Of a DNA stretch of 64,000 nucleotides, positions 1-64,000 are shown piece by piece. Every line of letters starts with the position of its first letter. Within the stretch, counting starts at the first letter, position 1. Position numbers and translations under genes: made by a program. This stretch comes from Bacteroidales bacterium (GTDB taxonomy: Bacteria; Bacteroidota; Bacteroidia; Bacteroidales; UBA7960), in contig PUKZ01000148.1 in assembly GCA_003550725.1 (NCBI GenBank), positions 1 through 64,000 of the forward strand, written 5' to 3'. The notes beneath the pieces were generated by a model. It saw nothing but the letters and a program-made list of their open reading frames with translations. It did no database searches and had not been told where the DNA came from.

Positions 1-172
1 AAAATTGGTAATTATTTACTCACGTAATTTTTGTTTTATATGTGTTCGTTGTCTCGCTCCGCTCGGCAGAGTTTTGATTATTGTTTTTTGTTATTTGTAA
101 ATTTCAATTTAGAAATTTAGGGTATAACTTATAATTAAAAGAAAAAAACTACGAAACGTATAAGCCACTATT

Positions 173-1453
173 ATGAAAACCAACAATTCAATCAGCAGCA
201 GTCAAATAGAATTAATGTCTCCTGTCGGAACTTACGAGTCATTGATGGCAGCATTGGAGGCAGGTGCTGATTCCATTTATTTTGGTATCGGGAAGTTAAA
301 TATGCGATCGCGCTCATCTTACAATTTCACCCTTGATGATTTGCAAAAAATCTCAAAAATATGCAGAGAGCAAAATGTTAATACTTACCTTACTTTGAAT
401 ACAGTAGTTTTTGACCATGAAATAGCTGAGGCAAAAATGATAATAGATAATGCCAAAAGTTTTGGCATATCAGCAATTATTGCATCAGATCCTGCTGTTA
501 TGGAGTATGCTCGCGAGCAGGATATGCCCGTACATATATCAACTCAATGCAATATAACCAATTTTGAGTCGGTAAAATTCTGGGCGCGTTATGGTGATGT
601 TATGGTTATGGCCAGAGAGCTTACTCTCCAGCAGGTGGCTGAAATAGTTAAACAAATAGAGAAGCAAGAGATTAACGGCCCTTCCGGTAATTTAATAAAA
701 ATTGAAATTTTTGTTCATGGAGCTTTATGCATGGCTGTTAGCGGAAAATGTTATTTGAGTCTTGACAATATGAACTATAGTGCTAATCGTGGTGCTTGTC
801 TGCAGCTTTGCCGCAGGTCATATTTAGTTACCGACAAAGAAGAAGGTTTTGAATTGGAAGTTGATAATCAATATATTATGTCACCCAAAGACTTATGCAC
901 TATAGATTTTCTTGACAAAATCATTGAATCCGGCGTAAAAGTTTTTAAAATTGAGGGAAGGGGGCGATCGGCTGATTATGTAAAAATTGTTACCCAATGT
1001 TATAAAGAAGCCATTGAAGCTATAAAATATGGTTCATACAACAAAGAAAAAATTGAAAAATGGCAAAAAAAGCTGGGAACTGTTTTTAATCGTGGTTTCT
1101 GGGATGGTTATTATCTTGGTAAAAAAACGATAGAGTTGGCTAAGCAATATGGCTCACAAGCAACCAGGAAAAAAGTATATATTGGAAAAGTAACCAACTA
1201 TTTTTCCAACATTAAAGTAGCTGAAATTACAATGGAATCGCATGACTTATCCATAAATGAGTCAATAATGATAATTGGTCCAACAACCGGTGTTGTAGAA
1301 TTAGATGTAACTGAGATAAGAGTTGACCTTCAACCTGTGAAAAAAACCCGGAAAGGCGAAGTTTGCTCAATTCCTGTTCCGAAGTTGGTCAGGCGAGGTG
1401 ATAAGATTTACAAGCTTGTTGCTTCTGATAATATTACTGACATTGAAAAATGA
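173..1453 (+). CDS. U32 family protein, probable tRNA uridine hydroxylation factor (TrhP/YegQ-like)
   Basis: This 426-residue protein has the U32 family signature FVHGALCMAVSGKCYLS at about residues 180-197. It carries two Cys, followed by two more in RGACLQLCRR near 206-215. U32 members with four Cys are known or suspected to bind an Fe-S cluster, and the TrhP branch makes 5-hydroxyuridine at the tRNA wobble position. The annotation as a peptidase is historical. The N-terminus reads as the start of the TIM-barrel half (LMSPVGTYESLMAALEAGAD), followed by a smaller C-terminal domain from about 330. Length fits the short TrhP-like members rather than the long fused ones. The ATG at 173 is the only start that fits the family. 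RlhA-like 23S rRNA hydroxylation cannot be excluded from sequence alone. Confidence 0.85.
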   Translation: MKTNNSISSSQIELMSPVGTYESLMAALEAGADSIYFGIGKLNMRSRSSYNFTLDDLQKISKICREQNVNTYLTLNTVVFDHEIAEAKMIIDNAKSFGISAIIASDPAVMEYAREQDMPVHISTQCNITNFESVKFWARYGDVMVMARELTLQQVAEIVKQIEKQEINGPSGNLIKIEIFVHGALCMAVSGKCYLSLDNMNYSANRGACLQLCRRSYLVTDKEEGFELEVDNQYIMSPKDLCTIDFLDKIIESGVKVFKIEGRGRSADYVKIVTQCYKEAIEAIKYGSYNKEKIEKWQKKLGTVFNRGFWDGYYLGKKTIELAKQYGSQATRKKVYIGKVTNYFSNIKVAEITMESHDLSINESIMIIGPTTGVVELDVTEIRVDLQPVKKTRKGEVCSIPVPKLVRRGDKIYKLVASDNITDIEK

Positions 1454-1505
1454 AAAAACGGATAATAAAAAATCACAATAAAACCTGCTTAACAATAACA
1501 GAAAA

Positions 1506-2375
1506 TTATTTAATCTTATCAAAACCTTCACCATAAACACCCATTACTTTCGATACAGAGATAAATGCCTCAGGGTCAATTTCCTTTATGGTTTGAAACA
1601 CCTGTGCTGTTTCATAACGACGAACTACTGCCATAATTACAGAGACATCTTTTTTTGTGTACCATCCCTTTCCATTGAGAAGAGTTACACCTCGACCAAT
1701 ATTATTTGCTATATGCTCGGCAATTTCATCTTGCTTTTGAGAAAAAATAAACAACTGAACACTCTGCCTGTGACCCATAAGAAACATGTCGATGGAGTAT
1801 GATGCAACCGCAAGCATAACATATCCATAAACTATGGTTTCAATTGACCGAAATATAAAATATGAAGAGGCTATAATAACCACATCACATAACAAAATAA
1901 CCTTGCCATGGCTTATATTTCTGTATTTGTTAATTATAACAGCCAAAATTTCTGTGCCACCTGCACTTCCACCTCTTGTAAAAATCATGCCAATGGAAAC
2001 CCCTGCCAAAATACCTCCAATGATAGCAGACATAAAACGGTCATCAACCACCGGTTCTGTTATATAATATTGAAGCAAACCAAGGAAAAAAGATAGCACT
2101 GCAACACCATATATGGTCCGAATACCAAAACCTATACCAATACTTTTTATTCCGAATACCAGTAAAATAGCATTTACTACAAGCAATGTAACACCAACCG
2201 GTAAGCCGGTTGAATAATAAACTACAGCTCCTACACCCGTTATACCACCACCAACAATTTCTGATGGCAAAATAAAAGCTGTCCATGCAATAGCATTTAT
2301 AAATAAACCAAAAGTAATGATAGAATAAGATTTCAATGTATTTAATACCCGGTGCTTTCCAGTAGATTTTTTCAT
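1506..2375 (-). CDS. YitT family membrane protein (DUF161/DUF2179)
   Basis: The 289-residue protein has five or six hydrophobic segments in its first 200 residues, with the glycine-rich family motif TRGGSAGGTEILA near 133-145. A soluble C-terminal DUF2179 domain covers about 205-285 and contains GRGVTLLNGKGWYTKKD. YitT proteins are inner-membrane proteins of unsettled transport function; the C-terminal domain resembles small ligand-binding ferredoxin-like folds. The gene is convergent with the U32 gene, with about 50 bp between stops and no clear hairpin there. No -7 promoter element is evident upstream. The small repeat at 2412-2531 begins only 37 bp before its start codon. Confidence 0.85.
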   Translation of the reverse strand: MKKSTGKHRVLNTLKSYSIITFGLFINAIAWTAFILPSEIVGGGITGVGAVVYYSTGLPVGVTLLVVNAILLVFGIKSIGIGFGIRTIYGVAVLSFFLGLLQYYITEPVVDDRFMSAIIGGILAGVSIGMIFTRGGSAGGTEILAVIINKYRNISHGKVILLCDVVIIASSYFIFRSIETIVYGYVMLAVASYSIDMFLMGHRQSVQLFIFSQKQDEIAEHIANNIGRGVTLLNGKGWYTKKDVSVIMAVVRRYETAQVFQTIKEIDPEAFISVSKVMGVYGEGFDKIK

Positions 2376-2411
2376 CTGTATATATTTAAAATTCTTATTT
2401 TATTATCTCGC

Positions 2412-2531
2412 AACAGCTAACAAGTAGGGGTTTTTTAAATTATTAATTAACTAATCCGCAAATCAATAAATTAAATTCTATCATGCACTTTATCATCCAT
2501 ACTCAAAACTCACAACTATTTGTCACCCGTT
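2412..2531 (-). repeat. MITE-like element, copy 1 (inverted relative to copy at 20951-21083)
   Basis: Read on the minus strand this stretch matches the element at 20951-21083. Both have an outer AACGGGT-type end, a shared GAG/TTTTGAG stretch, a 23-nt identical core (here 2473-2495) and the far end CTTGTTAGCTGTTG against CTGTTACCTGTTG. Insertions and deletions make this copy shorter (120 against 133 bp). It encodes nothing. It lies in a roughly 700-bp spacer between yitT and ssb (2376-3073), which otherwise holds only AT-rich DNA, a TTCTTAAGAA palindrome at 2851 and the ssb promoter. Confidence 0.7.
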
Positions 2532-3022
2532 ATTATTTGACATTTTTCTCACAAAAAACTCGTTCAAATATTATTACAGGAATAACCTTAAATAATAAAA
2601 AAACTAATCCTATTATAAATATGGGTTAAATTGATTTCCGGTGGAAAATACTTTACGAAAATAATACTTCTTTCACCCCCTACCCTATAATGCTACAAAA
2701 GCAGCTGATTGCCAAAAACACATATTAAGCAAATCGCAAAATTACATTATTTTTGTTATAATGAAAATAGTTATAATAAAAAGTAAAAATCATTAATGAA
2801 GTTAAATTTTCTTATTTATATTTACTTTTAAAAAATATTCTTAATATTATTTCTTAAGAAGAGATTAAATTATACCAAAATCAAATTTTTAGTTATTAAA
2901 AATCATATTATAAAAAATATTTTAAATAAAATACTTGACATTTTTAAAGTAATGTTTTATTTTTACCATTATTTTCAAAAAAAATTCTACAAAAATAAGA
3001 TTTATACTAATTAAAAAATTAT

Positions 3023-3030
3023 TAGGTTTG
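3023..3030 (+). promoter_or_regulatory. ssb promoter, -7 element TAGGTTTG
   Basis: This is an exact match to the Bacteroidota -7 consensus TAnnTTTG, 43 bp before the ssb start codon. No good TTTG -33 element is visible at the usual 17-23 nt distance upstream, so the call rests on the -7 box and its position. Confidence 0.45.
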
Positions 3031-3073
3031 TAGGATACAAAAAACAATTAAAAACAAACAAAACTTTTTAATC

Positions 3074-3493
3074 ATGGCAGGAGTAAACAAGGTTATTTTA
3101 GTTGGTAATTTAGGGGCAGACCCTGAGGTAAGATCACTTGAAAGTGGCACAAAAGTTGCGAATTTCAATATTGCCACTACAGAAACTTTTAAAGACAGAA
3201 ATGGTGAAAAACAGGAAAAAACTGAATGGCACAGAATTGTTTTATGGAGGGGTCTGGCTGATGTTGCTGAAAACTTTTTAAAAAAAGGCAGGCAAATTTA
3301 CATTGAAGGACGTCTAAGAACAAGACAATGGGAAGATAAAGAAGGGGTTAAAAAATACACTACAGAAATTTACGGTGATAATATGGTAATGCTAGGAGGA
3401 AAACCGGGTGGTGAACCGCCTCCAACTTCTAAAGAAGAAATTACCGAAAAAGAACCCCCTGCACATGAAACTGATGACGATCTTCCATTTTAG
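3074..3493 (+). CDS. ssb: Single-stranded DNA-binding protein
   Basis: A 139-residue SSB that coats single-stranded DNA during replication, recombination and repair. The OB-fold spans residues 1-105: VNKVILVGNLGADPEVR opens strand 1, and KTEWHRIVLW and GRQIYIEGRLRTRQWEDKEG are standard. A short Gly/Pro/Glu-rich linker follows, and the protein ends in the acidic tip DDDLPF that recruits partner proteins. The gene stands alone: its own promoter lies 43 bp upstream and a strong terminator follows. It is the only ssb in the window. Confidence 0.97.
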   Translation: MAGVNKVILVGNLGADPEVRSLESGTKVANFNIATTETFKDRNGEKQEKTEWHRIVLWRGLADVAENFLKKGRQIYIEGRLRTRQWEDKEGVKKYTTEIYGDNMVMLGGKPGGEPPPTSKEEITEKEPPAHETDDDLPF

Positions 3494-3518
3494 TTTTTTT
3501 CGGTTTTGAAGATTGTTT

Positions 3519-3560
3519 AATAAGCAAGGTTAAATGAATAATATAACCTTGCTTATTTTA
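3519..3560 (+). terminator. Intrinsic terminator after ssb
   Basis: A perfect 14-bp stem (3519-3532 with 3544-3557), 11-nt loop, followed by an AT-rich TTTTATT tail. It begins 26 bp after the ssb stop codon. The run of T is weak, so termination efficiency is uncertain. Confidence 0.75.
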
Positions 3561-3674
3561 TTATTAATAAGATCAATAATATTATATAAAAGCATAATTA
3601 TTTTTATTTAATTTTGTATAATTATTTCTAAAACTAAACTATTAGACAAAAAAACTAATAAAAAACAGTATTAT

Positions 3675-4379
3675 ATGAAAAAGATACTTCCTTTATTTTT
3701 GATCTTGTTATTTATTGCAAATAGTTTGTTTGCTGATGATGATAGAGTAAGGATGCGTCCACAAGACAGGTTTATTTTTGATGCATTCTTTGATATATGG
3801 CAAGATGTGCCTGATGGTATGGATTTAGAGTTTTACAATCGAGGCATAAACATTTCACTTTTCCGGGATTACCCGCTTGGATATAGCAATTTCAGCATAG
3901 CACCCGGAATTAATTTTTCAAGCCACAATATGTATAGCGATCATTGGTTTAAGTATGATGATGGAAAATTCGACTTTATTTCCATAAAAGAAAAAGGATT
4001 GAGTTATGATAACAACAAAATTAGTCTGAACTATATTGATATACCGGTTGAATTTAGATACCGTACCAGACCCCACAGAGATATGCCTCATCCTTTTCGT
4101 ATATCAGTAGGTGCAAAATTAGGATATTTAATTCAAGCCCATACAAAATATGTAGGTGATGTTTATTTAGATAACAATGGTTCTGAAAATACCCGTGAAA
4201 CAAAAATAAAAGAATATAATTTAAACAACATTGAAAGTTGGAGGTATGGCCTTACAGCCCGTATAGGATATGGTTATGTGAATATTATTGGGTATTATCC
4301 TCTAAACAGAATTTTTAAAGATAATTTGGGCAAAGACATGTATCCAATCAGTATAGGAGCATCTTTTATAATTAATTAA
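3675..4379 (+). CDS. Outer-membrane beta-barrel protein (PorT-like fold)
   Basis: The 234-residue protein has a clear signal peptide (MKKILPLFLILLFIANSLFA, cleavage near residue 20). The mature part alternates aromatic and polar residues as in a small beta-barrel: FSIAPGINFSSHNMYS, NKISLNYIDIPVEFRYR and FRISVGAKLGYLIQAHTKY. The 'YIDIPVEFRYR ... GAKLGY' pairing is typical of Bacteroidota outer-membrane proteins of the PorT/'outer membrane beta-barrel' type. The last strand ends in an aliphatic residue, Asn-Tyr-Ile-like (ASFIIN), rather than the usual terminal Phe. Specific function is unknown. The gene stands alone between ssb and the leftward rpoN group. Confidence 0.75.
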   Translation: MKKILPLFLILLFIANSLFADDDRVRMRPQDRFIFDAFFDIWQDVPDGMDLEFYNRGINISLFRDYPLGYSNFSIAPGINFSSHNMYSDHWFKYDDGKFDFISIKEKGLSYDNNKISLNYIDIPVEFRYRTRPHRDMPHPFRISVGAKLGYLIQAHTKYVGDVYLDNNGSENTRETKIKEYNLNNIESWRYGLTARIGYGYVNIIGYYPLNRIFKDNLGKDMYPISIGASFIIN

Positions 4380-4599
4380 TTAATTTAATTAATTGTTTGG
4401 ATCCAAATCTGCAAATGTCAGAGCTATAATAATACCCATATAAAAAAATTAAACGCTTCAATATTTTACAGCTTATTTTAACAGGCTTAGGCAGTTAACT
4501 TCAAAGAGGTGGGATTAGTTATAAAAATTTCCGACGGTTTTTGAAAATAATCTTTTACTCAAATTCTCTATAGTTTATTTATCGTTAAGTGTTAAATTT

Positions 4600-5214
4600 T
4601 TATCTTAATAAAAAATATAATAACAACATCAAAGAAACCCCCAACAAATAGCCTGCTAAAACCTGGCCAACAGAATGCGAATTTAGTTTTAAGCGGCTGC
4701 TTCCTACAAAGCCTGAGACCAGTATGGAAGCTATTATCAAAAAGAAAAGATCTGTTTTAAAAAAAAATGTAGTAGCCAGCAGCAAGCCTGTTAGTCCACC
4801 CATAGAAACCATGTGCAGGCTTATTTTCCATTTTAATGTTATAAATAAGCTGATTATTACCAGGAATGTGGCTCCCAAAAAATAGAAATGTATAAGTGAA
4901 GGTAAATTTGCCTGCCTTAGAATATAATAAGTAAAAAAATAGAAAAAGACTCCGGCTATAAGAGGCAAAATACGTTGGCTTTGTTCATTAAGCTGCAAAC
5001 TGTTTATAAAACCAGTTTTTTTCATAATTATAATAGTCAGCAGAGGGGCAATTGCCGTATTAACAAAAATTATAAATATTATAATATTTTTTGCTTTTGC
5101 GGGTAATACATAAGCTATAAAAGTATCTATATTGAAAAGTATTAGTACACTGATAGTGGGGATAATAAGAGGGCTGAAAACTACAGAAATTATTTTTGCA
5201 ATTCGAACTTCCAT
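4600..5214 (-). CDS. PAP2-related membrane protein
   Basis: The 204-residue protein has about six membrane segments. Near the C-terminus, SSRLKLNSHSVGQVLAGYLLG fits the last PAP2 motif (SRxxLxxHxxxQVxAGxxxG) found in lipid phosphatases acting on polyprenyl or phosphatidyl phosphates. The earlier KxxxxxxRP and SGH motifs are degenerate (KKTGFINSLQLNEQSQRILP; GGLTGLL), so catalytic activity is doubtful. It follows rpoN with a 70-bp gap, probably in the asnS-rpoN transcript. The spacer at 4380-4599 shows nothing. Confidence 0.65.
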   Translation of the reverse strand: MEVRIAKIISVVFSPLIIPTISVLILFNIDTFIAYVLPAKAKNIIIFIIFVNTAIAPLLTIIIMKKTGFINSLQLNEQSQRILPLIAGVFFYFFTYYILRQANLPSLIHFYFLGATFLVIISLFITLKWKISLHMVSMGGLTGLLLATTFFFKTDLFFLIIASILVSGFVGSSRLKLNSHSVGQVLAGYLLGVSLMLLLYFLLR

Positions 5215-5284
5215 AATTACTAAAATGGATTATTGAATATTTATATTAACGAGGCTGCCCTTACATTTAAGCTATAAAATTATT

Positions 5285-6781
5285 TTAAACCAATTCTTTT
5301 CTTAACCTTGCCACAGGAATACCAAGTTGCTCTCGATATTTTGCCACTGTACGCCGTGCAATATTATAACCTTTTTCTTTTAATATACCTGTAAGTTCTT
5401 CATCAGTAAGAGGCTTTTTTTTATCTTCGTTATAAACACAATCTTGTAGTATTTTTTTCACCTGTCTTGTGGATACTTCCTCCCCACTGTCTTTCTGCAA
5501 GGATTCTGAAAAGAAAGTTTTAAGCAAAAAAGTTCCAAATGGTGTTTGAACATATTTACTATTGGCAACTCTTGAAATAGTGGATATATCCAACCCTACA
5601 ATATCAGCTATATCTTTAAGTATCATAGGTTTAAGCAGGGTTTCATCGCCTGTCAGAAAATAATCACGTTGATAATCCAATATTGCCTGCATTGTAACTA
5701 ATAATGTATTTTGTCTTTGCTTAATGGCATCAATAAACATCTTTGCTCCATCAAGTTTTTGTTTCACAAACATCATAGCTTCTTTATGGCGGGAATTTTT
5801 TTTGTTTTTGTCTTTTGCCATTCTTTCCAGCATATTAGCATATGTAGAATTTATACGGAGCTCAGGAGCATTTTTTGAGTTAAGGGTAAGTTCCAACTCA
5901 CCATCATTAATATTAACAATAAAGTCTGGAATGATATATTGAGGTTTTTTTTCATACTCAATGACAGAATCTCCGGGTTTTGGATTCAGTTTTAGTATTT
6001 CTTCAATAGCATCTTTAAGTTCTTTATCAGAAAAACCATGCTTCTTCTTTATTTTCTCATAATGCTTTTTTGTAAAATCATTGAAACTTTTTAAGACTAA
6101 CTTTCTTGCATTTTCTAATTCCGGTTTGCAAGATGATTTCCGATTGAGTTGTAAAAGCAGGCATTCTTGCAGATCCCTGGCGCCTACTCCGGGAGGGTCA
6201 AATTCTTGTATTTGGTGAAGAAGGCTCAATATTTCCTTAAAATCAGTTTTTATATTATGAGTAAAAGCCAGGTCATCAATCAATGCGCGAATGTCGCGTT
6301 GCATATATCCTGAATCATCAATATTCCCTATTATATGTGAAGCAATAAGGTATTCTCTGTCATTTAATTTATTTAATCCTAATTGCGAAAGCAAATAATC
6401 CTGAAAGCTAACAGATGAAGAAAATGGAATATCCATTTTCTCATCATCATCTGTTGAACTATTTTGAGTTTTCAGTTTATAATAAGGGATATCATCGTCA
6501 TCATCAATATAATCTGATATATCAAATTCGTTATCATGCCTGTTTTCTTCGTCATTTATCCCGCTTTCATCATCTTTTGGTTCCAAATCAGGCTCTTCTT
6601 TGCTTTGGCTATCAGTGTCGTCTGTATCCTGATTACCTTCTTCCAGTGCGGGGTTTTCCTCGATCTCCCTTTTGATACGTTCATCCAGCATCACAGTTGG
6701 CAATTGCAGAAGCTTCATCAGCTGAATCTGCTGTGGTGATAACTTTTGAAGAAGCTTTTGTTGTAAGCTCTGTTTTAACAT
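5285..6781 (-). CDS. rpoN: RNA polymerase sigma-54 factor
   Basis: A 498-residue sigma-54. Region I at residues 1-40 is Gln/Leu-rich (LKQSLQQKLLQKLSPQQIQLM) and contacts enhancer-binding activators. An acidic region II (about 50-110, many Asp and Glu) follows, then the core-binding domain. The C-terminus holds the RpoN box ARRTVAKYREQLGIP, which binds the -24 promoter element. Length is normal for Bacteroidota. It lies 91 bp downstream of asnS on the same strand, an arrangement common in this phylum. No enhancer-binding activator is encoded in this window. Confidence 0.97.
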   Translation of the reverse strand: MLKQSLQQKLLQKLSPQQIQLMKLLQLPTVMLDERIKREIEENPALEEGNQDTDDTDSQSKEEPDLEPKDDESGINDEENRHDNEFDISDYIDDDDDIPYYKLKTQNSSTDDDEKMDIPFSSSVSFQDYLLSQLGLNKLNDREYLIASHIIGNIDDSGYMQRDIRALIDDLAFTHNIKTDFKEILSLLHQIQEFDPPGVGARDLQECLLLQLNRKSSCKPELENARKLVLKSFNDFTKKHYEKIKKKHGFSDKELKDAIEEILKLNPKPGDSVIEYEKKPQYIIPDFIVNINDGELELTLNSKNAPELRINSTYANMLERMAKDKNKKNSRHKEAMMFVKQKLDGAKMFIDAIKQRQNTLLVTMQAILDYQRDYFLTGDETLLKPMILKDIADIVGLDISTISRVANSKYVQTPFGTFLLKTFFSESLQKDSGEEVSTRQVKKILQDCVYNEDKKKPLTDEELTGILKEKGYNIARRTVAKYREQLGIPVARLRKELV

Positions 6782-6872
6782 TAGTATTATTAAATTGAAT
6801 ATTTATACAAAGATGATGATTTCTGTTTACCCTGCAAGTTATAAAAAATTTTGATGTAAATTTCAATAAAAA

Positions 6873-8282
6873 CTAAAATTCTGCATTCATTGGAGCCCTG
6901 GGAAAAGGAATAACGTCTCTTATATTTCCCATGCCGGTGATAAATAACATTAGCCTTTCAAAACCCAGGCCAAAACCACTATGAGGAGCTGTTCCAAATT
7001 TTCTTGTTTCAAGATACCACCATACATCATTAGGATCTATACTCATTTCTTCTATACGTTTTGAAAGTTTGTTGTAATCTTCTTCACGCTGTGAACCACC
7101 AATAATCTCTCCTATTTTAGGAAAAAGAACATCAAGAGCTCTGACAGTTTTATCATCGTCATTAAGTTTCATATAAAAAGCCTTAATATCTTTAGGATAA
7201 TCAGTCAAAATAACCGGTTTATGAAAATGTTTTTCAACCAGGTATCGTTCATGTTCAGATTGTAAATCAACACCCCAGGAAACAGGAAATTCAAATTTTT
7301 CTCCTGACATTTCCAATATTTCAATTGCTTTGGTGTATGTAAGACGTTCAAATTGATTTTCTACAACAAAATTAAGCCTTTCAAGAAGTTTTTTATCATA
7401 CATTTTTTGCAAAAATTCCAGATCGTCTATACATTTTTCAAGTATATAGCTAACAAGATATTTAAGGAAATCTTCTGCTAAGTCCATGTTATCATTTATT
7501 TCAAAAAAAGCCATTTCAGGTTCTATCATCCAAAACTCAGATAGATGCCTTGCAGTGTTAGAGTTTTCAGCCCTGAAAGTAGGGCCAAAAGTATAAACAT
7601 TGGAAAGTGACATTGCCCCAAGCTCTGCTTCTAACTGTCCGGAAACCGTAAGGTTTGTTTCCTTGCCAAAAAAATCTTTCGAAAAATCAACAGAACCGTC
7701 TTTTTTGCGCGGAATATTATCCAAATCAAGGGTTGTAACCCTAAACATAGCACCGGCACCCTCACAATCGCTACCGGTAATTATTGGTGTGTGAAGATAA
7801 TAAAAGCCATTGTCGTTAAAATATTTATGTATGGCAAATGATAAAGCATGGCGAATCCTAAGCACTGCGCCAAAAGTATTAGTACGTGGACGCAAATGAG
7901 CTATTTCACGCAAAAATTCAAGAGAATGACCTTTTTTCTGAAGTGGATATTTTTCCGGATCTGCTTCTCCATATATTATTATATCATCAGCTTGTATTTC
8001 ATAAGCTTGACCCTTTCCTGCTGATTCAACCAAAAGCCCATTTACCGAAATACAAGCTCCGGTGGTAATTCTTTTAAGCAAATCATCATTATTGAAAGTT
8101 GCAACATCAACAACAATCTGTATATTATGTATTATAGAGCCGTCGTTTAAGGCTATAAATGCAATATTTTTATTACCCCTGCGTGTACGAACCCATCCTT
8201 TAACATTTACTTTCTTGCCAAGAAGATCACTGCAATCGCCTTTAAGCAATTCGGCAATCATAGTTCTTTTTAAAGTTTTCAT
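6873..8282 (-). CDS. asnS: Asparaginyl-tRNA synthetase
   Basis: A 469-residue class II synthetase that charges tRNA-Asn with asparagine in the cytosol. An N-terminal OB-fold anticodon-binding domain ([20 protein letters not shown], about 23-42) is followed by the catalytic domain. Motif 2 is [21 protein letters not shown], and motif 3 is [15 protein letters not shown] near the C-terminus. Asn specificity over Asp is indicated by the [11 protein letters not shown] form and the absence of AspRS inserts. The gene heads the asnS-rpoN-PAP2 group. A TATTTTTG box lies on the minus strand at 8420-8413, about 130 bp upstream. The 370-bp divergent spacer 8283-8653 holds no other clear signal. Confidence 0.96.
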
Positions 8283-8653
8283 TAATTCTGATTTTGTAAT
8301 TAAAATTAAAATAAAATGGTTGTAATAATTTTTAATATTATTACCTAAATATTAAATTATAATAATATATCTAAAACTATTAGATTAAGTACCAGATTTT
8401 GGTTTTAAACTGCAAAAATATAATAAATAACAAACTATTTGTAACACAAAACCTATATTCATTATCATAAATATTCTATTATATTTTTACAAACAAGTAA
8501 ATAGTTTACAAAATACTTGTCAATTAAATAATAATCAATATTATTTTTTGAAATCACAGGTAGCAAAACAATTTATTATTAAAAAATTTTTAATTTAGCC
8601 TTACATAATCATATCTACATTTCAAATTCAAAATTATCGAAAAAAACTTATAA

Positions 8654-9262
8654 ATGAGTGCTACAATATTTATAATAATATTAACCAGTATTGTATCGGT
8701 TACTGCTTTTAATAACCAGGCAATTTTTGACCGGATGAAGTTTAACGCTTTTCTAATCAGACAAGAAAATTCCTGGTATCGTTTTTTATCCTATGGGCTG
8801 CTTCATGCTGATTGGGTCCATCTTATAATTAACATGTTTGTTTTGTTTTCATTTGGAAGAATAGTGGAAACATATTTTGAAAATTATTTAGAAGGCAGTG
8901 CTATACCATTCTTTTTAATAATATATGTAGGAGGTTTGATATTTTCAGTTATTGCATCATACTTAAAACATAAAAATAACAGCTATTATAATGCTGTAGG
9001 AGCTTCAGGTGCAGTTTCGGCAATATTATTTTCCAGTATCATACTGCATCCTGAAGGACGTATCATGTTAATACTTTTCCCGGTACCAATTCCCTCTTTC
9101 ATTTTTGGGTTATTATACCTGGTATACTCCGCATATATGTCAAAACGAACTTCCGGCAATATTGGGCATGGTGCACACTTCTGGGGTGCTGTATTTGGAA
9201 TTTTAATAACAGCACTTTTAATACCATCATCTATTCATGACTTTTTTTACTATGTTTTTTGA
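8654..9262 (+). CDS. Rhomboid family intramembrane serine protease
   Basis: A 202-residue membrane protein with six predicted helices and the full rhomboid catalytic set. ADWVHLIINMFVLFSFGR carries the conserved Asn of the oxyanion site, NAVGASGAVSAIL carries the nucleophile Ser in GxSG, and NIGHGAHFWGAVFGI carries the catalytic His in helix 6. Such enzymes cleave transmembrane segments within the inner membrane; the substrate here is unknown. It is 14 bp upstream of the aminotransferase gene and probably cotranscribed with it. Confidence 0.9.
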   Translation: MSATIFIIILTSIVSVTAFNNQAIFDRMKFNAFLIRQENSWYRFLSYGLLHADWVHLIINMFVLFSFGRIVETYFENYLEGSAIPFFLIIYVGGLIFSVIASYLKHKNNSYYNAVGASGAVSAILFSSIILHPEGRIMLILFPVPIPSFIFGLLYLVYSAYMSKRTSGNIGHGAHFWGAVFGILITALLIPSSIHDFFYYVF

Positions 9263-9276
9263 AACACCAGAGATAA

Positions 9277-10134
9277 ATGTCAATTTATATAAATTATAAC
9301 GGTAAATTTTTTTCGAAAAACCAAAAATTGTTTAATAGTTCTAACAGGGCATTTTCATACGGTGACGGCATTTTTGAAAGCATAAAAATTGCAAACGAAA
9401 ATCCTGTAAATATTGAAAGACATTATAATAGGCTTATAAATAGTGCATATACTTTAAATATAAAACTACCTGAATATTTTACTATTTCTTTTTTTACTCA
9501 ACAAATACTAAATCTTGTTGAAAAAAACAACCATTATCCTGCAGCAAGAGTGCGTTTTACATTATTCAGAGACGATGGAGGCTTATATCAGCCTCTATCT
9601 AATGAAGGTAAATATTTGATTGAAAGCAATCCTTTAAAAAACAACAATTTTATACTGAATTCAAAAGGATTAAAAATTGGAATCTATGATAAAATTAAAA
9701 AACTGCCCGGTTTGTTAAGTGGTATAAAGTCATGCAATGCTTTAATTTATATAATGGCTAAATTATTTGCAACAGATAATGGATTGGACGATTCTATCAT
9801 TTTAAATGAAAAAAACAACCTGGTTGAAGCAACATCATCAAATATATTTATTGTGAAAAATTACAGGATTTATACTCCTTCGCTTGATCAAGGTTGTGTT
9901 TATGGAACAATGCGAGATCTAATAATCAGTATTGCAAAAGAGTCAGAATATAAAATCGACGAATGTATTATAGAACCAAAAGAATTAGACAAGGCCGATG
10001 AAATATTTTTAACAAACTCAATTTCAGGTATTAAATGGGTTGCCCAATACAAAGAAAACTTTTTTTCCAATAAGTTGTCCTCAGCATTAACCGACAAATT
10101 AAATAAAAAACTAATTAATGAAATAAATAATTAG
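9277..10134 (+). CDS. Class IV aminotransferase (aminodeoxychorismate lyase / branched-chain type)
   Basis: A 285-residue PLP enzyme of fold type IV. NRAFSYGDGIFESIKI (about 23-38) and the substrate loop with ERHYNRLINSA are standard. The catalytic Lys lies in SGIKSCNALIY (about 150). The cofactor-binding NLVEATSSNIFIV and the glycine-containing YTPSLDQGCVYGTMRD follow. Family members are PabC (4-aminobenzoate from aminodeoxychorismate), D-amino-acid and branched-chain aminotransferases. The short length and lack of BCAT-specific motifs favour PabC-like or an uncharacterised subgroup. No pabA/pabB lies nearby, so the substrate is open. Confidence 0.8.
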   Translation: MSIYINYNGKFFSKNQKLFNSSNRAFSYGDGIFESIKIANENPVNIERHYNRLINSAYTLNIKLPEYFTISFFTQQILNLVEKNNHYPAARVRFTLFRDDGGLYQPLSNEGKYLIESNPLKNNNFILNSKGLKIGIYDKIKKLPGLLSGIKSCNALIYIMAKLFATDNGLDDSIILNEKNNLVEATSSNIFIVKNYRIYTPSLDQGCVYGTMRDLIISIAKESEYKIDECIIEPKELDKADEIFLTNSISGIKWVAQYKENFFSNKLSSALTDKLNKKLINEINN

Positions 10135-10391
10135 TTTTTGCTGCTGAAAACTAAATTTATAGTTAATAATAATTGTCAATCTTTAAAACATTATATTTTT
10201 TGTTAATAATTCATAATATTATTATAACCCTAATTAACAATATTTTCTGATAAAATTTCTATCCTTTTTTAATAAACTATTTTAAAATTAATTGTAGTGA
10301 TATTGTCTTTTTCATATTTTTACATTTTGTGGAAAACTTGTAAAAAGGGTTTTATATAATCAATTTATATATAAATCAAAGTATATTTTTT

Positions 10392-12827
10392 ATGAAGAGC
10401 TTTTTTTTTAGGATGGGTTTGAAAAACAAAATCGTTTTTCTTATTTTATTGGCAACTGCGGTTATTTTTCTTGTTATAATAGGTTTTATGGCAAACAGAA
10501 ACAGGGCAGTTGAAATATCAAATGCTAAAGAACTTATTGAGAGTACAGGGAAAAACTACTCTGATCGATTCTCTGCGCATTTGAATTATACCATGGATAT
10601 TTCGAGGACGTTGGCTGATAATTCAAAGGCAATGATTGAATCGGGTAATCCTGAGAGAATAGTTCTTGATAAAATAATGAAAAAGACTTTAAAAGAAAAT
10701 CCTGAGTTTTTGGCTGTTTGGACGCGATGGAGTCCTGATGCTTTTGACGGACTGGATTCAGCCTATGTTGAAAGTGATTGGGGAACTTTAAGTGGTGTTT
10801 TTGACCTTAATTATTATTATCGAAACGGAGAAATTGTTCGTTACGTTGATATGACCACTGACCCGGATGATATGGATGATATTGAATTTGGGCCATATAT
10901 AACAATTCCAAAACAAACAGGTCAGGAAACTTTGCTAGAACCATATTATTATTCTTTTACTAACAGGCCGGAGGATGAGATACTAATGACTACAGCCTCT
11001 GTTCCTATATTTATTGACGGAGATTATCGGGGTGTAATGGCTATAGACATCGAGTTGGAATCATTTTTTGACAAAATTTCTAATATAGAGTTGTATGAAA
11101 GTGGTTTTGGTAAACTTATTTCATCAGAAGGTTCGTTGATAGCTCATCCTATGCTTAGTATGGTCGGAGAGTCTACTTATGAATTTATAAATCAGGAATC
11201 AGAGGTAATTGATGCCATAGAGAATGGTAAAACATTGTCTGTAACATATTACAGCTATGATCTTGACACAGAGGTTTTTAAACATTACACACCTGTTTAC
11301 ATAGGTGATACATCCACTCCATGGTCCTTCGCTTTGGAAGTACCGGTCTCGGAAATTAAAGCACCTGCCAACCAACGCTTTTGGATGGGTATTTTGTTTG
11401 CTATACTGGCAATAATTATTTTGTTTATTATAATAAGTCAAATTGCAAAATATATTACTTCACCTATTATTAAAACTACCAATGTATTGAAAACTCTTTC
11501 AAAAGGAGATCTTGATAATGTAAAGCCTCTGGAAGTCAGGAAAGAACAGGATGAGCTTGATCAGATGGCCCAAGCTACCAATACACTTGTAGAAGGTTTA
11601 AGAAATACTGTTTCTTTTGCTACAAGTATTGAAGAGGGTAAACTTGTCTCTGAGTTTAAAAAACTTAGTGACAAAGATCAATTGGGTCAGGCTTTGCTTA
11701 AAATGAGGAAAAGCCTTGTTGAAGCCAACAGGGAAGAACTGAAACGCAAAGAAGAAGATAAAAAGCGAAGATGGGCTACAGAAGGATATGCAAAATTTGG
11801 TGAAATATTACGTTATGATAACGATGACCTTGAAACCCTTACATATAAAGTTATAAAAAATCTTGTAGAATACCTTGATGCAACACAGGGAGGTGTTTTC
11901 ATTATTAATGATGAAGATGAAAACAATAAGTTCCTTGAAATGACAGCTTGTTATGCATATGACAGACGAAAATTTCTCGAAAAGAAAATAAACATTGGTG
12001 AAGGGCTTTTGGGAGCATGCTTTCTTGAAGGAAAAACCAAATATATGACCGAAATACCTGATTCTTATGTTAAAATAACATCAGGCCTGGGTGAAGAAAA
12101 ACCTAAGTCACTTATAATAGTTCCATTAAAACTTAATGAAGAAGTATACGGAATAATAGAATTAGCTTCACTTAATGAATTTAAACCACATCAAATAGAG
12201 TTTCTTGAAAAAATCGGTGAAAGCATAGCATCTACCATCTCATCACTTAAAACAAATATTCATACAGCCTCTTTGTTAAAAAAGTCACAGCAACAAGCTG
12301 AAGAAATGAAATCTCAAGAGGAGGAGATGCGTCAGAATATGGAAGAGCTTTCAGCTACACAAGAAGAAATGGCTCGTAAAACGAGTGAAATGAAAAGCAT
12401 ACTTAATGCATTGGATGCTTCCAGTTTTGTTCTTGAATATGACCTTAATGGTTATGCAACCAAAGTAAGTGATTCTTATTTGAAATTTTTAGGTATACCT
12501 GAAAATGAAGTTGTCGGTAAACACCATTCAAATAAAATTGAATTTACAAAAGAGCAAAAACAAGAATATGACAAGTTTTGGGAAGACCTGAAAAACGGAA
12601 AAATCAGGCAACAGGAAACAGAGCTTAACATAGATGGAAAAACTTTGTATGTTTCAGAAACTTATGCACCAATGCTTGACCAAAATGGAAACACTTATAA
12701 AATATTTAAAATAGCCAATGATATTACAAATAGTAAAAAAGCCATTATTGAATTAAAGCGGGAAAAAGAAAAATTAGATGAAGAGCTTAAAAAGTGCCTT
12801 GAACAAAATGCAAAATTAAAAAAATAG
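10392..12827 (+). CDS. Membrane sensor 1: Cache-HAMP-GAF-coiled coil-PAS, no output domain
   Basis: An 811-residue protein with a membrane helix at about 12-33, a large extracytoplasmic double-Cache-type region (35-328; TRWSPDAFDG, YDLDTEVFKHYTPVY), a second helix (330-352) and a HAMP (TSPIIKTTNVLKTLSKGDLD). A second HAMP-like linker leads to a GAF domain (about 473-621). A coiled coil with SQEEEMRQNMEELSATQEEM, a PAS domain (668-781) and a short Lys/Glu coiled-coil tail complete it. No histidine kinase, methyl-accepting, GGDEF/EAL, SpoIIE or cyclase domain follows. It shares the GAF-coiled-coil module with the proteins at 21166 and 23187. The 257-bp upstream spacer has only a near-match promoter (TACATTTTG at 10320). 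Confidence 0.85.
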   Translation: MKSFFFRMGLKNKIVFLILLATAVIFLVIIGFMANRNRAVEISNAKELIESTGKNYSDRFSAHLNYTMDISRTLADNSKAMIESGNPERIVLDKIMKKTLKENPEFLAVWTRWSPDAFDGLDSAYVESDWGTLSGVFDLNYYYRNGEIVRYVDMTTDPDDMDDIEFGPYITIPKQTGQETLLEPYYYSFTNRPEDEILMTTASVPIFIDGDYRGVMAIDIELESFFDKISNIELYESGFGKLISSEGSLIAHPMLSMVGESTYEFINQESEVIDAIENGKTLSVTYYSYDLDTEVFKHYTPVYIGDTSTPWSFALEVPVSEIKAPANQRFWMGILFAILAIIILFIIISQIAKYITSPIIKTTNVLKTLSKGDLDNVKPLEVRKEQDELDQMAQATNTLVEGLRNTVSFATSIEEGKLVSEFKKLSDKDQLGQALLKMRKSLVEANREELKRKEEDKKRRWATEGYAKFGEILRYDNDDLETLTYKVIKNLVEYLDATQGGVFIINDEDENNKFLEMTACYAYDRRKFLEKKINIGEGLLGACFLEGKTKYMTEIPDSYVKITSGLGEEKPKSLIIVPLKLNEEVYGIIELASLNEFKPHQIEFLEKIGESIASTISSLKTNIHTASLLKKSQQQAEEMKSQEEEMRQNMEELSATQEEMARKTSEMKSILNALDASSFVLEYDLNGYATKVSDSYLKFLGIPENEVVGKHHSNKIEFTKEQKQEYDKFWEDLKNGKIRQQETELNIDGKTLYVSETYAPMLDQNGNTYKIFKIANDITNSKKAIIELKREKEKLDEELKKCLEQNAKLKK

Positions 12828-13035
12828 ATTTTCTAAATAAATATTCAAAATAACAAGTAATTAAACCATAATAAGTTAAGTATGGTGGGTAAGTCTACTA
12901 AATAATCTTTTTAAACTTTCAAAGTAAGCCAAATACGTTCATATATTTTAAAAATATCCAATCTGCCGGGTTAAATTAACAACTATGTTAATAAATATAT
13001 ATTGAATAATCAACCATTCCTACAGGCTTTTTACA

Positions 13036-13043
13036 TATTTTTG
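13036..13043 (+). promoter_or_regulatory. -7 element TATTTTTG before the TPR-SPOR gene
   Basis: Exact TAnnTTTG, 36 bp before the ATG at 13080. It lies downstream of the in-frame TTG at 13002, which argues that translation starts at 13080. No convincing -33 box is present. Confidence 0.4.
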
Positions 13044-13079
13044 TGTAAAAATAAGGCAACCAATATAAATTTTAGAACT

Positions 13080-14429
13080 ATGTTATATAGAACATTATCA
13101 CTTTTTGCAATAATGTGTTTTATTTATTTAACTATTGATGCTCAACCTGCCAGAGAAGACATAAAACGTTCACGCGAATTGTTTAATGAAGGAGTACGGT
13201 TAGGGATCGATGAAGAATTTGAAAAAGCTCTGAAAGCGTTTGATAAAGCTATTGAAATCAATTCAGTTTATGCTAAAGCTTTTCTTTACAGGGGGTTGGC
13301 CAAAACAGAGCTTTCTGATTATAAAGAAGCCATTAAAGATTATACTATTACAATTGAATTAGATCCCGGGTATTCTGACCAGGCTCATTATTTCAGAGGG
13401 ATTACCAAATACAAAAAAGGCAACTATGTTGGTTCAGTCGAAGATCTTACAATATCTGTAAGGCTGAATCCTGATTTTGCCGCTTTTTTTCATCGTGGTA
13501 AAACTTATTTAAAACTTGAAGAATATGGAAGGGCATTACAAGATTTTGAAATTTCAAATAAGCTAAATACGGATTATAAAAAAACATATTTGTACAGGGG
13601 AATATCTTTGTACTATATTGGGGAATATCAAAGTGCTATTGATGATCTTAATATTGCAACCCAATCAATGCCATATGAACCAAAAGGCTTTTATTATATG
13701 GGCTTAGCCAGAACAGCCAATCAAAACAGCTATGCTGCCATAGAAGCTCTTGACAAATGTATTGATTTAAATCCCAAATTTTATGAAGCTTATGAGGCCA
13801 GGGCAACGGCAAGAAAAAATACCGGTAATAATAAGGCAGCCCAGGATGACCTGGAAAAAGCAAAAACAATAATGGCAGAAATTGACACCAAAGATAAAAC
13901 AATGTACACAAAAAAAACCAGGGAAACAACAGTTGATAAAAAGACAACAGCCAAAGATTTAGATATAGCCGGTTATTTTAAATCTGACAAAAGCGATGAA
14001 AAAACAGAACAAGCAACTGCCTTGTATGATCAAAAAGATATTAATAAGGATAAGACAACACCTGAAGTTGTTGAAAAAAGCGATAAACATATTGAATCAG
14101 AACCCGATCACGATTTAACTCAACACGATATAACCCAGTTGAGTTCAGGTATTTACGATAAAATGCTAAATAAGTCTGAACCCAAAGGATTTGGAATACA
14201 GGTGGCAAGCTATACTAATACAGATAATTTGAAAAACCTTGCTAATGCATACGAAAAGCAGTTTGGAAAACCTGTTTATATTAATATTAACACAATTAAT
14301 GGACAAAAAATTTATCGTATTATTATAGGAAAATTTGATGATAGAGCGAATGCAGAGGATTTTCGTGATAATTTGAGACAAAATCATTTTTCTGATAGTT
14401 TCCTGATATCCTTTGAAAGAATATATTAA
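13080..14429 (+). CDS. Exported TPR protein with C-terminal SPOR domain
   Basis: With the ATG at 13080 the product is 449 residues and begins with a signal peptide (MLYRTLSLFAIMCFIYLTIDA). The longer reading from a TTG at 13002 would bury that signal. Six to seven TPR units follow (ALKAFDKAIEINSVYAKAFL, EAIKDYTITIELDPGYSDQA, and so on). A Lys/Asp/Thr-rich linker then leads to a SPOR domain in the last 80 residues (GFGIQVASYTNTDNLKN ... YRIIIGKFDDRANAEDF). SPOR domains bind denuded glycan strands of peptidoglycan, so the protein probably acts in the periplasm near the division site or wall. The exact role is unknown. Confidence 0.85.
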   Translation: MLYRTLSLFAIMCFIYLTIDAQPAREDIKRSRELFNEGVRLGIDEEFEKALKAFDKAIEINSVYAKAFLYRGLAKTELSDYKEAIKDYTITIELDPGYSDQAHYFRGITKYKKGNYVGSVEDLTISVRLNPDFAAFFHRGKTYLKLEEYGRALQDFEISNKLNTDYKKTYLYRGISLYYIGEYQSAIDDLNIATQSMPYEPKGFYYMGLARTANQNSYAAIEALDKCIDLNPKFYEAYEARATARKNTGNNKAAQDDLEKAKTIMAEIDTKDKTMYTKKTRETTVDKKTTAKDLDIAGYFKSDKSDEKTEQATALYDQKDINKDKTTPEVVEKSDKHIESEPDHDLTQHDITQLSSGIYDKMLNKSEPKGFGIQVASYTNTDNLKNLANAYEKQFGKPVYININTINGQKIYRIIIGKFDDRANAEDFRDNLRQNHFSDSFLISFERIY

Positions 14430-14496
14430 TATTTTTATTTTAACAGAGTTAATAATTCTTGTTTAATAATAATTTTAAAATACAATAATATTACAG

Positions 14497-16086
14497 ATGC
14501 CTGACATTTTTTATGAAGGTTATTTTGCGCTATTTTTAATTATAAGTATTGGTATTGTCTTAGGAAATCTGAAAATTAAAGGTTTATCTCTTGATTTATC
14601 AGCGGTTATATTTGTAGCCTTGTTTCTTGGCCATCATGGGTATATGGTACCCATAGAATTTCAAACTATAGGGTTAGTATTTTTTATTTTCACAATAGGA
14701 ATTCAAGCCGGCCCCGGTTTTTTTGATTCCTTTAAAGCCTTGGGGCGTAAGTTAATATATATATGTACAATACTCATTTTGACTGCTGCTTTACTGGGTG
14801 TTGGACTATCAAAATATTTTGGCATTGACATTGCTTTGGGTATTGGAGTATTTACCGGTGCACTAACCAGCTCAACAGGATTAGCTGCTGCTATAGATGC
14901 TACAGGATCTCCGCTTTCTTCAATAGGTTATGGTATTGCTTATCCTGCAGGAGTCATAGGTGTGATTCTTTTTCTGAGCTTTTTTTCGAAAGTTCTTCGA
15001 ATCGATATGAAGAGTGAAGAAAATAATTATAAAAAACAGCAGGCTAAGGAACATCCTGAAGTCATTGATAAAAATTTTGTGGTTGAGAATAAAAACATAC
15101 ATGGAAAGACTATTAATGAGCTTGAAATAGGTACTATGACACATGCTGTTATTTCTCGTGTTAAACATAATAATAAAACGGTTACACCACATGATAAAAC
15201 AAGACTTTACACAGGAGATATTATTACAGTTGTTGGCACAAGAGAAGCCCTCGATAAAATTGAACTGCTTATTGGAAGACCTACTGAGGAAAAAATCCCG
15301 TTAGCGGAAAACTATAAGGTAAATTGGGTGCTTGTTACAAACAAAAACGTTGTTAATAAGCCTTTAAAGGTATTAAATTTAACTGCTTTATATAATGCTA
15401 CTATCACACGGATTCGTCGTAGCGGTATTGATCTTAGCCCTGACGGAAATACTACTTTGCGTTTTGGGGACAAGGTAGTTGTTGCAAGTGACGAGGAAAA
15501 TATTCGTCAAGTAATGAAGCTACTGGGTAATGAAGAAAAAAGACTCAGCGAAACCAATTTTCTCCCGATATCTCTTGGCATCCTAATTGGGATGTTAGTT
15601 GGGTCGGTAAAAATACCCTTTTTTGGTTTGTTTGATTTTTCACTTGGAATAACCGGGGGCATTTTAACAACTGCGATTATTTTAAGTAATCTTGGTAAAA
15701 CAGGACCTATAATATGGACAATGTCAGGAACAGCTAACCAACTTTTGCGAAAGCTGGGGTTATTGATGTTTTTAGCTACTGTGGGGACTCATTCAGGAGC
15801 ACATATTGTTGAAGCTTTTACGCAGTATGGTTGGAATCTTTTTTTTATCGGAATAGCTATTACTATAATACCTATGCTTTTGAGTATTCTGTATGGGAAA
15901 TATATACTTAAAGTTAATTTTGCAGTGTTGCTGGGAGTTATAGCTGGCAGTATGACCAGCACCCCAGGACTTGCCGCTGTAGACTCTAAAACTCAAACGG
16001 ATGCCCCATCAATAGGTTATGCAACTGTATATCCATTTGCACTGGTACTGATGATAATTGTCAGCCAATTAATGGCTATGTTGTAG
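14497..16086 (+). CDS. Aspartate:alanine exchanger family transporter
   Basis: A 529-residue inner-membrane protein with the duplicated architecture of the AAE family (AspT, YidE, YbjL). Five or six helices come first, with GALTSSTGLAAAIDATGSP near 127-145. Two TrkA-C regulatory domains follow in the middle (about 195-260 and 275-345; TGDIITVVGTREALDKIE, FGDKVVVASDEENIRQV). A second helix set contains the mirrored GSMTSTPGLAAVDSKT near 490. The two GxxTSTxGLAA motifs mark the substrate path. The actual substrate (Asp/Ala, succinate or other dicarboxylate) cannot be read from sequence. Its last 11 bp overlap the convergent parA-like gene. Confidence 0.88.
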   Translation: MPDIFYEGYFALFLIISIGIVLGNLKIKGLSLDLSAVIFVALFLGHHGYMVPIEFQTIGLVFFIFTIGIQAGPGFFDSFKALGRKLIYICTILILTAALLGVGLSKYFGIDIALGIGVFTGALTSSTGLAAAIDATGSPLSSIGYGIAYPAGVIGVILFLSFFSKVLRIDMKSEENNYKKQQAKEHPEVIDKNFVVENKNIHGKTINELEIGTMTHAVISRVKHNNKTVTPHDKTRLYTGDIITVVGTREALDKIELLIGRPTEEKIPLAENYKVNWVLVTNKNVVNKPLKVLNLTALYNATITRIRRSGIDLSPDGNTTLRFGDKVVVASDEENIRQVMKLLGNEEKRLSETNFLPISLGILIGMLVGSVKIPFFGLFDFSLGITGGILTTAIILSNLGKTGPIIWTMSGTANQLLRKLGLLMFLATVGTHSGAHIVEAFTQYGWNLFFIGIAITIIPMLLSILYGKYILKVNFAVLLGVIAGSMTSTPGLAAVDSKTQTDAPSIGYATVYPFALVLMIIVSQLMAML

Positions 16087-16849
16087 TATCTTTTTTGCCG
16101 GGACTCTGTTTTTTTAAAATTTCATTTGTCAGTTTCATATAATCAAAGGCACCAATACTGTTTCCCTGGTAACGAAAAATATCTAATCCTTCATTCGGAG
16201 CTTCTGCCAAAGCTACATTATTTCTAATATAACTATTAAACACTTTATCATCAAAATGTGATTCAATAGTTTCAAGAACATATCGATTTAATATTTTGCG
16301 ACGGTCAAATTGTGTTATAAAAATTCCACCTATTTCCAGATCAGAATTCAATCGTTTTTTAATTACATCCTTTAAAGCAAGAAGTTTTCCTATTCCCTGT
16401 AAAGCAAGATATTGCGCCTGCATAGGTATAAATATTTCATCAGCTGCTGTAAAAGCATTTATTGTAAACAAACCCAGTGATGGAGGGCAGTCGATCAGAA
16501 TATAATCATAATTATTTACAACAGGCTCAAGCAATTCTGATAATATAAACTCCCGGCCTGCCTCAGAAGTCAACTCAGGTTCGGCAGAAGATAACTCACT
16601 TACCGAAGGAATAATATGAAGACCTTTCAAAATTTCAATGGGCTTTAAAGGATAATTACCCTTAATAGCTCCATAAACATGAAATTCAGGATCTTCTATA
16701 TTGAGGCTCTGACTAAGATTAGCCTGAGGGTCAAGATCAACCAATAAAACTTTTTTGTCTTTTTTATTTAATCCGGCTCCAATATTGATTACCGAAGTTG
16801 TTTTTCCAACACCGCCCTTATGATTGCTTACAGCTATTACTTTTGCCAT
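16076..16849 (-). CDS. ParA family ATPase, orphan
   Basis: A 257-residue Walker-type ATPase. The deviant Walker A NHKGGVGKTTS lies at about 8-18, switch I is LLVDLDPQANLSQSL, and Walker B is YDYILIDCPPSLGL. Length and motifs fit Soj/ParA-type proteins that form nucleotide-dependent gradients on DNA for chromosome or cargo segregation. There is no parB beside it and no parS-like repeat nearby, so it may position another cargo or work with a distant parB. It is convergent with, and overlaps by 11 bp, the exchanger gene. Confidence 0.9.
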   Translation of the reverse strand: MAKVIAVSNHKGGVGKTTSVINIGAGLNKKDKKVLLVDLDPQANLSQSLNIEDPEFHVYGAIKGNYPLKPIEILKGLHIIPSVSELSSAEPELTSEAGREFILSELLEPVVNNYDYILIDCPPSLGLFTINAFTAADEIFIPMQAQYLALQGIGKLLALKDVIKKRLNSDLEIGGIFITQFDRRKILNRYVLETIESHFDDKVFNSYIRNNVALAEAPNEGLDIFRYQGNSIGAFDYMKLTNEILKKQSPGKKDTTT

Positions 16850-16975
16850 AAATGAGTTATTTTGAAAAATAAAATATAATTAACTGTTTTAATGCAATAT
16901 TATTAAAAAATAGTTAATTAATTCTCCTATATTTAAAAATTTTCTCTGAATCAATATAAATACCTTTTAAAAAAT

Positions 16976-16983
16976 TACTTTTG
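16976..16983 (+). promoter_or_regulatory. -7 element TACTTTTG before the PNPOx-like gene
   Basis: Exact TAnnTTTG, 28 bp before the ATG at 17012, giving a leader of roughly 20-25 nt. Confidence 0.45.
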
Positions 16984-17011
16984 CTTAAGATTTTAATAAA
17001 AATATATAAAT

Positions 17012-17476
17012 ATGCAACCAAAAACTATATCGGATAAATCAAAAATTAAAGCAATAATTGATAAGTGTGATGTTTGTTATCTGGGAATGGTTGATACTGA
17101 TAATAAACCATATGTTTTACCTTTTAATTTTGGTTACAAAGATGAGGTTATATACCTTCATTCTGCCAGGGATGGAAAAAAAATGGATATATTAAATCAA
17201 AACCCTGATGTTTGTGTTACTTTTAGTACTGATCACAAGCTTTTTCATCGCCATGAGCAGGTAGCCTGCAGCTACGGCATGCGTTACCGAAGTGTATTGG
17301 CTTACGGAAAGGTTGTTTTTATTGATGATTTTGACCAAAAAAAAGAGGTGCTAAATATAATTATGCGAAAATATACCGGCAAAAATTTTGACTATAATCC
17401 GCCGGCTGTCAATAACGTAGCCATATATAAGGTTGAAATAAATAAAATAGAAGGCAGGGAGTTAGGGTATTACTAA
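17012..17476 (+). CDS. Pyridoxamine 5'-phosphate oxidase-like flavin-binding protein (NimA-type)
   Basis: A 154-residue split-barrel protein. CDVCYLGMVDTDNKPYVLPFNFGYKDEV at the N-terminus and YLHSARDGKKMDIL are typical of the FMN-binding PNPOx-like group that includes nitroimidazole resistance proteins. HEQVACSYGMRYRSVLAYGK matches the central FMN/dimer region of that branch. It is probably an FMN- or F420-type oxidoreductase or a heme-binding relative; the reaction is unknown. Its stop codon overlaps the obgE stop by 4 bp on the opposite strand. Confidence 0.82.
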   Translation: MQPKTISDKSKIKAIIDKCDVCYLGMVDTDNKPYVLPFNFGYKDEVIYLHSARDGKKMDILNQNPDVCVTFSTDHKLFHRHEQVACSYGMRYRSVLAYGKVVFIDDFDQKKEVLNIIMRKYTGKNFDYNPPAVNNVAIYKVEINKIEGRELGYY

Positions 17477-18462
17477 TTAGTAAGCTTTTGCCAAAGAATA
17501 TTTTTTAATTCATCTAATCCGAAATTTGTGTGTGCTGATATAAAAACAGTATTAACATCAGGAATATTTTGTTTTATTTTTTTAATCTCATTCCTGTCTA
17601 TAAGATCACATTTGCTTACGGCAAGCACCCTGTCTTTGTCAAGTAATTCGGGGTTATATTGTTTTAATTCATTTACAAGCAATTCATACTCTGTGAAAAT
17701 ATTTTCGGAATTTACGGGGATTATAAAAAGGAGTATTGAATTTCGCTCAATATGTCTTAGGAATCGGTGCCCCAAGCCTTTACCTTTATGTGCGCCTTCG
17801 ATAATGCCCGGTATGTCAGCCATAACGAAAGATCTGTTGTTATAGTATTCTATTATACCCAGGTTTGGCGTTAATGTAGTGAATGGATAATCAGCAATTT
17901 CCGGCTTAGCTGCGGAGAGTACAGATAATAATGTAGACTTTCCTGCATTAGGTAATCCAACTAATCCTACGTCGGCAAGCAATTTAAGTTCAAAGATCAC
18001 CCATTTTTCAATTCCGGGCTCTCCGGGTTGTGCATAACGAGGAGTTCGGTTGACTGATGATTTAAAATGCGTATTACCTAACCCACCTTTCCCCCCGGGT
18101 AAAAGCATTTTAGTTTCATTGTGAGTTGTTATTTCAAAAAGCACCTCATTGGTTTTGGCACTTTTAATAATTGTTCCTACCGGCACTTCAATAATAACAT
18201 CTTTTCCTGAAGCTCCGGTCCGATTATTACCACTACCGGGCTTTCCATTGCCAGCAAACATATGCTTTGAATATTTCAGATGAAGCAAAGTCCACAAATT
18301 TCTGTTTCCACGAACCACAACATTACCACCTCTCCCACCATCACCCCCATCAGGGCCCCCTTTAGGAACAAACTTTGCTCTGTGCAAATGTGACGAACCG
18401 GCGCCACCTTTACCTGAACGACAGAAAATTTTTACGTAATCTATAAAATTGGATGATGCCAT
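17473..18462 (-). CDS. obgE: GTPase Obg (ribosome assembly)
   Basis: A 329-residue Obg GTPase. The glycine-rich Obg fold covers residues 1-158 (FVPKGGPDGGDGGRGGNVV; LPGGKGGLGN). A G domain follows with G1 GLPNAGKST, the TTLTPNLG switch, G3 DIPGIIEGA and G4 SKCD. The variable C-terminal OCT domain is absent, as is usual in Bacteroidota. It acts in late 50S assembly and stress response. It follows adk with a 30-bp gap and is probably in one transcript with hpt and adk. Confidence 0.95.
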   Translation of the reverse strand: MASSNFIDYVKIFCRSGKGGAGSSHLHRAKFVPKGGPDGGDGGRGGNVVVRGNRNLWTLLHLKYSKHMFAGNGKPGSGNNRTGASGKDVIIEVPVGTIIKSAKTNEVLFEITTHNETKMLLPGGKGGLGNTHFKSSVNRTPRYAQPGEPGIEKWVIFELKLLADVGLVGLPNAGKSTLLSVLSAAKPEIADYPFTTLTPNLGIIEYYNNRSFVMADIPGIIEGAHKGKGLGHRFLRHIERNSILLFIIPVNSENIFTEYELLVNELKQYNPELLDKDRVLAVSKCDLIDRNEIKKIKQNIPDVNTVFISAHTNFGLDELKNILWQKLTN

Positions 18463-18492
18463 TAATATTCAATAGGCTTTAAGCATTCAAGC

Positions 18493-19092
18493 TTACATGC
18501 TTTCCATTATTGTTTTATCGGAAATATATGCATCTACAGCTGTACATATTTTTTTAAAAACTTTATCAACCCTTTCCATACCATCTATAGAAATTAACTT
18601 ACCCTGATGCTTATAAAAGTTTATTAAAGGATAGGTTTGTTGCTTGTAAACATTAATACGTTTGTGTATTATATCTTCCTGGTCATCAGAACGTTCGGAG
18701 TCAACTCCCCTGCCGATCATCCTCTTAATAAGTTCATCTTCGTCAACAATAATATTTAAAACTATGTTAACAGGTATTTCCCTTTTTTCAAGCATTTTAT
18801 CAAGCATTTCAGCCTGTACGATTGTTCTGGGAAAACCATCAAATATAAATCCACGAGAATTTATATGCTCAGTAGCCTTAATATATAATTCTTTCATAAT
18901 TATAAAATCCGGAACAAGCTCTCCCTGATCTATATAATATTGAACCTGTTTGCCGATATTTGTCCCTCGTTTCACTTCTTCCCTGAGCAAGTCGCCGGTT
19001 GACAAATGAATTAAATCATATTTTTCAGCAATCCTTTTGGATTGAGTTCCTTTACCTGAGCCGGGAGGACCGAAAATAATAATGTTCAACAT
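18493..19092 (-). CDS. adk: Adenylate kinase
   Basis: A 199-residue adenylate kinase that interconverts AMP + ATP and 2 ADP in the cytosol. P-loop GPPGSGKGTQ lies at 8-17, followed by the AMP-binding STGDLLREE and the FDGFPRT motif. The LID is the short type without zinc Cys (MIGRGVDSERSDDQEDIIHKR), typical of the phylum. The C-terminal tail is slightly long (DAYISDKTIMESM). The gene lies between hpt and obgE on the same strand. Confidence 0.96.
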   Translation of the reverse strand: MLNIIIFGPPGSGKGTQSKRIAEKYDLIHLSTGDLLREEVKRGTNIGKQVQYYIDQGELVPDFIIMKELYIKATEHINSRGFIFDGFPRTIVQAEMLDKMLEKREIPVNIVLNIIVDEDELIKRMIGRGVDSERSDDQEDIIHKRINVYKQQTYPLINFYKHQGKLISIDGMERVDKVFKKICTAVDAYISDKTIMESM

Positions 19093-19131
19093 GATAATAT
19101 TAGTTTAACAAATAATGGAGTTTTGTTCATA

Positions 19132-19671
19132 TTAGTATTCATGAATCTTATATATATCTTTGTGATTTCTTCCAAAGCCCTCGTAATCCAGGCCATAACC
19201 AACTATAAAATCATTTGGTATTTCAATGCCAGTATAATCAGGTCGCACATCAGTTTTTAATGCATCTGGCTTAAGCAATAAGGTAACTACTTTTACATCT
19301 TTAGGCTCATATTTATATAGTTCACTAAATAAATAACTAATTGTTGTACCGCTATCTACTATATCTTCAAGAATAATAACACTTCTATTTTTTATGTTTT
19401 TTCTAAGCCCTATTATTACTTCAACTTCTCCTGTAGATTTTGTGCCAGCATATGAAGATAATGCCATGAAAGTGAGCTCACATTCTTCATTAAACTTTTT
19501 AAGTAAATCAGCCGTAAACATAAATGCACCATTCAAAATCCCAATAAAAACAGGCGTAACGCCTTTATAATCCCTGTTTAATTGATATGCTAGTTTATCT
19601 ATGGCTGATATGATTTCCTTGTGATTAATATATTTTACAAAAACTTTATCCTTTATCTTCAAGGTTTTCAT
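19132..19671 (-). CDS. hpt: Hypoxanthine phosphoribosyltransferase
   Basis: With the ATG at 19671 the enzyme is 179 residues. The longer reading from 19710 only adds a poor hydrophobic stretch. It makes IMP/GMP from hypoxanthine/guanine and PRPP. The PRPP-binding loop is VIILEDIVDSGTTISYL, the flexible loop contains SSYAGTKSTGEV, and the end FIVGYGLDYEGFGRNHKDIY is the standard purine-binding region. It is upstream of adk (39-bp gap), so purine salvage and adenylate balance are linked in one group. The 330-bp divergent spacer 19711-20040 has only the Nudix-gene promoter. Confidence 0.95.
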   Translation of the reverse strand: MKTLKIKDKVFVKYINHKEIISAIDKLAYQLNRDYKGVTPVFIGILNGAFMFTADLLKKFNEECELTFMALSSYAGTKSTGEVEVIIGLRKNIKNRSVIILEDIVDSGTTISYLFSELYKYEPKDVKVVTLLLKPDALKTDVRPDYTGIEIPNDFIVGYGLDYEGFGRNHKDIYKIHEY

Positions 19672-19974
19672 AAAAAAACAATAATTATAAAAAAAGTCTA
19701 TAATAATCAAAAAAAGCTAAATTACAAATTTATATTAATGAATAAAGAAAATATTAATTTTTTAAAAATCTTTTGTCATGTTAAAAATGTATCGACTGCT
19801 TATTTATTTTTAATAAACAAACTTTGTAAGCCTAAAGAACTTCTCAACTTTTTTTGAAAAAACTTGTTTATATATTCCGGTTAATAATATAATGCCATTT
19901 TATTTAATATTTTTATTTCTACTGGCTGTATATTAAAATAATTACTAATCAATAAATATTAAAAAATATAACTT

Positions 19975-19982
19975 TATTTTTG
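19975..19982 (+). promoter_or_regulatory. -7 element TATTTTTG before the Nudix gene
   Basis: Exact TAnnTTTG, 58 bp before the ATG at 20041. It is AT-rich, so a chance match is possible. Confidence 0.35.
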
Positions 19983-20040
19983 TTGTTTGGTTTAAAACAA
20001 AACTAAAAAAGCTATTTGCCAAAACCTCCTAACCAACACG

Positions 20041-20655
20041 ATGGACGAATTTATAATACACCTTAGAAGATGTTTTGAACAACCATTACCTGCATCTAAT
20101 GCCCATGATAAACTAATGCCCATAACTGGTAAAACAAAATCGAATAAACATAAAAATGTAAAAAGAAGTGGTGTTATGGTTTTATTTTATCCCAGAAAAA
20201 AAACCATAAACCTGATTTTTATTAAGCGGCCGGTTTATGATGGTGTTCATTCAAATCAAATATCATTTCCCGGAGGCAAAACCGAACCTCAGGATAAAAG
20301 TTTAACTGATACTGCCCTGCGTGAAACTAATGAAGAGTTAGGTATAGAAAAAAAAGATATAATTGTAATTGATAGCCTTTCCGATATTTTTGTCTATCCA
20401 AGCAATAATTTAGTTACTCCATTTTTAGGTGTTCATAAAAAACAGCCTTTATTTAAACCCGACAAACGCGAAGTTAAAAAATTAATTGAAGTACCGCTTT
20501 CCGAAATCCTTAAGGAAGATAATCTAAGCAAAGCAGTTGTTAAAGCCGGGGATGGATTTATGTACAAAGTACCATGTTTTATATTTGATAATAATATTAT
20601 TTGGGGAGCAACAGCAATGATTCTTAATGAAGTAATTCATCTATTAAACAGGTAA
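20041..20655 (+). CDS. Nudix hydrolase, CoA pyrophosphatase type
   Basis: A 204-residue Nudix protein. VHSNQISFPGGK followed by the Nudix box TALRETNEELGI (about 79-105) gives the CoA-pyrophosphatase form, in which an HxGxxSFPGG-like segment precedes the box. Such enzymes split CoA into phosphopantetheine and 3',5'-ADP. The upstream His-Ser-Asn-Gln replaces the more usual His-x-Gly-x, so the exact substrate is less certain. It stands alone and its promoter lies 58 bp upstream. The roughly 510-bp spacer after it contains the repeat described separately. Confidence 0.85.
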   Translation: MDEFIIHLRRCFEQPLPASNAHDKLMPITGKTKSNKHKNVKRSGVMVLFYPRKKTINLIFIKRPVYDGVHSNQISFPGGKTEPQDKSLTDTALRETNEELGIEKKDIIVIDSLSDIFVYPSNNLVTPFLGVHKKQPLFKPDKREVKKLIEVPLSEILKEDNLSKAVVKAGDGFMYKVPCFIFDNNIIWGATAMILNEVIHLLNR

Positions 20656-20932
20656 AATACTGAAAAAATGCAGTATCAACCTTTACTGATTTTTTGTTTT
20701 AGTAGCTAAAATGTCATATGTGTCTTTTAAATGATTGTAAGTGGTTGTTCAAAATAAACAATTTGTATTATATTTTAATAAAAACAAGTTTTACTGAAAA
20801 AGATTCTCTTTTTTTTAAATATTTTTGGGATAATTTAAAAAGTATAATTAATTATATGATCACCTTATCAAAATATTTACAGGTAGAATGATAAAAAATG
20901 TTTTACAGCAATTATGCTAAGCGTAGTTAGCC

Positions 20933-20944
20933 ATATCGCGATAT
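20933..20944. repeat. 12-bp perfect palindrome ATATCGCGATAT
   Basis: A perfect palindrome with a CGCG centre inside AT-rich spacer DNA, 6 bp before the MITE-like element. It could be a target-site feature or an operator; no gene is near enough to assign it. Confidence 0.5.
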
Positions 20945-20950
20945 AGTAGT

Positions 20951-21083
20951 AACGGGTAACGAGTAACGGGAAAATAAGTAGTTTTGAGATTTTGTTTGTG
21001 ATTAGTGATAAAGTGCATGATAGAATTTGATTTGTTGATTAGTAATGGGTTAATTAAGTAAAACCGGTTATCTGTTACCTGTT
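20951..21083 (+). repeat. MITE-like element, copy 2, with terminal inverted repeats
   Basis: A 133-bp non-coding element. The left end 20951-20969 (AACGGGTAACGAGTAACGG) is an imperfect inverted repeat of the right end 21064-21083, with about four mismatches over 19 positions. The interior shares a 23-nt identical core (21006-21028) and flanking similarity with the inverted copy at 2412-2531. It has no open reading frame. It lies between the Nudix gene and sensor 2, so it could alter expression of sensor 2. Confidence 0.7.
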
Positions 21084-21095
21084 GAGATGCAGCTA

Positions 21096-21115
21096 AATCC
21101 TGATCTTTCAGGATT
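21096..21115. other. Hairpin AATCCTGA-tctt-TCAGGATT
   Basis: A perfect 8-bp stem with a 4-nt loop, 12 bp after the repeat and about 50 bp before the sensor 2 start codon. No T-run follows on the plus strand, so it may be a leader hairpin or operator rather than a terminator. Confidence 0.5.
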
Positions 21116-21165
21116 AAATGTTATAAAATTATTAGAAATTTGAACTTTAAATACATTTTATACAG

Positions 21166-23112
21166 ATGAAAATAAACATGACTATTGGAAAAACAATTGG
21201 AATTGGATTCGCTGCTTTTGCTGTATTATTTTTAATTATTAATTATTTTTCATTATCGGTAATAAAAGAAAATCAGGAATTAAACAGACGTGATAGCGAA
21301 ATATATGTTCCGTCAATTAATTTATTGATAGAATTTAATAAAATCCTTACTAGTTCTGAAATACTTGCCGGCAACTCTGTTAATTTTCAAAATACTAATA
21401 ATGAAAGTTATAAAGACCGGTTGCGTGAAAAGAGCCAGAAATATTATCCTGAGTTGAGAAATAAATTGGAAGATGTTTATGTTAAATGGGATCAGGAACA
21501 ACAGAACAAGCTTGATAAGATTTTTTATCTGTCAGATGAGCTGTTTATGGTTTACAGTTTTGTTTTGAACAAATTAGAAGACATTGAGATTGATGATGAC
21601 GTTGAATTAACTTCAGAGATAATTCCTTTGATTGAACCTGGAGGTAAAATAACAGATAATACAAGTCTTATAGTTGAAAAACTGGATGAATTAACCGGGA
21701 TTCATCAAAACAATTTAAAAGAAGGAAGAGTTGAAGCGAAACAATTATCAGATAATTACACAAGACGCAATTTTATAATGATTATTGTTCTTTTGGCCGG
21801 TGGGTTTGTAATTGCCACTTTATCTGTTAAACATATATCAAGACCTCTTGGTTCGTTGAGGAGAGTTTTAAATTACCTTAGTCACGGAAAACTTCCTGAT
21901 AACGATACGATAAAGCATACAAACAATTATGAAATTAAACAGATGGTTGAGGCTACTAAAAAACTTGTTGATGGTCTGAAGGAAAAAACTTCTTTTGCCA
22001 AAGATATAGGCCAGGGCAATTTTGAATCTGATTACAAGCCACAAACCAACGAAGACATATTAGGTGTTTCATTAATAGAAATGCGTGATAGCCTACGGGC
22101 AGCAGCCGAGGAAGAAAAAAAGAGGCAAGTTGAAGACAAAAAACGTAATTGGACTACCCAGGGAATTGCCAAATTCTCTGAATTACTTCGCCAAAATAAT
22201 GATAATTTACAAGAATTATCGTTCAGACTTATCAAAAATATGGTTAATTATCTTGATGCAAATCAAGGAGGCCTTTTTATTTTGAGTGATGAAAAAGAAA
22301 ATGAAGAGCAATTTGTTGAGCTTATTGCATGTTATGCTTACAAAAGAAAGAAATACAGGAAGAAGAAGATTTTCAAGGGCGAAGGACTGGTAGGAACGTG
22401 TTTGCAGGAAGGCGAAACAATTTTTATTTCTGATGTTCCTGATAATTATATTGAAATAACCTCAGGATTGGGAGACTCTAATCCAAGATCAATATTAATT
22501 GTACCACTTAAACTAAATGATGAGATATATGGTGTTGTTGAGATTGCATCATTTAATGTTTTTGAAACCTATCAAATAAAATTTGTTGAAAAAATAGGAG
22601 AATCTATTGCCTCAACAATTTCAAGTGTGAAAATTAATATTCATACCAATGATTTGCTAAAGCAATCTCAGGAACAAAGCGAAGAAATGCGGGCACAGGA
22701 AGAAGAGATGCGTCAAAACATGGAAGAAATGAATGCCACTCAAGAAGAAATGGAACGCAAAGAAGCTGAAAACCAGGAATTCTATACTACAATAAACAGC
22801 ATTACCGGCATTATTTACATATCTCTTGAAGGTATTATAAAATCTGTTAATCAAACTTTTTCTGACATTACCGGCTACGACGAGCAAGAATTGATTGGTA
22901 AAGACCACAAAGTTTTATTCGACAAAAAATTTACCCAAAATACCATATACAAAAAATTATGGGAGGATGTAAACAACGGGCAACAAATTACTTCTGAATT
23001 TAAGCTTATTAATAGCAACAATGAAGTAATCAAAGTAAACGGAACATTTGGAGCAATAAGAGATAAGTTTGGCACAATAACAAAATTAATTTTTGTTGTT
23101 ACAAATTATTAA
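21166..23112 (+). CDS. Membrane sensor 2: four-helix bundle-HAMP-GAF-coiled coil-PAS, no output domain
   Basis: A 648-residue protein with a membrane helix at about 9-31 and a helical extracytoplasmic domain (32-198) resembling the four-helix-bundle sensor of chemoreceptors. A second helix (200-219), a HAMP, and the GAF module shared with the other two sensors follow (about 341-495; DANQGGLFILSDEKEN, ACYAYKRKKYRKK). The coiled coil carries RAQEEEMRQNMEEMNATQEEM, and the protein ends in a PAS domain (538-648; VNQTFSDITGYDEQELIGKD). The PAS form resembles those of methyl-accepting proteins, but no signalling tip follows. It is 74 bp upstream of sensor 3, probably cotranscribed. Confidence 0.85.
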   Translation: MKINMTIGKTIGIGFAAFAVLFLIINYFSLSVIKENQELNRRDSEIYVPSINLLIEFNKILTSSEILAGNSVNFQNTNNESYKDRLREKSQKYYPELRNKLEDVYVKWDQEQQNKLDKIFYLSDELFMVYSFVLNKLEDIEIDDDVELTSEIIPLIEPGGKITDNTSLIVEKLDELTGIHQNNLKEGRVEAKQLSDNYTRRNFIMIIVLLAGGFVIATLSVKHISRPLGSLRRVLNYLSHGKLPDNDTIKHTNNYEIKQMVEATKKLVDGLKEKTSFAKDIGQGNFESDYKPQTNEDILGVSLIEMRDSLRAAAEEEKKRQVEDKKRNWTTQGIAKFSELLRQNNDNLQELSFRLIKNMVNYLDANQGGLFILSDEKENEEQFVELIACYAYKRKKYRKKKIFKGEGLVGTCLQEGETIFISDVPDNYIEITSGLGDSNPRSILIVPLKLNDEIYGVVEIASFNVFETYQIKFVEKIGESIASTISSVKINIHTNDLLKQSQEQSEEMRAQEEEMRQNMEEMNATQEEMERKEAENQEFYTTINSITGIIYISLEGIIKSVNQTFSDITGYDEQELIGKDHKVLFDKKFTQNTIYKKLWEDVNNGQQITSEFKLINSNNEVIKVNGTFGAIRDKFGTITKLIFVVTNY

Positions 23113-23186
23113 AGTAATTAATTTAACAAGACCAATCTATTATTCTATTAATAGGGTTTATTTACGAATCTTTAGCTTGAAATATT

Positions 23187-25346
23187 ATGAAATTTTTTGA
23201 AAGAATGAATGTTTTCGGCAAAATGTTGTTTTCTGTTCTGGTTGTTTCAGTGATTATTTATTCTATATCAATAGGTTATATAATTGTTAATTTGCAACAA
23301 AAAACAGTTGATGATGCAAAGCAACATACAAGAACGCTTGCTAGAGAATATGCAAATTACGTTACGAAAGAACTAAATTACGATTTTGACCTGACGCGGG
23401 GATTGGGATGGGCTTTTCAGGAATTTGAAAAATTAGATTCGGAACAGCGCGACGATTTTTATAATGACATACTCAAAAATTTCCTAATAAAAAATTCAAA
23501 CTTTTTTTCTACCTGGGTTTCATGGGAGTTAAATGCAATATTGCCTGATTACGATTTGCCTTATGGAAGAGTCAGGCATGCCTTTTTTAGAGATAACAAT
23601 AATATTGATTACATGGTTGATACCCTGGAACTGGAAGGAGATGATGAGGGCAGCTTATATCATCAAATTAAACAAGACAAAAAAGAAACCATTACAGACC
23701 CTTACTGGTTTAGTTATACAGGACTTGAGGAAGACAAGATTCTGGAAGTTAGCCCATCTATACCCATATTAATTAACGATTCATTTGCAGGACTCGTAGG
23801 AAGTGATATAATACTTGACCGATTTCAGGATTTTATAACATCAATAAAACCATCAGGTGTAGGATATATGTTTTTATTATCAAATGACGGCACTTTCATA
23901 GGACATCCCAGTGAAAATTTTTTGGGCAAAAACATAAGCGATGTTGAAAATGAATATGCTAAAGAAAAAAACATAAAGCACAAAATACAAAATAGTGAGT
24001 TTTTTGATCATTTCAGAAAAGACAGTATTTTTCAGGAACAGGCTTACGTGGCTTTTGCGCCGGTTCCTGTAGGAAACATTGACAAGCCGTGGTCTTTGGG
24101 TATTGTTATTCCTGAAAAACATATGATGAAAGAAGTAAATAAAACAATTTTTAATTCTGTAATGGTAGGTGTGCTGGGCTTAATTATTTTGTCTTTTGTT
24201 ATCTACCTTATAGCACGAAAAATTACAAAACCATTAGCTGAAACCAAAAGTGTTTTGCAAACTATTTCTAAGGGCGACCTTGATAACGTAAATAAACTTA
24301 AGATTAAAAGCGGTGATGAAATCGGAGAAATATCTGAATCCTTAAATTCTTTGGTTGAAGGATTAAAACGAACTGCTGATTTTGCTAACAAAATAGGAGA
24401 AGGCAAGCTTGATGCCGAATTTGAGCTACTTAGCAATAACGATGTATTGGGCAATTCGCTTCTAAATATGAGCGCAAGCCTAAAAAAAGCTGAAAAAGAA
24501 GAAAATAAACGAAAACTGGAAGATAAAAAAAGAAACTGGGCTACAAAGGGACATGCGACGTTTGCCGATATATTACGACAAAACAATGACAACATTGAGG
24601 AGCTGTCTTATAAAGTGATATTTAATCTGGTTAAATATCTTAATGCTAATCAAGGAGGTATATTTGTACTAAATGACGATGACCCAAACAATAAATTTCT
24701 TGAATTAACTGCATGTTATGCTTTTGACAGAAGAAAATATCTTCAAAAAACTATTCAGCCTGGAGAAGGTCTTGTGGGTGCATGTTTTCTTGAACAAAAA
24801 ACCACATATATAAAGGATGTTCCACAAGATTACATTCATATTACCTCAGGGCTTGGTGGTGAAAATCCCGGTTGTATTCTGATTGTGCCGCTTATCATAA
24901 ATGAAGAAGTTATGGGTGTTATTGAACTAGCTTCATTCAATTATTTCGAAAAACATGAAATAGAGTTCATTGAAAAAGTTGCCGAGAGCATTGCAAGTAC
25001 AATATCCAATGCCAAAATTAATGCTAAAACCGCATACCTGCTGGAGCAGTCGCAACAACAAACCGAAGAAATGAGGGCACAAGAAGAAGAAATGCGGCAA
25101 AATATGGAAGAACTTCAGGCTACTCAGGAAGAAAAAAACCGGAGAGATGAGGAAATGCAAACCAAGTTAAATCAAAAAATGGAAGAGTTAAATATAGAAA
25201 AAGAAAAAACAGAGAAAATGTCAGCCAAATATAATAATGAAACTAATGAACTTTCTCAAAAAATAGAAATGCTTAAAATACAGATAAAACAAAAAGATGA
25301 ACAAATTGCCAAATTAAAAGAAGAAGGAAAAAGCAAAAATAAATAA
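23187..25346 (+). CDS. Membrane sensor 3: Cache-HAMP-GAF-long coiled coil, no output domain
   Basis: A 719-residue protein with a membrane helix at about 10-31, a double-Cache-type periplasmic region (32-312; STWVSWELNAILPDYDLPYG, FIGHPSENFLGKN), a second helix (317-340) and a HAMP. The shared GAF module (462-612; NANQGGIFVLNDDDPNN) follows. The PAS of its paralogues is replaced by a coiled coil of about 100 residues to the C-terminus (RAQEEEMRQNMEELQATQEE, then Lys/Glu heptads). No enzymatic output domain is present. The periplasmic half resembles sensor 1 (10392), whereas sensor 2 has an unrelated sensor domain. A gene for a small V4R-like protein follows 38 bp later. Confidence 0.85.
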   Translation: MKFFERMNVFGKMLFSVLVVSVIIYSISIGYIIVNLQQKTVDDAKQHTRTLAREYANYVTKELNYDFDLTRGLGWAFQEFEKLDSEQRDDFYNDILKNFLIKNSNFFSTWVSWELNAILPDYDLPYGRVRHAFFRDNNNIDYMVDTLELEGDDEGSLYHQIKQDKKETITDPYWFSYTGLEEDKILEVSPSIPILINDSFAGLVGSDIILDRFQDFITSIKPSGVGYMFLLSNDGTFIGHPSENFLGKNISDVENEYAKEKNIKHKIQNSEFFDHFRKDSIFQEQAYVAFAPVPVGNIDKPWSLGIVIPEKHMMKEVNKTIFNSVMVGVLGLIILSFVIYLIARKITKPLAETKSVLQTISKGDLDNVNKLKIKSGDEIGEISESLNSLVEGLKRTADFANKIGEGKLDAEFELLSNNDVLGNSLLNMSASLKKAEKEENKRKLEDKKRNWATKGHATFADILRQNNDNIEELSYKVIFNLVKYLNANQGGIFVLNDDDPNNKFLELTACYAFDRRKYLQKTIQPGEGLVGACFLEQKTTYIKDVPQDYIHITSGLGGENPGCILIVPLIINEEVMGVIELASFNYFEKHEIEFIEKVAESIASTISNAKINAKTAYLLEQSQQQTEEMRAQEEEMRQNMEELQATQEEKNRRDEEMQTKLNQKMEELNIEKEKTEKMSAKYNNETNELSQKIEMLKIQIKQKDEQIAKLKEEGKSKNK

Positions 25347-25384
25347 TAGCTCAATTGACATATAAAAATCCTAATTTTTAGTTT

Positions 25385-25960
25385 ATGGCACAATTTCAAG
25401 TATTTGAAAAAGGGATATATGTAAATGGTCAAACTATTTTAGCTGTTGTTAACGGGATGCCCAAATTTAAGGACCTGGCATTTATGATTCTTAGTGAAAA
25501 CGGCCTGCAAAATATACATGTAAATCAAAGGTATTCGATGCAATCGTGGTTAAATGCATTTAAAACCATTGCCGAGGAAATAGGAGAAAAAACCTTGTTT
25601 GAAATAGGAAAAGTCATACCATACAGTGCCGATTTTCCATCTGACATAACCACAATTGAAAAAGGCCTTAAATCAATTGATATTGCTTATCATATTAATC
25701 ATTCCAAAAACGGGAAGGATCCAATGTATAACCCTCAAACCCGTGAAATGCAAGAAGGTATCGGGCACTATATTTTTGAATCTACCGGTAATAATTCGGC
25801 AAAAATAATTGGTAGCAATCCATATCCTTGTGAATTTGACAGAGGAATTATATCAGCTATGGCTCAAAAATATAAACCCTTAGCTATAGTAAATATTGAC
25901 TTGGATTCAGAAAACAGAAAGAGCGGAGGAAAAACAACCACTTATATAATTAAATGGTAA
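25385..25960 (+). CDS. Small conserved protein, possible V4R / heme-NO-binding-like fold
   Basis: A 191-residue soluble protein that I do not recognise by name. The C-terminal third has the spacing of V4R, DUF2378 and HNOB-type domains: GIGHYIFESTG, then NPYPCEFDRGIISAMAQKY, then a strand (LAIVNIDLD) and a final G-x-x-T-T-Y-I-I-K-W. Such domains bind small ligands or metal through the Cys region. The assignment is inference from pattern only. It follows sensor 3 by 38 bp with no hairpin between, so it is probably made with sensors 2 and 3. The spacer 25961-26076 shows nothing. Confidence 0.5.
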   Translation: MAQFQVFEKGIYVNGQTILAVVNGMPKFKDLAFMILSENGLQNIHVNQRYSMQSWLNAFKTIAEEIGEKTLFEIGKVIPYSADFPSDITTIEKGLKSIDIAYHINHSKNGKDPMYNPQTREMQEGIGHYIFESTGNNSAKIIGSNPYPCEFDRGIISAMAQKYKPLAIVNIDLDSENRKSGGKTTTYIIKW

Positions 25961-26076
25961 ACAATTTATACTTTGAATTAAAGCTGTTTTTCCTTAAGCT
26001 TATAGTTTCATTAAATAGAAATTGTAAATATTAGTTGCTTCCTGGATTAACTATAAAACAACAACAATCTTAAATA

Positions 26077-26427
26077 CTATTTATCCTTTATTTCATCAAC
26101 AATTGCTTTAAAAGCATCAGGCTCATTCATTGCAATATCAGCTAAAACTTTGCGGCTGATAATAATATTTTTTTTATTCAATTCACCCATGAATTGAGAG
26201 TAACTCATTCCATATTGCCTAACTGCAGCGTTAATGCGCATTATCCACAAACTTCTGAAGTTTCTCTTCTTGTTGCGCCTGTCCCTGTATGCATATGTTT
26301 GGCCTTTTTCCCATGTATTTTTTGCAACTGTCCATACATTTTTTCTGGCGCCAAAATAACCTTTGGTTTTGCTTAGGAGCTTTTTTCTTCTCCTTCTTGC
26401 AGCTACTTTATTTACTGATCGTGACAT
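26077..26427 (-). CDS. rplT: 50S ribosomal protein L20
   Basis: A 116-residue L20, essential in early 50S assembly, where it binds 23S rRNA. It is highly basic at the N-terminus ([20 protein letters not shown]), followed by the family's [15 protein letters not shown] and [15 protein letters not shown]. The C-terminal globular part [15 protein letters not shown] is standard. It is last in the thrS-infC-rpmI-rplT group. A small hairpin (26452-26467, TTTCCC/GGGAAA) lies between it and rpmI. Confidence 0.97.
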
Positions 26428-26501
26428 AATTCTGTTTTTTTTGTTTAGCGCTTTCCCTTATGGGAAAAACTTTTCGGGCTAAAACAATGTTTATAATAAT
26501 T

Positions 26502-26696
26502 TTAAACAGTTAACATAGATTTAATGTTTTTTTCATCGCTTTTATGCACATAAGAAGTCTTTGTTAAATTTCTCTTACGCTTCTTGGCTTTTTTTGTCAA
26601 AATATGACTTTTATAAGCTTGTTTTCTCTTTATTTTACCGGAAGCGGTAAGCGAAAACCGCTTTTTTGCACCGGATTTGGTCTTCATCTTAGGCAT
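26502..26696 (-). CDS. rpmI: 50S ribosomal protein L35
   Basis: A 64-residue, very basic L35: [20 protein letters not shown] at the start and [18 protein letters not shown] near the end. Length and sequence are standard. It lies between infC (45-bp gap) and rplT (74-bp gap). Confidence 0.97.
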
Positions 26697-26741
26697 TATT
26701 GCTATTATTTACTTTAATTATTTATTATACTTATTTTTTGA

Positions 26742-27317
26742 TTATTTATTTTTGGTTTGTTTTTTGGGTGAAATCAACATTATCATACGCTTTCCTTCAA
26801 GTTTTGGCATTTGTTCAACTTTACCGTATTCTTCTATCTCTTGCGCGAAGCGAAGTAAAATTACTTCACCTTGTTCTTTATAAATAATTGACCTACCCTT
26901 AAAAAAAACAAATACTTTTAATTTTGCACCTTCCTGTAAAAACTTCTTAGCATGATTTACTTTAAAGTTAAAATCATGATCATCAGTGTTTGGCCCCATC
27001 CGTATTTCTTTCGTAACAACTTTAGCGGCATTGGCTTTTATCTCTTTTTGCTTCTTTTTTTGCTCATAAAGAAACTTTTTGTAATCCATCACTTTACAAA
27101 CAGGTGGATTGGCTGTAGGTGCAATTTCTACAAGATCAAGCTCTAATTCATCGGCAATAGCCTGGGCTTCTTTAATAGGATAAATGTCTTGTTTTACATC
27201 TTCACCTACAACTCTTACAACAGGTGCATCAATTTTTTCATTGATGCGATGCTGGTCCTCTTTTTTTCTGTGACCTCCTCTTTTTGAAAATTGTTTTGGG
27301 TTAGATGACTTAGTTAT
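26742..27317 (-). CDS. infC: Translation initiation factor IF-3 with non-AUG (AUA) start
   Basis: The reading frame is open from a stop at 27332-27330 downwards and gives a full IF-3 of 191 residues. It begins (I/M)[18 protein letters not shown], followed by [34 protein letters not shown] and [16 protein letters not shown]. Between the stop and residue 76 there is no ATG, GTG or TTG. The codon at the right place is ATA (27317-27315), eight bases after a perfect AGGAGG. Starting at the GTG at 27092 would delete the whole N-terminal domain and linker. Non-AUG starts (AUU in E. coli) allow IF-3 to repress its own translation; AUA here fits that logic. Confidence 0.88.
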
Positions 27318-27325
27318 ATTAAATT

Positions 27326-27331
27326 CCTCCT
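27326..27331 (-). promoter_or_regulatory. Shine-Dalgarno AGGAGG of infC
   Basis: Perfect anti-anti-SD hexamer, 8 nt before the ATA start of infC, on the minus strand. Most genes in this window lack any such site, so it marks the true start and suggests that efficient ribosome binding compensates for the poor start codon. Confidence 0.8.
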
Positions 27332-27366
27332 AATGTTTTGTTATTAAATAAGATTAATTAAACTAT

Positions 27367-29304
27367 TTATAAATCAACGAAGCTTTTTACTTCATTAATA
27401 ATACTTTTTGCAAAATCATCAATTGTATATTCACCCAAATCTCCTTGCTGATGTTTTCGAACAGAAACTGTTTGGTTTGCTTCTTCTTTTTCGCCTACTA
27501 TCAGCATGTATGGGATTTTTCGTGTTTCCGCATCCCGAATTTTCTTGCCGGTTTTTTCATTGCGGTTATCAATCAGGATGCGAAGTTCGTAATTTTTTAA
27601 CAAATTTAAAACTTTTTCGGCATAATTTTGAAACTTATCGCTGATTGGCAGTATAATAACTTGATCTGGAGTAAGCCATAAAGGGAATTTGCCGGCACAA
27701 TGTTCGATAAGTACTGCAACAAAACGCTCCATTGATCCAAAGGGCGCTCTGTGTATCATCACCGGCCTGTGCTTTTGATTATCGCTTCCCACATATTCAA
27801 GATCGAAACGATCAGGCAGGTTATAGTCAACCTGTATAGTGCCCAATTGCCACTCTCTTTTAAGAGCATCCTTGACCATAAAGTCAAGCTTAGGCCCATA
27901 AAAAGCTGCTTCACCTGTAACAATTTCGGCATCTAACCCTTTTTCTTTTGTCGCTTCTATAATAGCTTTTTCAGCTTTCTCCCAATTATCACTTTTACCT
28001 ATATAGTCTTTCATACTATTGGGATCACGTAAAGATATCTGAGCTTTGTAATCCTTAAAATCAAGAGCATGAAAAATTAATAAAACTATATCTATCACCT
28101 TTATAAATTCTTCTTTAACCTGGTCAGGGCGACAAAAAATATGTGCATCATCCTGGGTAAATCCTCTTACTCTTGTCAAACCATGCAACTCACCACTTTG
28201 TTCATATCTGTATACTGTACCAAATTCTGCAAATCTAACCGGAAGATCTTTATAAGAATATTGTTTTGTTTTAAATATTTCACAATGATGAGGACAATTC
28301 ATGGGTTTAAGCATAAACTCTTCACCTTCAGCGGGTGTGGTTATAGGGCGAAAAGAATCAGACCCGTACTTTTCATAATGGCCGCTTAATACATATAAGT
28401 TTTTATTGCCAATATGTGGGGTAATTACTGGAAGATAACCGGATTTTACCTGGACTTTTTTAAGAAAATTTTCTAATATTTCGCGCATTTGTGCTCCCTT
28501 TGGAAGCCAAAGCGGGAGCCCCTGCCCTACTGTTTGCGAAAAAGAAAATATCTCCATTTCACGGCCTATTTTCCTGTGATCTCGCTTTTTTGCCTCTTCC
28601 AGCATTTCAAGGTATTCATCCAGCATTTTCTTTTTAGGAAACGATATTCCGTATACCCGGGTCAATTGTTTACGCGACTCATCACCACGCCAGTAAGCAC
28701 CTGCCAAACTAAGAAGCTTAATTGCTTTAATAAAACCGGCATCGGGTAAATGAGGACCCCGGCAAAGATCAACAAAATTACCTGACTCATATAAAGTTAT
28801 ATGACCGTCCTCCATCTCACTAATCAGCTCAACTTTATACTGATCATTCTTTTTTTTAAAGTATTCAAGAGCCTCCTTCTTGGAAATTTCTTTACGCTTA
28901 AATGATTCCTTATTACGAATCAGCTCTTGCATCTTCTTTTCAATATCAGGAAGATCTTCAGGTGTCAATGTATTTTCACCCAAATCAATGTCATAATAAA
29001 ACCCATTTTCAATATCTGGACCAATACCAAACTTTGTACCGGGATACAATTCTTCTATTGCCGCTGCCATGATATGAGCCGAAGAATGCCACATTGTAGC
29101 TTTTCCTTCTTTATCATCAAATGTGTGTAATTTTACAGAAGCATCATTAGAAATAGGGCGATTCAAATCCCACACTTCTCCATTAACGCTCACAGAAAGT
29201 ACATTACGTGCAAGCCCCTCACTGATGCTTTTGGCTATTTCAATACCAGTAACACCCTCAGGAAATTGCTTTAAAGAATTGTCAGGAAGAGTTATTTGAA
29301 TCAT
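27367..29304 (-). CDS. thrS: Threonyl-tRNA synthetase
   Basis: A 645-residue class II synthetase with the ATG at 29304. A longer reading from 29331 would place its start inside the -7 box. The TGS domain ([20 protein letters not shown]) is followed by the editing domain, with [11 protein letters not shown] and the zinc/editing Cys-His region ending [14 protein letters not shown]. The catalytic core has [10 protein letters not shown] and [21 protein letters not shown], and the anticodon domain ([17 protein letters not shown]) closes the protein. It leads the thrS-infC-rpmI-rplT group; infC starts 49 bp after its stop. Confidence 0.96.
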
Positions 29305-29328
29305 AATTAAATACCTTTTTTCAAGGCG

Positions 29329-29336
29329 CAAAGATA
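29329..29336 (-). promoter_or_regulatory. thrS promoter, -7 element TATCTTTG
   Basis: Exact TAnnTTTG on the minus strand, 24 bp before the thrS ATG at 29304. It fixes the start codon and gives a leader of about 20 nt. That leaves no room for a T-box or long leader regulator. Confidence 0.55.
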
Positions 29337-29614
29337 CTGTTTTATCATATTAATCAGGTAAAAAAAATAATTTTTTTCTCAATATTAAGCTAATAAACAA
29401 ATTATACCAATGTAAAGTTTATTTTCCCGTTAAAAAATGATTTTAATAAAATAGTTGGTTCTTAAAATAAAAATAATAATAAAAATGCAGTAAGATATTT
29501 TACAATCTTCTATTATAACTGTAAATAGTATTATGTTAGATTAATTTTTACTGATTAAATGGGTTTTTGATTATAATTAGCTAAAAAAAATTATCGTTTT
29601 ATTCAATCTTTTTT

Positions 29615-29622
29615 TACTTTCG
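29615..29622 (+). promoter_or_regulatory. Possible pyrG -7 element TACTTTCG
   Basis: Seven of eight match to TAnnTTTG, 43 bp before the pyrG start. The divergent spacer 29305-29665 otherwise shows only the thrS promoter. Confidence 0.35.
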
Positions 29623-29632
29623 CAACATATAA

Positions 29633-31291
<1,659 letters not shown>

Positions 31292-31375
31292 AAATCATAC
31301 TCGAAAAATATATTTTTCAAAACAGTAGCAAATATTTTTGTTATTATTTAGTTTATTAAAATGAATTTTTTAAGC

Positions 31376-31383
31376 TATCTTTG
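31376..31383 (+). promoter_or_regulatory. yidC promoter, -7 element TATCTTTG
   Basis: Exact TAnnTTTG, 22 bp before the yidC ATG, identical to the boxes of thrS and rlmD. No clear -33 element. Confidence 0.5.
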
Positions 31384-31405
31384 CACTTTTAAAAATTTAA
31401 TATAA

Positions 31406-33349
31406 ATGAACCGCGACAATATAATAGGATTAATAGTCATTCTTTTTTTAATGATAGGCTATAGTATATATATAGCCCCCTCGGAAGAAGAACAGCAAAG
31501 GCGAATACAAGAACGAGAAAGGATACAAGACAGTATTGCTGAAGCTGAAAGAAAAAAAGTTGAAGAAGATACTATAGAAGTAGAAAAAGATACTGATGAT
31601 ATAGAGACGGTAATTCCGGATGAAGAAATAGAAGAAGAGCTTGATAAAGAAGTAGAGTACGAAGCTTTACGTGATCAATATGGCCTTTTTGCCGGAAGCG
31701 CTACCGGCGAAGATAAATTATATACTCTGGAAAGTGAAGTTTTAAAGCTTCAAATAAGCAAACAAGGTGGTTATATACACTCAGTTGAGCTTAAAGAATA
31801 CAAAACTTATAAAAATGAACCTCTTAAGCTTTTTTATGGTAACGATGATAAGTTGTCGTTAAACTTTTTCTACGGAAACCGGGTTATTAATACCGCCAAC
31901 TTCTTTTTTGAACCCCATTTTGATAATGAGCAGTTTCTTATAGATAAAAACCACTTAAAAGTTGAACCTGGTGATTCAGTTACGTTTTCCATGCGATTGC
32001 ATGTTGATAACTCTACAGAAGACAATCCCAGGTATATAGAATTTCAATACGGCATTCATGGCGACAGTTATATGACTGACTTTAATATCGGTTTTGTCGG
32101 GATGCAAGACATTGTTGCAGCCAACACATCTCATATCAACCTCGACTGGAATATTAACATGCCACGTCATGAAAAAAACCGCGATTTTGAACAAAGCAGG
32201 TCTGCTTTATACTACAGGTATGCTACAGGGGATGTTGACAACCTAAGACGAAACCGGGATGATTCTGAAAATATTGGTTCAAGGGTAAATTGGGTATCTT
32301 TTAAACAACAGTTTTTTTCATCAGTATTAATTGCTGAAGATAATTTTTCAAATGCTCATTTAGAAAGTATCTTATTTGATGAAGAAAATGAAGAGTTTTT
32401 GAAAAAATTATCAGCATCAATGGATTTGCCATACTCCTCACGTGATGTTACGAATTATTATCCAATGCAGTTTTATTTCGGGCCAAATCATTATCAAACA
32501 CTGGCTAAATATGATATGGACCTTGAAAGACAGATAAATCTTGGATGGGGTATATTCGGCTGGATTAATAGATTGGCAATAATTCCGGTATTTAACTTTT
32601 TGGATGGGTTTATTTTTAATTATGGTATTATCATTTTAATACTCACTTTTTTGCTTAAATTGGTTTTATTGCCTATAGCGTACAAAACATACATGTCATC
32701 AGCCAAAATGAGGGTTTTAAAGCCTGAAATAGAGGAGTTAGGTAAAAAATATCCTAAAAAGGAAGATGCAATGAAAAAGCAACAGGCAACTATGGCGCTA
32801 TACAAAAAAGCTGGAGTTAACCCAATGGCGGGATGTGTTCCGATGTTGCTTCAATTACCTATACTTATTGCAATGTTTAGGTTTTTTCCTGCTTCTATTG
32901 AACTCAGACATGAACCATTTTTATGGGCTACAGACCTTTCTTCCTACGACTCAATATTAGACCTCCCTTTCAGCATTCCTTTTTACGGTGATCACGTCAG
33001 TCTGTTTACCTTACTCATGGCTACTTCAACTATTATTTACACAAGGATGAACAGCCAAATGATGGGAAGTACAAATCAAATGCCGGGGATGAAAACCATG
33101 CTATACATGATGCCCATAATGTTGCTAGGTATATTTAACAGCTTTCCGGCCGGCCTTAGCTACTATTATTTTCTTACTAACCTTATTACCTTCGGGCAAA
33201 TGTTCCTGTTCAGGACATTTGTCAATGAAGATGCTATTTACAAAAAAATACAGGAAAATAAGAAAAAACCTGTAAAAAAATCAAAATGGCAGAAAAAGCT
33301 TGAAGACATTCAAAAAGAAAAAGCCAACCAAGCAAAAAGAAAAAGATAA
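31406..33349 (+). CDS. yidC: Membrane protein insertase YidC
   Basis: A 647-residue insertase that folds proteins into the inner membrane, alone or with SecYEG. An N-terminal anchor (IIGLIVILFLMIGYSIYIAP) is followed by a long acidic coiled segment. The periplasmic P1 beta domain covers about 110-370. The Oxa1/YidC core is at 385-620 (YGIIILILTFLLKLVLLPIA; MAGCVPMLLQLPILIAMFRF), followed by a Lys-rich tail that contacts the ribosome. The extended Glu-rich linker (AEAERKKVEEDTIEVEKD) is typical of Bacteroidota. Confidence 0.96.
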   Translation: MNRDNIIGLIVILFLMIGYSIYIAPSEEEQQRRIQERERIQDSIAEAERKKVEEDTIEVEKDTDDIETVIPDEEIEEELDKEVEYEALRDQYGLFAGSATGEDKLYTLESEVLKLQISKQGGYIHSVELKEYKTYKNEPLKLFYGNDDKLSLNFFYGNRVINTANFFFEPHFDNEQFLIDKNHLKVEPGDSVTFSMRLHVDNSTEDNPRYIEFQYGIHGDSYMTDFNIGFVGMQDIVAANTSHINLDWNINMPRHEKNRDFEQSRSALYYRYATGDVDNLRRNRDDSENIGSRVNWVSFKQQFFSSVLIAEDNFSNAHLESILFDEENEEFLKKLSASMDLPYSSRDVTNYYPMQFYFGPNHYQTLAKYDMDLERQINLGWGIFGWINRLAIIPVFNFLDGFIFNYGIIILILTFLLKLVLLPIAYKTYMSSAKMRVLKPEIEELGKKYPKKEDAMKKQQATMALYKKAGVNPMAGCVPMLLQLPILIAMFRFFPASIELRHEPFLWATDLSSYDSILDLPFSIPFYGDHVSLFTLLMATSTIIYTRMNSQMMGSTNQMPGMKTMLYMMPIMLLGIFNSFPAGLSYYYFLTNLITFGQMFLFRTFVNEDAIYKKIQENKKKPVKKSKWQKKLEDIQKEKANQAKRKR

Positions 33350-33465
33350 TAACTTGTCAATTAACAAAATTTAAATTCCTTGATTTTTTTTTAAAAAATC
33401 TGGTTGTTATATTTGAAATACAAAAGAATGTTTTTAATATTAATAACCAATAAAATAATCAAGCT

Positions 33466-34566
33466 ATGAAAAAACAAATAATATTAGCCACATTAATATC
33501 ATCATTTTCGCTGTTATTATTTATGTCTTGCGAAGATGATAACGACAACGATTTACTTTCACCAGAAGAAGCAAAAACAGAAATACGAAATACTGATGAA
33601 TCTATAGCCACCCATATAAATGATATGCAAAATTCAAAAGCTGTTCTGACAATGGAGTTTTTCTCTGAACTTGTTAATGAACGGCAGATTGACTTAAAAT
33701 CTTTTGCAGAAGCAACTATTAAAAAAACTCCGAAACAATTTTTTACAAAACCCGGTTATTTTTCATCATCTCTAATCAAATCTCACAAAGCAGATGATAT
33801 TGATCCTACAGAAGATACAGGCATTTATGAATACGATTTTGACAAAAATGAATTTGTATTGATAGAGAATTATGTAGATTATTTAAAGTTCATATTTCCT
33901 GCTGACCAGGAAGCTTTTAATAAAGAGGAAAACAATGCTGAATTAAGAATTGATGAATTTATAGTAATTAAAGATAATGATGACGAAATACCAATAAAAA
34001 TAATTCTTAAACTCACTGTTGATGAAGAAAAACTTGTTTCATTAGATTACAACATGCAGCTTGGTGAGCGTTATCATATGCCGGTAAGCGGGTCGGCAGA
34101 ATTAGTAATGCCTCCTTATAATATTGAAGTTGCATTATCGGGTACTGAGCCAGATTTTGAATCATCAATGAATTGGAGCATAGATAACACTACATTAGCG
34201 AATTATTATCTTGAACTTACCGTTGATTTGGAAAAAGAAACTCCCGAATTAATTGATGGGAATATGCAATTTGTTCCTATAAAATTTGATGGGAATGTTC
34301 ATGCCTTAAATATTGAAGAGCATATTGAAGATGCCGAAAATGGTAATGGTGATATAGATATCGATTATTTAAATGAGCAATTAGATATTGAAGTTATTCA
34401 TACCGATTATAATCAGGTAATTGGACATTTGAATTTTTCTGTTGTTTTTGAAGAAGATGAACCTGTATTATTAATCACTATTGTATATCAAGACGATTCG
34501 TGGGAGTATATAAACGAAGCTATGCCTGAAATTGCTGCCATAATTGGCTGGAATAACAATGATTGA
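33466..34566 (+). CDS. Hypothetical acidic lipoprotein
   Basis: A 366-residue protein with a lipoprotein signal (MKKQIILATLISSFSLLLFMSC, Cys at about 22) followed by an Asp-rich stretch (EDDNDNDLL). An Asp or Asn just after the Cys is common in surface-retained lipoproteins of this phylum. The remainder is rich in beta strands and acidic residues, with no motif I recognise. It lies 116 bp after yidC and ends 28 bp before a strong terminator. Confidence 0.7.
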   Translation: MKKQIILATLISSFSLLLFMSCEDDNDNDLLSPEEAKTEIRNTDESIATHINDMQNSKAVLTMEFFSELVNERQIDLKSFAEATIKKTPKQFFTKPGYFSSSLIKSHKADDIDPTEDTGIYEYDFDKNEFVLIENYVDYLKFIFPADQEAFNKEENNAELRIDEFIVIKDNDDEIPIKIILKLTVDEEKLVSLDYNMQLGERYHMPVSGSAELVMPPYNIEVALSGTEPDFESSMNWSIDNTTLANYYLELTVDLEKETPELIDGNMQFVPIKFDGNVHALNIEEHIEDAENGNGDIDIDYLNEQLDIEVIHTDYNQVIGHLNFSVVFEEDEPVLLITIVYQDDSWEYINEAMPEIAAIIGWNNND

Positions 34567-34594
34567 AGTAAAGTAAACTGAAAAAAATAAAGAG

Positions 34595-34634
34595 AAAAAA
34601 ACCGCATCTTTAACAAAAGGTGCGGTTTTTTTTA
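34595..34634 (+). terminator. Intrinsic terminator after the lipoprotein gene
   Basis: AACCGCATCTTT pairs with AAAGGTGCGGTT (one T-G wobble) around a short loop, followed by eight T. Flanking A/T runs extend the stem in both directions, so it may also work in reverse. Confidence 0.85.
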
Positions 34635-34653
34635 ATTTGACAATTTAAAATAA

Positions 34654-34681
34654 TTGCATTCGAAGCTATTTGTTAACTTTG
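34654..34681 (+). promoter_or_regulatory. purB promoter (TTG-N17-TAACTTTG)
   Basis: The -33 TTG at 34654-34656 and an exact -7 TAACTTTG at 34674-34681 are separated by 17 nt, as in the Bacteroidota primary-sigma consensus. It lies 14 bp before the purB ATG and just after a terminator. Confidence 0.6.
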
Positions 34682-34695
34682 CAGAAAAAAGTATT

Positions 34696-36051
34696 ATGAA
34701 AAATCAGGAACTTTATAATATTTCACCGATTGACGGAAGATACAGAGAAAAAACATCTTCGCTGCAAAATTACTTCAGTGAAGCTGCACTCATAAAGTAC
34801 CGGGTGTTTGTTGAGGTAGAATATTTTATCGCATTATGCAAATTACCACTACCCCAATTAAAAAATCTTGAAACATCATATTTTGAAAAGTTAACGAATA
34901 TTTATAAATCATTTTCCGATAATGACGCTCTAAGAGTTAAAGAGATTGAACAATCTACAAATCATGATATAAAAGCTGTAGAATATTTTCTTAAAGAGAA
35001 ATTTGAACAGCTCGATATGGATAAATATAAGGAGTTTATTCATTTTGGGCTAACATCACAAGATATTAATAATACTGCTATTCCTCTTTTGTTAAAAGAC
35101 AGTATAACCTATGAGTTATTGCCAAAAATAGAAGAGCTGTTATATGATTTAGAAAATTTGTCAAAAAAATGGCTTTCATACCCAATGCTTGCACGTACGC
35201 ATGGACAAGCTGCTTCACCGACAACTGTCGGAAAAGAAATTTATGTTTTTTATTACAGACTGCAAAACCAATTACAACAATTAAAAAATATTAGCTACCC
35301 TGCTAAATTTGGTGGTGCTACAGGTAATTTCAACGCTCATCAAATATCCTATCCTGACGTTAACTGGATTGAATTTGCTAATCAGTTTATTGAAGAAAAC
35401 TTAAAACTAAAACGCTCCGAAGTAACAACACAAATAGATAACTATGACGGCATATCAGAAATATTCGATTGCCTGAAAAGGATCTGTATAATCATTAATG
35501 ACCTTAACAAAGATTTATGGGCATACATATCGATGGATTATTTCAAACAAAATATCTCCAAAAATGAAGTAGGGTCTTCAGCTATGCCTCACAAAGTAAA
35601 CCCTATTGATTTTGAAAATTCTGAGGGTAACTGTGGAATTGCTGTTGTACTTTTCGAACATCTGTCGGCTAAACTGCCAATTTCGAGATTGCAGCGTGAC
35701 CTAACTGACTCCACAGTAATAAGAAATATTGGCATCCCATGTGCTCACATGCTCTTAGCAATTAAGGCAACAATTAAAGGATTAAACAAACTTGTTATTA
35801 ATAAAACTCAAATTGACAAAGATCTGGAAAACAATTGGCAAATAGTTGCAGAAGCTATTCAAACTATATTACGGCGTGAAGGTTATCCAAAACCCTATGA
35901 AAAACTAAAAGAGCTAACAAGAGTAAATAAAATAATCGACCGGAAAACAATACATGATTTTATAGATAAGCTTGAAATAGACAAAGAAATAAAAAATGAA
36001 ATGAAAAACATTACTCCCTTTAACTATACAGGAATTATGCCGAAAATTTGA
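34696..36051 (+). CDS. purB: Adenylosuccinate lyase
   Basis: A 451-residue lyase of the fumarase/aspartase superfamily. It acts twice in purine synthesis: SAICAR to AICAR, and adenylosuccinate to AMP. It starts MKNQELYNISPIDGRYREK, the family's usual N-terminus; the upstream in-frame TTG at 34654 is part of the promoter. HFGLTSQDINNTA and the catalytic signature GSSAMPHKVNPIDFENSEGN (about 293-312) are intact. Length matches the E. coli-like long form of PurB. Confidence 0.96.
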   Translation: MKNQELYNISPIDGRYREKTSSLQNYFSEAALIKYRVFVEVEYFIALCKLPLPQLKNLETSYFEKLTNIYKSFSDNDALRVKEIEQSTNHDIKAVEYFLKEKFEQLDMDKYKEFIHFGLTSQDINNTAIPLLLKDSITYELLPKIEELLYDLENLSKKWLSYPMLARTHGQAASPTTVGKEIYVFYYRLQNQLQQLKNISYPAKFGGATGNFNAHQISYPDVNWIEFANQFIEENLKLKRSEVTTQIDNYDGISEIFDCLKRICIIINDLNKDLWAYISMDYFKQNISKNEVGSSAMPHKVNPIDFENSEGNCGIAVVLFEHLSAKLPISRLQRDLTDSTVIRNIGIPCAHMLLAIKATIKGLNKLVINKTQIDKDLENNWQIVAEAIQTILRREGYPKPYEKLKELTRVNKIIDRKTIHDFIDKLEIDKEIKNEMKNITPFNYTGIMPKI

Positions 36052-36184
36052 AGAAAATAAATTTTTAATAATTATGTAAAGCAATTAAAGTTTTTATAAA
36101 ACTTACAATAAGTCGAAAAATAAAGAGAATGACATTTTGATGAAAAAATATAAAAAAATACTTAAATAATTAACTCCTTACAGG

Positions 36185-37963
36185 TTGAATATTTTTTACA
36201 ATCTTATTTTTAATTTCTTGGCAGCTATTTTTGCAGTTTTTTCACTTACAATGATCGCTCCTGTTTTAGGCGTTTTGTTTGACAATCAGCCCATTGTAGA
36301 AGAACCTGTGCCATTGGCTTTATCTGTGGAGTCTGTAGAGCAAAATTTTAATTACTACGTAAGTTTATTAATAACTAACTATAGTGAATTTTATGCTCTT
36401 TTCTTTATTGCCTTTATTGTAATTATTACCAGCTTACTAAAAAATTGCTTCAGATATTTGGCAATGTTTCAACTTGCAACCACAAGGACCGGGGTTGTGA
36501 AAAATATTCGCAACAAGTTATATGACAAAACAATAGACTTGCCTCTCTCCTACTATACCAATGAGCGTAAAGGCGATGTTCTTTCAAGAATGACCAATGA
36601 TGTGCAGCAAATTGAGCTAAGCTTAATAAGCAGCCTTGAAATGATTATCCGGGAGCCATTAACAATTATGGTGTATCTGATAACTCTTTTTATAATGAGT
36701 CCTGTACTGACAATATTTGTTTTGATTCTTCTTCCATTAAGTGGCCTGATTATTGGTAGAATTGGCAAAAATCTTAAGATTTCAGCTTTGCGTGGACAAA
36801 GTAAACTGGGTATTATAATGTCTGTGATTGAAGAAACACTTACCGGTCTGAGAATAATAAAAGCATTTAATGCTGAAGACAAGATAAAAAGACGATTTTA
36901 TAGCTTGAACAGTCTTTATACCAGGGTTATGACCAAAATGTACCGCAGACATTATCTTGCCGGCCCTACAAGCGAGTTTTTAGGAACAATGGTTGTTGTA
37001 ATTATTGTTTTATACGGTGGCTTTTTGGTTTTGGAAGGTCAATCAAACCTTTCTTCCCAGGGCTTTATTGCTTACATTGCAATTTTCTCTCAAATAATAA
37101 GTCCTGCAAAACATTTTTCTAAAGCCTATTACAATATACAAAAAGGGATGGCTTCTGCCGACAGGTTTGAAGATATTATGCAAGCCAAAAATACTATTGT
37201 TGAAATCAAAAATCCCCTGCCCGTCAAATCCTTTAACAATCAAATAGAATATAAAAATGTGAGTTTTAGCTATGACGATAACAATGATGTATTAAAAAAC
37301 ATCAACCTTGTAATCCCCAAAGGCAAATCCATTGCTCTTGTTGGTCATTCAGGAGCAGGCAAGTCTACTTTCGTTGACCTGCTACCACGTATTCTTGATG
37401 TCACCAAAGGTGAAATACTTCTGGATGGAATTAACATCAAAAACTTCAAAATTAAAGACCTCAGAGCATTAATGGGTAATGTTAACCAGGAAGCAATACT
37501 ATTTAACGATAACTTTTTTAATAACATAGCCATAGGAAGCGAAAACGTTGCTGAAGATCAGGTTATAAGGGCTGCTAAAATAGCCAATGCTCATGAGTTT
37601 ATTATGCAAACAAAAAACGGATATTATTCAAACATTGGTGAAGGCGGTAACAAACTTTCCGGCGGACAGCGCCAAAGACTATCAATCGCAAGAGCCGTAT
37701 TGCATAATCCACCCATTTTGATTCTTGACGAAGCAACCTCATCACTCGATACCGAATCGGAAAGACTTGTACAAACAGCCCTTAGCAAAGTATTGGAAAA
37801 TAGAACATCAATTGTTATTGCCCACAGGCTCTCTACTGTAGTCAATGCCGACATGATCTGCGTACTGCAGGAAGGGAAAATTATTGAGACAGGCAATCAT
37901 CAAGAATTATTATCCCAAAATGGATTATATAAAAAATATCATAGTACACAAATGTTTTCGTAA
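36185..37963 (+). CDS. ABC exporter (fused membrane and ATPase), N-terminus interrupted by a stop codon
   Basis: A type I ABC exporter half-transporter of 592 residues from the TTG at 36185. Six membrane helices lie in the first 310 residues. The ATPase domain has Walker A VGHSGAGKSTFVDLL, signature KLSGGQRQRLSIARA, Walker B PILILDEATSSLD and the H-loop IVIAHRLSTV. The usual N-terminus is encoded in the same frame upstream: ATG at 36140, then KKYKKILK, a TAA at 36167, then LTPYRL leading into NIFYN. The product therefore lacks the first elbow helix unless the stop is a sequencing error or is bypassed. The substrate (lipid, lipid A-like or drug) is not readable. Confidence 0.8.
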   Translation: MNIFYNLIFNFLAAIFAVFSLTMIAPVLGVLFDNQPIVEEPVPLALSVESVEQNFNYYVSLLITNYSEFYALFFIAFIVIITSLLKNCFRYLAMFQLATTRTGVVKNIRNKLYDKTIDLPLSYYTNERKGDVLSRMTNDVQQIELSLISSLEMIIREPLTIMVYLITLFIMSPVLTIFVLILLPLSGLIIGRIGKNLKISALRGQSKLGIIMSVIEETLTGLRIIKAFNAEDKIKRRFYSLNSLYTRVMTKMYRRHYLAGPTSEFLGTMVVVIIVLYGGFLVLEGQSNLSSQGFIAYIAIFSQIISPAKHFSKAYYNIQKGMASADRFEDIMQAKNTIVEIKNPLPVKSFNNQIEYKNVSFSYDDNNDVLKNINLVIPKGKSIALVGHSGAGKSTFVDLLPRILDVTKGEILLDGINIKNFKIKDLRALMGNVNQEAILFNDNFFNNIAIGSENVAEDQVIRAAKIANAHEFIMQTKNGYYSNIGEGGNKLSGGQRQRLSIARAVLHNPPILILDEATSSLDTESERLVQTALSKVLENRTSIVIAHRLSTVVNADMICVLQEGKIIETGNHQELLSQNGLYKKYHSTQMFS

Positions 37964-38367
37964 TAACCCGATAAAGGCAGGTCAATCAGACACTTAATTT
38001 AACTTATTACATTTATCCTCCTGTGTTATAATTGCTATTTGTTTACCGCAATCATTGTTTTTTTTATTAACAAATAATTTTTTAAACAAAAACTACCCGA
38101 AAAAAATATACTAAATTGGGTTTTTTTAAAATAAAACATTAAATTTGTTATGTTAACCCCATTTGTCCTGGATTAGTTTTCAAGTATCCGAATAAATTTG
38201 TTTGTGTTTCTTTCTGTTTTTGTGATTTTGTAGCAAGATTAATTTTAACCGGATATTAATATTGATTTCTAAATGTTTGGATGAAAAAAACTCAAAAACT
38301 GACTTTTTTCAGTTTCAATTGAAAAAACTCGTTAAAAATTACACAGCTCATAAAGCTTATTAATAAA
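37964..38367. other. Non-coding spacer with a hairpin
   Basis: About 400 bp of AT-rich DNA between the ABC exporter and the helix-hairpin-helix gene. A TTTTTTCA/TGAAAAAA stem (about 38304-38330) and a CCC...GGGTTTTTTT arrangement near 38095-38130 are visible. The latter might act as a weak terminator for the exporter gene. No coding frame or RNA gene is supported. Confidence 0.4.
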
Positions 38368-39324
38368 GTGAACTGGAAAAATTATCTTACATTTAGTCGT
38401 TCTGAAAGAAACGGAATTGTGGTTTTTGCAATTCTGCTTGTTGTTATCATTTTAGCTCCTAAAATACATGATATTTTTTTTTATGAGCAAAAAAGAATTG
38501 ACCCTGAATCCTTCAAAAAAGATATTCTGGCCTTCGAAGATCAACTCAGAAAAATCGAGAACAAAACCAGGATATCATATACAACAAAAAAAACTCATGA
38601 TTTAAATAATAATCTGCCAAAGTCTGAAAAGCCTCAAATTTTACTACAGCCCATTGAGTTTAATCCTAACCAATTAGAGGAAAAATTATGGCTTGATATG
38701 GGCATGCCTGAAAATGTAGTCAGAACAATAAAAAATTATGAAGATGCCGGTGGTTCGTTCAGGTTTAAAGAAGATGTTAACCGTATATACGGCATTACAG
38801 ATGAAATGTATGCCCAACTTAGCCCTTATATTAAATTACCTTCTAAAGATCAATTTTATAAAGATAGTGAAAGCATAAAAGCAGATGAAGTGAAAGAAAC
38901 AGATGAAAAACCAGAGAAGCCTCTATTAGTGGATATCAATACCGCAGATACCCTGGAGCTAATGAAAATAAGAGGTATAGGCCCTTTTTATTCTAAATCA
39001 ATTGTAGAATACAGAAATTCTCTCGGCGGGTTTGTTTCTATTTATCAACTTATGGATATCTATGGCATGAATGATGAACGATTTGAATCAATAAAAAAAC
39101 ATATAATTATAAAGGATTCTGTAATTAAACAAATTAATATAAATGAGGCAGATTTTTCAGAGATGATCAGGCATCCCTATTTAAACAGAAATCTTGTGAA
39201 TAATTTAATTGTAATGCGTCAACAACATGGGAAATTTCATGCTATTGAAGATATAAAAAGATCGCACATTATAGATGATGAAACTTTTGCAATAATTGCA
39301 CCATATCTTAAACTTGATAAATGA
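38368..39324 (+). CDS. Membrane-anchored helix-hairpin-helix (ComEA-like) protein
   Basis: A 318-residue protein starting at GTG. The N-terminus NYLTFSRSERNGIVVFAILL followed by a single membrane helix (about 16-34) is typical of a Bacteroidota family. Three helix-hairpin-helix units follow: near 115-165 (WLDMGMPENVVRTIKNYEDA), 188-245 (VDINTADTLELMKIRGIGP) and 255-315 (ININEADFSEMIRHPYLNRN). The second has the canonical GIGP hairpin that binds DNA backbone. It may bind DNA at the outer face of the inner membrane, as ComEA does. There is no competence operon nearby. Confidence 0.85.
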   Translation: MNWKNYLTFSRSERNGIVVFAILLVVIILAPKIHDIFFYEQKRIDPESFKKDILAFEDQLRKIENKTRISYTTKKTHDLNNNLPKSEKPQILLQPIEFNPNQLEEKLWLDMGMPENVVRTIKNYEDAGGSFRFKEDVNRIYGITDEMYAQLSPYIKLPSKDQFYKDSESIKADEVKETDEKPEKPLLVDINTADTLELMKIRGIGPFYSKSIVEYRNSLGGFVSIYQLMDIYGMNDERFESIKKHIIIKDSVIKQININEADFSEMIRHPYLNRNLVNNLIVMRQQHGKFHAIEDIKRSHIIDDETFAIIAPYLKLDK

Positions 39325-39432
39325 AATTTACATGATTATTATACATTTTTCCATTCTGTTAAACAATAATTATAAACTATTTGTTATATTTACATAAAAT
39401 TTATTAAGTCTAAATAAAAATAATAAATCATC

Positions 39433-40173
39433 ATGAAAACAAAAACCATAAAAAAATCAATTATATTTCTAATAACTATAACAGTTATCGGATTTATAAC
39501 ATTAGCAAACCAGGCCATTAATGAATCCGAGAAGTTAAAGGAGATGAGCCGTAATAACCCTCATGAGTTACCTGACTTAGAGTATGAATATGATGCCCTC
39601 GAGCCATATATAGATGCCAAAACAATGAAAATACATCATAGCAAGCATCATCAGGCTTATGTAAATAATTTAAATTCGGCAATTACCGGTACAGAGTTAG
39701 AAAATATGGCACTGGAAAAAATATTCGAAAACATGAGTGCACATTCCGCCAGTGTCAGGAATAATGGAGGTGGTCATTACAATCACGCATTATTTTGGAA
39801 AGTTTTATCGCCGGATGGTGGCTCTATGCCGGGCAAAACGTTTCTTGATGTTCTTGAGAGCAGGTTTGGTTCATTTGACGATTTTAAAAATAAGTTTAAC
39901 ACTGCAGCTGCTACCCGTTTTGGTAGTGGTTGGGCATGGCTGATTGTAGATGATGAAGGCCAGCTTCAAATTACCAGTACACCAAATCAAGATAATCCAC
40001 TGATGGACGTGGTTGAAAAACAAGGAACACCCATCCTTGGACTGGATGTTTGGGAACATGCATATTATTTAAAATATCAAAACCGGAGAGCTGATTATAT
40101 TGGTGCATTTTGGAATGTGGTAAACTGGCCTGAAGTAGAGAAACGGTATAGGGAAGTGGTTAATAATTATTGA
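39433..40173 (+). CDS. sodA: Superoxide dismutase, Mn-type signature, exported
   Basis: A 246-residue enzyme with an N-terminal export signal or anchor ([19 protein letters not shown]) not present in the second copy at 56225. The catalytic domain begins [19 protein letters not shown]. Metal ligands are His in [13 protein letters not shown], His in [11 protein letters not shown], and Asp and His in [21 protein letters not shown]. The NNGGGHYNH form and the Gln in STPNQDNPL are the classical Mn-type markers. It probably detoxifies superoxide in the periplasm or at the membrane surface. It ends 18 bp before a bidirectional terminator. Confidence 0.92.
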
Positions 40174-40191
40174 TTTTTTATTATTTGTGAT

Positions 40192-40234
40192 AAAATTCCG
40201 GCGGTAAGCAATTAACTTGCACCGCCGGAATTTT
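40192..40234. terminator. Bidirectional intrinsic terminator between sodA and rocD
   Basis: A perfect 14-bp inverted repeat (40192-40205 with 40221-40234) with a GC-rich centre GGCGGT/ACCGCC and flanking A and T runs. The two genes converge on it, so it serves both. Confidence 0.9.
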
Positions 40235-40255
40235 TTATTTGGTAATACAAAACCA

Positions 40256-41491
40256 TTATTCGAAAGATAAAACTGATTTTTTGATAATTTCAACACACTC
40301 CATGAGTTGTTCTTCAGTAATAACTAATGGGGGTGCAAAACGTATCTTATCACCATGAGTGGGTTTAGCCAAAAGGCCATTTTCAGCCATTTTTACACAT
40401 ACATCCCAGGCTGTTTTTCCGCCTTTAGGTTTGATTACTATTGCATTGAGCAATCCTTTTCCCCTAACAACCGAGATCATATCGGTTTTAATTGCTTTTA
40501 GTTCACGTCTTAATATTTCACCAAGTTTTTGTGACCTTTCACACAGGTTTTCGTCTCTAACAACATCCAGTGCAGCTATAGCTACACGACCTGCAACCGG
40601 GTTACCTCCAAATGTGGATCCATGTTGCCCCGGCTGAATAACAAGCATAATGTCATCGTTAGCCAGAACGGCAGATACAGGGTATAACCCTCCACTTATA
40701 GCTTTACCAAGAACCAGAACATCGGGCTTTACATTTTCATGATCACATGCTAATCTTTTTCCCGTGCGGGCAATTCCGGTTTGAACTTCATCTGCAATAA
40801 AAAGCACACCAGCTTCCTCACAAAGTTGTTTAGCTTTTGTCAGGTATCCTTCATCCGGAACAAATACACCTGCTTCACCTTGTATCGGTTCGACAAGAAA
40901 ACCTGCCACATCAGGATCCTTCAATGCCTCAGCCAAAGCTTCGGTATCGTTGTATGGAATGCTTATAAAACCGGGTGTATATGGCCCGTATTCTTTGGTT
41001 GCATCATGATCTGATGAAAATGAAATAATAGTTGTAGTACGTCCATGAAAATTCCCTTCACAAACAATAATTTTTGCCTTGTTTTCACCAATGCCTTTTT
41101 TTTGATATGCCCATTTACGACAAAGCTTGATAGAAGTTTCAACTGCTTCGGCACCGGTGTTCATGGGTAGTATTTTATCAAACCCAAAATATTCGGTAAC
41201 ATATTTCTCATATACTCCCAATACATCATTATAAAATGCACGTGAAGTAAGTGCCAGCTTTCCGGCTTGTTCAGTCAGAGCTTTAACAATCTTTGGATGA
41301 CAATGACCCTGATTTACAGCCGAGTAAGCAGATAAAAAATCATAATAACGCTTTCCTTCAGAGTCCCAAACATATACACCTTCACCTTTACTAAGTACTA
41401 CAGGTAGTGGATGATAATTGTGTGCACCATATTTTGACTCCAGGTCCATGGCCATCTTAGATGTAATCTTTTCATTAAATTGTGTACTCAT
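40256..41491 (-). CDS. rocD: Ornithine--oxo-acid aminotransferase
   Basis: A 411-residue class III PLP aminotransferase that converts ornithine and 2-oxoglutarate to glutamate semialdehyde and glutamate. The PLP-lysine segment is [20 protein letters not shown], with [15 protein letters not shown] before it. [20 protein letters not shown] and [19 protein letters not shown] are characteristic of ornithine rather than acetylornithine aminotransferases. Expected cytosolic. A TATATTTG box lies 54 bp upstream. Confidence 0.93.
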
Positions 41492-41544
41492 AACATTTAT
41501 ATAATTTAAAATTTAAACATTGCTTTGATAATAAACATTTTCAG

Positions 41545-41552
41545 CAAATATA
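41545..41552 (-). promoter_or_regulatory. rocD promoter, -7 element TATATTTG
   Basis: Exact TAnnTTTG on the minus strand, 53 bp before the rocD start. No clear -33 element. Confidence 0.4.
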
Positions 41553-41710
41553 GATAATTTAAATCACTAAAAAAAATAACCTGCAATATTGTTATTATTA
41601 AACAACAGCACCAAAGAAAATAATATGTTATTAAGTTATGATTTATAAAAATCAACTTAAAAACTAAATAGCATAGCTTTTAAATACTATCATTACTCTG
41701 GTGAAATACT

Positions 41711-41741
41711 TTTGTAACAGCCACAATATACTTTATCTTTG
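41711..41741 (+). promoter_or_regulatory. rlmD promoter, full consensus TTTG-N19-TATCTTTG
   Basis: TTTG at 41711-41714, a 19-nt spacer, then TATCTTTG at 41734-41741: the best promoter match in the window. It overlaps the GTG at 41741, so that codon would not be in the transcript; the next in-frame GTG at 41753 would leave a leader of only a few bases. Confidence 0.7.
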
Positions 41742-41752
41742 TGGCTAAAAAA

Positions 41753-43168
41753 GTGAGCAGGAAAAATAAACTTACAGGCAAAATATATAAAAACGTTGAG
41801 ATTACTGATATAGGCGCTGAAGGCAAATCAATTGCCAAAATTGACCAAAAAGTCGTATTCGTTCCTTTTGGAGCTCCCGGTGATATTATTGATTTGCATA
41901 TAACAAAAGACCGAAAAAAATTCCTTGAGGGCAAAATTGTAAACATACATAAGGAGTCAAAACAAAGGGTTGAACCCTTTTGCGAACACTTCACCCTTTG
42001 TGGGGGATGTAAGTGGCAGCACCTTAAGTATTCACAACAACTAAAATACAAGGAAATACAAGTAACTGATACCCTTCAACGAATTGGAAAAGTCAACTAT
42101 AACTTTTCTCACAATAATATTATTCCGTCGCCCGAAAATCAGTTTTATAGAAATAAGCTTGAATACACATTTTCTAATAAGCGATGGTTGTTTGATGAAG
42201 AAATTAAAAAAAATGAAAAGATAGAAGATCCGGAAGGATTAGGGTTTCATATACCCGGTTATTTTGATAAAATAATAGATGTCAAAAAGTGCTGGCTTCA
42301 ACCAGAACCTTCAAATCAAATCAGGTTATCAATAAAAAGTTTTGCTGTTCAAAACGGGTATAGCTTTTTTAATATAAGAAAAAAAGAGGGTTTTTTGCGT
42401 AATGTTATAATTCGAAATAACCTGAAAGGTGAGTTTATGGTTATACTGGTTGCTTTCGAAAATAATATGGAGCAAATAACTAAAATACTTGATTTCATTA
42501 ATAAGCTATTTCCTCAAATTAAATCATTATATTATATAATTAATCCCAAAAAAAATGACTCTCTTGATGATCTTAAACCTGTTCTTTATAAAGGAGATCC
42601 TCATTTGTCAGAAGTAATTAACGGATTAGTTTTTAAAATTGGGCCCAAAACATTTTATCAAACCAATAGCCGGCAGGCTATATCACTTTATAATATTACC
42701 AGCAAATATGCGGGGCTTACAGGTAAGGAAACCGTATATGATCTTTATACCGGAACAGGTACAATAGCTAACTTTTTAGCCGGCCAATGCAAAAAAGTCG
42801 TAGGAATAGAATATTTAGATGAAGCAGTTGATCATGCCAGGGAAAACTCCAGGCTCAATAAAATTGGCAATACTGAATTTTTATCGGGAGATATGTCAAA
42901 ATTATTTAATGAAGAGTTATTTAAAACCCATGGCAACCCCGATGTTATTGTTACTGATCCTCCCAGGGCCGGTATGCATCCAAAAGTTATAGAGCAATTA
43001 AAAAAAATCAATGCAAGCAAAATAGTATATGTAAGCTGTAATCCTGCCACTCAATCACGTGATATTGAAATGCTTGGTGATATATACAATATAAAAAGTA
43101 TTACGCCTGTTGATATGTTTCCCCATACACAACATGTAGAGAATATAGCATTATTAGAGTTAAAATAA
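41753..43168 (+). CDS. rlmD: 23S rRNA (uracil-5-)-methyltransferase, RlmD/RumA type
   Basis: A SAM-dependent RNA m5U methyltransferase of about 471 residues. An N-terminal TRAM domain (KNVEITDIGAEGKSIAKIDQ) is followed by a 4Fe-4S Cys cluster (CEHFTLCGGCKWQHL plus a later Cys in KKCWLQ). The Rossmann methyltransferase core has VYDLYTGTGTIANFL, TDPPRAGMHP and the nucleophile in VYVSCNPATQSRD. The site modified (U1939-type or U747-type) cannot be decided from sequence; Bacteroidota usually carry one RlmCD-like enzyme. Start at 41753 is chosen from the promoter position; the alternative is GTG at 41741. Confidence 0.88.
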   Translation: MSRKNKLTGKIYKNVEITDIGAEGKSIAKIDQKVVFVPFGAPGDIIDLHITKDRKKFLEGKIVNIHKESKQRVEPFCEHFTLCGGCKWQHLKYSQQLKYKEIQVTDTLQRIGKVNYNFSHNNIIPSPENQFYRNKLEYTFSNKRWLFDEEIKKNEKIEDPEGLGFHIPGYFDKIIDVKKCWLQPEPSNQIRLSIKSFAVQNGYSFFNIRKKEGFLRNVIIRNNLKGEFMVILVAFENNMEQITKILDFINKLFPQIKSLYYIINPKKNDSLDDLKPVLYKGDPHLSEVINGLVFKIGPKTFYQTNSRQAISLYNITSKYAGLTGKETVYDLYTGTGTIANFLAGQCKKVVGIEYLDEAVDHARENSRLNKIGNTEFLSGDMSKLFNEELFKTHGNPDVIVTDPPRAGMHPKVIEQLKKINASKIVYVSCNPATQSRDIEMLGDIYNIKSITPVDMFPHTQHVENIALLELK

Positions 43169-43228
43169 TCTTATTAAACTAAAGCACCGGAGAATTTGCA
43201 ATAATACAACACTGTTTATATTGCAATA

Positions 43229-43930
43229 TTAATTATTTAAATTTTTATTGCAATAATCCACAATTTCATATCTGTAATCCACGCCACTGATAACAGATCC
43301 ATCTACTTCTGTTTTCAAGTTAATATATTCTTTATATATCATTCCTGCATTTTTTGCAAACTTTTCAACCTGGTACTCTTTACTGATAAGGGTTTTATCG
43401 TCTTTTTGCAAAACGGTTGCCACTGAATCAAAAGAAAGTTCGTTTATTGTATATGGCTTATGTACATCAGTATAACGGTAGGTTTGTTCAGGCATGGAAT
43501 TATAAGCATTCCCGTTCCAGTTTTTGTTAATTTTTACAGGAAATGCAAGTTTAATAAATCTTATATTTTCTTCAACCTTTTCAGCCCTTGAAGGTAAAAG
43601 CCTTGCCACCCATGCATTTTTTATCTGCCAATCCTGGTCGGTTTCCCAGCGAATAAAACGTTCAAGACGTATAGCTTCTTTACCTGAATCATCAATAAAT
43701 TTTTCCTCAAAAACCTCCTTTACCTGGTAATGAAAAGTATCTATGTTACCCGTAAAATCATCATAAACGATCGAGTCAACATTATAAATTACCCAGTGGC
43801 CGGTATTAACAGGAAAATATTCATGATACAGTTTTTCAATTACTACACTGTCATCATCACATCTGAATAATAATATACAAGATACTATTATCAGTAGTAT
43901 TAAATATACCGGGTTTGATTGTTGTTTCAT
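43229..43930 (-). CDS. Hypothetical lipoprotein
   Basis: A 233-residue protein with a lipoprotein signal (PVYLILLIIVSCILLFRC, Cys at about 24) followed by Asp-Asp-Asp. The mature part begins with YFPVNTGHWVIYNVDSIVYD, a pattern common in small Bacteroidota lipoproteins of unknown role that form a beta-rich domain. No catalytic motif is visible. It lies alone between rlmD and mnmA. Confidence 0.65.
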   Translation of the reverse strand: MKQQSNPVYLILLIIVSCILLFRCDDDSVVIEKLYHEYFPVNTGHWVIYNVDSIVYDDFTGNIDTFHYQVKEVFEEKFIDDSGKEAIRLERFIRWETDQDWQIKNAWVARLLPSRAEKVEENIRFIKLAFPVKINKNWNGNAYNSMPEQTYRYTDVHKPYTINELSFDSVATVLQKDDKTLISKEYQVEKFAKNAGMIYKEYINLKTEVDGSVISGVDYRYEIVDYCNKNLNN

Positions 43931-44063
43931 TATTTTATTGCAGAGTTATGCATATATTTGATTTAGCCCGATTTGACCTGTATTTAAAAGGTTTAAAATT
44001 AATTAAACCGGTCATTTTATTATTTTATAAAGCTACAACTCCTAATTTATTAATATTTCAATT

Positions 44064-45161
44064 TCATTCTATGACTTCATCAATAAACCCCCCTCCTACA
44101 ACATCATCATTTTCGTAAAAAACTGCAGATTGCCCGGGGGTAATTGCTTTCACTTTCTCATTTAAAACTATTCTTGCATTATCTTTATCTATTTTATGAA
44201 TACGACCGTGTTGCTCTTTACTTTTATACCTTATCTTTACGGCTACTTCCAATCCATCGGGAATCATATCATACTTGATATTATTGATTCCGGTAACCTT
44301 AAAAACATTATGATACAATTCTTTTTCTTTTCCCAGAACGATAGTGTTTGTTTCGGGTTTTATCTGCTTTACATAAAGTGGCTCTCCAACAGCAATATTC
44401 AAGCCTTTACGCTGTCCTATGGTATAAAACGGATATCCCTTGTGTTTACCAAGTATTTTTCCGGCTGAATCAACAAAATTTCCACCATCAACCTTTGCTT
44501 CAAGATTTTTAACTTGTCTTTTTAAAAATCCCCTGTAGTCATCATCAGGAATAAAACAAATCTCATAGCTCTCTTTCTTATCAGCAATATCTACAAAACC
44601 TTTATTATAAGCTATTTGCCGAATTTCATCTTTTTTGTACATTCCCAGTGGAAATAATGTTCGTTTAAGAAAATCTTGCTTAAGCCCCCACAAAACGTAG
44701 GTTTGGTCTTTATTTTTATCTTTACTTTTTGAGATCACAAATCTAGCGTTACGTTTTGTTATTTGGGCATAATGACCGGTTGCAATATAGTTACATGAAA
44801 GCTGATCGGCACGTTTTAATAAGGCAGCCCATTTTATATGAGTATTACACAATATACATGGATTGGGTGTTAGCCCTTCAAGATACCTGTCAACAAAATC
44901 TTTAACTATATATTTATTAAATTCATCCCTGATATCCAATACATAATGAGGGAAACCCAAGGAAACGGCAATTTGCCGGGCATCATTTATAGAGTCAAGG
45001 CTGCAACAACCGGTTTCCTTGCTATTTCCACCTGATTGTGAATTATCCCAGGTTTTCATTGTAATCCCCACAAGTTCATAACCTTGCTCCTGCAGAAGCA
45101 TGGCAGCAATACTGCTATCCAACCCACCACTCATGGCCATTAAAACTTTTCTATTATTCAT
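44064..45161 (-). CDS. mnmA: tRNA-specific 2-thiouridylase MnmA
   Basis: A 365-residue enzyme that puts sulfur on U34 of tRNA-Lys, Glu and Gln, using ATP. P-loop KVLMAMSGGLDSSIAAMLLQ lies at 5-24. The catalytic Cys pair is in TPNPCILCNTHIKW and in the later SYEICFIPDDDYRGFL. GHYAQI and YFTIGQRKG-type segments (YPFYTIGQRKGLNIAVG) are intact. It probably shares a transcript with the MORN-type gene upstream (30-bp gap). Confidence 0.95.
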   Translation of the reverse strand: MNNRKVLMAMSGGLDSSIAAMLLQEQGYELVGITMKTWDNSQSGGNSKETGCCSLDSINDARQIAVSLGFPHYVLDIRDEFNKYIVKDFVDRYLEGLTPNPCILCNTHIKWAALLKRADQLSCNYIATGHYAQITKRNARFVISKSKDKNKDQTYVLWGLKQDFLKRTLFPLGMYKKDEIRQIAYNKGFVDIADKKESYEICFIPDDDYRGFLKRQVKNLEAKVDGGNFVDSAGKILGKHKGYPFYTIGQRKGLNIAVGEPLYVKQIKPETNTIVLGKEKELYHNVFKVTGINNIKYDMIPDGLEVAVKIRYKSKEQHGRIHKIDKDNARIVLNEKVKAITPGQSAVFYENDDVVGGGFIDEVIE

Positions 45162-45191
45162 AGCAAAAAACCGTTTTGAAAGGTAACAGGA

Positions 45192-46019
45192 TCAAAAAAC
45201 ACCTTCGAAAAGGTCTTCGTATGGATCTTCCAGTGGTCTCATATCATCTTCATCAATCTCTATTTCACGTTCTATAAAAACCTCTTCTTCAATTATATCC
45301 CCCTCATCATAAACAACGCGCTTTTCAATATCACCATTAGAAGTATAATGCTCCCATTTTTTATGCGGCATATTATTATGATAATAACCTTTTATCATAA
45401 CTCTTCCGTTTTCATGATATAACCTATATTTGCCATTTAACTTATTATTATTATAATAGGCTGAAAGCCTGATATTACCATTTTCATGATATTGCTTCCA
45501 CTCACCATCCTTATCTCCGTAATGATATGTTATTACTTCCATTAACTCACCCGACGGGTAAAAAGTCTTCCATACACCATGATTTATATCCTTATGATAA
45601 TAATTTTTCATTACTAAATTACCGTCATTGTCATAGAAGCGCCACAATCCATCTTTTTTTTGGTTAATAAACTGGCCTTCAGCCATAATATTTTCAGATT
45701 CATGATAAAATGTTGCCTTGACCGGGTCTTTATCATCCCTGTGAATAAGCTCCGCCCTGACTCCACCTTCACGGTAAAAATAAGTGAATTTCCCTACAGG
45801 TTGGCCATCCTTAAAATTGCCTTTGTACCTGGGATTGTTATTATCATATAAATCCTGCCAAAAACCCGTCCTCTCACCATTTTTATTATACTGATTTATA
45901 GTATCATTTTGCACCTTATAATTATCCGCAAAATATACATTGTTGGAAATTGCTGATTTTACCGTCTGAAAAATGATTGACAGCAATAAAACAGTAAAAA
46001 GAGTTTTTGTGTTAAGCAT
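45192..46019 (-). CDS. Exported MORN-type repeat protein
   Basis: A 275-residue protein with a signal peptide (TLFTVLLLSIIFQTVKSA) and seven to eight MORN_2-type repeats of about 23 residues (GERTGFWQDLYDNN, GVWKTFYPSGELMEVITYHY, DGEWKQYHENGNIRLSAYYN, and so on). These repeats are sometimes labelled 'YwqK antitoxin' although no toxin is present here. The C-terminus is strongly acidic (EEVFIEREIEIDEDD). Probably an envelope protein of unknown role. Confidence 0.78.
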   Translation of the reverse strand: MLNTKTLFTVLLLSIIFQTVKSAISNNVYFADNYKVQNDTINQYNKNGERTGFWQDLYDNNNPRYKGNFKDGQPVGKFTYFYREGGVRAELIHRDDKDPVKATFYHESENIMAEGQFINQKKDGLWRFYDNDGNLVMKNYYHKDINHGVWKTFYPSGELMEVITYHYGDKDGEWKQYHENGNIRLSAYYNNNKLNGKYRLYHENGRVMIKGYYHNNMPHKKWEHYTSNGDIEKRVVYDEGDIIEEEVFIEREIEIDEDDMRPLEDPYEDLFEGVF

Positions 46020-46103
46020 ATTATTTAATAATTGTAGTTAAATGAATATATATTTATTAAACGAAAAAATAACGTATGTAAAAATTTCTTATTTTAAAAT
46101 TAA

Positions 46104-46685
46104 CTATAATATAATCCAATCGGCAAATTCTTTTAATGACTTAAAACGTAAGTCCCATTCTTTTTCCATGCAAAAATTGTTATTATTATCTCCTGATAAA
46201 AACACATTGATCATTCCAAGTTCTTTACCAAAAATCATATCTGATATCGTATCACCCACCATTATAGATTTTTCAAATTCTATTTCAGGAAATTCCTTTT
46301 TTGCTTTCATTCCCATACCTATAGCAGGTTTACGGTTTTTACTACCTGAATTAGCCAGGTCAGTACAATAATAAATCTTATCAATTCTGCCACCGGCTTT
46401 CTTTATCTCGTTACACATATAAAAATGTATTTCATCCAGATCATGTCCGGTCATAAGGCCTTTACCAATTCCCTGCTGATTGGTAACAATAATAATTTTA
46501 CCAAAAATATTACTCAATTTACCAAAACCATCCAGCACACCATCAATAAACTCAAACTCTTTAACATTTTTAACGTAATTGTTAATGAGTCTTTTATTAA
46601 TAACACCATCACGATCTAAAAACAGTGTCCACGATTTGTCAGGTTTTATACTTTTATTCTCCCGATTATTTTCAATTTGAGTCAT
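46104..46685 (-). CDS. HAD-IIIA phosphatase, GmhB-like (heptose bisphosphate phosphatase)
   Basis: A 193-residue HAD phosphatase with motif I LFLDRDGVINKRL, motif II IVTNQQGIGKG, motif III near KPAIGMGMKAKK and motif IV VGDTISDMIFG. This combination is the GmhB/histidinol-phosphatase branch. The zinc-binding Cys loop of GmhB is only partly present (a single Cys in YYCTDLANSGS). It is downstream of a GmhA-like isomerase, so it probably dephosphorylates heptose 1,7-bisphosphate for surface glycan synthesis. The kinase/adenylyltransferase partner (HldE, HddA/C) is not in the window. The spacer 46686-46869 shows nothing. Confidence 0.78.
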   Translation of the reverse strand: MTQIENNRENKSIKPDKSWTLFLDRDGVINKRLINNYVKNVKEFEFIDGVLDGFGKLSNIFGKIIIVTNQQGIGKGLMTGHDLDEIHFYMCNEIKKAGGRIDKIYYCTDLANSGSKNRKPAIGMGMKAKKEFPEIEFEKSIMVGDTISDMIFGKELGMINVFLSGDNNNNFCMEKEWDLRFKSLKEFADWIIL

Positions 46686-46869
46686 TAGTTATTTGAAAAT
46701 TAAATTTCAAGCATAAGTTTACCGGAATTTGTTGCCTTACATGAATATATGTTTTTTTATATTCGGCAAATTATCACTTTACTATAAACAGGGATTACAT
46801 TATTGAGCAATATTAATGTATTTTTGTCTTTATTCCTTATATAGGTTAATTCCCTTAATAGTGAGAGTT

Positions 46870-47448
46870 TCATTTATTAAAAATATTGCGTTCAACCCAT
46901 TCACATATTATATGCCCTGTCATAATATGAGCTTCCTGTATTCTTGCTGTATCATTTGAAGGTATTTTAATAATAATATCGCAAAATGCGGCCATTTTTC
47001 CTCCTGATTTACCGGTAAAGCCGATAGTATGCATTTTATTTTTTTTTGCAGCCTGCAAAGCATTAACGATATTTTTAGAATTTCCCGATGTTGAGAATGC
47101 CATTAATACATCATTTTTTATTCCGGCGGCTTGTACCATTCTTTGATATATTAAGTCGTAGGAATAGTCGTTGGCTACAGCTGTTAAAAAAGATGTATTA
47201 CAATGTAAGGCCTCAGCATGCAAGGGTTGACGGTCAAAATAAAACTTGCCCCCAAATTCTGCTGCCAAATGTTGGGCATCTGCTGCACTTCCACCATTAC
47301 CACACAAAAGAATCTTGCCTCCAAACTCGTAACAACGGGTTATTAGCAAAATTGAATCTTTGACTTTTTCAATATAAGCCTCATCGCGCAACAGACATTC
47401 TTTCAGAGACACAGAATTCTGTATAGTATTTCTGATACCTTCTTTCAT
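46870..47448 (-). CDS. gmhA: Sedoheptulose-7-phosphate isomerase (GmhA-like SIS protein)
   Basis: A 192-residue SIS-domain isomerase with KILLCGNGGSAADAQHLAAEF (sugar-phosphate loop) and AFSTSGNSKNIVNALQAAKK. EAHIMTGHIICEWVERN near the C-terminus holds the active-site Glu and His of GmhA. It converts sedoheptulose 7-phosphate to D-glycero-manno-heptose 7-phosphate for LPS or other glycans. It sits 27 bp after the GT4 gene and ahead of the GmhB-like gene. Confidence 0.85.
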   Translation of the reverse strand: MKEGIRNTIQNSVSLKECLLRDEAYIEKVKDSILLITRCYEFGGKILLCGNGGSAADAQHLAAEFGGKFYFDRQPLHAEALHCNTSFLTAVANDYSYDLIYQRMVQAAGIKNDVLMAFSTSGNSKNIVNALQAAKKNKMHTIGFTGKSGGKMAAFCDIIIKIPSNDTARIQEAHIMTGHIICEWVERNIFNK

Positions 47449-47475
47449 TTATAAAATATATTACCGGGTTTATAA

Positions 47476-48627
47476 TTATGCAGTATTTTTAGATTTCACA
47501 ACAGAAAAAATTGCATTAACCATGTTTTCCCATTTATAAAGTCTCTTCTGCTTCTTTATTTTTTCTTTAAATTTATTTTCAGTAATCTTATTTTTGAAAA
47601 AATTGACAATAGACGATGCTATTTGTATTTCATCTCTATCAACAACATAGCCTGTTTCATTATGTAGTACCATTTCAGCCAGCCCTCCAACATTCGTAAC
47701 TAACATTGGTATTTCAAAATGATAAGCAATTTGTGTTACGCCACTCTGAGTTGCACTTTTATAGGGTTGGGCTACAAGATCGGCAGCACTGAAATAAAGA
47801 GCAACATTTTCATTAGGAATAAATTCCGTATGAAGAAATACTTTATTATCTATTTTTAATTCTTCTATCATATTCATATATAAATCCTGGTTTGCATAAA
47901 ACTCACCGGCAATAATGAGTTGCACATCAGAATTTTTTAGTTGTGGTTGGCCAAATGCTTTTAACAAAAGGTCCAGGCCTTTGTAATCACGTATAAATCC
48001 AAAAAACAAAACATATTTTCCATTAGGATCAAGATTAAGCATTTTTCTAGCCAAAACTTTATCAACTTTTTCCCCAAAATTGTCATAAAGCGGATGATAA
48101 CAAAATTTAACCGGTACATTTTTTTTATTGAAAGGTTTCAGATCATCCAGAACTGTTTTTGACATTGTAACAAAACCGTCAATTTTATTTACAAAATACC
48201 TGGTAAGTATTTTATCTCCGGGTCGTTTTTCATGCGGTATAATATTGTCAGCAATACTAATTACTTTAGTATGATTGTTTTTTCTGGCAAGTCGTGCTAT
48301 AGTACCAAGGCATAAAGCCATAAAGGGTAACCAATATCGTATAACAAGAATATCGGGTTTTTTATTTTTTAACTCCTTCCCTATTTTTATCCAGTTAAAT
48401 GGATTAATACTGTTTACTCTTATTTTAATATCCAAATTTTCGGGTTTGGTTTCATCTGAATATTGTGTTTTCCCCGGAAACAAAATAGAGGGGTATTGTA
48501 ATGAAAATGTATATATAGTTACCTGGTGTCCTTCTTGCTGAAATGCTAATGCAAGCCTTTCATTGAAAGTTGCCAATCCACCACCTCTGAGGGGATATGC
48601 AGAACCCAGTATTATTATTCTTGCCAA
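47476..48627 (-). CDS. Glycosyltransferase, GT4 type
   Basis: A 383-residue GT-B enzyme. The acceptor half starts MARIIILGSAYPLRGGGLATF. The donor half has VLFFGFIRDYKGLDLLLKAF, and the nucleotide-sugar binding region PYKSATQSGVTQIAYHFEIP and VGGLAEMV. Donor and acceptor are unknown. It overlaps the 3' end of the upstream GT2 gene by 13 bp, consistent with translational coupling. Confidence 0.85.
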   Translation of the reverse strand: MARIIILGSAYPLRGGGLATFNERLALAFQQEGHQVTIYTFSLQYPSILFPGKTQYSDETKPENLDIKIRVNSINPFNWIKIGKELKNKKPDILVIRYWLPFMALCLGTIARLARKNNHTKVISIADNIIPHEKRPGDKILTRYFVNKIDGFVTMSKTVLDDLKPFNKKNVPVKFCYHPLYDNFGEKVDKVLARKMLNLDPNGKYVLFFGFIRDYKGLDLLLKAFGQPQLKNSDVQLIIAGEFYANQDLYMNMIEELKIDNKVFLHTEFIPNENVALYFSAADLVAQPYKSATQSGVTQIAYHFEIPMLVTNVGGLAEMVLHNETGYVVDRDEIQIASSIVNFFKNKITENKFKEKIKKQKRLYKWENMVNAIFSVVKSKNTA

Positions 48628-49586
48628 TTTGATTCTGTTGTTGTTTCAACCAAATATTTGTTTCTATCCTGTCCGCTACGTACGATCAATTCTCCTAAAA
48701 ATCCGGCTACAAAAAGTTGTGTTCCAAGTATCATAGCCAAAATTCCGAAATAAAAAAGCGGGCGTTGAGTCATATGATAGCCATCCATAAAAAATTTAGC
48801 ATAAGCCAGGTATATTGCTATCAAGAACCCGGCAACAAACAGAATGGTGCCAATCATTCCGAAAAGATGCATGGGTTTACGGCCAAAACGGGTAACAAAT
48901 GTAATTGACATAAGGTCAAGAAATCCGTTTATAAATCGCTCCATCCCAAACTTTGTTGTCCCATACTTACGGGGTCGATGTTGAACCACTTTTTCGCCAA
49001 TTTTAGAAAATCCGGCCCATTTAGCCATTACGGGTATATATCTGTGCATCTCACCATAAACTTCTATTGACTGAACCACTTTACAATTATAGGCTTTTAA
49101 CCCGCAATTAAAATCATGAAGTTTGATCCCGGTAACAAGCCTTGTAACAAAATTGAAAAGTTTGGTCGAAACCCTTTTTAATAATGAGTCATAACGCTTT
49201 TTTTTCCAGCCGCTAACTAAATCAAACCCTTTTTCTGTTATCATCCGGTATAATTCAGGTATTTCATCCGGATTATCTTGCAAATCGGCGTCCATTGTAA
49301 CTACAACCCTGCCGGAGGTCCGGCGAAAACCCTCATTAAGTGCCGCAGATTTACCATAATTCCTTCTGAAACGGATCCCTTTTACAGATGGATTAGCCCC
49401 CGATAACTGCTCAACAACCTGCCACGAATTATCTGTGCTTCCATCATCTACAAAAATAATCTCATATTTGAATTTCTCCCGCTCCATCACACTATCGATA
49501 TATTCAGCAAGCTCCGCTATTGACTCTGCCTCATTGTATAAAGGAATAACAACCGAAATATCAAAATCCTGTTTATTTTCTGCCAT
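48615..49586 (-). CDS. Polyprenyl-phosphate glycosyltransferase, GT2 (DPM1/GtrB-like)
   Basis: A 323-residue enzyme with a GT-A domain (ISVVIPLYNEAESIAELAEY; VDDGSTDNSW; the DxD-like TMDADLQDNPDEIPELY) and two C-terminal membrane helices (about 230-252 and 268-292). This is the architecture of DPM1, GtrB and ArnC proteins, which charge undecaprenyl phosphate with a sugar at the inner face of the membrane. It leads the leftward GT2-GT4-gmhA-gmhB group. A TAATTTTG box lies 26 bp upstream. Confidence 0.88.
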   Translation of the reverse strand: MAENKQDFDISVVIPLYNEAESIAELAEYIDSVMEREKFKYEIIFVDDGSTDNSWQVVEQLSGANPSVKGIRFRRNYGKSAALNEGFRRTSGRVVVTMDADLQDNPDEIPELYRMITEKGFDLVSGWKKKRYDSLLKRVSTKLFNFVTRLVTGIKLHDFNCGLKAYNCKVVQSIEVYGEMHRYIPVMAKWAGFSKIGEKVVQHRPRKYGTTKFGMERFINGFLDLMSITFVTRFGRKPMHLFGMIGTILFVAGFLIAIYLAYAKFFMDGYHMTQRPLFYFGILAMILGTQLFVAGFLGELIVRSGQDRNKYLVETTTESNWQE

Positions 49587-49611
49587 GATAATTATTAAGA
49601 TGAAATGATAA

Positions 49612-49619
49612 CAAAATTA
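49612..49619 (-). promoter_or_regulatory. -7 element TAATTTTG before the glycan gene group
   Basis: Exact TAnnTTTG on the minus strand, 25 bp before the GT2 start. A TTG lies 23 nt further upstream, at the long end of the usual spacing. Confidence 0.45.
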
Positions 49620-49783
49620 CAATTTTTTATTTTGCCTATACCCAATATGAATGTTTTTGACAAAATATGTTTTAAAATATTAATTAAAATAATTATAATA
49701 TAATAATATAACCTTTTGATTTAAAAATAATTTATTATATTTAGTAATTAATTTATATATCGTAGGTAAACCGGTATTAATTT

Positions 49784-50893
49784 ATGAAAGAAGAAATATT
49801 GGAAAAATTCAATAAGGCGATAGAGAAGAATCCTCATGATGCCGAGGCCTATAACGGGCGCGGGAATTTGAAGTTTGAATTTGGTAATTACAAAGGTGCT
49901 ATAGCGGATTTCAGCAAGGCTATAGAAATTAATCCTGTTTTTTCGGAGGTATATAATAACAGGGCTGCTGCTAAAACTGCTCTTGGGCAATATGGAAGTG
50001 TTATATCTGATTGTAGTAAGGCAATAGAAATAAAACCCGGTAATGCCGGGGCATACAGCATCAGGGGAGCAGCAAAAGCTAAGCTTGGTAATTACAAAGA
50101 GGCTATATCAGATTATAACAAAGCAATAGAAATTAATCCCGGATATACTGAAGCATATAATAACAAAGGAGCTGCAGAATTTGAGCTTGGCAATTACAAA
50201 AATGCTATTATAAATTACAATATGGCTATAGAAAATGATCCCAAAAATGCAGGGTCATACAGTATCAGGGGACTCGCTAAAGCAGAGATTGGTAATTATA
50301 AAGAAGCTATAGATGATTATAGTAAGGCATTATATATTAATTCGAAAGACGCTGAAACATATTTTTTAAGAGGAGGTGCCAAATCGAAGCTTGGAGATAT
50401 CAATGGAGCGTTAGAGGATTTTAGCAGAACGATAGAAATTGATCCTGATGACGCTATAGCTTACAGAATGAGAGGAAGTGCAAAAACCAGGCTTGGAAAT
50501 TATAAAGAGGCTGTAAAGGACTATACTAAAGCTATAGAGATTGATCCTGAAGATGCCGGTGCTTATAGTATCAGGGGCCTGGTTAAAGCTGAAAATAAAG
50601 ATTATTATGGAGCAATTGAAGATTATAACAAAGCAATAAATATTGACCCCGGAGATTTTGAAACATACAATATGAGAGGTTTAGCCAAATTAGAAACCGG
50701 CAACTTTGAAGATGCAATATCAGACTTTGATAAGGCAATAGATATCAATCCTGATCATAGTAAAGCATACAAAAACCGGGGTATTGCCAAATATGAAACG
50801 GGCAATGAAAAAGAAGCTTGTGCAGATTTGAAAAAAGCAGGCCGGCTCGGTAATTTAGATGCTTATGAATTAACTGATAAGCTATGCAAATAG
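49784..50893 (+). CDS. Cytoplasmic TPR-repeat protein
   Basis: A 369-residue protein made almost wholly of about ten tetratricopeptide repeats of 34 residues with consensus AYxxRGxAKxxLGNYKEAIxDYxKAIEIxP. There is no signal peptide. The repeats are very alike, suggesting recent internal duplication. It ends EACADLKKAGRLGNLDAYEL, a form common for this family. It serves as a protein-binding scaffold of unknown partner. Confidence 0.85.
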   Translation: MKEEILEKFNKAIEKNPHDAEAYNGRGNLKFEFGNYKGAIADFSKAIEINPVFSEVYNNRAAAKTALGQYGSVISDCSKAIEIKPGNAGAYSIRGAAKAKLGNYKEAISDYNKAIEINPGYTEAYNNKGAAEFELGNYKNAIINYNMAIENDPKNAGSYSIRGLAKAEIGNYKEAIDDYSKALYINSKDAETYFLRGGAKSKLGDINGALEDFSRTIEIDPDDAIAYRMRGSAKTRLGNYKEAVKDYTKAIEIDPEDAGAYSIRGLVKAENKDYYGAIEDYNKAINIDPGDFETYNMRGLAKLETGNFEDAISDFDKAIDINPDHSKAYKNRGIAKYETGNEKEACADLKKAGRLGNLDAYELTDKLCK

Positions 50894-51006
50894 AATTTTT
50901 GAAATGTAAATTAATTCTTAGATAAAAATAAAACCGCAATGCATTTTTGAACTTAAAGGCTCAATAAATTGTTAAGCAATTAATTATTAACAAAAAATAT
51001 ACTATT

Positions 51007-52020
51007 ATGGCCAAACTAGAAACTAAATTTATGGGTATTGAAATAAAGAACCCCATAGTTGTTGGAGCGAGTAACCTTTCACAGAATCCCGAAACACTCA
51101 CCCGGCTGGAAAAAGCCGGAGCTGCTGCAATTGTATATAAGTCACTCTACGAGGAGCAGATCCAATACGAAAAGATACAAATGGAAGAAGATCTCCAGGA
51201 GTATAATGAACGTCATGCTGAAATGATCAGCACTCATCCGGGTATTAGACATGCTGGTCCGAAAAAATATCTGTCGGATCTCAAAGAAGCAAAAAAGACT
51301 TTGTCTATTCCTCTAATTGCCAGCTTAAATGCTGTAAACAAAGAAACATGGGTTGAGTATGCTCAACTGATTGAAGAAACCGGAGTAGATGGCCTGGAAT
51401 TAAACCTCTATTCAATACCAAAAGATGTTAAATTAAATGCTGAAAGCATCGAAAATTACCAAATTGAAATTTTGAAAGCTGTAAAAAAAGCTGTAAAGCT
51501 TCCTGTTTCAGTAAAGATTGGACCGTTTTATACCAATACCCTTTCAGTAATTTCCAAAATGGACCAGGAGGGAATAAATGGTTATGTATTGTTTAACAGG
51601 CTGTTTCAACCTGATATTGATGCTGACAACGAACAACACAAACTTCCTTTCAACCTCAGCAATGAAGGGGATTACAGATTGTCACTGCGATATGCCGGCA
51701 TGTTATACAATAATATTAAAGGTAATATCTGTAGCAATACGGGAATATATACCGGGAAAGATATTGCTAAATTATTACTGGCAGGAGCTGACTGCGTACA
51801 AATTGTCAGTGCAATATACAAACACAAACCCAAACACATCACTAAAATGCTTGATGAGCTGGAATCATGGATGGAAAAGCAATCATACAATTCGCTTAAT
51901 GATTTCAAGGGTAAACTATCCCAAACCTCAACAAAAGATAAGTTTGCATATTCGAGAGCACAGTATATTGATATTTTAATGAATCCCGAAGATATATTGA
52001 AAAAGTACCCTATGCCCTAA
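51007..52020 (+). CDS. Dihydroorotate dehydrogenase-like flavoprotein
   Basis: A 337-residue TIM-barrel protein of the class 1 DHOD superfamily. MAKLETKFMGIEIKNPIVVGASNLS opens it, and GADCVQIVSAIYKHKP is the FMN-phosphate site. The usual NxSCPN active-site segment is replaced by LELNLYSIPKD, so it lacks the catalytic Cys/Ser base of true PyrD. Such 'DHOD-like' proteins are widespread in anaerobes and their reaction is unknown. A true pyrD lies 1.6 kb away (53632). Confidence 0.78.
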   Translation: MAKLETKFMGIEIKNPIVVGASNLSQNPETLTRLEKAGAAAIVYKSLYEEQIQYEKIQMEEDLQEYNERHAEMISTHPGIRHAGPKKYLSDLKEAKKTLSIPLIASLNAVNKETWVEYAQLIEETGVDGLELNLYSIPKDVKLNAESIENYQIEILKAVKKAVKLPVSVKIGPFYTNTLSVISKMDQEGINGYVLFNRLFQPDIDADNEQHKLPFNLSNEGDYRLSLRYAGMLYNNIKGNICSNTGIYTGKDIAKLLLAGADCVQIVSAIYKHKPKHITKMLDELESWMEKQSYNSLNDFKGKLSQTSTKDKFAYSRAQYIDILMNPEDILKKYPMP

Positions 52021-52315
52021 CAGATGAAGAGAATCACTACTCTACGTCAATAATAAAGGTTGGGAAAACAATTTTTTATGATTAAAGCAGCTGTTGTTTT
52101 TAAACTTTTTTCTTGAAAAAAAGTTACAAAAATTCAAGGTGTAGGTGTCTTCACCAAAGGCCGGAGGACGGTTTTAAAAACCAATTTATCATAATTTCAC
52201 CGCTGACGCAGCTTTTTAGATGTTTGTGTATCCGTTTTCTACCATATTGTCGTCGATATGCAACTTGTAGCTGTTAGTATTCTGCAATAATGTTGTCGAT
52301 GATACGGTCCGGTAA

Positions 52316-52338
52316 AGACGTGCCTCTCCGGCACGTCT
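52316..52338. repeat. Hairpin AGACGTGCC-tctcc-GGCACGTCT, unit 1
   Basis: A perfect 9-bp stem with a 5-nt loop, GC-rich for this genome. A second, slightly imperfect copy follows at 52368-52389. This looks like a REP-type dispersed hairpin. Confidence 0.7.
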
Positions 52339-52367
52339 CATTTTGCTAAATCCGTATAGCATTGTAC

Positions 52368-52389
52368 AGACGAGCCTTTCGGCACGTCT
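52368..52389. repeat. Hairpin AGACGAGCC-tttc-GGCACGTCT, unit 2
   Basis: Same element as at 52316-52338 with one mismatch in the stem and a 4-nt loop. Confidence 0.65.
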
Positions 52390-52530
52390 CCATTTTCTTC
52401 AATTTACTCCACTTATTGATATACCCTGCCAAACAGAAAGTCTTTCTCACTATTAAGTTTTTAAACTTTTTTCTAAAAAAAAGTTAGAAAAATTCAAGGC
52501 TGTGGTTCCGCCACACCAAAACTACGCATC

Positions 52531-52657
52531 AAGGGCTAAAATATTTGCAATGTCGCTTTTGGCTTTGATTTAATTTTTGAGAGTAATTAATCGATGTTGT
52601 TTTTTTATACATTCCGACAACATTATGGAGCGACTTCAAATATTTTTTAACGCCCTT
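52531..52657. repeat. Imperfect long inverted repeat
   Basis: Arm 52531-52556 (AAGGGCTAAAATATTTG then TCGCT) is the inverted copy of 52629-52657 (AGCGA... AAATATT ...GCCCTT) with a few indels. Similarity extends outward on both sides (GCCACACC against GGTGGC). It may be two copies of one repeat in opposite orientation. Confidence 0.6.
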
Positions 52658-52968
52658 TTCGCTTGTTTTGTTGGTGGCTTCACCATAGGCCGGATGACGG
52701 TTTTAACCAACTTTGGTATAGAAAATTAAGCTTATTAAGATTTTTAAAATTAATTTACTATAAATCCCCTTCCAAAACTATAAAAATCGTGCGAGTTTGC
52801 CTGCCCAGACAGGCGGCTGCGAAAACGTGAATTAAAAAATGGCAGGAAATACGGCAAAGGCGACGTTAGATCGTTTGGTTTAAAACAAAGCAGGCTATAA
52901 AACAAAAATCATTAAGAAACAGCATGGATACTTTGAGATTTAATTCAAGCTATTTTTAATATTTATTG

Positions 52969-52976
52969 TATTTTTG
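52969..52976 (+). promoter_or_regulatory. -7 element TATTTTTG before the DUF5606 gene
   Basis: Exact TAnnTTTG, 64 bp before the ATG at 53041. It supports starting the protein there rather than further upstream. Confidence 0.4.
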
Positions 52977-53040
52977 CTACTGTCTTTACCTTATTATTAA
53001 TAATGAAAAATACAAACATCGTTGGATTAAAAATAGAAAA

Positions 53041-53526
53041 ATGGATTTAAATGACATTTTAACAATTTCAGGAAAAAGTGGCCTTTATAAAGTGATTTCA
53101 AAAACAAAAAACAACATTATTGCTGAATCACTTGAAGATGGAAAAAGAATACCTGTATTTGCTGCAAACCACTCATCGGTACTTGAAGACATTAGTGTTT
53201 TTACATATGATGAAGATATACCATTAAAAGAGGTACTTTGGAAAATATATGAAGTTGAACAAGGTAAATGCAGCATTGATCCGAAATCTGACAACAAGAC
53301 TCTTAAAAACTTTTTCGAAAAGATTGTCCCTGAATATGATAAAGAAAGAGTTTACCCTTCTGACATAAAAAAAATAATAATGTGGTATAACATATTATTT
53401 AAACATAACTTAATAACTAAACCGGATTCTAAAGAAGAGGAAAAAAGCGAAGAAAACAACAATAAAACAGGGGAAGAAAAAAAGGATGATGCAAATCAAA
53501 ACTTAAACGATCAAAACAAAAAATAG
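53041..53526 (+). CDS. DUF5606 family protein
   Basis: A 161-residue protein beginning MDLNDILTISGKSGLYKVIS, the typical start of the Bacteroidota-specific DUF5606 family. The N-terminal 60 residues form a small beta-rich domain (NNIIAESLEDGKRIPVF). A helical region containing PSDIKKIIMWYNILFKHNLI follows, then a Lys/Glu/Asn-rich disordered tail. Function is unknown; it is usually a stand-alone cytosolic protein. An in-frame extension to 52966 would only add a poor N-terminus. Confidence 0.82.
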   Translation: MDLNDILTISGKSGLYKVISKTKNNIIAESLEDGKRIPVFAANHSSVLEDISVFTYDEDIPLKEVLWKIYEVEQGKCSIDPKSDNKTLKNFFEKIVPEYDKERVYPSDIKKIIMWYNILFKHNLITKPDSKEEEKSEENNNKTGEEKKDDANQNLNDQNKK

Positions 53527-53567
53527 AATTATATTGACCTAGTCATTAAATCAGGGATATTATAATT

Positions 53568-53575
53568 TATATTTG
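53568..53575 (+). promoter_or_regulatory. pyrD promoter, -7 element TATATTTG
   Basis: Exact TAnnTTTG, 56 bp before the pyrD ATG. Confidence 0.4.
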
Positions 53576-53631
53576 CTTTATCCTCTATCCCCAGGTTAAA
53601 GTCTAAAACTTCAATCATTTAACTTAAAAAT

Positions 53632-54669
53632 ATGTATAAAAGGGTAATACGCCCCATATTATTTCTGATTAATCCCGAATCGGCACACTACTTTGTAGCA
53701 GCAGGTTTAAAATTTGTTTTTTCAATACCCGGTTTGGCATGGCTTGCAAAAAAGCTTTTAACAGTTGATGACTCAAGGCTTAAGAAGAATGTTTTTGGCC
53801 TTAATTTCAATAACCCTATTGGTATGGCTGCCGGCTTTGACAAAGAAGCAAAACTTTATAATCATTTGCAAAATTTTGGTTTCAGCCATGTAGAAATTGG
53901 TACGGTTACCCCAAAAGCTCAATCGGGAAACCCACGCCCAAGACTATTTAGAATCCCTAAAGACAATGCAATGATAAACAGGATGGGATTCAATAATAAA
54001 GGCGTTGAACAAGTATTAAAAAACTTAAAAAAAGCGAAACCAAAAATCATTGTGGGATGTAATATAGGCAAGAATACTAATACACCAAACCATGAAGCAT
54101 TAAATGATTACTGCCAGGTTTTTGAAGCTGTTCATCCATATGTTGATTATTGTGTAATAAATTTAAGTTGCCCGAACATTAAAGATCTTGATAAACTTCA
54201 GGATAAAGAAAATACAAAAAAAATACTGGAAGAAATAATCAGGCTTAACTCCCAAAAATCAATAAAAAAACCTATTTTATTAAAAATTGGCCCTGACCAT
54301 GATGAAAAGCAGCTCGACGAAATAATTGAAGTCGTTGAACAAACCGGCACTGACGGAATTATTGCCACAAACACATCAACTACCCGTGATAACCTAACAA
54401 CAGATATAAAAAAGATCGAATCAATTGGTAATGGCGGATTAAGCGGCTTACCAGTTAAGAGTAAATCAACCAGGACAATAGAGTATATATCAAAAAAAAC
54501 AGGTGGGAAGCTCCTTATTATTGGAGTTGGCGGTATTTTTTCAGCCGAAGATGCACTGGAAAAACTTAATGCGGGAGCATCGCTAGTTCAGATCTATACC
54601 GGGTTTATTTATGAAGGACCTGCTGTTGTTAAACAAATCAACAAAAAATTGCTAAAAAATATCAATTAA
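53632..54669 (+). CDS. pyrD: Dihydroorotate dehydrogenase, class 2 (quinone-dependent)
   Basis: A 345-residue FMN enzyme that oxidises dihydroorotate to orotate in pyrimidine synthesis, passing electrons to membrane quinone. The N-terminal helix pair (MYKRVIRPILFLINPESAHY) is the membrane-binding part of class 2. NPIGMAAGFDKEAKLYN, the active-site NLSCPNIKDL (with the Ser/Cys segment intact) and IIGVGGIFSAEDALEKLNAG follow. Length fits class 2. Confidence 0.94.
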   Translation: MYKRVIRPILFLINPESAHYFVAAGLKFVFSIPGLAWLAKKLLTVDDSRLKKNVFGLNFNNPIGMAAGFDKEAKLYNHLQNFGFSHVEIGTVTPKAQSGNPRPRLFRIPKDNAMINRMGFNNKGVEQVLKNLKKAKPKIIVGCNIGKNTNTPNHEALNDYCQVFEAVHPYVDYCVINLSCPNIKDLDKLQDKENTKKILEEIIRLNSQKSIKKPILLKIGPDHDEKQLDEIIEVVEQTGTDGIIATNTSTTRDNLTTDIKKIESIGNGGLSGLPVKSKSTRTIEYISKKTGGKLLIIGVGGIFSAEDALEKLNAGASLVQIYTGFIYEGPAVVKQINKKLLKNIN

Positions 54670-54922
54670 GCCTGCCTTATAACAATAAGTTTCCACTATT
54701 TTGCGATTAATATAAAAAGGGTTGACATGAGTATGTTTATACTTTTATGTTAAAACAGTATATACGTTTATAAAATCATCAGCAAACATATTAATATAAA
54801 AGAATGTCGTTATTAAACATTTTTTTCATGATATGTGTTTTATTTATAAGTAAAAACCAATTAATAACAAGAAGGTTATGTAATTATTTTTTTGTATTTT
54901 TATATTTAAATAAACATAAATA

Positions 54923-56209
54923 ATGTTTAAAAATTTATTAATAATCATATTACTTTCAATAATTAAATTCACATCCCTGGTTGGTGAAAATGGTCAACCT
55001 GTATTTGAATTTACAACCGACCGAAGTTCAGTTAGAATACCCATAAAAGTCTCTCATAATATTTTAATTATGCCATTAAGAATTAATAATGGCCCTGAGT
55101 TAAACTTTATTTTGGATAGCGGTGTAAACGAAACTATTCTCACGGAACCTTTGTTAGCAAGGGCTTTGCAGCTAGAAGGAGAAGAATTGGTTAATATTCT
55201 TGGGCTTGGAACTGATGGAATTGTTCAGGCAGAAAGAATAGAAAATGTTGAAATTAGTCTAAGTGGTATTACCGGAAAAAATCAGAGCGTGCTTTTAATT
55301 CAGGATGATGTGCTTTCATTATCGGAGGTATTTGGTTTTCCGGTACACGGAATTATTGGACACGATTTATTAAAAGAGTTTCCGATAAAAATTAATTATA
55401 AAAATAATTTCATAAGGATATACAGGGATTCAGACTACAGAATAAGAAGAAACAGCAATATAATTCCTATTGAGATTATAAATAACAAGCCATATATAGA
55501 GGCTACTATAAAAGCTAAAAGTGACACTTCTGTTACTTTGCCGCTTTTATTGGATCTAGGAGCAAGTCACACATTATATTTAAACAACCAATACACTTTT
55601 TTGTCATCTGATTCAACAATAACGTCTTATTTGGGAAAAGGCATCAGTGGTGACTTAATTGGCGAAGAAGGCAGGATAAATGAGCTAAAGCTGGGAGATC
55701 AGATCACACTCAATAATCCCATTATAGCATTTGCCGATCCTGAAGAAATGTGGCTGGAAAGGTTAAACATAGATTGGGATGGACTCATAGGAGGTAGTAT
55801 TTTAAAAAGATTCCACATCATTATTGACTATGAATCACAACACATAGTATTAAGAAAGAATTCTCGTTTCAGGCGTTCGTTTAACAGCAATCTTAGCGGC
55901 ATTAATCTTATTGCCAAAGGAAGCAGTTTTGACGAATACATCATTACTTTTGTAAGACCAGGCTCAGCAGCTGATGATGCTGGTGTAAAAAAAGGAGATC
56001 AGATAATTCGAATTAATAATAAAGATACCGATAATATGAATCTGCAAGATATCATTGATATTTTGAATAAACCAATTAATACACGTATAACATTAGCTGT
56101 ATCCAGAGATTATATAATAGAAGATGAATCTAATGAAGATGATCCCGAAACAAAATCGAAAAAACATCGCTTAAGGTTCAATCTCAGAGAAGATTTACCT
56201 CATTATTAA
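54923..56209 (+). CDS. Exported retropepsin-like aspartyl protease with PDZ domain
   Basis: A 428-residue protein with a signal peptide (MFKNLLIIILLSIIKFTSLV). Two retropepsin-like half-domains follow: NFILDSGVNETILTEPLL near 63-80 (DSG) and LPLLLDLGASHTLYLNNQ near 208-225 (DLG). Each is followed by a hydrophobic Gly-x-hydrophobic flap-type segment (HGIIGHDLLKEF; DGLIGGSILKRF). A C-terminal PDZ domain (about 330-400; VRPGSAADDAGVKKGDQIIR) ends the protein. DSG instead of DTG and DLG in the second half leave activity plausible but unproven. It probably works in the periplasm or at the outer membrane. Confidence 0.83.
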   Translation: MFKNLLIIILLSIIKFTSLVGENGQPVFEFTTDRSSVRIPIKVSHNILIMPLRINNGPELNFILDSGVNETILTEPLLARALQLEGEELVNILGLGTDGIVQAERIENVEISLSGITGKNQSVLLIQDDVLSLSEVFGFPVHGIIGHDLLKEFPIKINYKNNFIRIYRDSDYRIRRNSNIIPIEIINNKPYIEATIKAKSDTSVTLPLLLDLGASHTLYLNNQYTFLSSDSTITSYLGKGISGDLIGEEGRINELKLGDQITLNNPIIAFADPEEMWLERLNIDWDGLIGGSILKRFHIIIDYESQHIVLRKNSRFRRSFNSNLSGINLIAKGSSFDEYIITFVRPGSAADDAGVKKGDQIIRINNKDTDNMNLQDIIDILNKPINTRITLAVSRDYIIEDESNEDDPETKSKKHRLRFNLREDLPHY

Positions 56210-56224
56210 AAAAGGATTTTAATA

Positions 56225-56806
56225 CTATTTTGAAAACCTTTTTTCTACGACATCCCAGTTAATAATCTTCCAGAATGCATTAACATAGTCCGGGCGCCGG
56301 TTTTGATAATCAAGGTAGTATGCATGCTCCCATACATCGCAGGTAAGCAATGGCAAATCGCCGTCTCTAAGAGGATTCTCGGCATTACTTTTTTGAACAA
56401 TATCCAATGATCCATCCTGCTTTTTAACAAACCAGGCCCAGCCTGAACCAAATAAAGTTATAGCTGCATGTGAAAAATCATCTTTAAATTGTTCAAAAGA
56501 GCCATATTTTGTCTCAATGGCATCCAGTAATTCACCACCCGGCTTTCCTCCACCATCGGGGGAAAAACTCTCCCAGTAAAACGTGTGATTATATACCTGG
56601 GCGGCATTATTAAAAATAGCACCCTCTGACTCCTTAATTATATCCTCCAGCGAAAACTCCTCATAAGCACTGTCTGTTATAAGGTCATTTAGCTTGTTAA
56701 CATAAGTTTGATGATGCTTACCGTAATGAATTTCTATGGTTTTCTGAGAAATATGAGGCTCAAGAGCTTCAGATGAGTAGGGTAATTTTGGTAATTTGAA
56801 TTCCAT
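56225..56806 (-). CDS. sodB: Superoxide dismutase, Fe-type signature, cytosolic
   Basis: A 193-residue enzyme without a signal peptide, starting MEFKLPKLPYSSEALEPHIS. Metal ligands are His in IEIHYGKHHQTYV, His in AAQVYNHTFYW, and Asp and His in [20 protein letters not shown]. The Gln in AAQVYNHTFYW and the Ala in KSNAENPL are the Fe-type markers, opposite to the enzyme at 39433. It dismutates superoxide in the cytosol. A TAGCTTTG promoter box lies 26 bp upstream. Confidence 0.94.
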   Translation of the reverse strand: MEFKLPKLPYSSEALEPHISQKTIEIHYGKHHQTYVNKLNDLITDSAYEEFSLEDIIKESEGAIFNNAAQVYNHTFYWESFSPDGGGKPGGELLDAIETKYGSFEQFKDDFSHAAITLFGSGWAWFVKKQDGSLDIVQKSNAENPLRDGDLPLLTCDVWEHAYYLDYQNRRPDYVNAFWKIINWDVVEKRFSK

Positions 56807-56831
56807 AATAAAATATTTTTGGTTTGTATAA

Positions 56832-56839
56832 CAAAGCTA
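56832..56839 (-). promoter_or_regulatory. sodB promoter, -7 element TAGCTTTG
   Basis: Exact TAnnTTTG on the minus strand, 25 bp before the sodB start. Confidence 0.45.
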
Positions 56840-57019
56840 ACAATTTTTTTATAATATTTAATATCTATTATTAGCTAATTTATATGAGCATAATAATCTG
56901 AAACCATTTAACCTGCAAAAAATATACTCATAATTGATAACAGCTTTATTATTCGTAATAAGTTTATTAGCCGTGACATTATTGTAGCCGCTTAGCAAAC
57001 ACAGTAATTAAGACAGGAA

Positions 57020-58567
57020 CTATTTTGCATATGAAACTGCTCTTGTTTCTCTAATAACAGTGATTTTTATTTGTCCCGGATAAGTCATTTCATTTTGTAT
57101 TTTCTTAGAAAGGCTTGAAGAAATTTCTTCAGCTTCCTGATCAGAAATATTTTCGCTGCCAACGATAACTCTTAATTCACGTCCGGCCTGAACGGCATAA
57201 GTTTTAGCCACTCCAGGATATGTAAGCGCCAGTTCTTCAAGATCTTTAAGGCGCTTAATATATGATTCAACTACTTCCCTCCTTGCTCCAGGCCTTGAAC
57301 CGGAAATAGAGTCGCAAACCTGAATTATGGGCGATATAAGACTTTTCATTTCTGTCTCATCGTGATGTGAGCCAATTGCATTACATATTTCCGAATTTTC
57401 CTTATATTTTTCTGCCAATTTCATTCCCAAAATAGCATGTGGTAATTCCGGTTCATTATCAGGCACCTTACCAATATCATGTAATAAACCGGCACGCTTG
57501 GCAATTTTGGGATTTAATCCAAGCTCAGCAGCCATAGTTGACGCAAGGTTAGCTACTTCTTTAGAATGTTGCAGAAGGTTTTGTCCATAAGATGAGCGGT
57601 ACTTCATTTTACCTATCAAACGTACCAGCTCATGATTAATACCATGAACACCCATATCAATGCAAGTTCTTTTTCCGATTTCAATAATCTCCTGATCTAT
57701 CTGCTTCTTCACTTTACTTACAACTTCTTCTATTCTTGCAGGATGAATCCTCCCATCAGTGATTAATTTATGTAAAGACAATCTTGCAATCTCTCTTCTG
57801 ACCGGATCAAATCCACTTAAGATAATAGCTTCGGGAGTATCGTCTACAACGATTTCTACACCGGTAGCAGCTTCCAAAGCCCTGATATTTCTACCTTCTC
57901 GGCCTATGATTCTACCCTTCAACTCGTCATTTTCAATAGGAAATACTGAAACCAAATTTTCGGCTGCAACATCAGTGGCAGTACGTTGTAAAGCCTGTAT
58001 AACAATCTTTTTGGCTTCAGTATTTGCGGTAATTTTGGCTTCTTCAATATATTCCTTAAGAAAAGTTTGAGCTTCAGCCTGAGCATCAGCTTTTAAAGTT
58101 TCAATAAGTTGTTCTTTAGCTTCAGAAGCTGACATGCCACTTATAGTTTCAAGTTGCTGGAGTTGTTTATTGTGTGCTTTTTGTAGTTCTTCCTGCTTAC
58201 GACCAACGATTTCAAGTTGATTGTTTAAGTTTTCTTTGATCAAATCAACCTCACTCTCTTTCTTCTGAAAATCATCAAACTTTTGTTTCAGGACAGCTTC
58301 TCTTTGCTTGAGGCTGTTTTCCTGATTGTTTAAAGCATTATTTTTTTCTGAAACATATTTTTCATGCTCTGACTTTAATTGCAGAAACTTTTCTTTTGCC
58401 TGCAATATCTTTTCCTTTTTTATTACCTCAGCTTCATTCTTTGCTTCCTGAAGTACTTGTTGGCTTTTTTTCAATATTGCATTTCTCAAAATTGTTCTAG
58501 AAATCAATATTCCAACAACTAAAGAAACAATCAGTAAAATTATCAATATTGTTATTGGTATTTCCAT
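57020..58567 (-). CDS. rny: Ribonuclease Y
   Basis: A 515-residue endoribonuclease that starts mRNA turnover at the membrane. An N-terminal membrane helix ([19 protein letters not shown]) is followed by a long coiled coil (about 30-200). The KH domain is next ([19 protein letters not shown]), then the HD catalytic domain ([18 protein letters not shown]). Length matches the family. It lies downstream of the zapA and candidate 6S RNA region, on the same strand. Confidence 0.96.
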
Positions 58568-58604
58568 TATCTCAATTTATTAAGTTTAACAAACATATAA
58601 ACAT

Positions 58605-58809
58605 AAAAAAACCCGCAATTAATTCAATTTTTTTTGGGAACCCCAAAAAAGACAGGTTTTGGATTCCGGGATCTGTCAATCTTCCACTGCTCAATTAAGA
58701 GTTGTTATCGCTTAGCAATAACAATTGTGGCCTGATTTATAAACCCCGAGATAATCCGTTTTCTTGAATTATGTTGAGTTCCAAAAACTAATTTGAATTA
58801 ATGCGGGTA
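58605..58809 (-). ncRNA. ssrS: Long hairpin RNA between zapA and rny, candidate 6S RNA
   Basis: On the minus strand the RNA starts near CCCGCAUUAAUUCAA and ends UUGAAUUAAUUGCGGG plus a run of seven U. These ends pair over about 15 bp with one bulge, and further in UUUUUGG/CCAAAAA and AAC/GUU extend the stem. A second stem GGAUU..CGGG / CCCG..GAAUCC follows across an internal loop. The tip is CCAC...GUGG enclosing GUUAUUGC/GCGAUAAC. One long rod with a central bubble and a terminator is the 6S RNA design, and 6S RNA genes lie beside zapA in many bacteria. It contains no open reading frame. Confidence 0.62.
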
Positions 58810-58835
58810 TAGTATTATTTTATTCAAAGAACGTT

Positions 58836-59126
58836 TTAATCTTCCAAAATGTCTGTTAAAGTATTATCAATATTAACCAGCTTATCCTTTAAAGTATTGT
58901 AATAATCTGCCTGGTTATTGTAACTTATAGAATCAACAGCCAATTGTAATACAACCATTGCAAAAAGATCTTGATTATCTTTATATGCAAAATTATCAGC
59001 GTATTGTTTCATTTTTTCATTTATCAACTTTCCGGCTTTTCTATATAATTGTTCCTCACCTTCACTCCTCACAGCTAATCTGTAAGGTCTGTCTCCAATA
59101 TTAACTGTTATAATTTGTTCACTCAT
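58836..59126 (-). CDS. zapA: Cell division protein ZapA
   Basis: A 96-residue ZapA that bundles FtsZ filaments at the division site. The N-terminal beta part ITVNIGDRPYRLAVRSEGEEQLYRK-type (short strand plus Glu-rich helix) and a C-terminal coiled coil are standard. The KINEKMKQYA-like segment and a central AMVVLQLAVDSI fit the family. It starts 18 bp after the coiled-coil gene upstream and precedes the candidate 6S RNA. Confidence 0.85.
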   Translation of the reverse strand: MSEQIITVNIGDRPYRLAVRSEGEEQLYRKAGKLINEKMKQYADNFAYKDNQDLFAMVVLQLAVDSISYNNQADYYNTLKDKLVNIDNTLTDILED

Positions 59127-59144
59127 TTAACAAACACTTTGGGA

Positions 59145-59429
59145 CTATTTGTTTAACATCTTTAAAGATTTATCAATGTCCCGCAAAATTTCATCAACCT
59201 TGTGTTTTGCTATCGCATTGTCTTCAGAACTTAATGCTTTAGCTACACTCATTACCTCAACTTTCTTCTCCAGTTCTTCTAACCTTGATCGTTGCTCTTC
59301 AATCAAACGGTCTTTCTCAGACTTTTGCGCATCCAACTGTTTTATTTTTTCAGTTAATGCGTTTTGTTTGATAAGCAATCTGTTTAACTTATTCTCAATT
59401 CCTTCTATTAATAATTTCATTTCATCCAT
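59145..59429 (-). CDS. Small coiled-coil protein upstream of zapA
   Basis: A 94-residue protein from the ATG at 59429, nearly all heptads: IENKLNRLLIKQNALTEKIK, SEKDRLIEEQRSRLEELEKK, then a helical tail (HKVDEILRDIDKSLKML). The ATG at 59453 falls inside the promoter box, so 59429 is preferred. Similar short coiled coils precede zapA in other Bacteroidota. It may be a functional counterpart of ZapB, which binds ZapA in E. coli; there is no sequence proof. Confidence 0.7.
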   Translation of the reverse strand: MDEMKLLIEGIENKLNRLLIKQNALTEKIKQLDAQKSEKDRLIEEQRSRLEELEKKVEVMSVAKALSSEDNAIAKHKVDEILRDIDKSLKMLNK

Positions 59430-59450
59430 ACAAGGATGGATTTGTTTATA

Positions 59451-59458
59451 CAAATATA
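59451..59458 (-). promoter_or_regulatory. -7 element TATATTTG of the coiled-coil-zapA group
   Basis: Exact TAnnTTTG on the minus strand, 21 bp before the ATG at 59429. Confidence 0.45.
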
Positions 59459-59634
59459 ATACTTTTTTTCTATCATTTTATTTATTAACAAAAATAAAAA
59501 AAATATAGTTTTATGATTTTTAATTGTAGATGAAAATTAACAATGATTGTTTTGACTCGGTATTTAAATTGCTTAATTCAAAAGTATTGATATTAAAAAC
59601 AAAAATCAATTGAAGAAAAAAATATCAATTATAA

Positions 59635-60765
59635 CTAATAATAATACCTTTCTTTCCATGAAAATTTGCCTTTTATTCCTAAAATGAAAGTAATAAAAAC
59701 ATATAAAGGATATAGCAATGAAGCAGGAAAATACAACAGCAGCAATTTTTGTTTTTGAAAGAAAAAAGATATAACCAACAAAAAGAAAAAATCTATAACT
59801 ATTTTTAAACCCCACCCCAGAAGCCATAACTTAATGCCTGTAAAAAACAAGTAAAATATTGAAAACACCAGCATTATATTAAAAACTCCAACTATGAGGC
59901 CTATAATAACGGTTAATTTATCTTTAAAAGCTTTACTTTTAGAAAACCAGCGCTTTCTTTGATTAAAAAAATCTGAAACACTTTTTAATGATTGTGTACT
60001 AACAACTACATCCCTGTTCTTCAAATAATGAATTTTTTTCGGGAATTTTTTTTTGATTTTGTGTAATAAAAAAACATCATCACCCGAAGCATATTTTAAA
60101 TTGTCATTATATCCGCCAACTTTAAAAAAGGATTTTTTATTAAATCCCAAATTGGCTCCATTGCATAACATATGATTCTTCCATCCGGCAGTTGCTCCGG
60201 TAACGCCTGCTAAACTTAAAAATTCGAGCACCTGGATTTTTTCAAAAAATTTCTTACCCTGAGTTATTGCAACCGGCATAATAAGCATTTCGGGTTTATA
60301 TAAATAACAATAAGTACCAACGGTTTTTAACCAATTTCTACCCATTGTGCAATCAGCATCAGTAGTTATGATAAAATCGAATTTACTTTCATTGATCCCT
60401 CTATTGAGAGCATGCTTCTTGCCAAAAAATTTTGAAGAACCAGGTGAAAGTGTTAACAACTTGAAATTGCCGGCATTATTTCGTTTTATAAAATCAATCA
60501 CTTTGCCGGATGTTTCATCAGATGAATGGTCGTCAACAACTATAACTTCATAATTATGATCGGGATATTCTTGTTTGTAAAGTGCTTCCAAACATTCACA
60601 AATATTGTCCTCTTCGTTTCGTGCCGGAATAACAACGCTTATTTTTTTATTTATATAAAAACAACCCGGCTTAAAGAAAGGATGCCTCATCCATCCTATA
60701 AGTAACCAAATTATTAGTATAGCATAAATTATTGCAAGCGAAATAATTATTAAATCATATATCAT
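59635..60765 (-). CDS. Membrane glycosyltransferase, GT2
   Basis: A 376-residue enzyme with an N-terminal membrane helix (LIIISLAIIYAILIIWLLIG) and a GT-A domain: ISVVIPARNEEDNICECLEA, VVDDHSSDET, the DxD in FIITTDADCTMG and the late QRKRWFSKSK motif typical of processive or cellulose-synthase-like GT2s. Three C-terminal membrane helices follow. It overlaps the upstream flippase-like gene by 4 bp (ATGA), so the two are translated together. The product may be a glycolipid. Confidence 0.85.
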   Translation of the reverse strand: MIYDLIIISLAIIYAILIIWLLIGWMRHPFFKPGCFYINKKISVVIPARNEEDNICECLEALYKQEYPDHNYEVIVVDDHSSDETSGKVIDFIKRNNAGNFKLLTLSPGSSKFFGKKHALNRGINESKFDFIITTDADCTMGRNWLKTVGTYCYLYKPEMLIMPVAITQGKKFFEKIQVLEFLSLAGVTGATAGWKNHMLCNGANLGFNKKSFFKVGGYNDNLKYASGDDVFLLHKIKKKFPKKIHYLKNRDVVVSTQSLKSVSDFFNQRKRWFSKSKAFKDKLTVIIGLIVGVFNIMLVFSIFYLFFTGIKLWLLGWGLKIVIDFFFLLVISFFFQKQKLLLLYFPASLLYPLYVFITFILGIKGKFSWKERYYY

Positions 60766-61808
60766 TTTACATTAATAATAGATTTTTTTAAAGAAAGGCC
60801 ATAACCCGTACCCCATATCAAACCCACCAGGGCAGGTATGGCAAGGTTAATTATCCATAAAACACCATTGGCAAATATCAGGCTAATTTCATAACTATGA
60901 TAGCTGTTTATTGAATCTGCAAAAATGTTGCTAAACACCAATATAGCAACACCACACTTTATTGCAAGTTCTGAAAATGCAGTAATAGGAAGTATAGTCA
61001 ATATTAAAAATACTACACTTTGAAAAAGGACAGCTTCCTGAATTGATAAATTTAATCCTGCCAAAATAAAAAGCAGAAAGCACTGTGTCATAAAAACGAT
61101 ATAGCGTAAAAAACTTAAAAACAACAACCGCAGGAAATCATTTCTTGTGATATTTTTTAAAATTAATAGTTTTTTGTAAACTTTATAAAGTGGTTTAAAT
61201 TTGGTTAAGTAGGCAATAATTTTTTTGCGAAAGAGATAAAAACAGGCTATTAATGAAATTGTAAGAGCCGATAAAATAACAGCTTTGTCATTTATTATAA
61301 AAAAAGAAAATGATTTTATATGTTTTAAATAAAACAAAATAATCAGAGAAACACCACCAACAACTAATGTTACCAATAATTGGCACAATGTTCCCACCAT
61401 GTTTATTATAGCTCCTTCTACTCTTTTGGATTTATTAAGAACTATAACTTTACCTGCAAATTCACCTAATCGTTTAGGTGTAATCATTCCCATAGCAATG
61501 CCAAGCAAAACGCCTTTGCAGGAGGTTAGAAATGAAATTTTTTGAATTTTCCCTGCAAGGTTTTGCCATTTAATAGATTCTAAACCCCAATTGACGAAGG
61601 CAAGAATGAAGACAATCAAAAAAAGCAATAAAAAAAAATTTCCGGCTTCAATTTCATTAAGCCATTTGGTATACTGTATACTAGAATTTGTAATTAATTT
61701 ATATATGATAAAAGCTAATGCGAAAAACCATAAAACAAGCTTTCCTGTTTTAACAAGAAAATTGTTTACATTTGTATTGAATCCTTTAATTTTACGATCC
61801 GAAAACAT
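60762..61808 (-). CDS. Flippase-like / LPG synthase-type membrane protein (UPF0104)
   Basis: A 348-residue protein from the ATG at 61808, with about eight helices and the family motif CKGVLLGIAMGMITPKRLGEFAGK. Proteins with this domain include the membrane half of lysylphosphatidylglycerol synthase and lipid flippase-like partners of glycosyltransferases. Coupled to the GT2 gene by a 4-bp overlap, it may help move or make a glycolipid. The longer reading from 61829 would run into the ruvC start. Confidence 0.78.
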   Translation of the reverse strand: MFSDRKIKGFNTNVNNFLVKTGKLVLWFFALAFIIYKLITNSSIQYTKWLNEIEAGNFFLLLFLIVFILAFVNWGLESIKWQNLAGKIQKISFLTSCKGVLLGIAMGMITPKRLGEFAGKVIVLNKSKRVEGAIINMVGTLCQLLVTLVVGGVSLIILFYLKHIKSFSFFIINDKAVILSALTISLIACFYLFRKKIIAYLTKFKPLYKVYKKLLILKNITRNDFLRLLFLSFLRYIVFMTQCFLLFILAGLNLSIQEAVLFQSVVFLILTILPITAFSELAIKCGVAILVFSNIFADSINSYHSYEISLIFANGVLWIINLAIPALVGLIWGTGYGLSLKKSIINVK

Positions 61809-61818
61809 AATAATAAAT

Positions 61819-62382
61819 TTGAAATACAATCAAATTATAATTGGCATTGATCCCGGCACAAACAATATGGGGATAGGTATTATCGGTATTACAGATAACA
61901 ACCCGTCTCTCATTGCAATGGATTTATTAAAAGCCCAAAAAATAGAAGATCAAACTGTAAAACTAAAAAAAATCTTTGATACTGTACTACGAACAATAGA
62001 CCATTTTCAACCCGATGAGTTTGCTATAGAAAGTCAATTTTTTGGCAAGAATGTTCAGTCGATGTTGAAACTTGGCAGGGCTCAAGGTATAGCTATAGCA
62101 GCTGCATTACATCGAAATATTCCTGTTTTTGAATACTCCCCTCGTAAGATAAAACAATCCATAACCGGTCGCGGAAATGCATCAAAAGAACAGGTTGCAA
62201 ATATGCTGGTTCGTATATTTAACATGGATAATGTTCCCGAGTATCTTGATATTACAGATGCTATAGCAGTAGCTACTTGTCACTTCTTTCAGAAAAAAAA
62301 TAAATATAACTCTTCTGACAATAGATACAAAAACTGGGAGTCATTTGTATCACAAAACCCAAATAAAATTAAAGGCAAATAG
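61819..62382 (+). CDS. ruvC: Holliday junction resolvase RuvC
   Basis: A 187-residue RuvC that cuts Holliday junctions together with RuvAB. Start is TTG at 61819 (MKYNQIIIGIDPGTNNMGIG); the longer open frame to 61591 is the antisense of the neighbouring gene. Acidic active site: Asp in IGIDPGTN, Glu in EFAIESQFFG, and two Asp in YLDITDAIAVATCH. GRGNASKEQVANML is the expected DNA-binding helix region. Its start lies 10 bp from the start of the divergent flippase-like gene. Confidence 0.93.
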   Translation: MKYNQIIIGIDPGTNNMGIGIIGITDNNPSLIAMDLLKAQKIEDQTVKLKKIFDTVLRTIDHFQPDEFAIESQFFGKNVQSMLKLGRAQGIAIAAALHRNIPVFEYSPRKIKQSITGRGNASKEQVANMLVRIFNMDNVPEYLDITDAIAVATCHFFQKKNKYNSSDNRYKNWESFVSQNPNKIKGK

Positions 62383-62396
62383 AAACAATAAGGCTG

Positions 62397-62801
62397 TTAA
62401 CCATCAAAACTTCTTGCTATCATGTCAGACAGCTGTATAAACTCTTCATCTGATAAGTCAAGCTTAGGTTTGCTAAAATCTATGTCGTAGATACTATCTA
62501 TAGGAACCAGGTGTATATGTGCATGAGGTACTTCAAGACCAAGGACCGCCATGCCAATACGTTTACATTCAAGAACCCTGTCCATGGCTTTGGCCACTTT
62601 TTTTGCAAAAAGAAACAACTCCATGTAATCATTGTCTTCCAGATCAAAAATATAATCCACCTCTTTTTTTGGTATAACCAGGGTATGCCCGCGAACTAAT
62701 GGGTAAATATCGAGGAAAGCAAGATTATTATGATCTTCTGCTACTTTATAACAAGGTATTTCGCCATTTACGATTTTTGTAAAAACACTTTTTTCTCCCA
62801 T
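62397..62801 (-). CDS. HIT family nucleotide hydrolase (HINT-like)
   Basis: A 134-residue histidine-triad protein with the catalytic HAHIHLVPI near the C-terminus and the usual front KIVNGEIPCYKVAEDHNNLAFLD-type segment. Such enzymes hydrolyse AMP-lysine or similar adenylates in the cytosol. Convergent with ruvC; a 14-bp gap separates the stops. Confidence 0.92.
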   Translation of the reverse strand: MGEKSVFTKIVNGEIPCYKVAEDHNNLAFLDIYPLVRGHTLVIPKKEVDYIFDLEDNDYMELFLFAKKVAKAMDRVLECKRIGMAVLGLEVPHAHIHLVPIDSIYDIDFSKPKLDLSDEEFIQLSDMIARSFDG

Positions 62802-62880
62802 ATTTTTGATAATTTTTTATTTTTTTTCAATGTGATGTAAAAATAAAAAACAATTTTTAAATATAAACCTGTTTGCTATA

Positions 62881-62917
62881 AAAAAACCTGAATTATAACG
62901 CATATAATTCAGGTTAA
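62881..62917 (-). terminator. Intrinsic terminator after greA
   Basis: A perfect 13-bp stem (62885-62897 with 62903-62915) and a 5-nt loop. Read leftwards it ends in six T, fitting greA whose stop lies 19 bp upstream. Confidence 0.85.
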
Positions 62918-62935
62918 ATTATTTCATATTTGTTT

Positions 62936-63409
62936 TTATCTTGATATCTCTAAGACTTCAAATGACAATTTGCCTGCAGGCACTTCAATTTCTACTGTGT
63001 CTTTTGGTTTTTTACCAAGCAATCCACGAGCTATAGGAGAATTAACAGATATTTTTTTTGCTTTAATATCTGCCTCATTTTCAGGCACAATGGTATATGT
63101 CATTATAGCTCCTGTTTTTAGATTTTTGAGCTTAACTTTAGTAAGAATAGCAATTTTATTGTTATCAATTTGGCTTTCATCAATAACCCTTGCATTGCTT
63201 AATGTTTCTTCGAGCTTTGATATCTTAAGCTCAAGCATTGCCTGTGCATTTTTAGCTGCATCATACTCAGCATTTTCCGTAAGATCACCTTTTTCACGTG
63301 CTTCGGCTATTTGCTGTGATATTGCAGGCCTTTCAATTGATTTAAGCCTTTCCAGCTCATCTTTCAATTTTTGCAGGCCATCTTCAGTAAAATATTTTAC
63401 TTCATTCAT
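62936..63409 (-). CDS. greA: Transcription elongation factor GreA
   Basis: A 157-residue GreA that rescues backtracked RNA polymerase by stimulating RNA cleavage. The N-terminal coiled coil carries the tip acidic pair in TENAEYDAAKNAQAMLE, and the C-terminal FKBP-like domain has VNSPIARGLLGKKPKDTVEIEVPAG. It lies 134 bp before the HIT gene but ends in its own terminator. Confidence 0.96.
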   Translation of the reverse strand: MNEVKYFTEDGLQKLKDELERLKSIERPAISQQIAEAREKGDLTENAEYDAAKNAQAMLELKISKLEETLSNARVIDESQIDNNKIAILTKVKLKNLKTGAIMTYTIVPENEADIKAKKISVNSPIARGLLGKKPKDTVEIEVPAGKLSFEVLEISR

Positions 63410-63757
63410 GTCATTGTTATTTTAATTGTTTTATCAAAACCACATACAAGACATTATAACGTTATGCCTGTCTTATGGGAGTTTGAAAATCAAAAAATAA
63501 AATTTTATAATAACTCCCTGTTTATCGTAAAGACGCTTAAGGGAAACAAAAACCAGAATTTATAATTCGGTTGAGGAATTTTTTTGATAAAAAAAACTAT
63601 TATTACGGAATATAAAAAATAAATACAGTATGACAGAATATAACTGCACACCATATTATTTTGATATAACCGCGTTGTATTTTTTATCAAAAACATATAA
63701 ATGTTAATGTTTTTAAGTAAACTAAGTGAAATTAATATAAATTAGACAATAAAAAAA

Positions 63758-63802
63758 GTTGGCATTCATTATCCAGATATCTTTGGAATAATGTATGCCA
63801 CT
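63758..63802 (-). terminator. Probable terminator of the gene at the right end
   Basis: A long imperfect palindrome centred on GATATC (AGTTGGCATTCATTATCCA against its partner) followed on the minus strand by seven T. It lies about 100 bp after the stop of the partial gene at 63903. The rest of the spacer 63410-63902 shows no gene or RNA. Confidence 0.6.
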
Positions 63803-63902
63803 AAAATAGTATAAAAATAAACTTGTATATTTTAAAAGCAAAAATACACAATTAAAAAGGATTTATCAAAAATTTATTAAAAAACTTTTAATTAAATAAT
63901 AA

Positions 63903-64000
63903 TTAATACTTTCTTTTAATTATTTCGGAATAAATAATTGCATCTCGGGGGTTAAAATGAAACGATTCGGTTTTTACCTCATCATCCCATAAATCAATCA
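63903..64000 (-). CDS. Partial CDS, C-terminus of an unidentified protein
   Basis: Reading leftwards from the window edge, one frame is open and ends at TAA 63905-63903. It gives about 32 residues ending DLWDDEVKTESFHFNPRDA, then IIYSEIIKRKY. The sense-like composition (Asp, Glu, aromatics) and the following terminator support a real gene. The 'NPRDAIIYSEII+RK+Y' ending is often seen at the C-terminus of Bacteroidota hypothetical proteins; the family cannot be named from this piece. Confidence 0.6.
   Translation of the reverse strand, partial: IDLWDDEVKTESFHFNPRDAIIYSEIIKRKY

Follow-up and report, generated by a model that had tools for sequence, protein, structure and literature searches.

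A predicted H-NOX-fold protein without the heme motif, encoded behind a member of a large family of output-less Bacteroidota receptors

H-NOX proteins act in trans on histidine kinases, and on methyl-accepting chemotaxis proteins (MCPs) by being fused to them (PMC12329717). The H-NOX of S. oneidensis uses His103 and has a zinc site with cysteines 139, 164 and 172 (PMC7108781), and the redox cysteines of the V4R sensor MsvR are at positions 206, 232 and 240 (PMC3729527). Here we analysed a 64,000-nucleotide stretch of a Bacteroidales genome (contig PUKZ01000148.1; hereafter the window) that carries a locus best described as the pairing of a protein of predicted H-NOX fold, lacking the heme motif, with an output-less receptor from a large family in Bacteroidota. 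We found no description of the small protein's family, or of output-less HAMP-GAF receptors in Bacteroidota, in the open-licence literature.

The locus comprises three intact open reading frames on the forward strand, at the positions given in the original prediction: S1 (21166-23112; 648 aa), S2 (23187-25346; 719 aa) and P3 (25385-25960; 191 aa), with intergenic gaps of 74 bp between S1 and S2 and 38 bp between S2 and P3. S1 has two transmembrane helices, a HAMP-like stretch, a GAF domain (aa 347-485), a coiled coil with the motif EEEMRQNMEE and a C-terminal PAS domain (aa 547-645). S2 consists of a dCache_1 domain (aa 98-306), HAMP (aa 341-394), GAF (aa 471-606) and a coiled coil that ends bare, with no Pfam domain past the GAF. 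These two ends, and the absence of any output domain from both proteins in Pfam and NCBIfam, are as predicted. The proposal that both share a HAMP-GAF-coiled coil with EEEMRQNMEE holds for the motif in both proteins and for HAMP in S2; the HAMP-like stretch of S1 has no HAMP match in Pfam. Two features had been missed, namely that the extracellular part of S2 is a double-Cache domain and that the window encodes another member of this sensor family, the third, S3 (10392-12827, forward strand; 811 aa), which has two transmembrane helices, a GAF domain, a coiled coil and a PAS-like end and lies away from P3. Other contigs of the source genome encode two further output-less sensors and one SpoIIE-ended relative, and among six sensors aligned from this genome EEEMRQNMEE is found in S1, S2 and two paralogues. 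A scan for promoters and terminators stayed at chance level.

Searched with a profile built on the GAF-coiled-coil segment common to these sensors, 47 of 198 class-level genomes proved to contain members of the family, with as many as 32 copies in one P3-carrying genome. All 65 full-length relatives sampled have GAF; PAS (PAS_9) occurs in 40, HAMP in 27, hemerythrin and SpoIIE in three each, and Cache domains in a minority. No HATPase_c/kinase, MCP or GGDEF domain was found in any of the 65, and 62 lack any output domain. Neither HisKA with HATPase_c nor the MCPsignal domain is present in S1, S2 or the sampled members. Given this shared absence, the missing output is a normal trait of the family and not damage. 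The reading of S1 and S2 as truncated kinases is rejected on the same sample (HATPase_c in 0/65), and the kinase-attached relatives that had been expected were not found; SpoIIE is the only output domain in the sample. Bare coiled-coil ends are common within the family. Sensors of the same family with a hemerythrin-like C-terminal domain are encoded at L174 2160-4886 and L205 1579-4284, and judging from such members, different sensor modules seem to be exchanged at the ends of the coiled coils. Another bare-coiled-coil sensor type, represented in two genera (L011 2713-4530 and L165 5323-7248), has in common a basic C-terminal peptide, W..HL.KS..KFKKG..KK, which is possibly a docking tail of its own.

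The S1-S2 tandem recurs in six further genomes from the same family (G003, G007, G010, G015, G017 and G019), and in all six the S2 orthologue ends in a PAS domain. Window S2 aligns with the G003 orthologue without gaps over residues 1-661 (71.6% identity), after which there is no similarity and the window protein switches abruptly to a 58-residue coiled-coil tail (residues 662-719; 25170-25343, forward strand) at the position of the orthologues' PAS. A PAS remnant was sought in every frame, and none was found. Thus, compared with its six tandem-bearing relatives, only window S2 has a coiled-coil tail followed by P3 instead of PAS, a natural experiment hinting at a possible contact site. An alternative reading is that S2 is undergoing decay, with the PAS lost through mutation, a tail without meaning and P3 inserted behind it by chance. 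At 21.7% GC, compared with 34.5% for the remainder of S2, the tail is rich in AT, and no relatives of it were detected among the compared loci, as decay might leave it; however, its frame is open and encodes a regular charged coiled coil, not an out-of-frame PAS, the P3-adjacent sensors of two other lineages likewise end in a bare coiled coil, and the frequency of such ends in the family also speaks against decay, which we consider highly improbable.

Within the replacing tail, the peptide EMLKIQIK (S2 aa 694-701; 25266-25289, forward strand) has similar counterparts in the tails of the two other sensors next to P3. This EMLKxxxK-like peptide is absent from the other sampled sensors. In a control with 969 trios drawn at random from coiled-coil tails, 17 were as similar as the P3-adjacent trio, which makes the shared peptide moderately unusual, and for this reason it was downgraded from a proof of docking to a lead. 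The Chlorobiota sensor that precedes P3 (L019 7909-9966) has the terminal repeats LLKVRLKR / EMLKVRLKR.

P3 has no match in Pfam or NCBIfam and is present in a single copy in the source genome. The family is rare among close genomes (3 of 59 relatives, the window genome counted, and 4 of 295 genomes of the class), and the wider survey returned 164 genome matches across many phyla, all unannotated as a family, of which we read 80. Hosts include Bacteroidota, Chlorobiota, Spirochaetota, Synergistota, Chloroflexota, Myxococcota and Asgard archaea, among others. Plasmid-borne relatives include Haloarcula copies, whose neighbours (DUF2249, MarR and stress proteins) give no clear NO or redox context; relatives that are annotated are labelled hypothetical. 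Tandem duplicates of P3 occur in a Myxococcota genome (L074 948-2193) and on a Leptolinea plasmid (L033 9219-10585). No member was found in phage records or PHROGs, a search of the viral structure library gave nothing at E 0.001, and a sequence search against solved structures gave chance matches only.

Nine positions are invariant or nearly so in the family (D99, Y102, H103, N105, H106, Y129, P146, P148 and G154), and window P3 carries the family signature D99 Y102 H103 N105 H106 ... NPYP. Three cysteines, C149, C177 and C185, with a C-x7-C end, are found in 64 of 85 members. Window P3 keeps C149 only, and the last two cysteines are also missing from both other P3 copies beside S2-type sensors. 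With two of the three zinc-site cysteines gone, window P3 is unlikely to work through the same cysteine switch as related copies.

The predicted models of window P3 (pLDDT 96) and of a Treponema member (pLDDT 94.7) both have the S. oneidensis H-NOX as best structural match, over nearly the full length (Z 14.2, 163 residues aligned, rmsd 3.1 for window P3; Z 13.2, 164 residues, rmsd 3.5 for the Treponema protein), followed by VirS (10.9 and 10.3), BcsD, PoxR and TRAPPC3. P3 is accordingly modelled as a full-length H-NOX fold from which the heme motif is missing. The V4R/HNOB-like C-terminus of the original prediction agrees with this modelled fold, while no curated family model assigns P3. None of 80 members matches HNOB (PF07700) at E values up to 1, and a sequence link between P3 and H-NOX was rejected when hhalign gave a probability of 1% against three HNOB proteins. 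The heme-propionate motif YxSxR was looked for in 85 P3 sequences, and Y.S.R appears in one of them, a chance occurrence. V4R (PF02830) is not detected in window P3 and gives weak matches in 6 of 80 relatives, all below the curated cut-off (best E 0.0015); a plain V4R identity is weaker than the H-NOX one, its match being sub-threshold and confined to the C-terminal half.

A true heme-based sensor of NO or O2, strongly diverged from other H-NOX proteins and with H103 as proximal ligand, would account for the predicted full-length fold and both of its Z scores. It would also fit the invariance of H103, which sits in the helix ahead of the C-terminal half (S. oneidensis H-NOX likewise uses a His103; PMC7108781), and the partner classes, as MCPs and kinases are partners of H-NOX (PMC12329717) and of P3 alike. 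Set against this are the lack of an HNOB match in every one of the 80 members, the missing YxSxR motif and the absence of profile similarity, and we regard heme-based sensing by P3 as unlikely. A genome of the same genus (G002) has a canonical HNOB gene that is interrupted close to its start by an in-frame stop (L156 around 1500-2016); the window genome has no HNOB match.

Relatives of P3 are linked to receptors across many phyla. The gene directly upstream of P3, among 82 copies, encodes an MCP in 14 cases, a histidine kinase in six and an S2-type sensor in two, all on the same strand; these 22 of 82 compare with 7 receptors among 545 genes at distance 3-8 from P3. For the remaining 60 copies, the upstream neighbour is not a receptor. 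Leptolinea tardivitalis, which can be cultivated, is one host in which P3 lies behind an MCP. A Hodarchaeota genome encodes a fusion of P3 to a kinase (REC-HisKA-HATPase_c-P3). The sampled MCP partners show the MCP signalling domain alone in Pfam, with no sensor domain, and several have no transmembrane helix. The two S2-type partners, both bare-coiled-coil sensors, precede P3 by 5 bp in Cytophagales and 34 bp in Chlorobiota. Partner types cluster on the P3 tree, where the Cytophagales and Chlorobiota copies group with the window copy and that of G015. The three S2-type-linked copies may stem from one ancestral pairing and therefore do not represent three independent events.

The expectation that P3 would be a constant neighbour of these sensors was not borne out: besides the window copy, 2 of 82 copies follow an S2-type sensor, most S2-type sensors in P3-bearing genomes are not beside P3, and in G015 and G043 the gene adjoins unrelated genes (ParA and PNPase, respectively), away from any sensor. 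Recurrent adjacency to receptors, two other bare-coiled-coil S2-type sensors included, does hold for the family. It is conceivable that P3 is a free-standing mobile regulator or small enzyme, that its site behind S2 is accidental and that S2 works independently of it. Same-strand receptor enrichment directly upstream, the kinase fusion and the recurrence of S2-type architecture beside P3 in two other lineages all make such independence rather doubtful, even with the rarity and patchiness of the gene, the orphan copies beside ParA and PNPase and the majority of copies without a receptor neighbour in its favour. Because its relatives stand next to chemotaxis receptors and to sensor kinases across many phyla, P3 probably serves receptors as a detachable partner for sensing, and the idea that the small protein senses or binds a ligand for its neighbour is reasonable given the H-NOX-like fold of the models.

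On balance we lean towards P3 as a soluble H-NOX-fold sensor or adaptor that acts in trans on membrane receptors, here on S2, in which it would replace the PAS domain. By analogy with H-NOX, it would bind the cytoplasmic coiled coil of the receptor and alter the receptor upon ligand binding or oxidation. In S2 this contact would lie at or near the new coiled-coil tail, P3 substituting for the C-terminal PAS of the orthologues. S2 would integrate an extracellular signal, passed from dCache through HAMP, with cytoplasmic signals from its own GAF domain and from P3, and S1 would be its co-encoded sister. The likeliest output of S2 would be another family member that works via the GAF-coiled-coil region they have in common; the most plausible candidate is the lone GAF-coiled coil-PAS-PAS-SpoIIE phosphatase, encoded elsewhere in the genome beside DUF6272 and SiaC.

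Members ending in SpoIIE make up their own subfamily, about 830-880 aa long. Full-length SpoIIE members occur in 12 of the 14 genomes that have output-less sensors, compared with 1 of 20 without them (Fisher p 2e-6, a statistic that ignores shared ancestry). The source genome's only SpoIIE-ended relative adjoins DUF6272 and SiaC genes, the partner types of the SiaA/B/C module. At this locus (L013; C17:124500-132689) the SpoIIE gene is followed by DUF6272 and SiaC, and a GAF-only protein, CheB and a CheR-like gene lie alongside; the neighbourhood is possibly a partner-switch hub. The lone SpoIIE phosphatase is thus a candidate for the shared output of the output-less sensors. A chemotaxis-type output through the encoded CheY, CheA, CheW and MCP is also possible; S2, however, has no MCP tip. 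The same genome carries a complete-looking CheY-CheY-CheA-CheW-MCP cluster (L258 5294-11154; C17), which includes its only canonical MCP. More speculatively, and with real reservations, Bacteroidota might use a many-to-one arrangement in which numerous output-less Cache/HAMP-GAF-coiled-coil receptors would converge on a single GAF-coiled-coil-SpoIIE phosphatase and its partners DUF6272 and SiaC, the H-NOX-fold P3, devoid of the heme motif, being an interchangeable sensor in the place of PAS that would also serve MCPs and kinases elsewhere.

If the favoured mechanism is correct, an unannotated bacterial and archaeal family would widen H-NOX-type sensing past the heme motif. The P3 family would also provide a sensing partner for receptors without a recognised sensor domain, and the signal relay of a large output-less receptor family in Bacteroidota would become testable.

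Among described systems, the SiaA/SiaB/SiaC partner-switch phosphatase modules resemble the source-genome SpoIIE sensor in its position beside DUF6272 and SiaC; they differ in that its sensor part is GAF-coiled coil-PAS-PAS, and the tie to the window locus is one of family resemblance and co-occurrence only. Like methyl-accepting chemotaxis receptors, S2 has dCache, transmembrane segments, HAMP and a long cytoplasmic coiled coil, and relatives of P3 pair with MCPs, whereas the MCP signalling tip is missing from S1, S2 and all 65 relatives. In contrast to V4R sensors of the MsvR and PoxR/MopR type, P3 has no DNA-binding or AAA+ domain, its matches to them lie below curated thresholds and its H-NOX match is better and longer; it resembles them in the C-terminal half of the predicted fold (PoxR, Z 8.8), in weak matches of some members to V4R and MsvR models, and in a cysteine spacing close to C206/C232/C240 of MsvR with an identical C-x7-C end (PMC3729527). 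Unlike H-NOX, P3 shows no HNOB match, YxSxR motif or detectable sequence similarity, stands as a separate gene behind MCPs instead of being fused to them and, in the window copy, lacks two of the three zinc-site cysteines. It shares with H-NOX the predicted fold over its whole length and the MCP and histidine kinase partner classes, and in most P3 relatives C149/C177/C185 follow the pattern of C139/C164/C172 in the S. oneidensis zinc site, which likewise ends in C-x7-C (PMC7108781).
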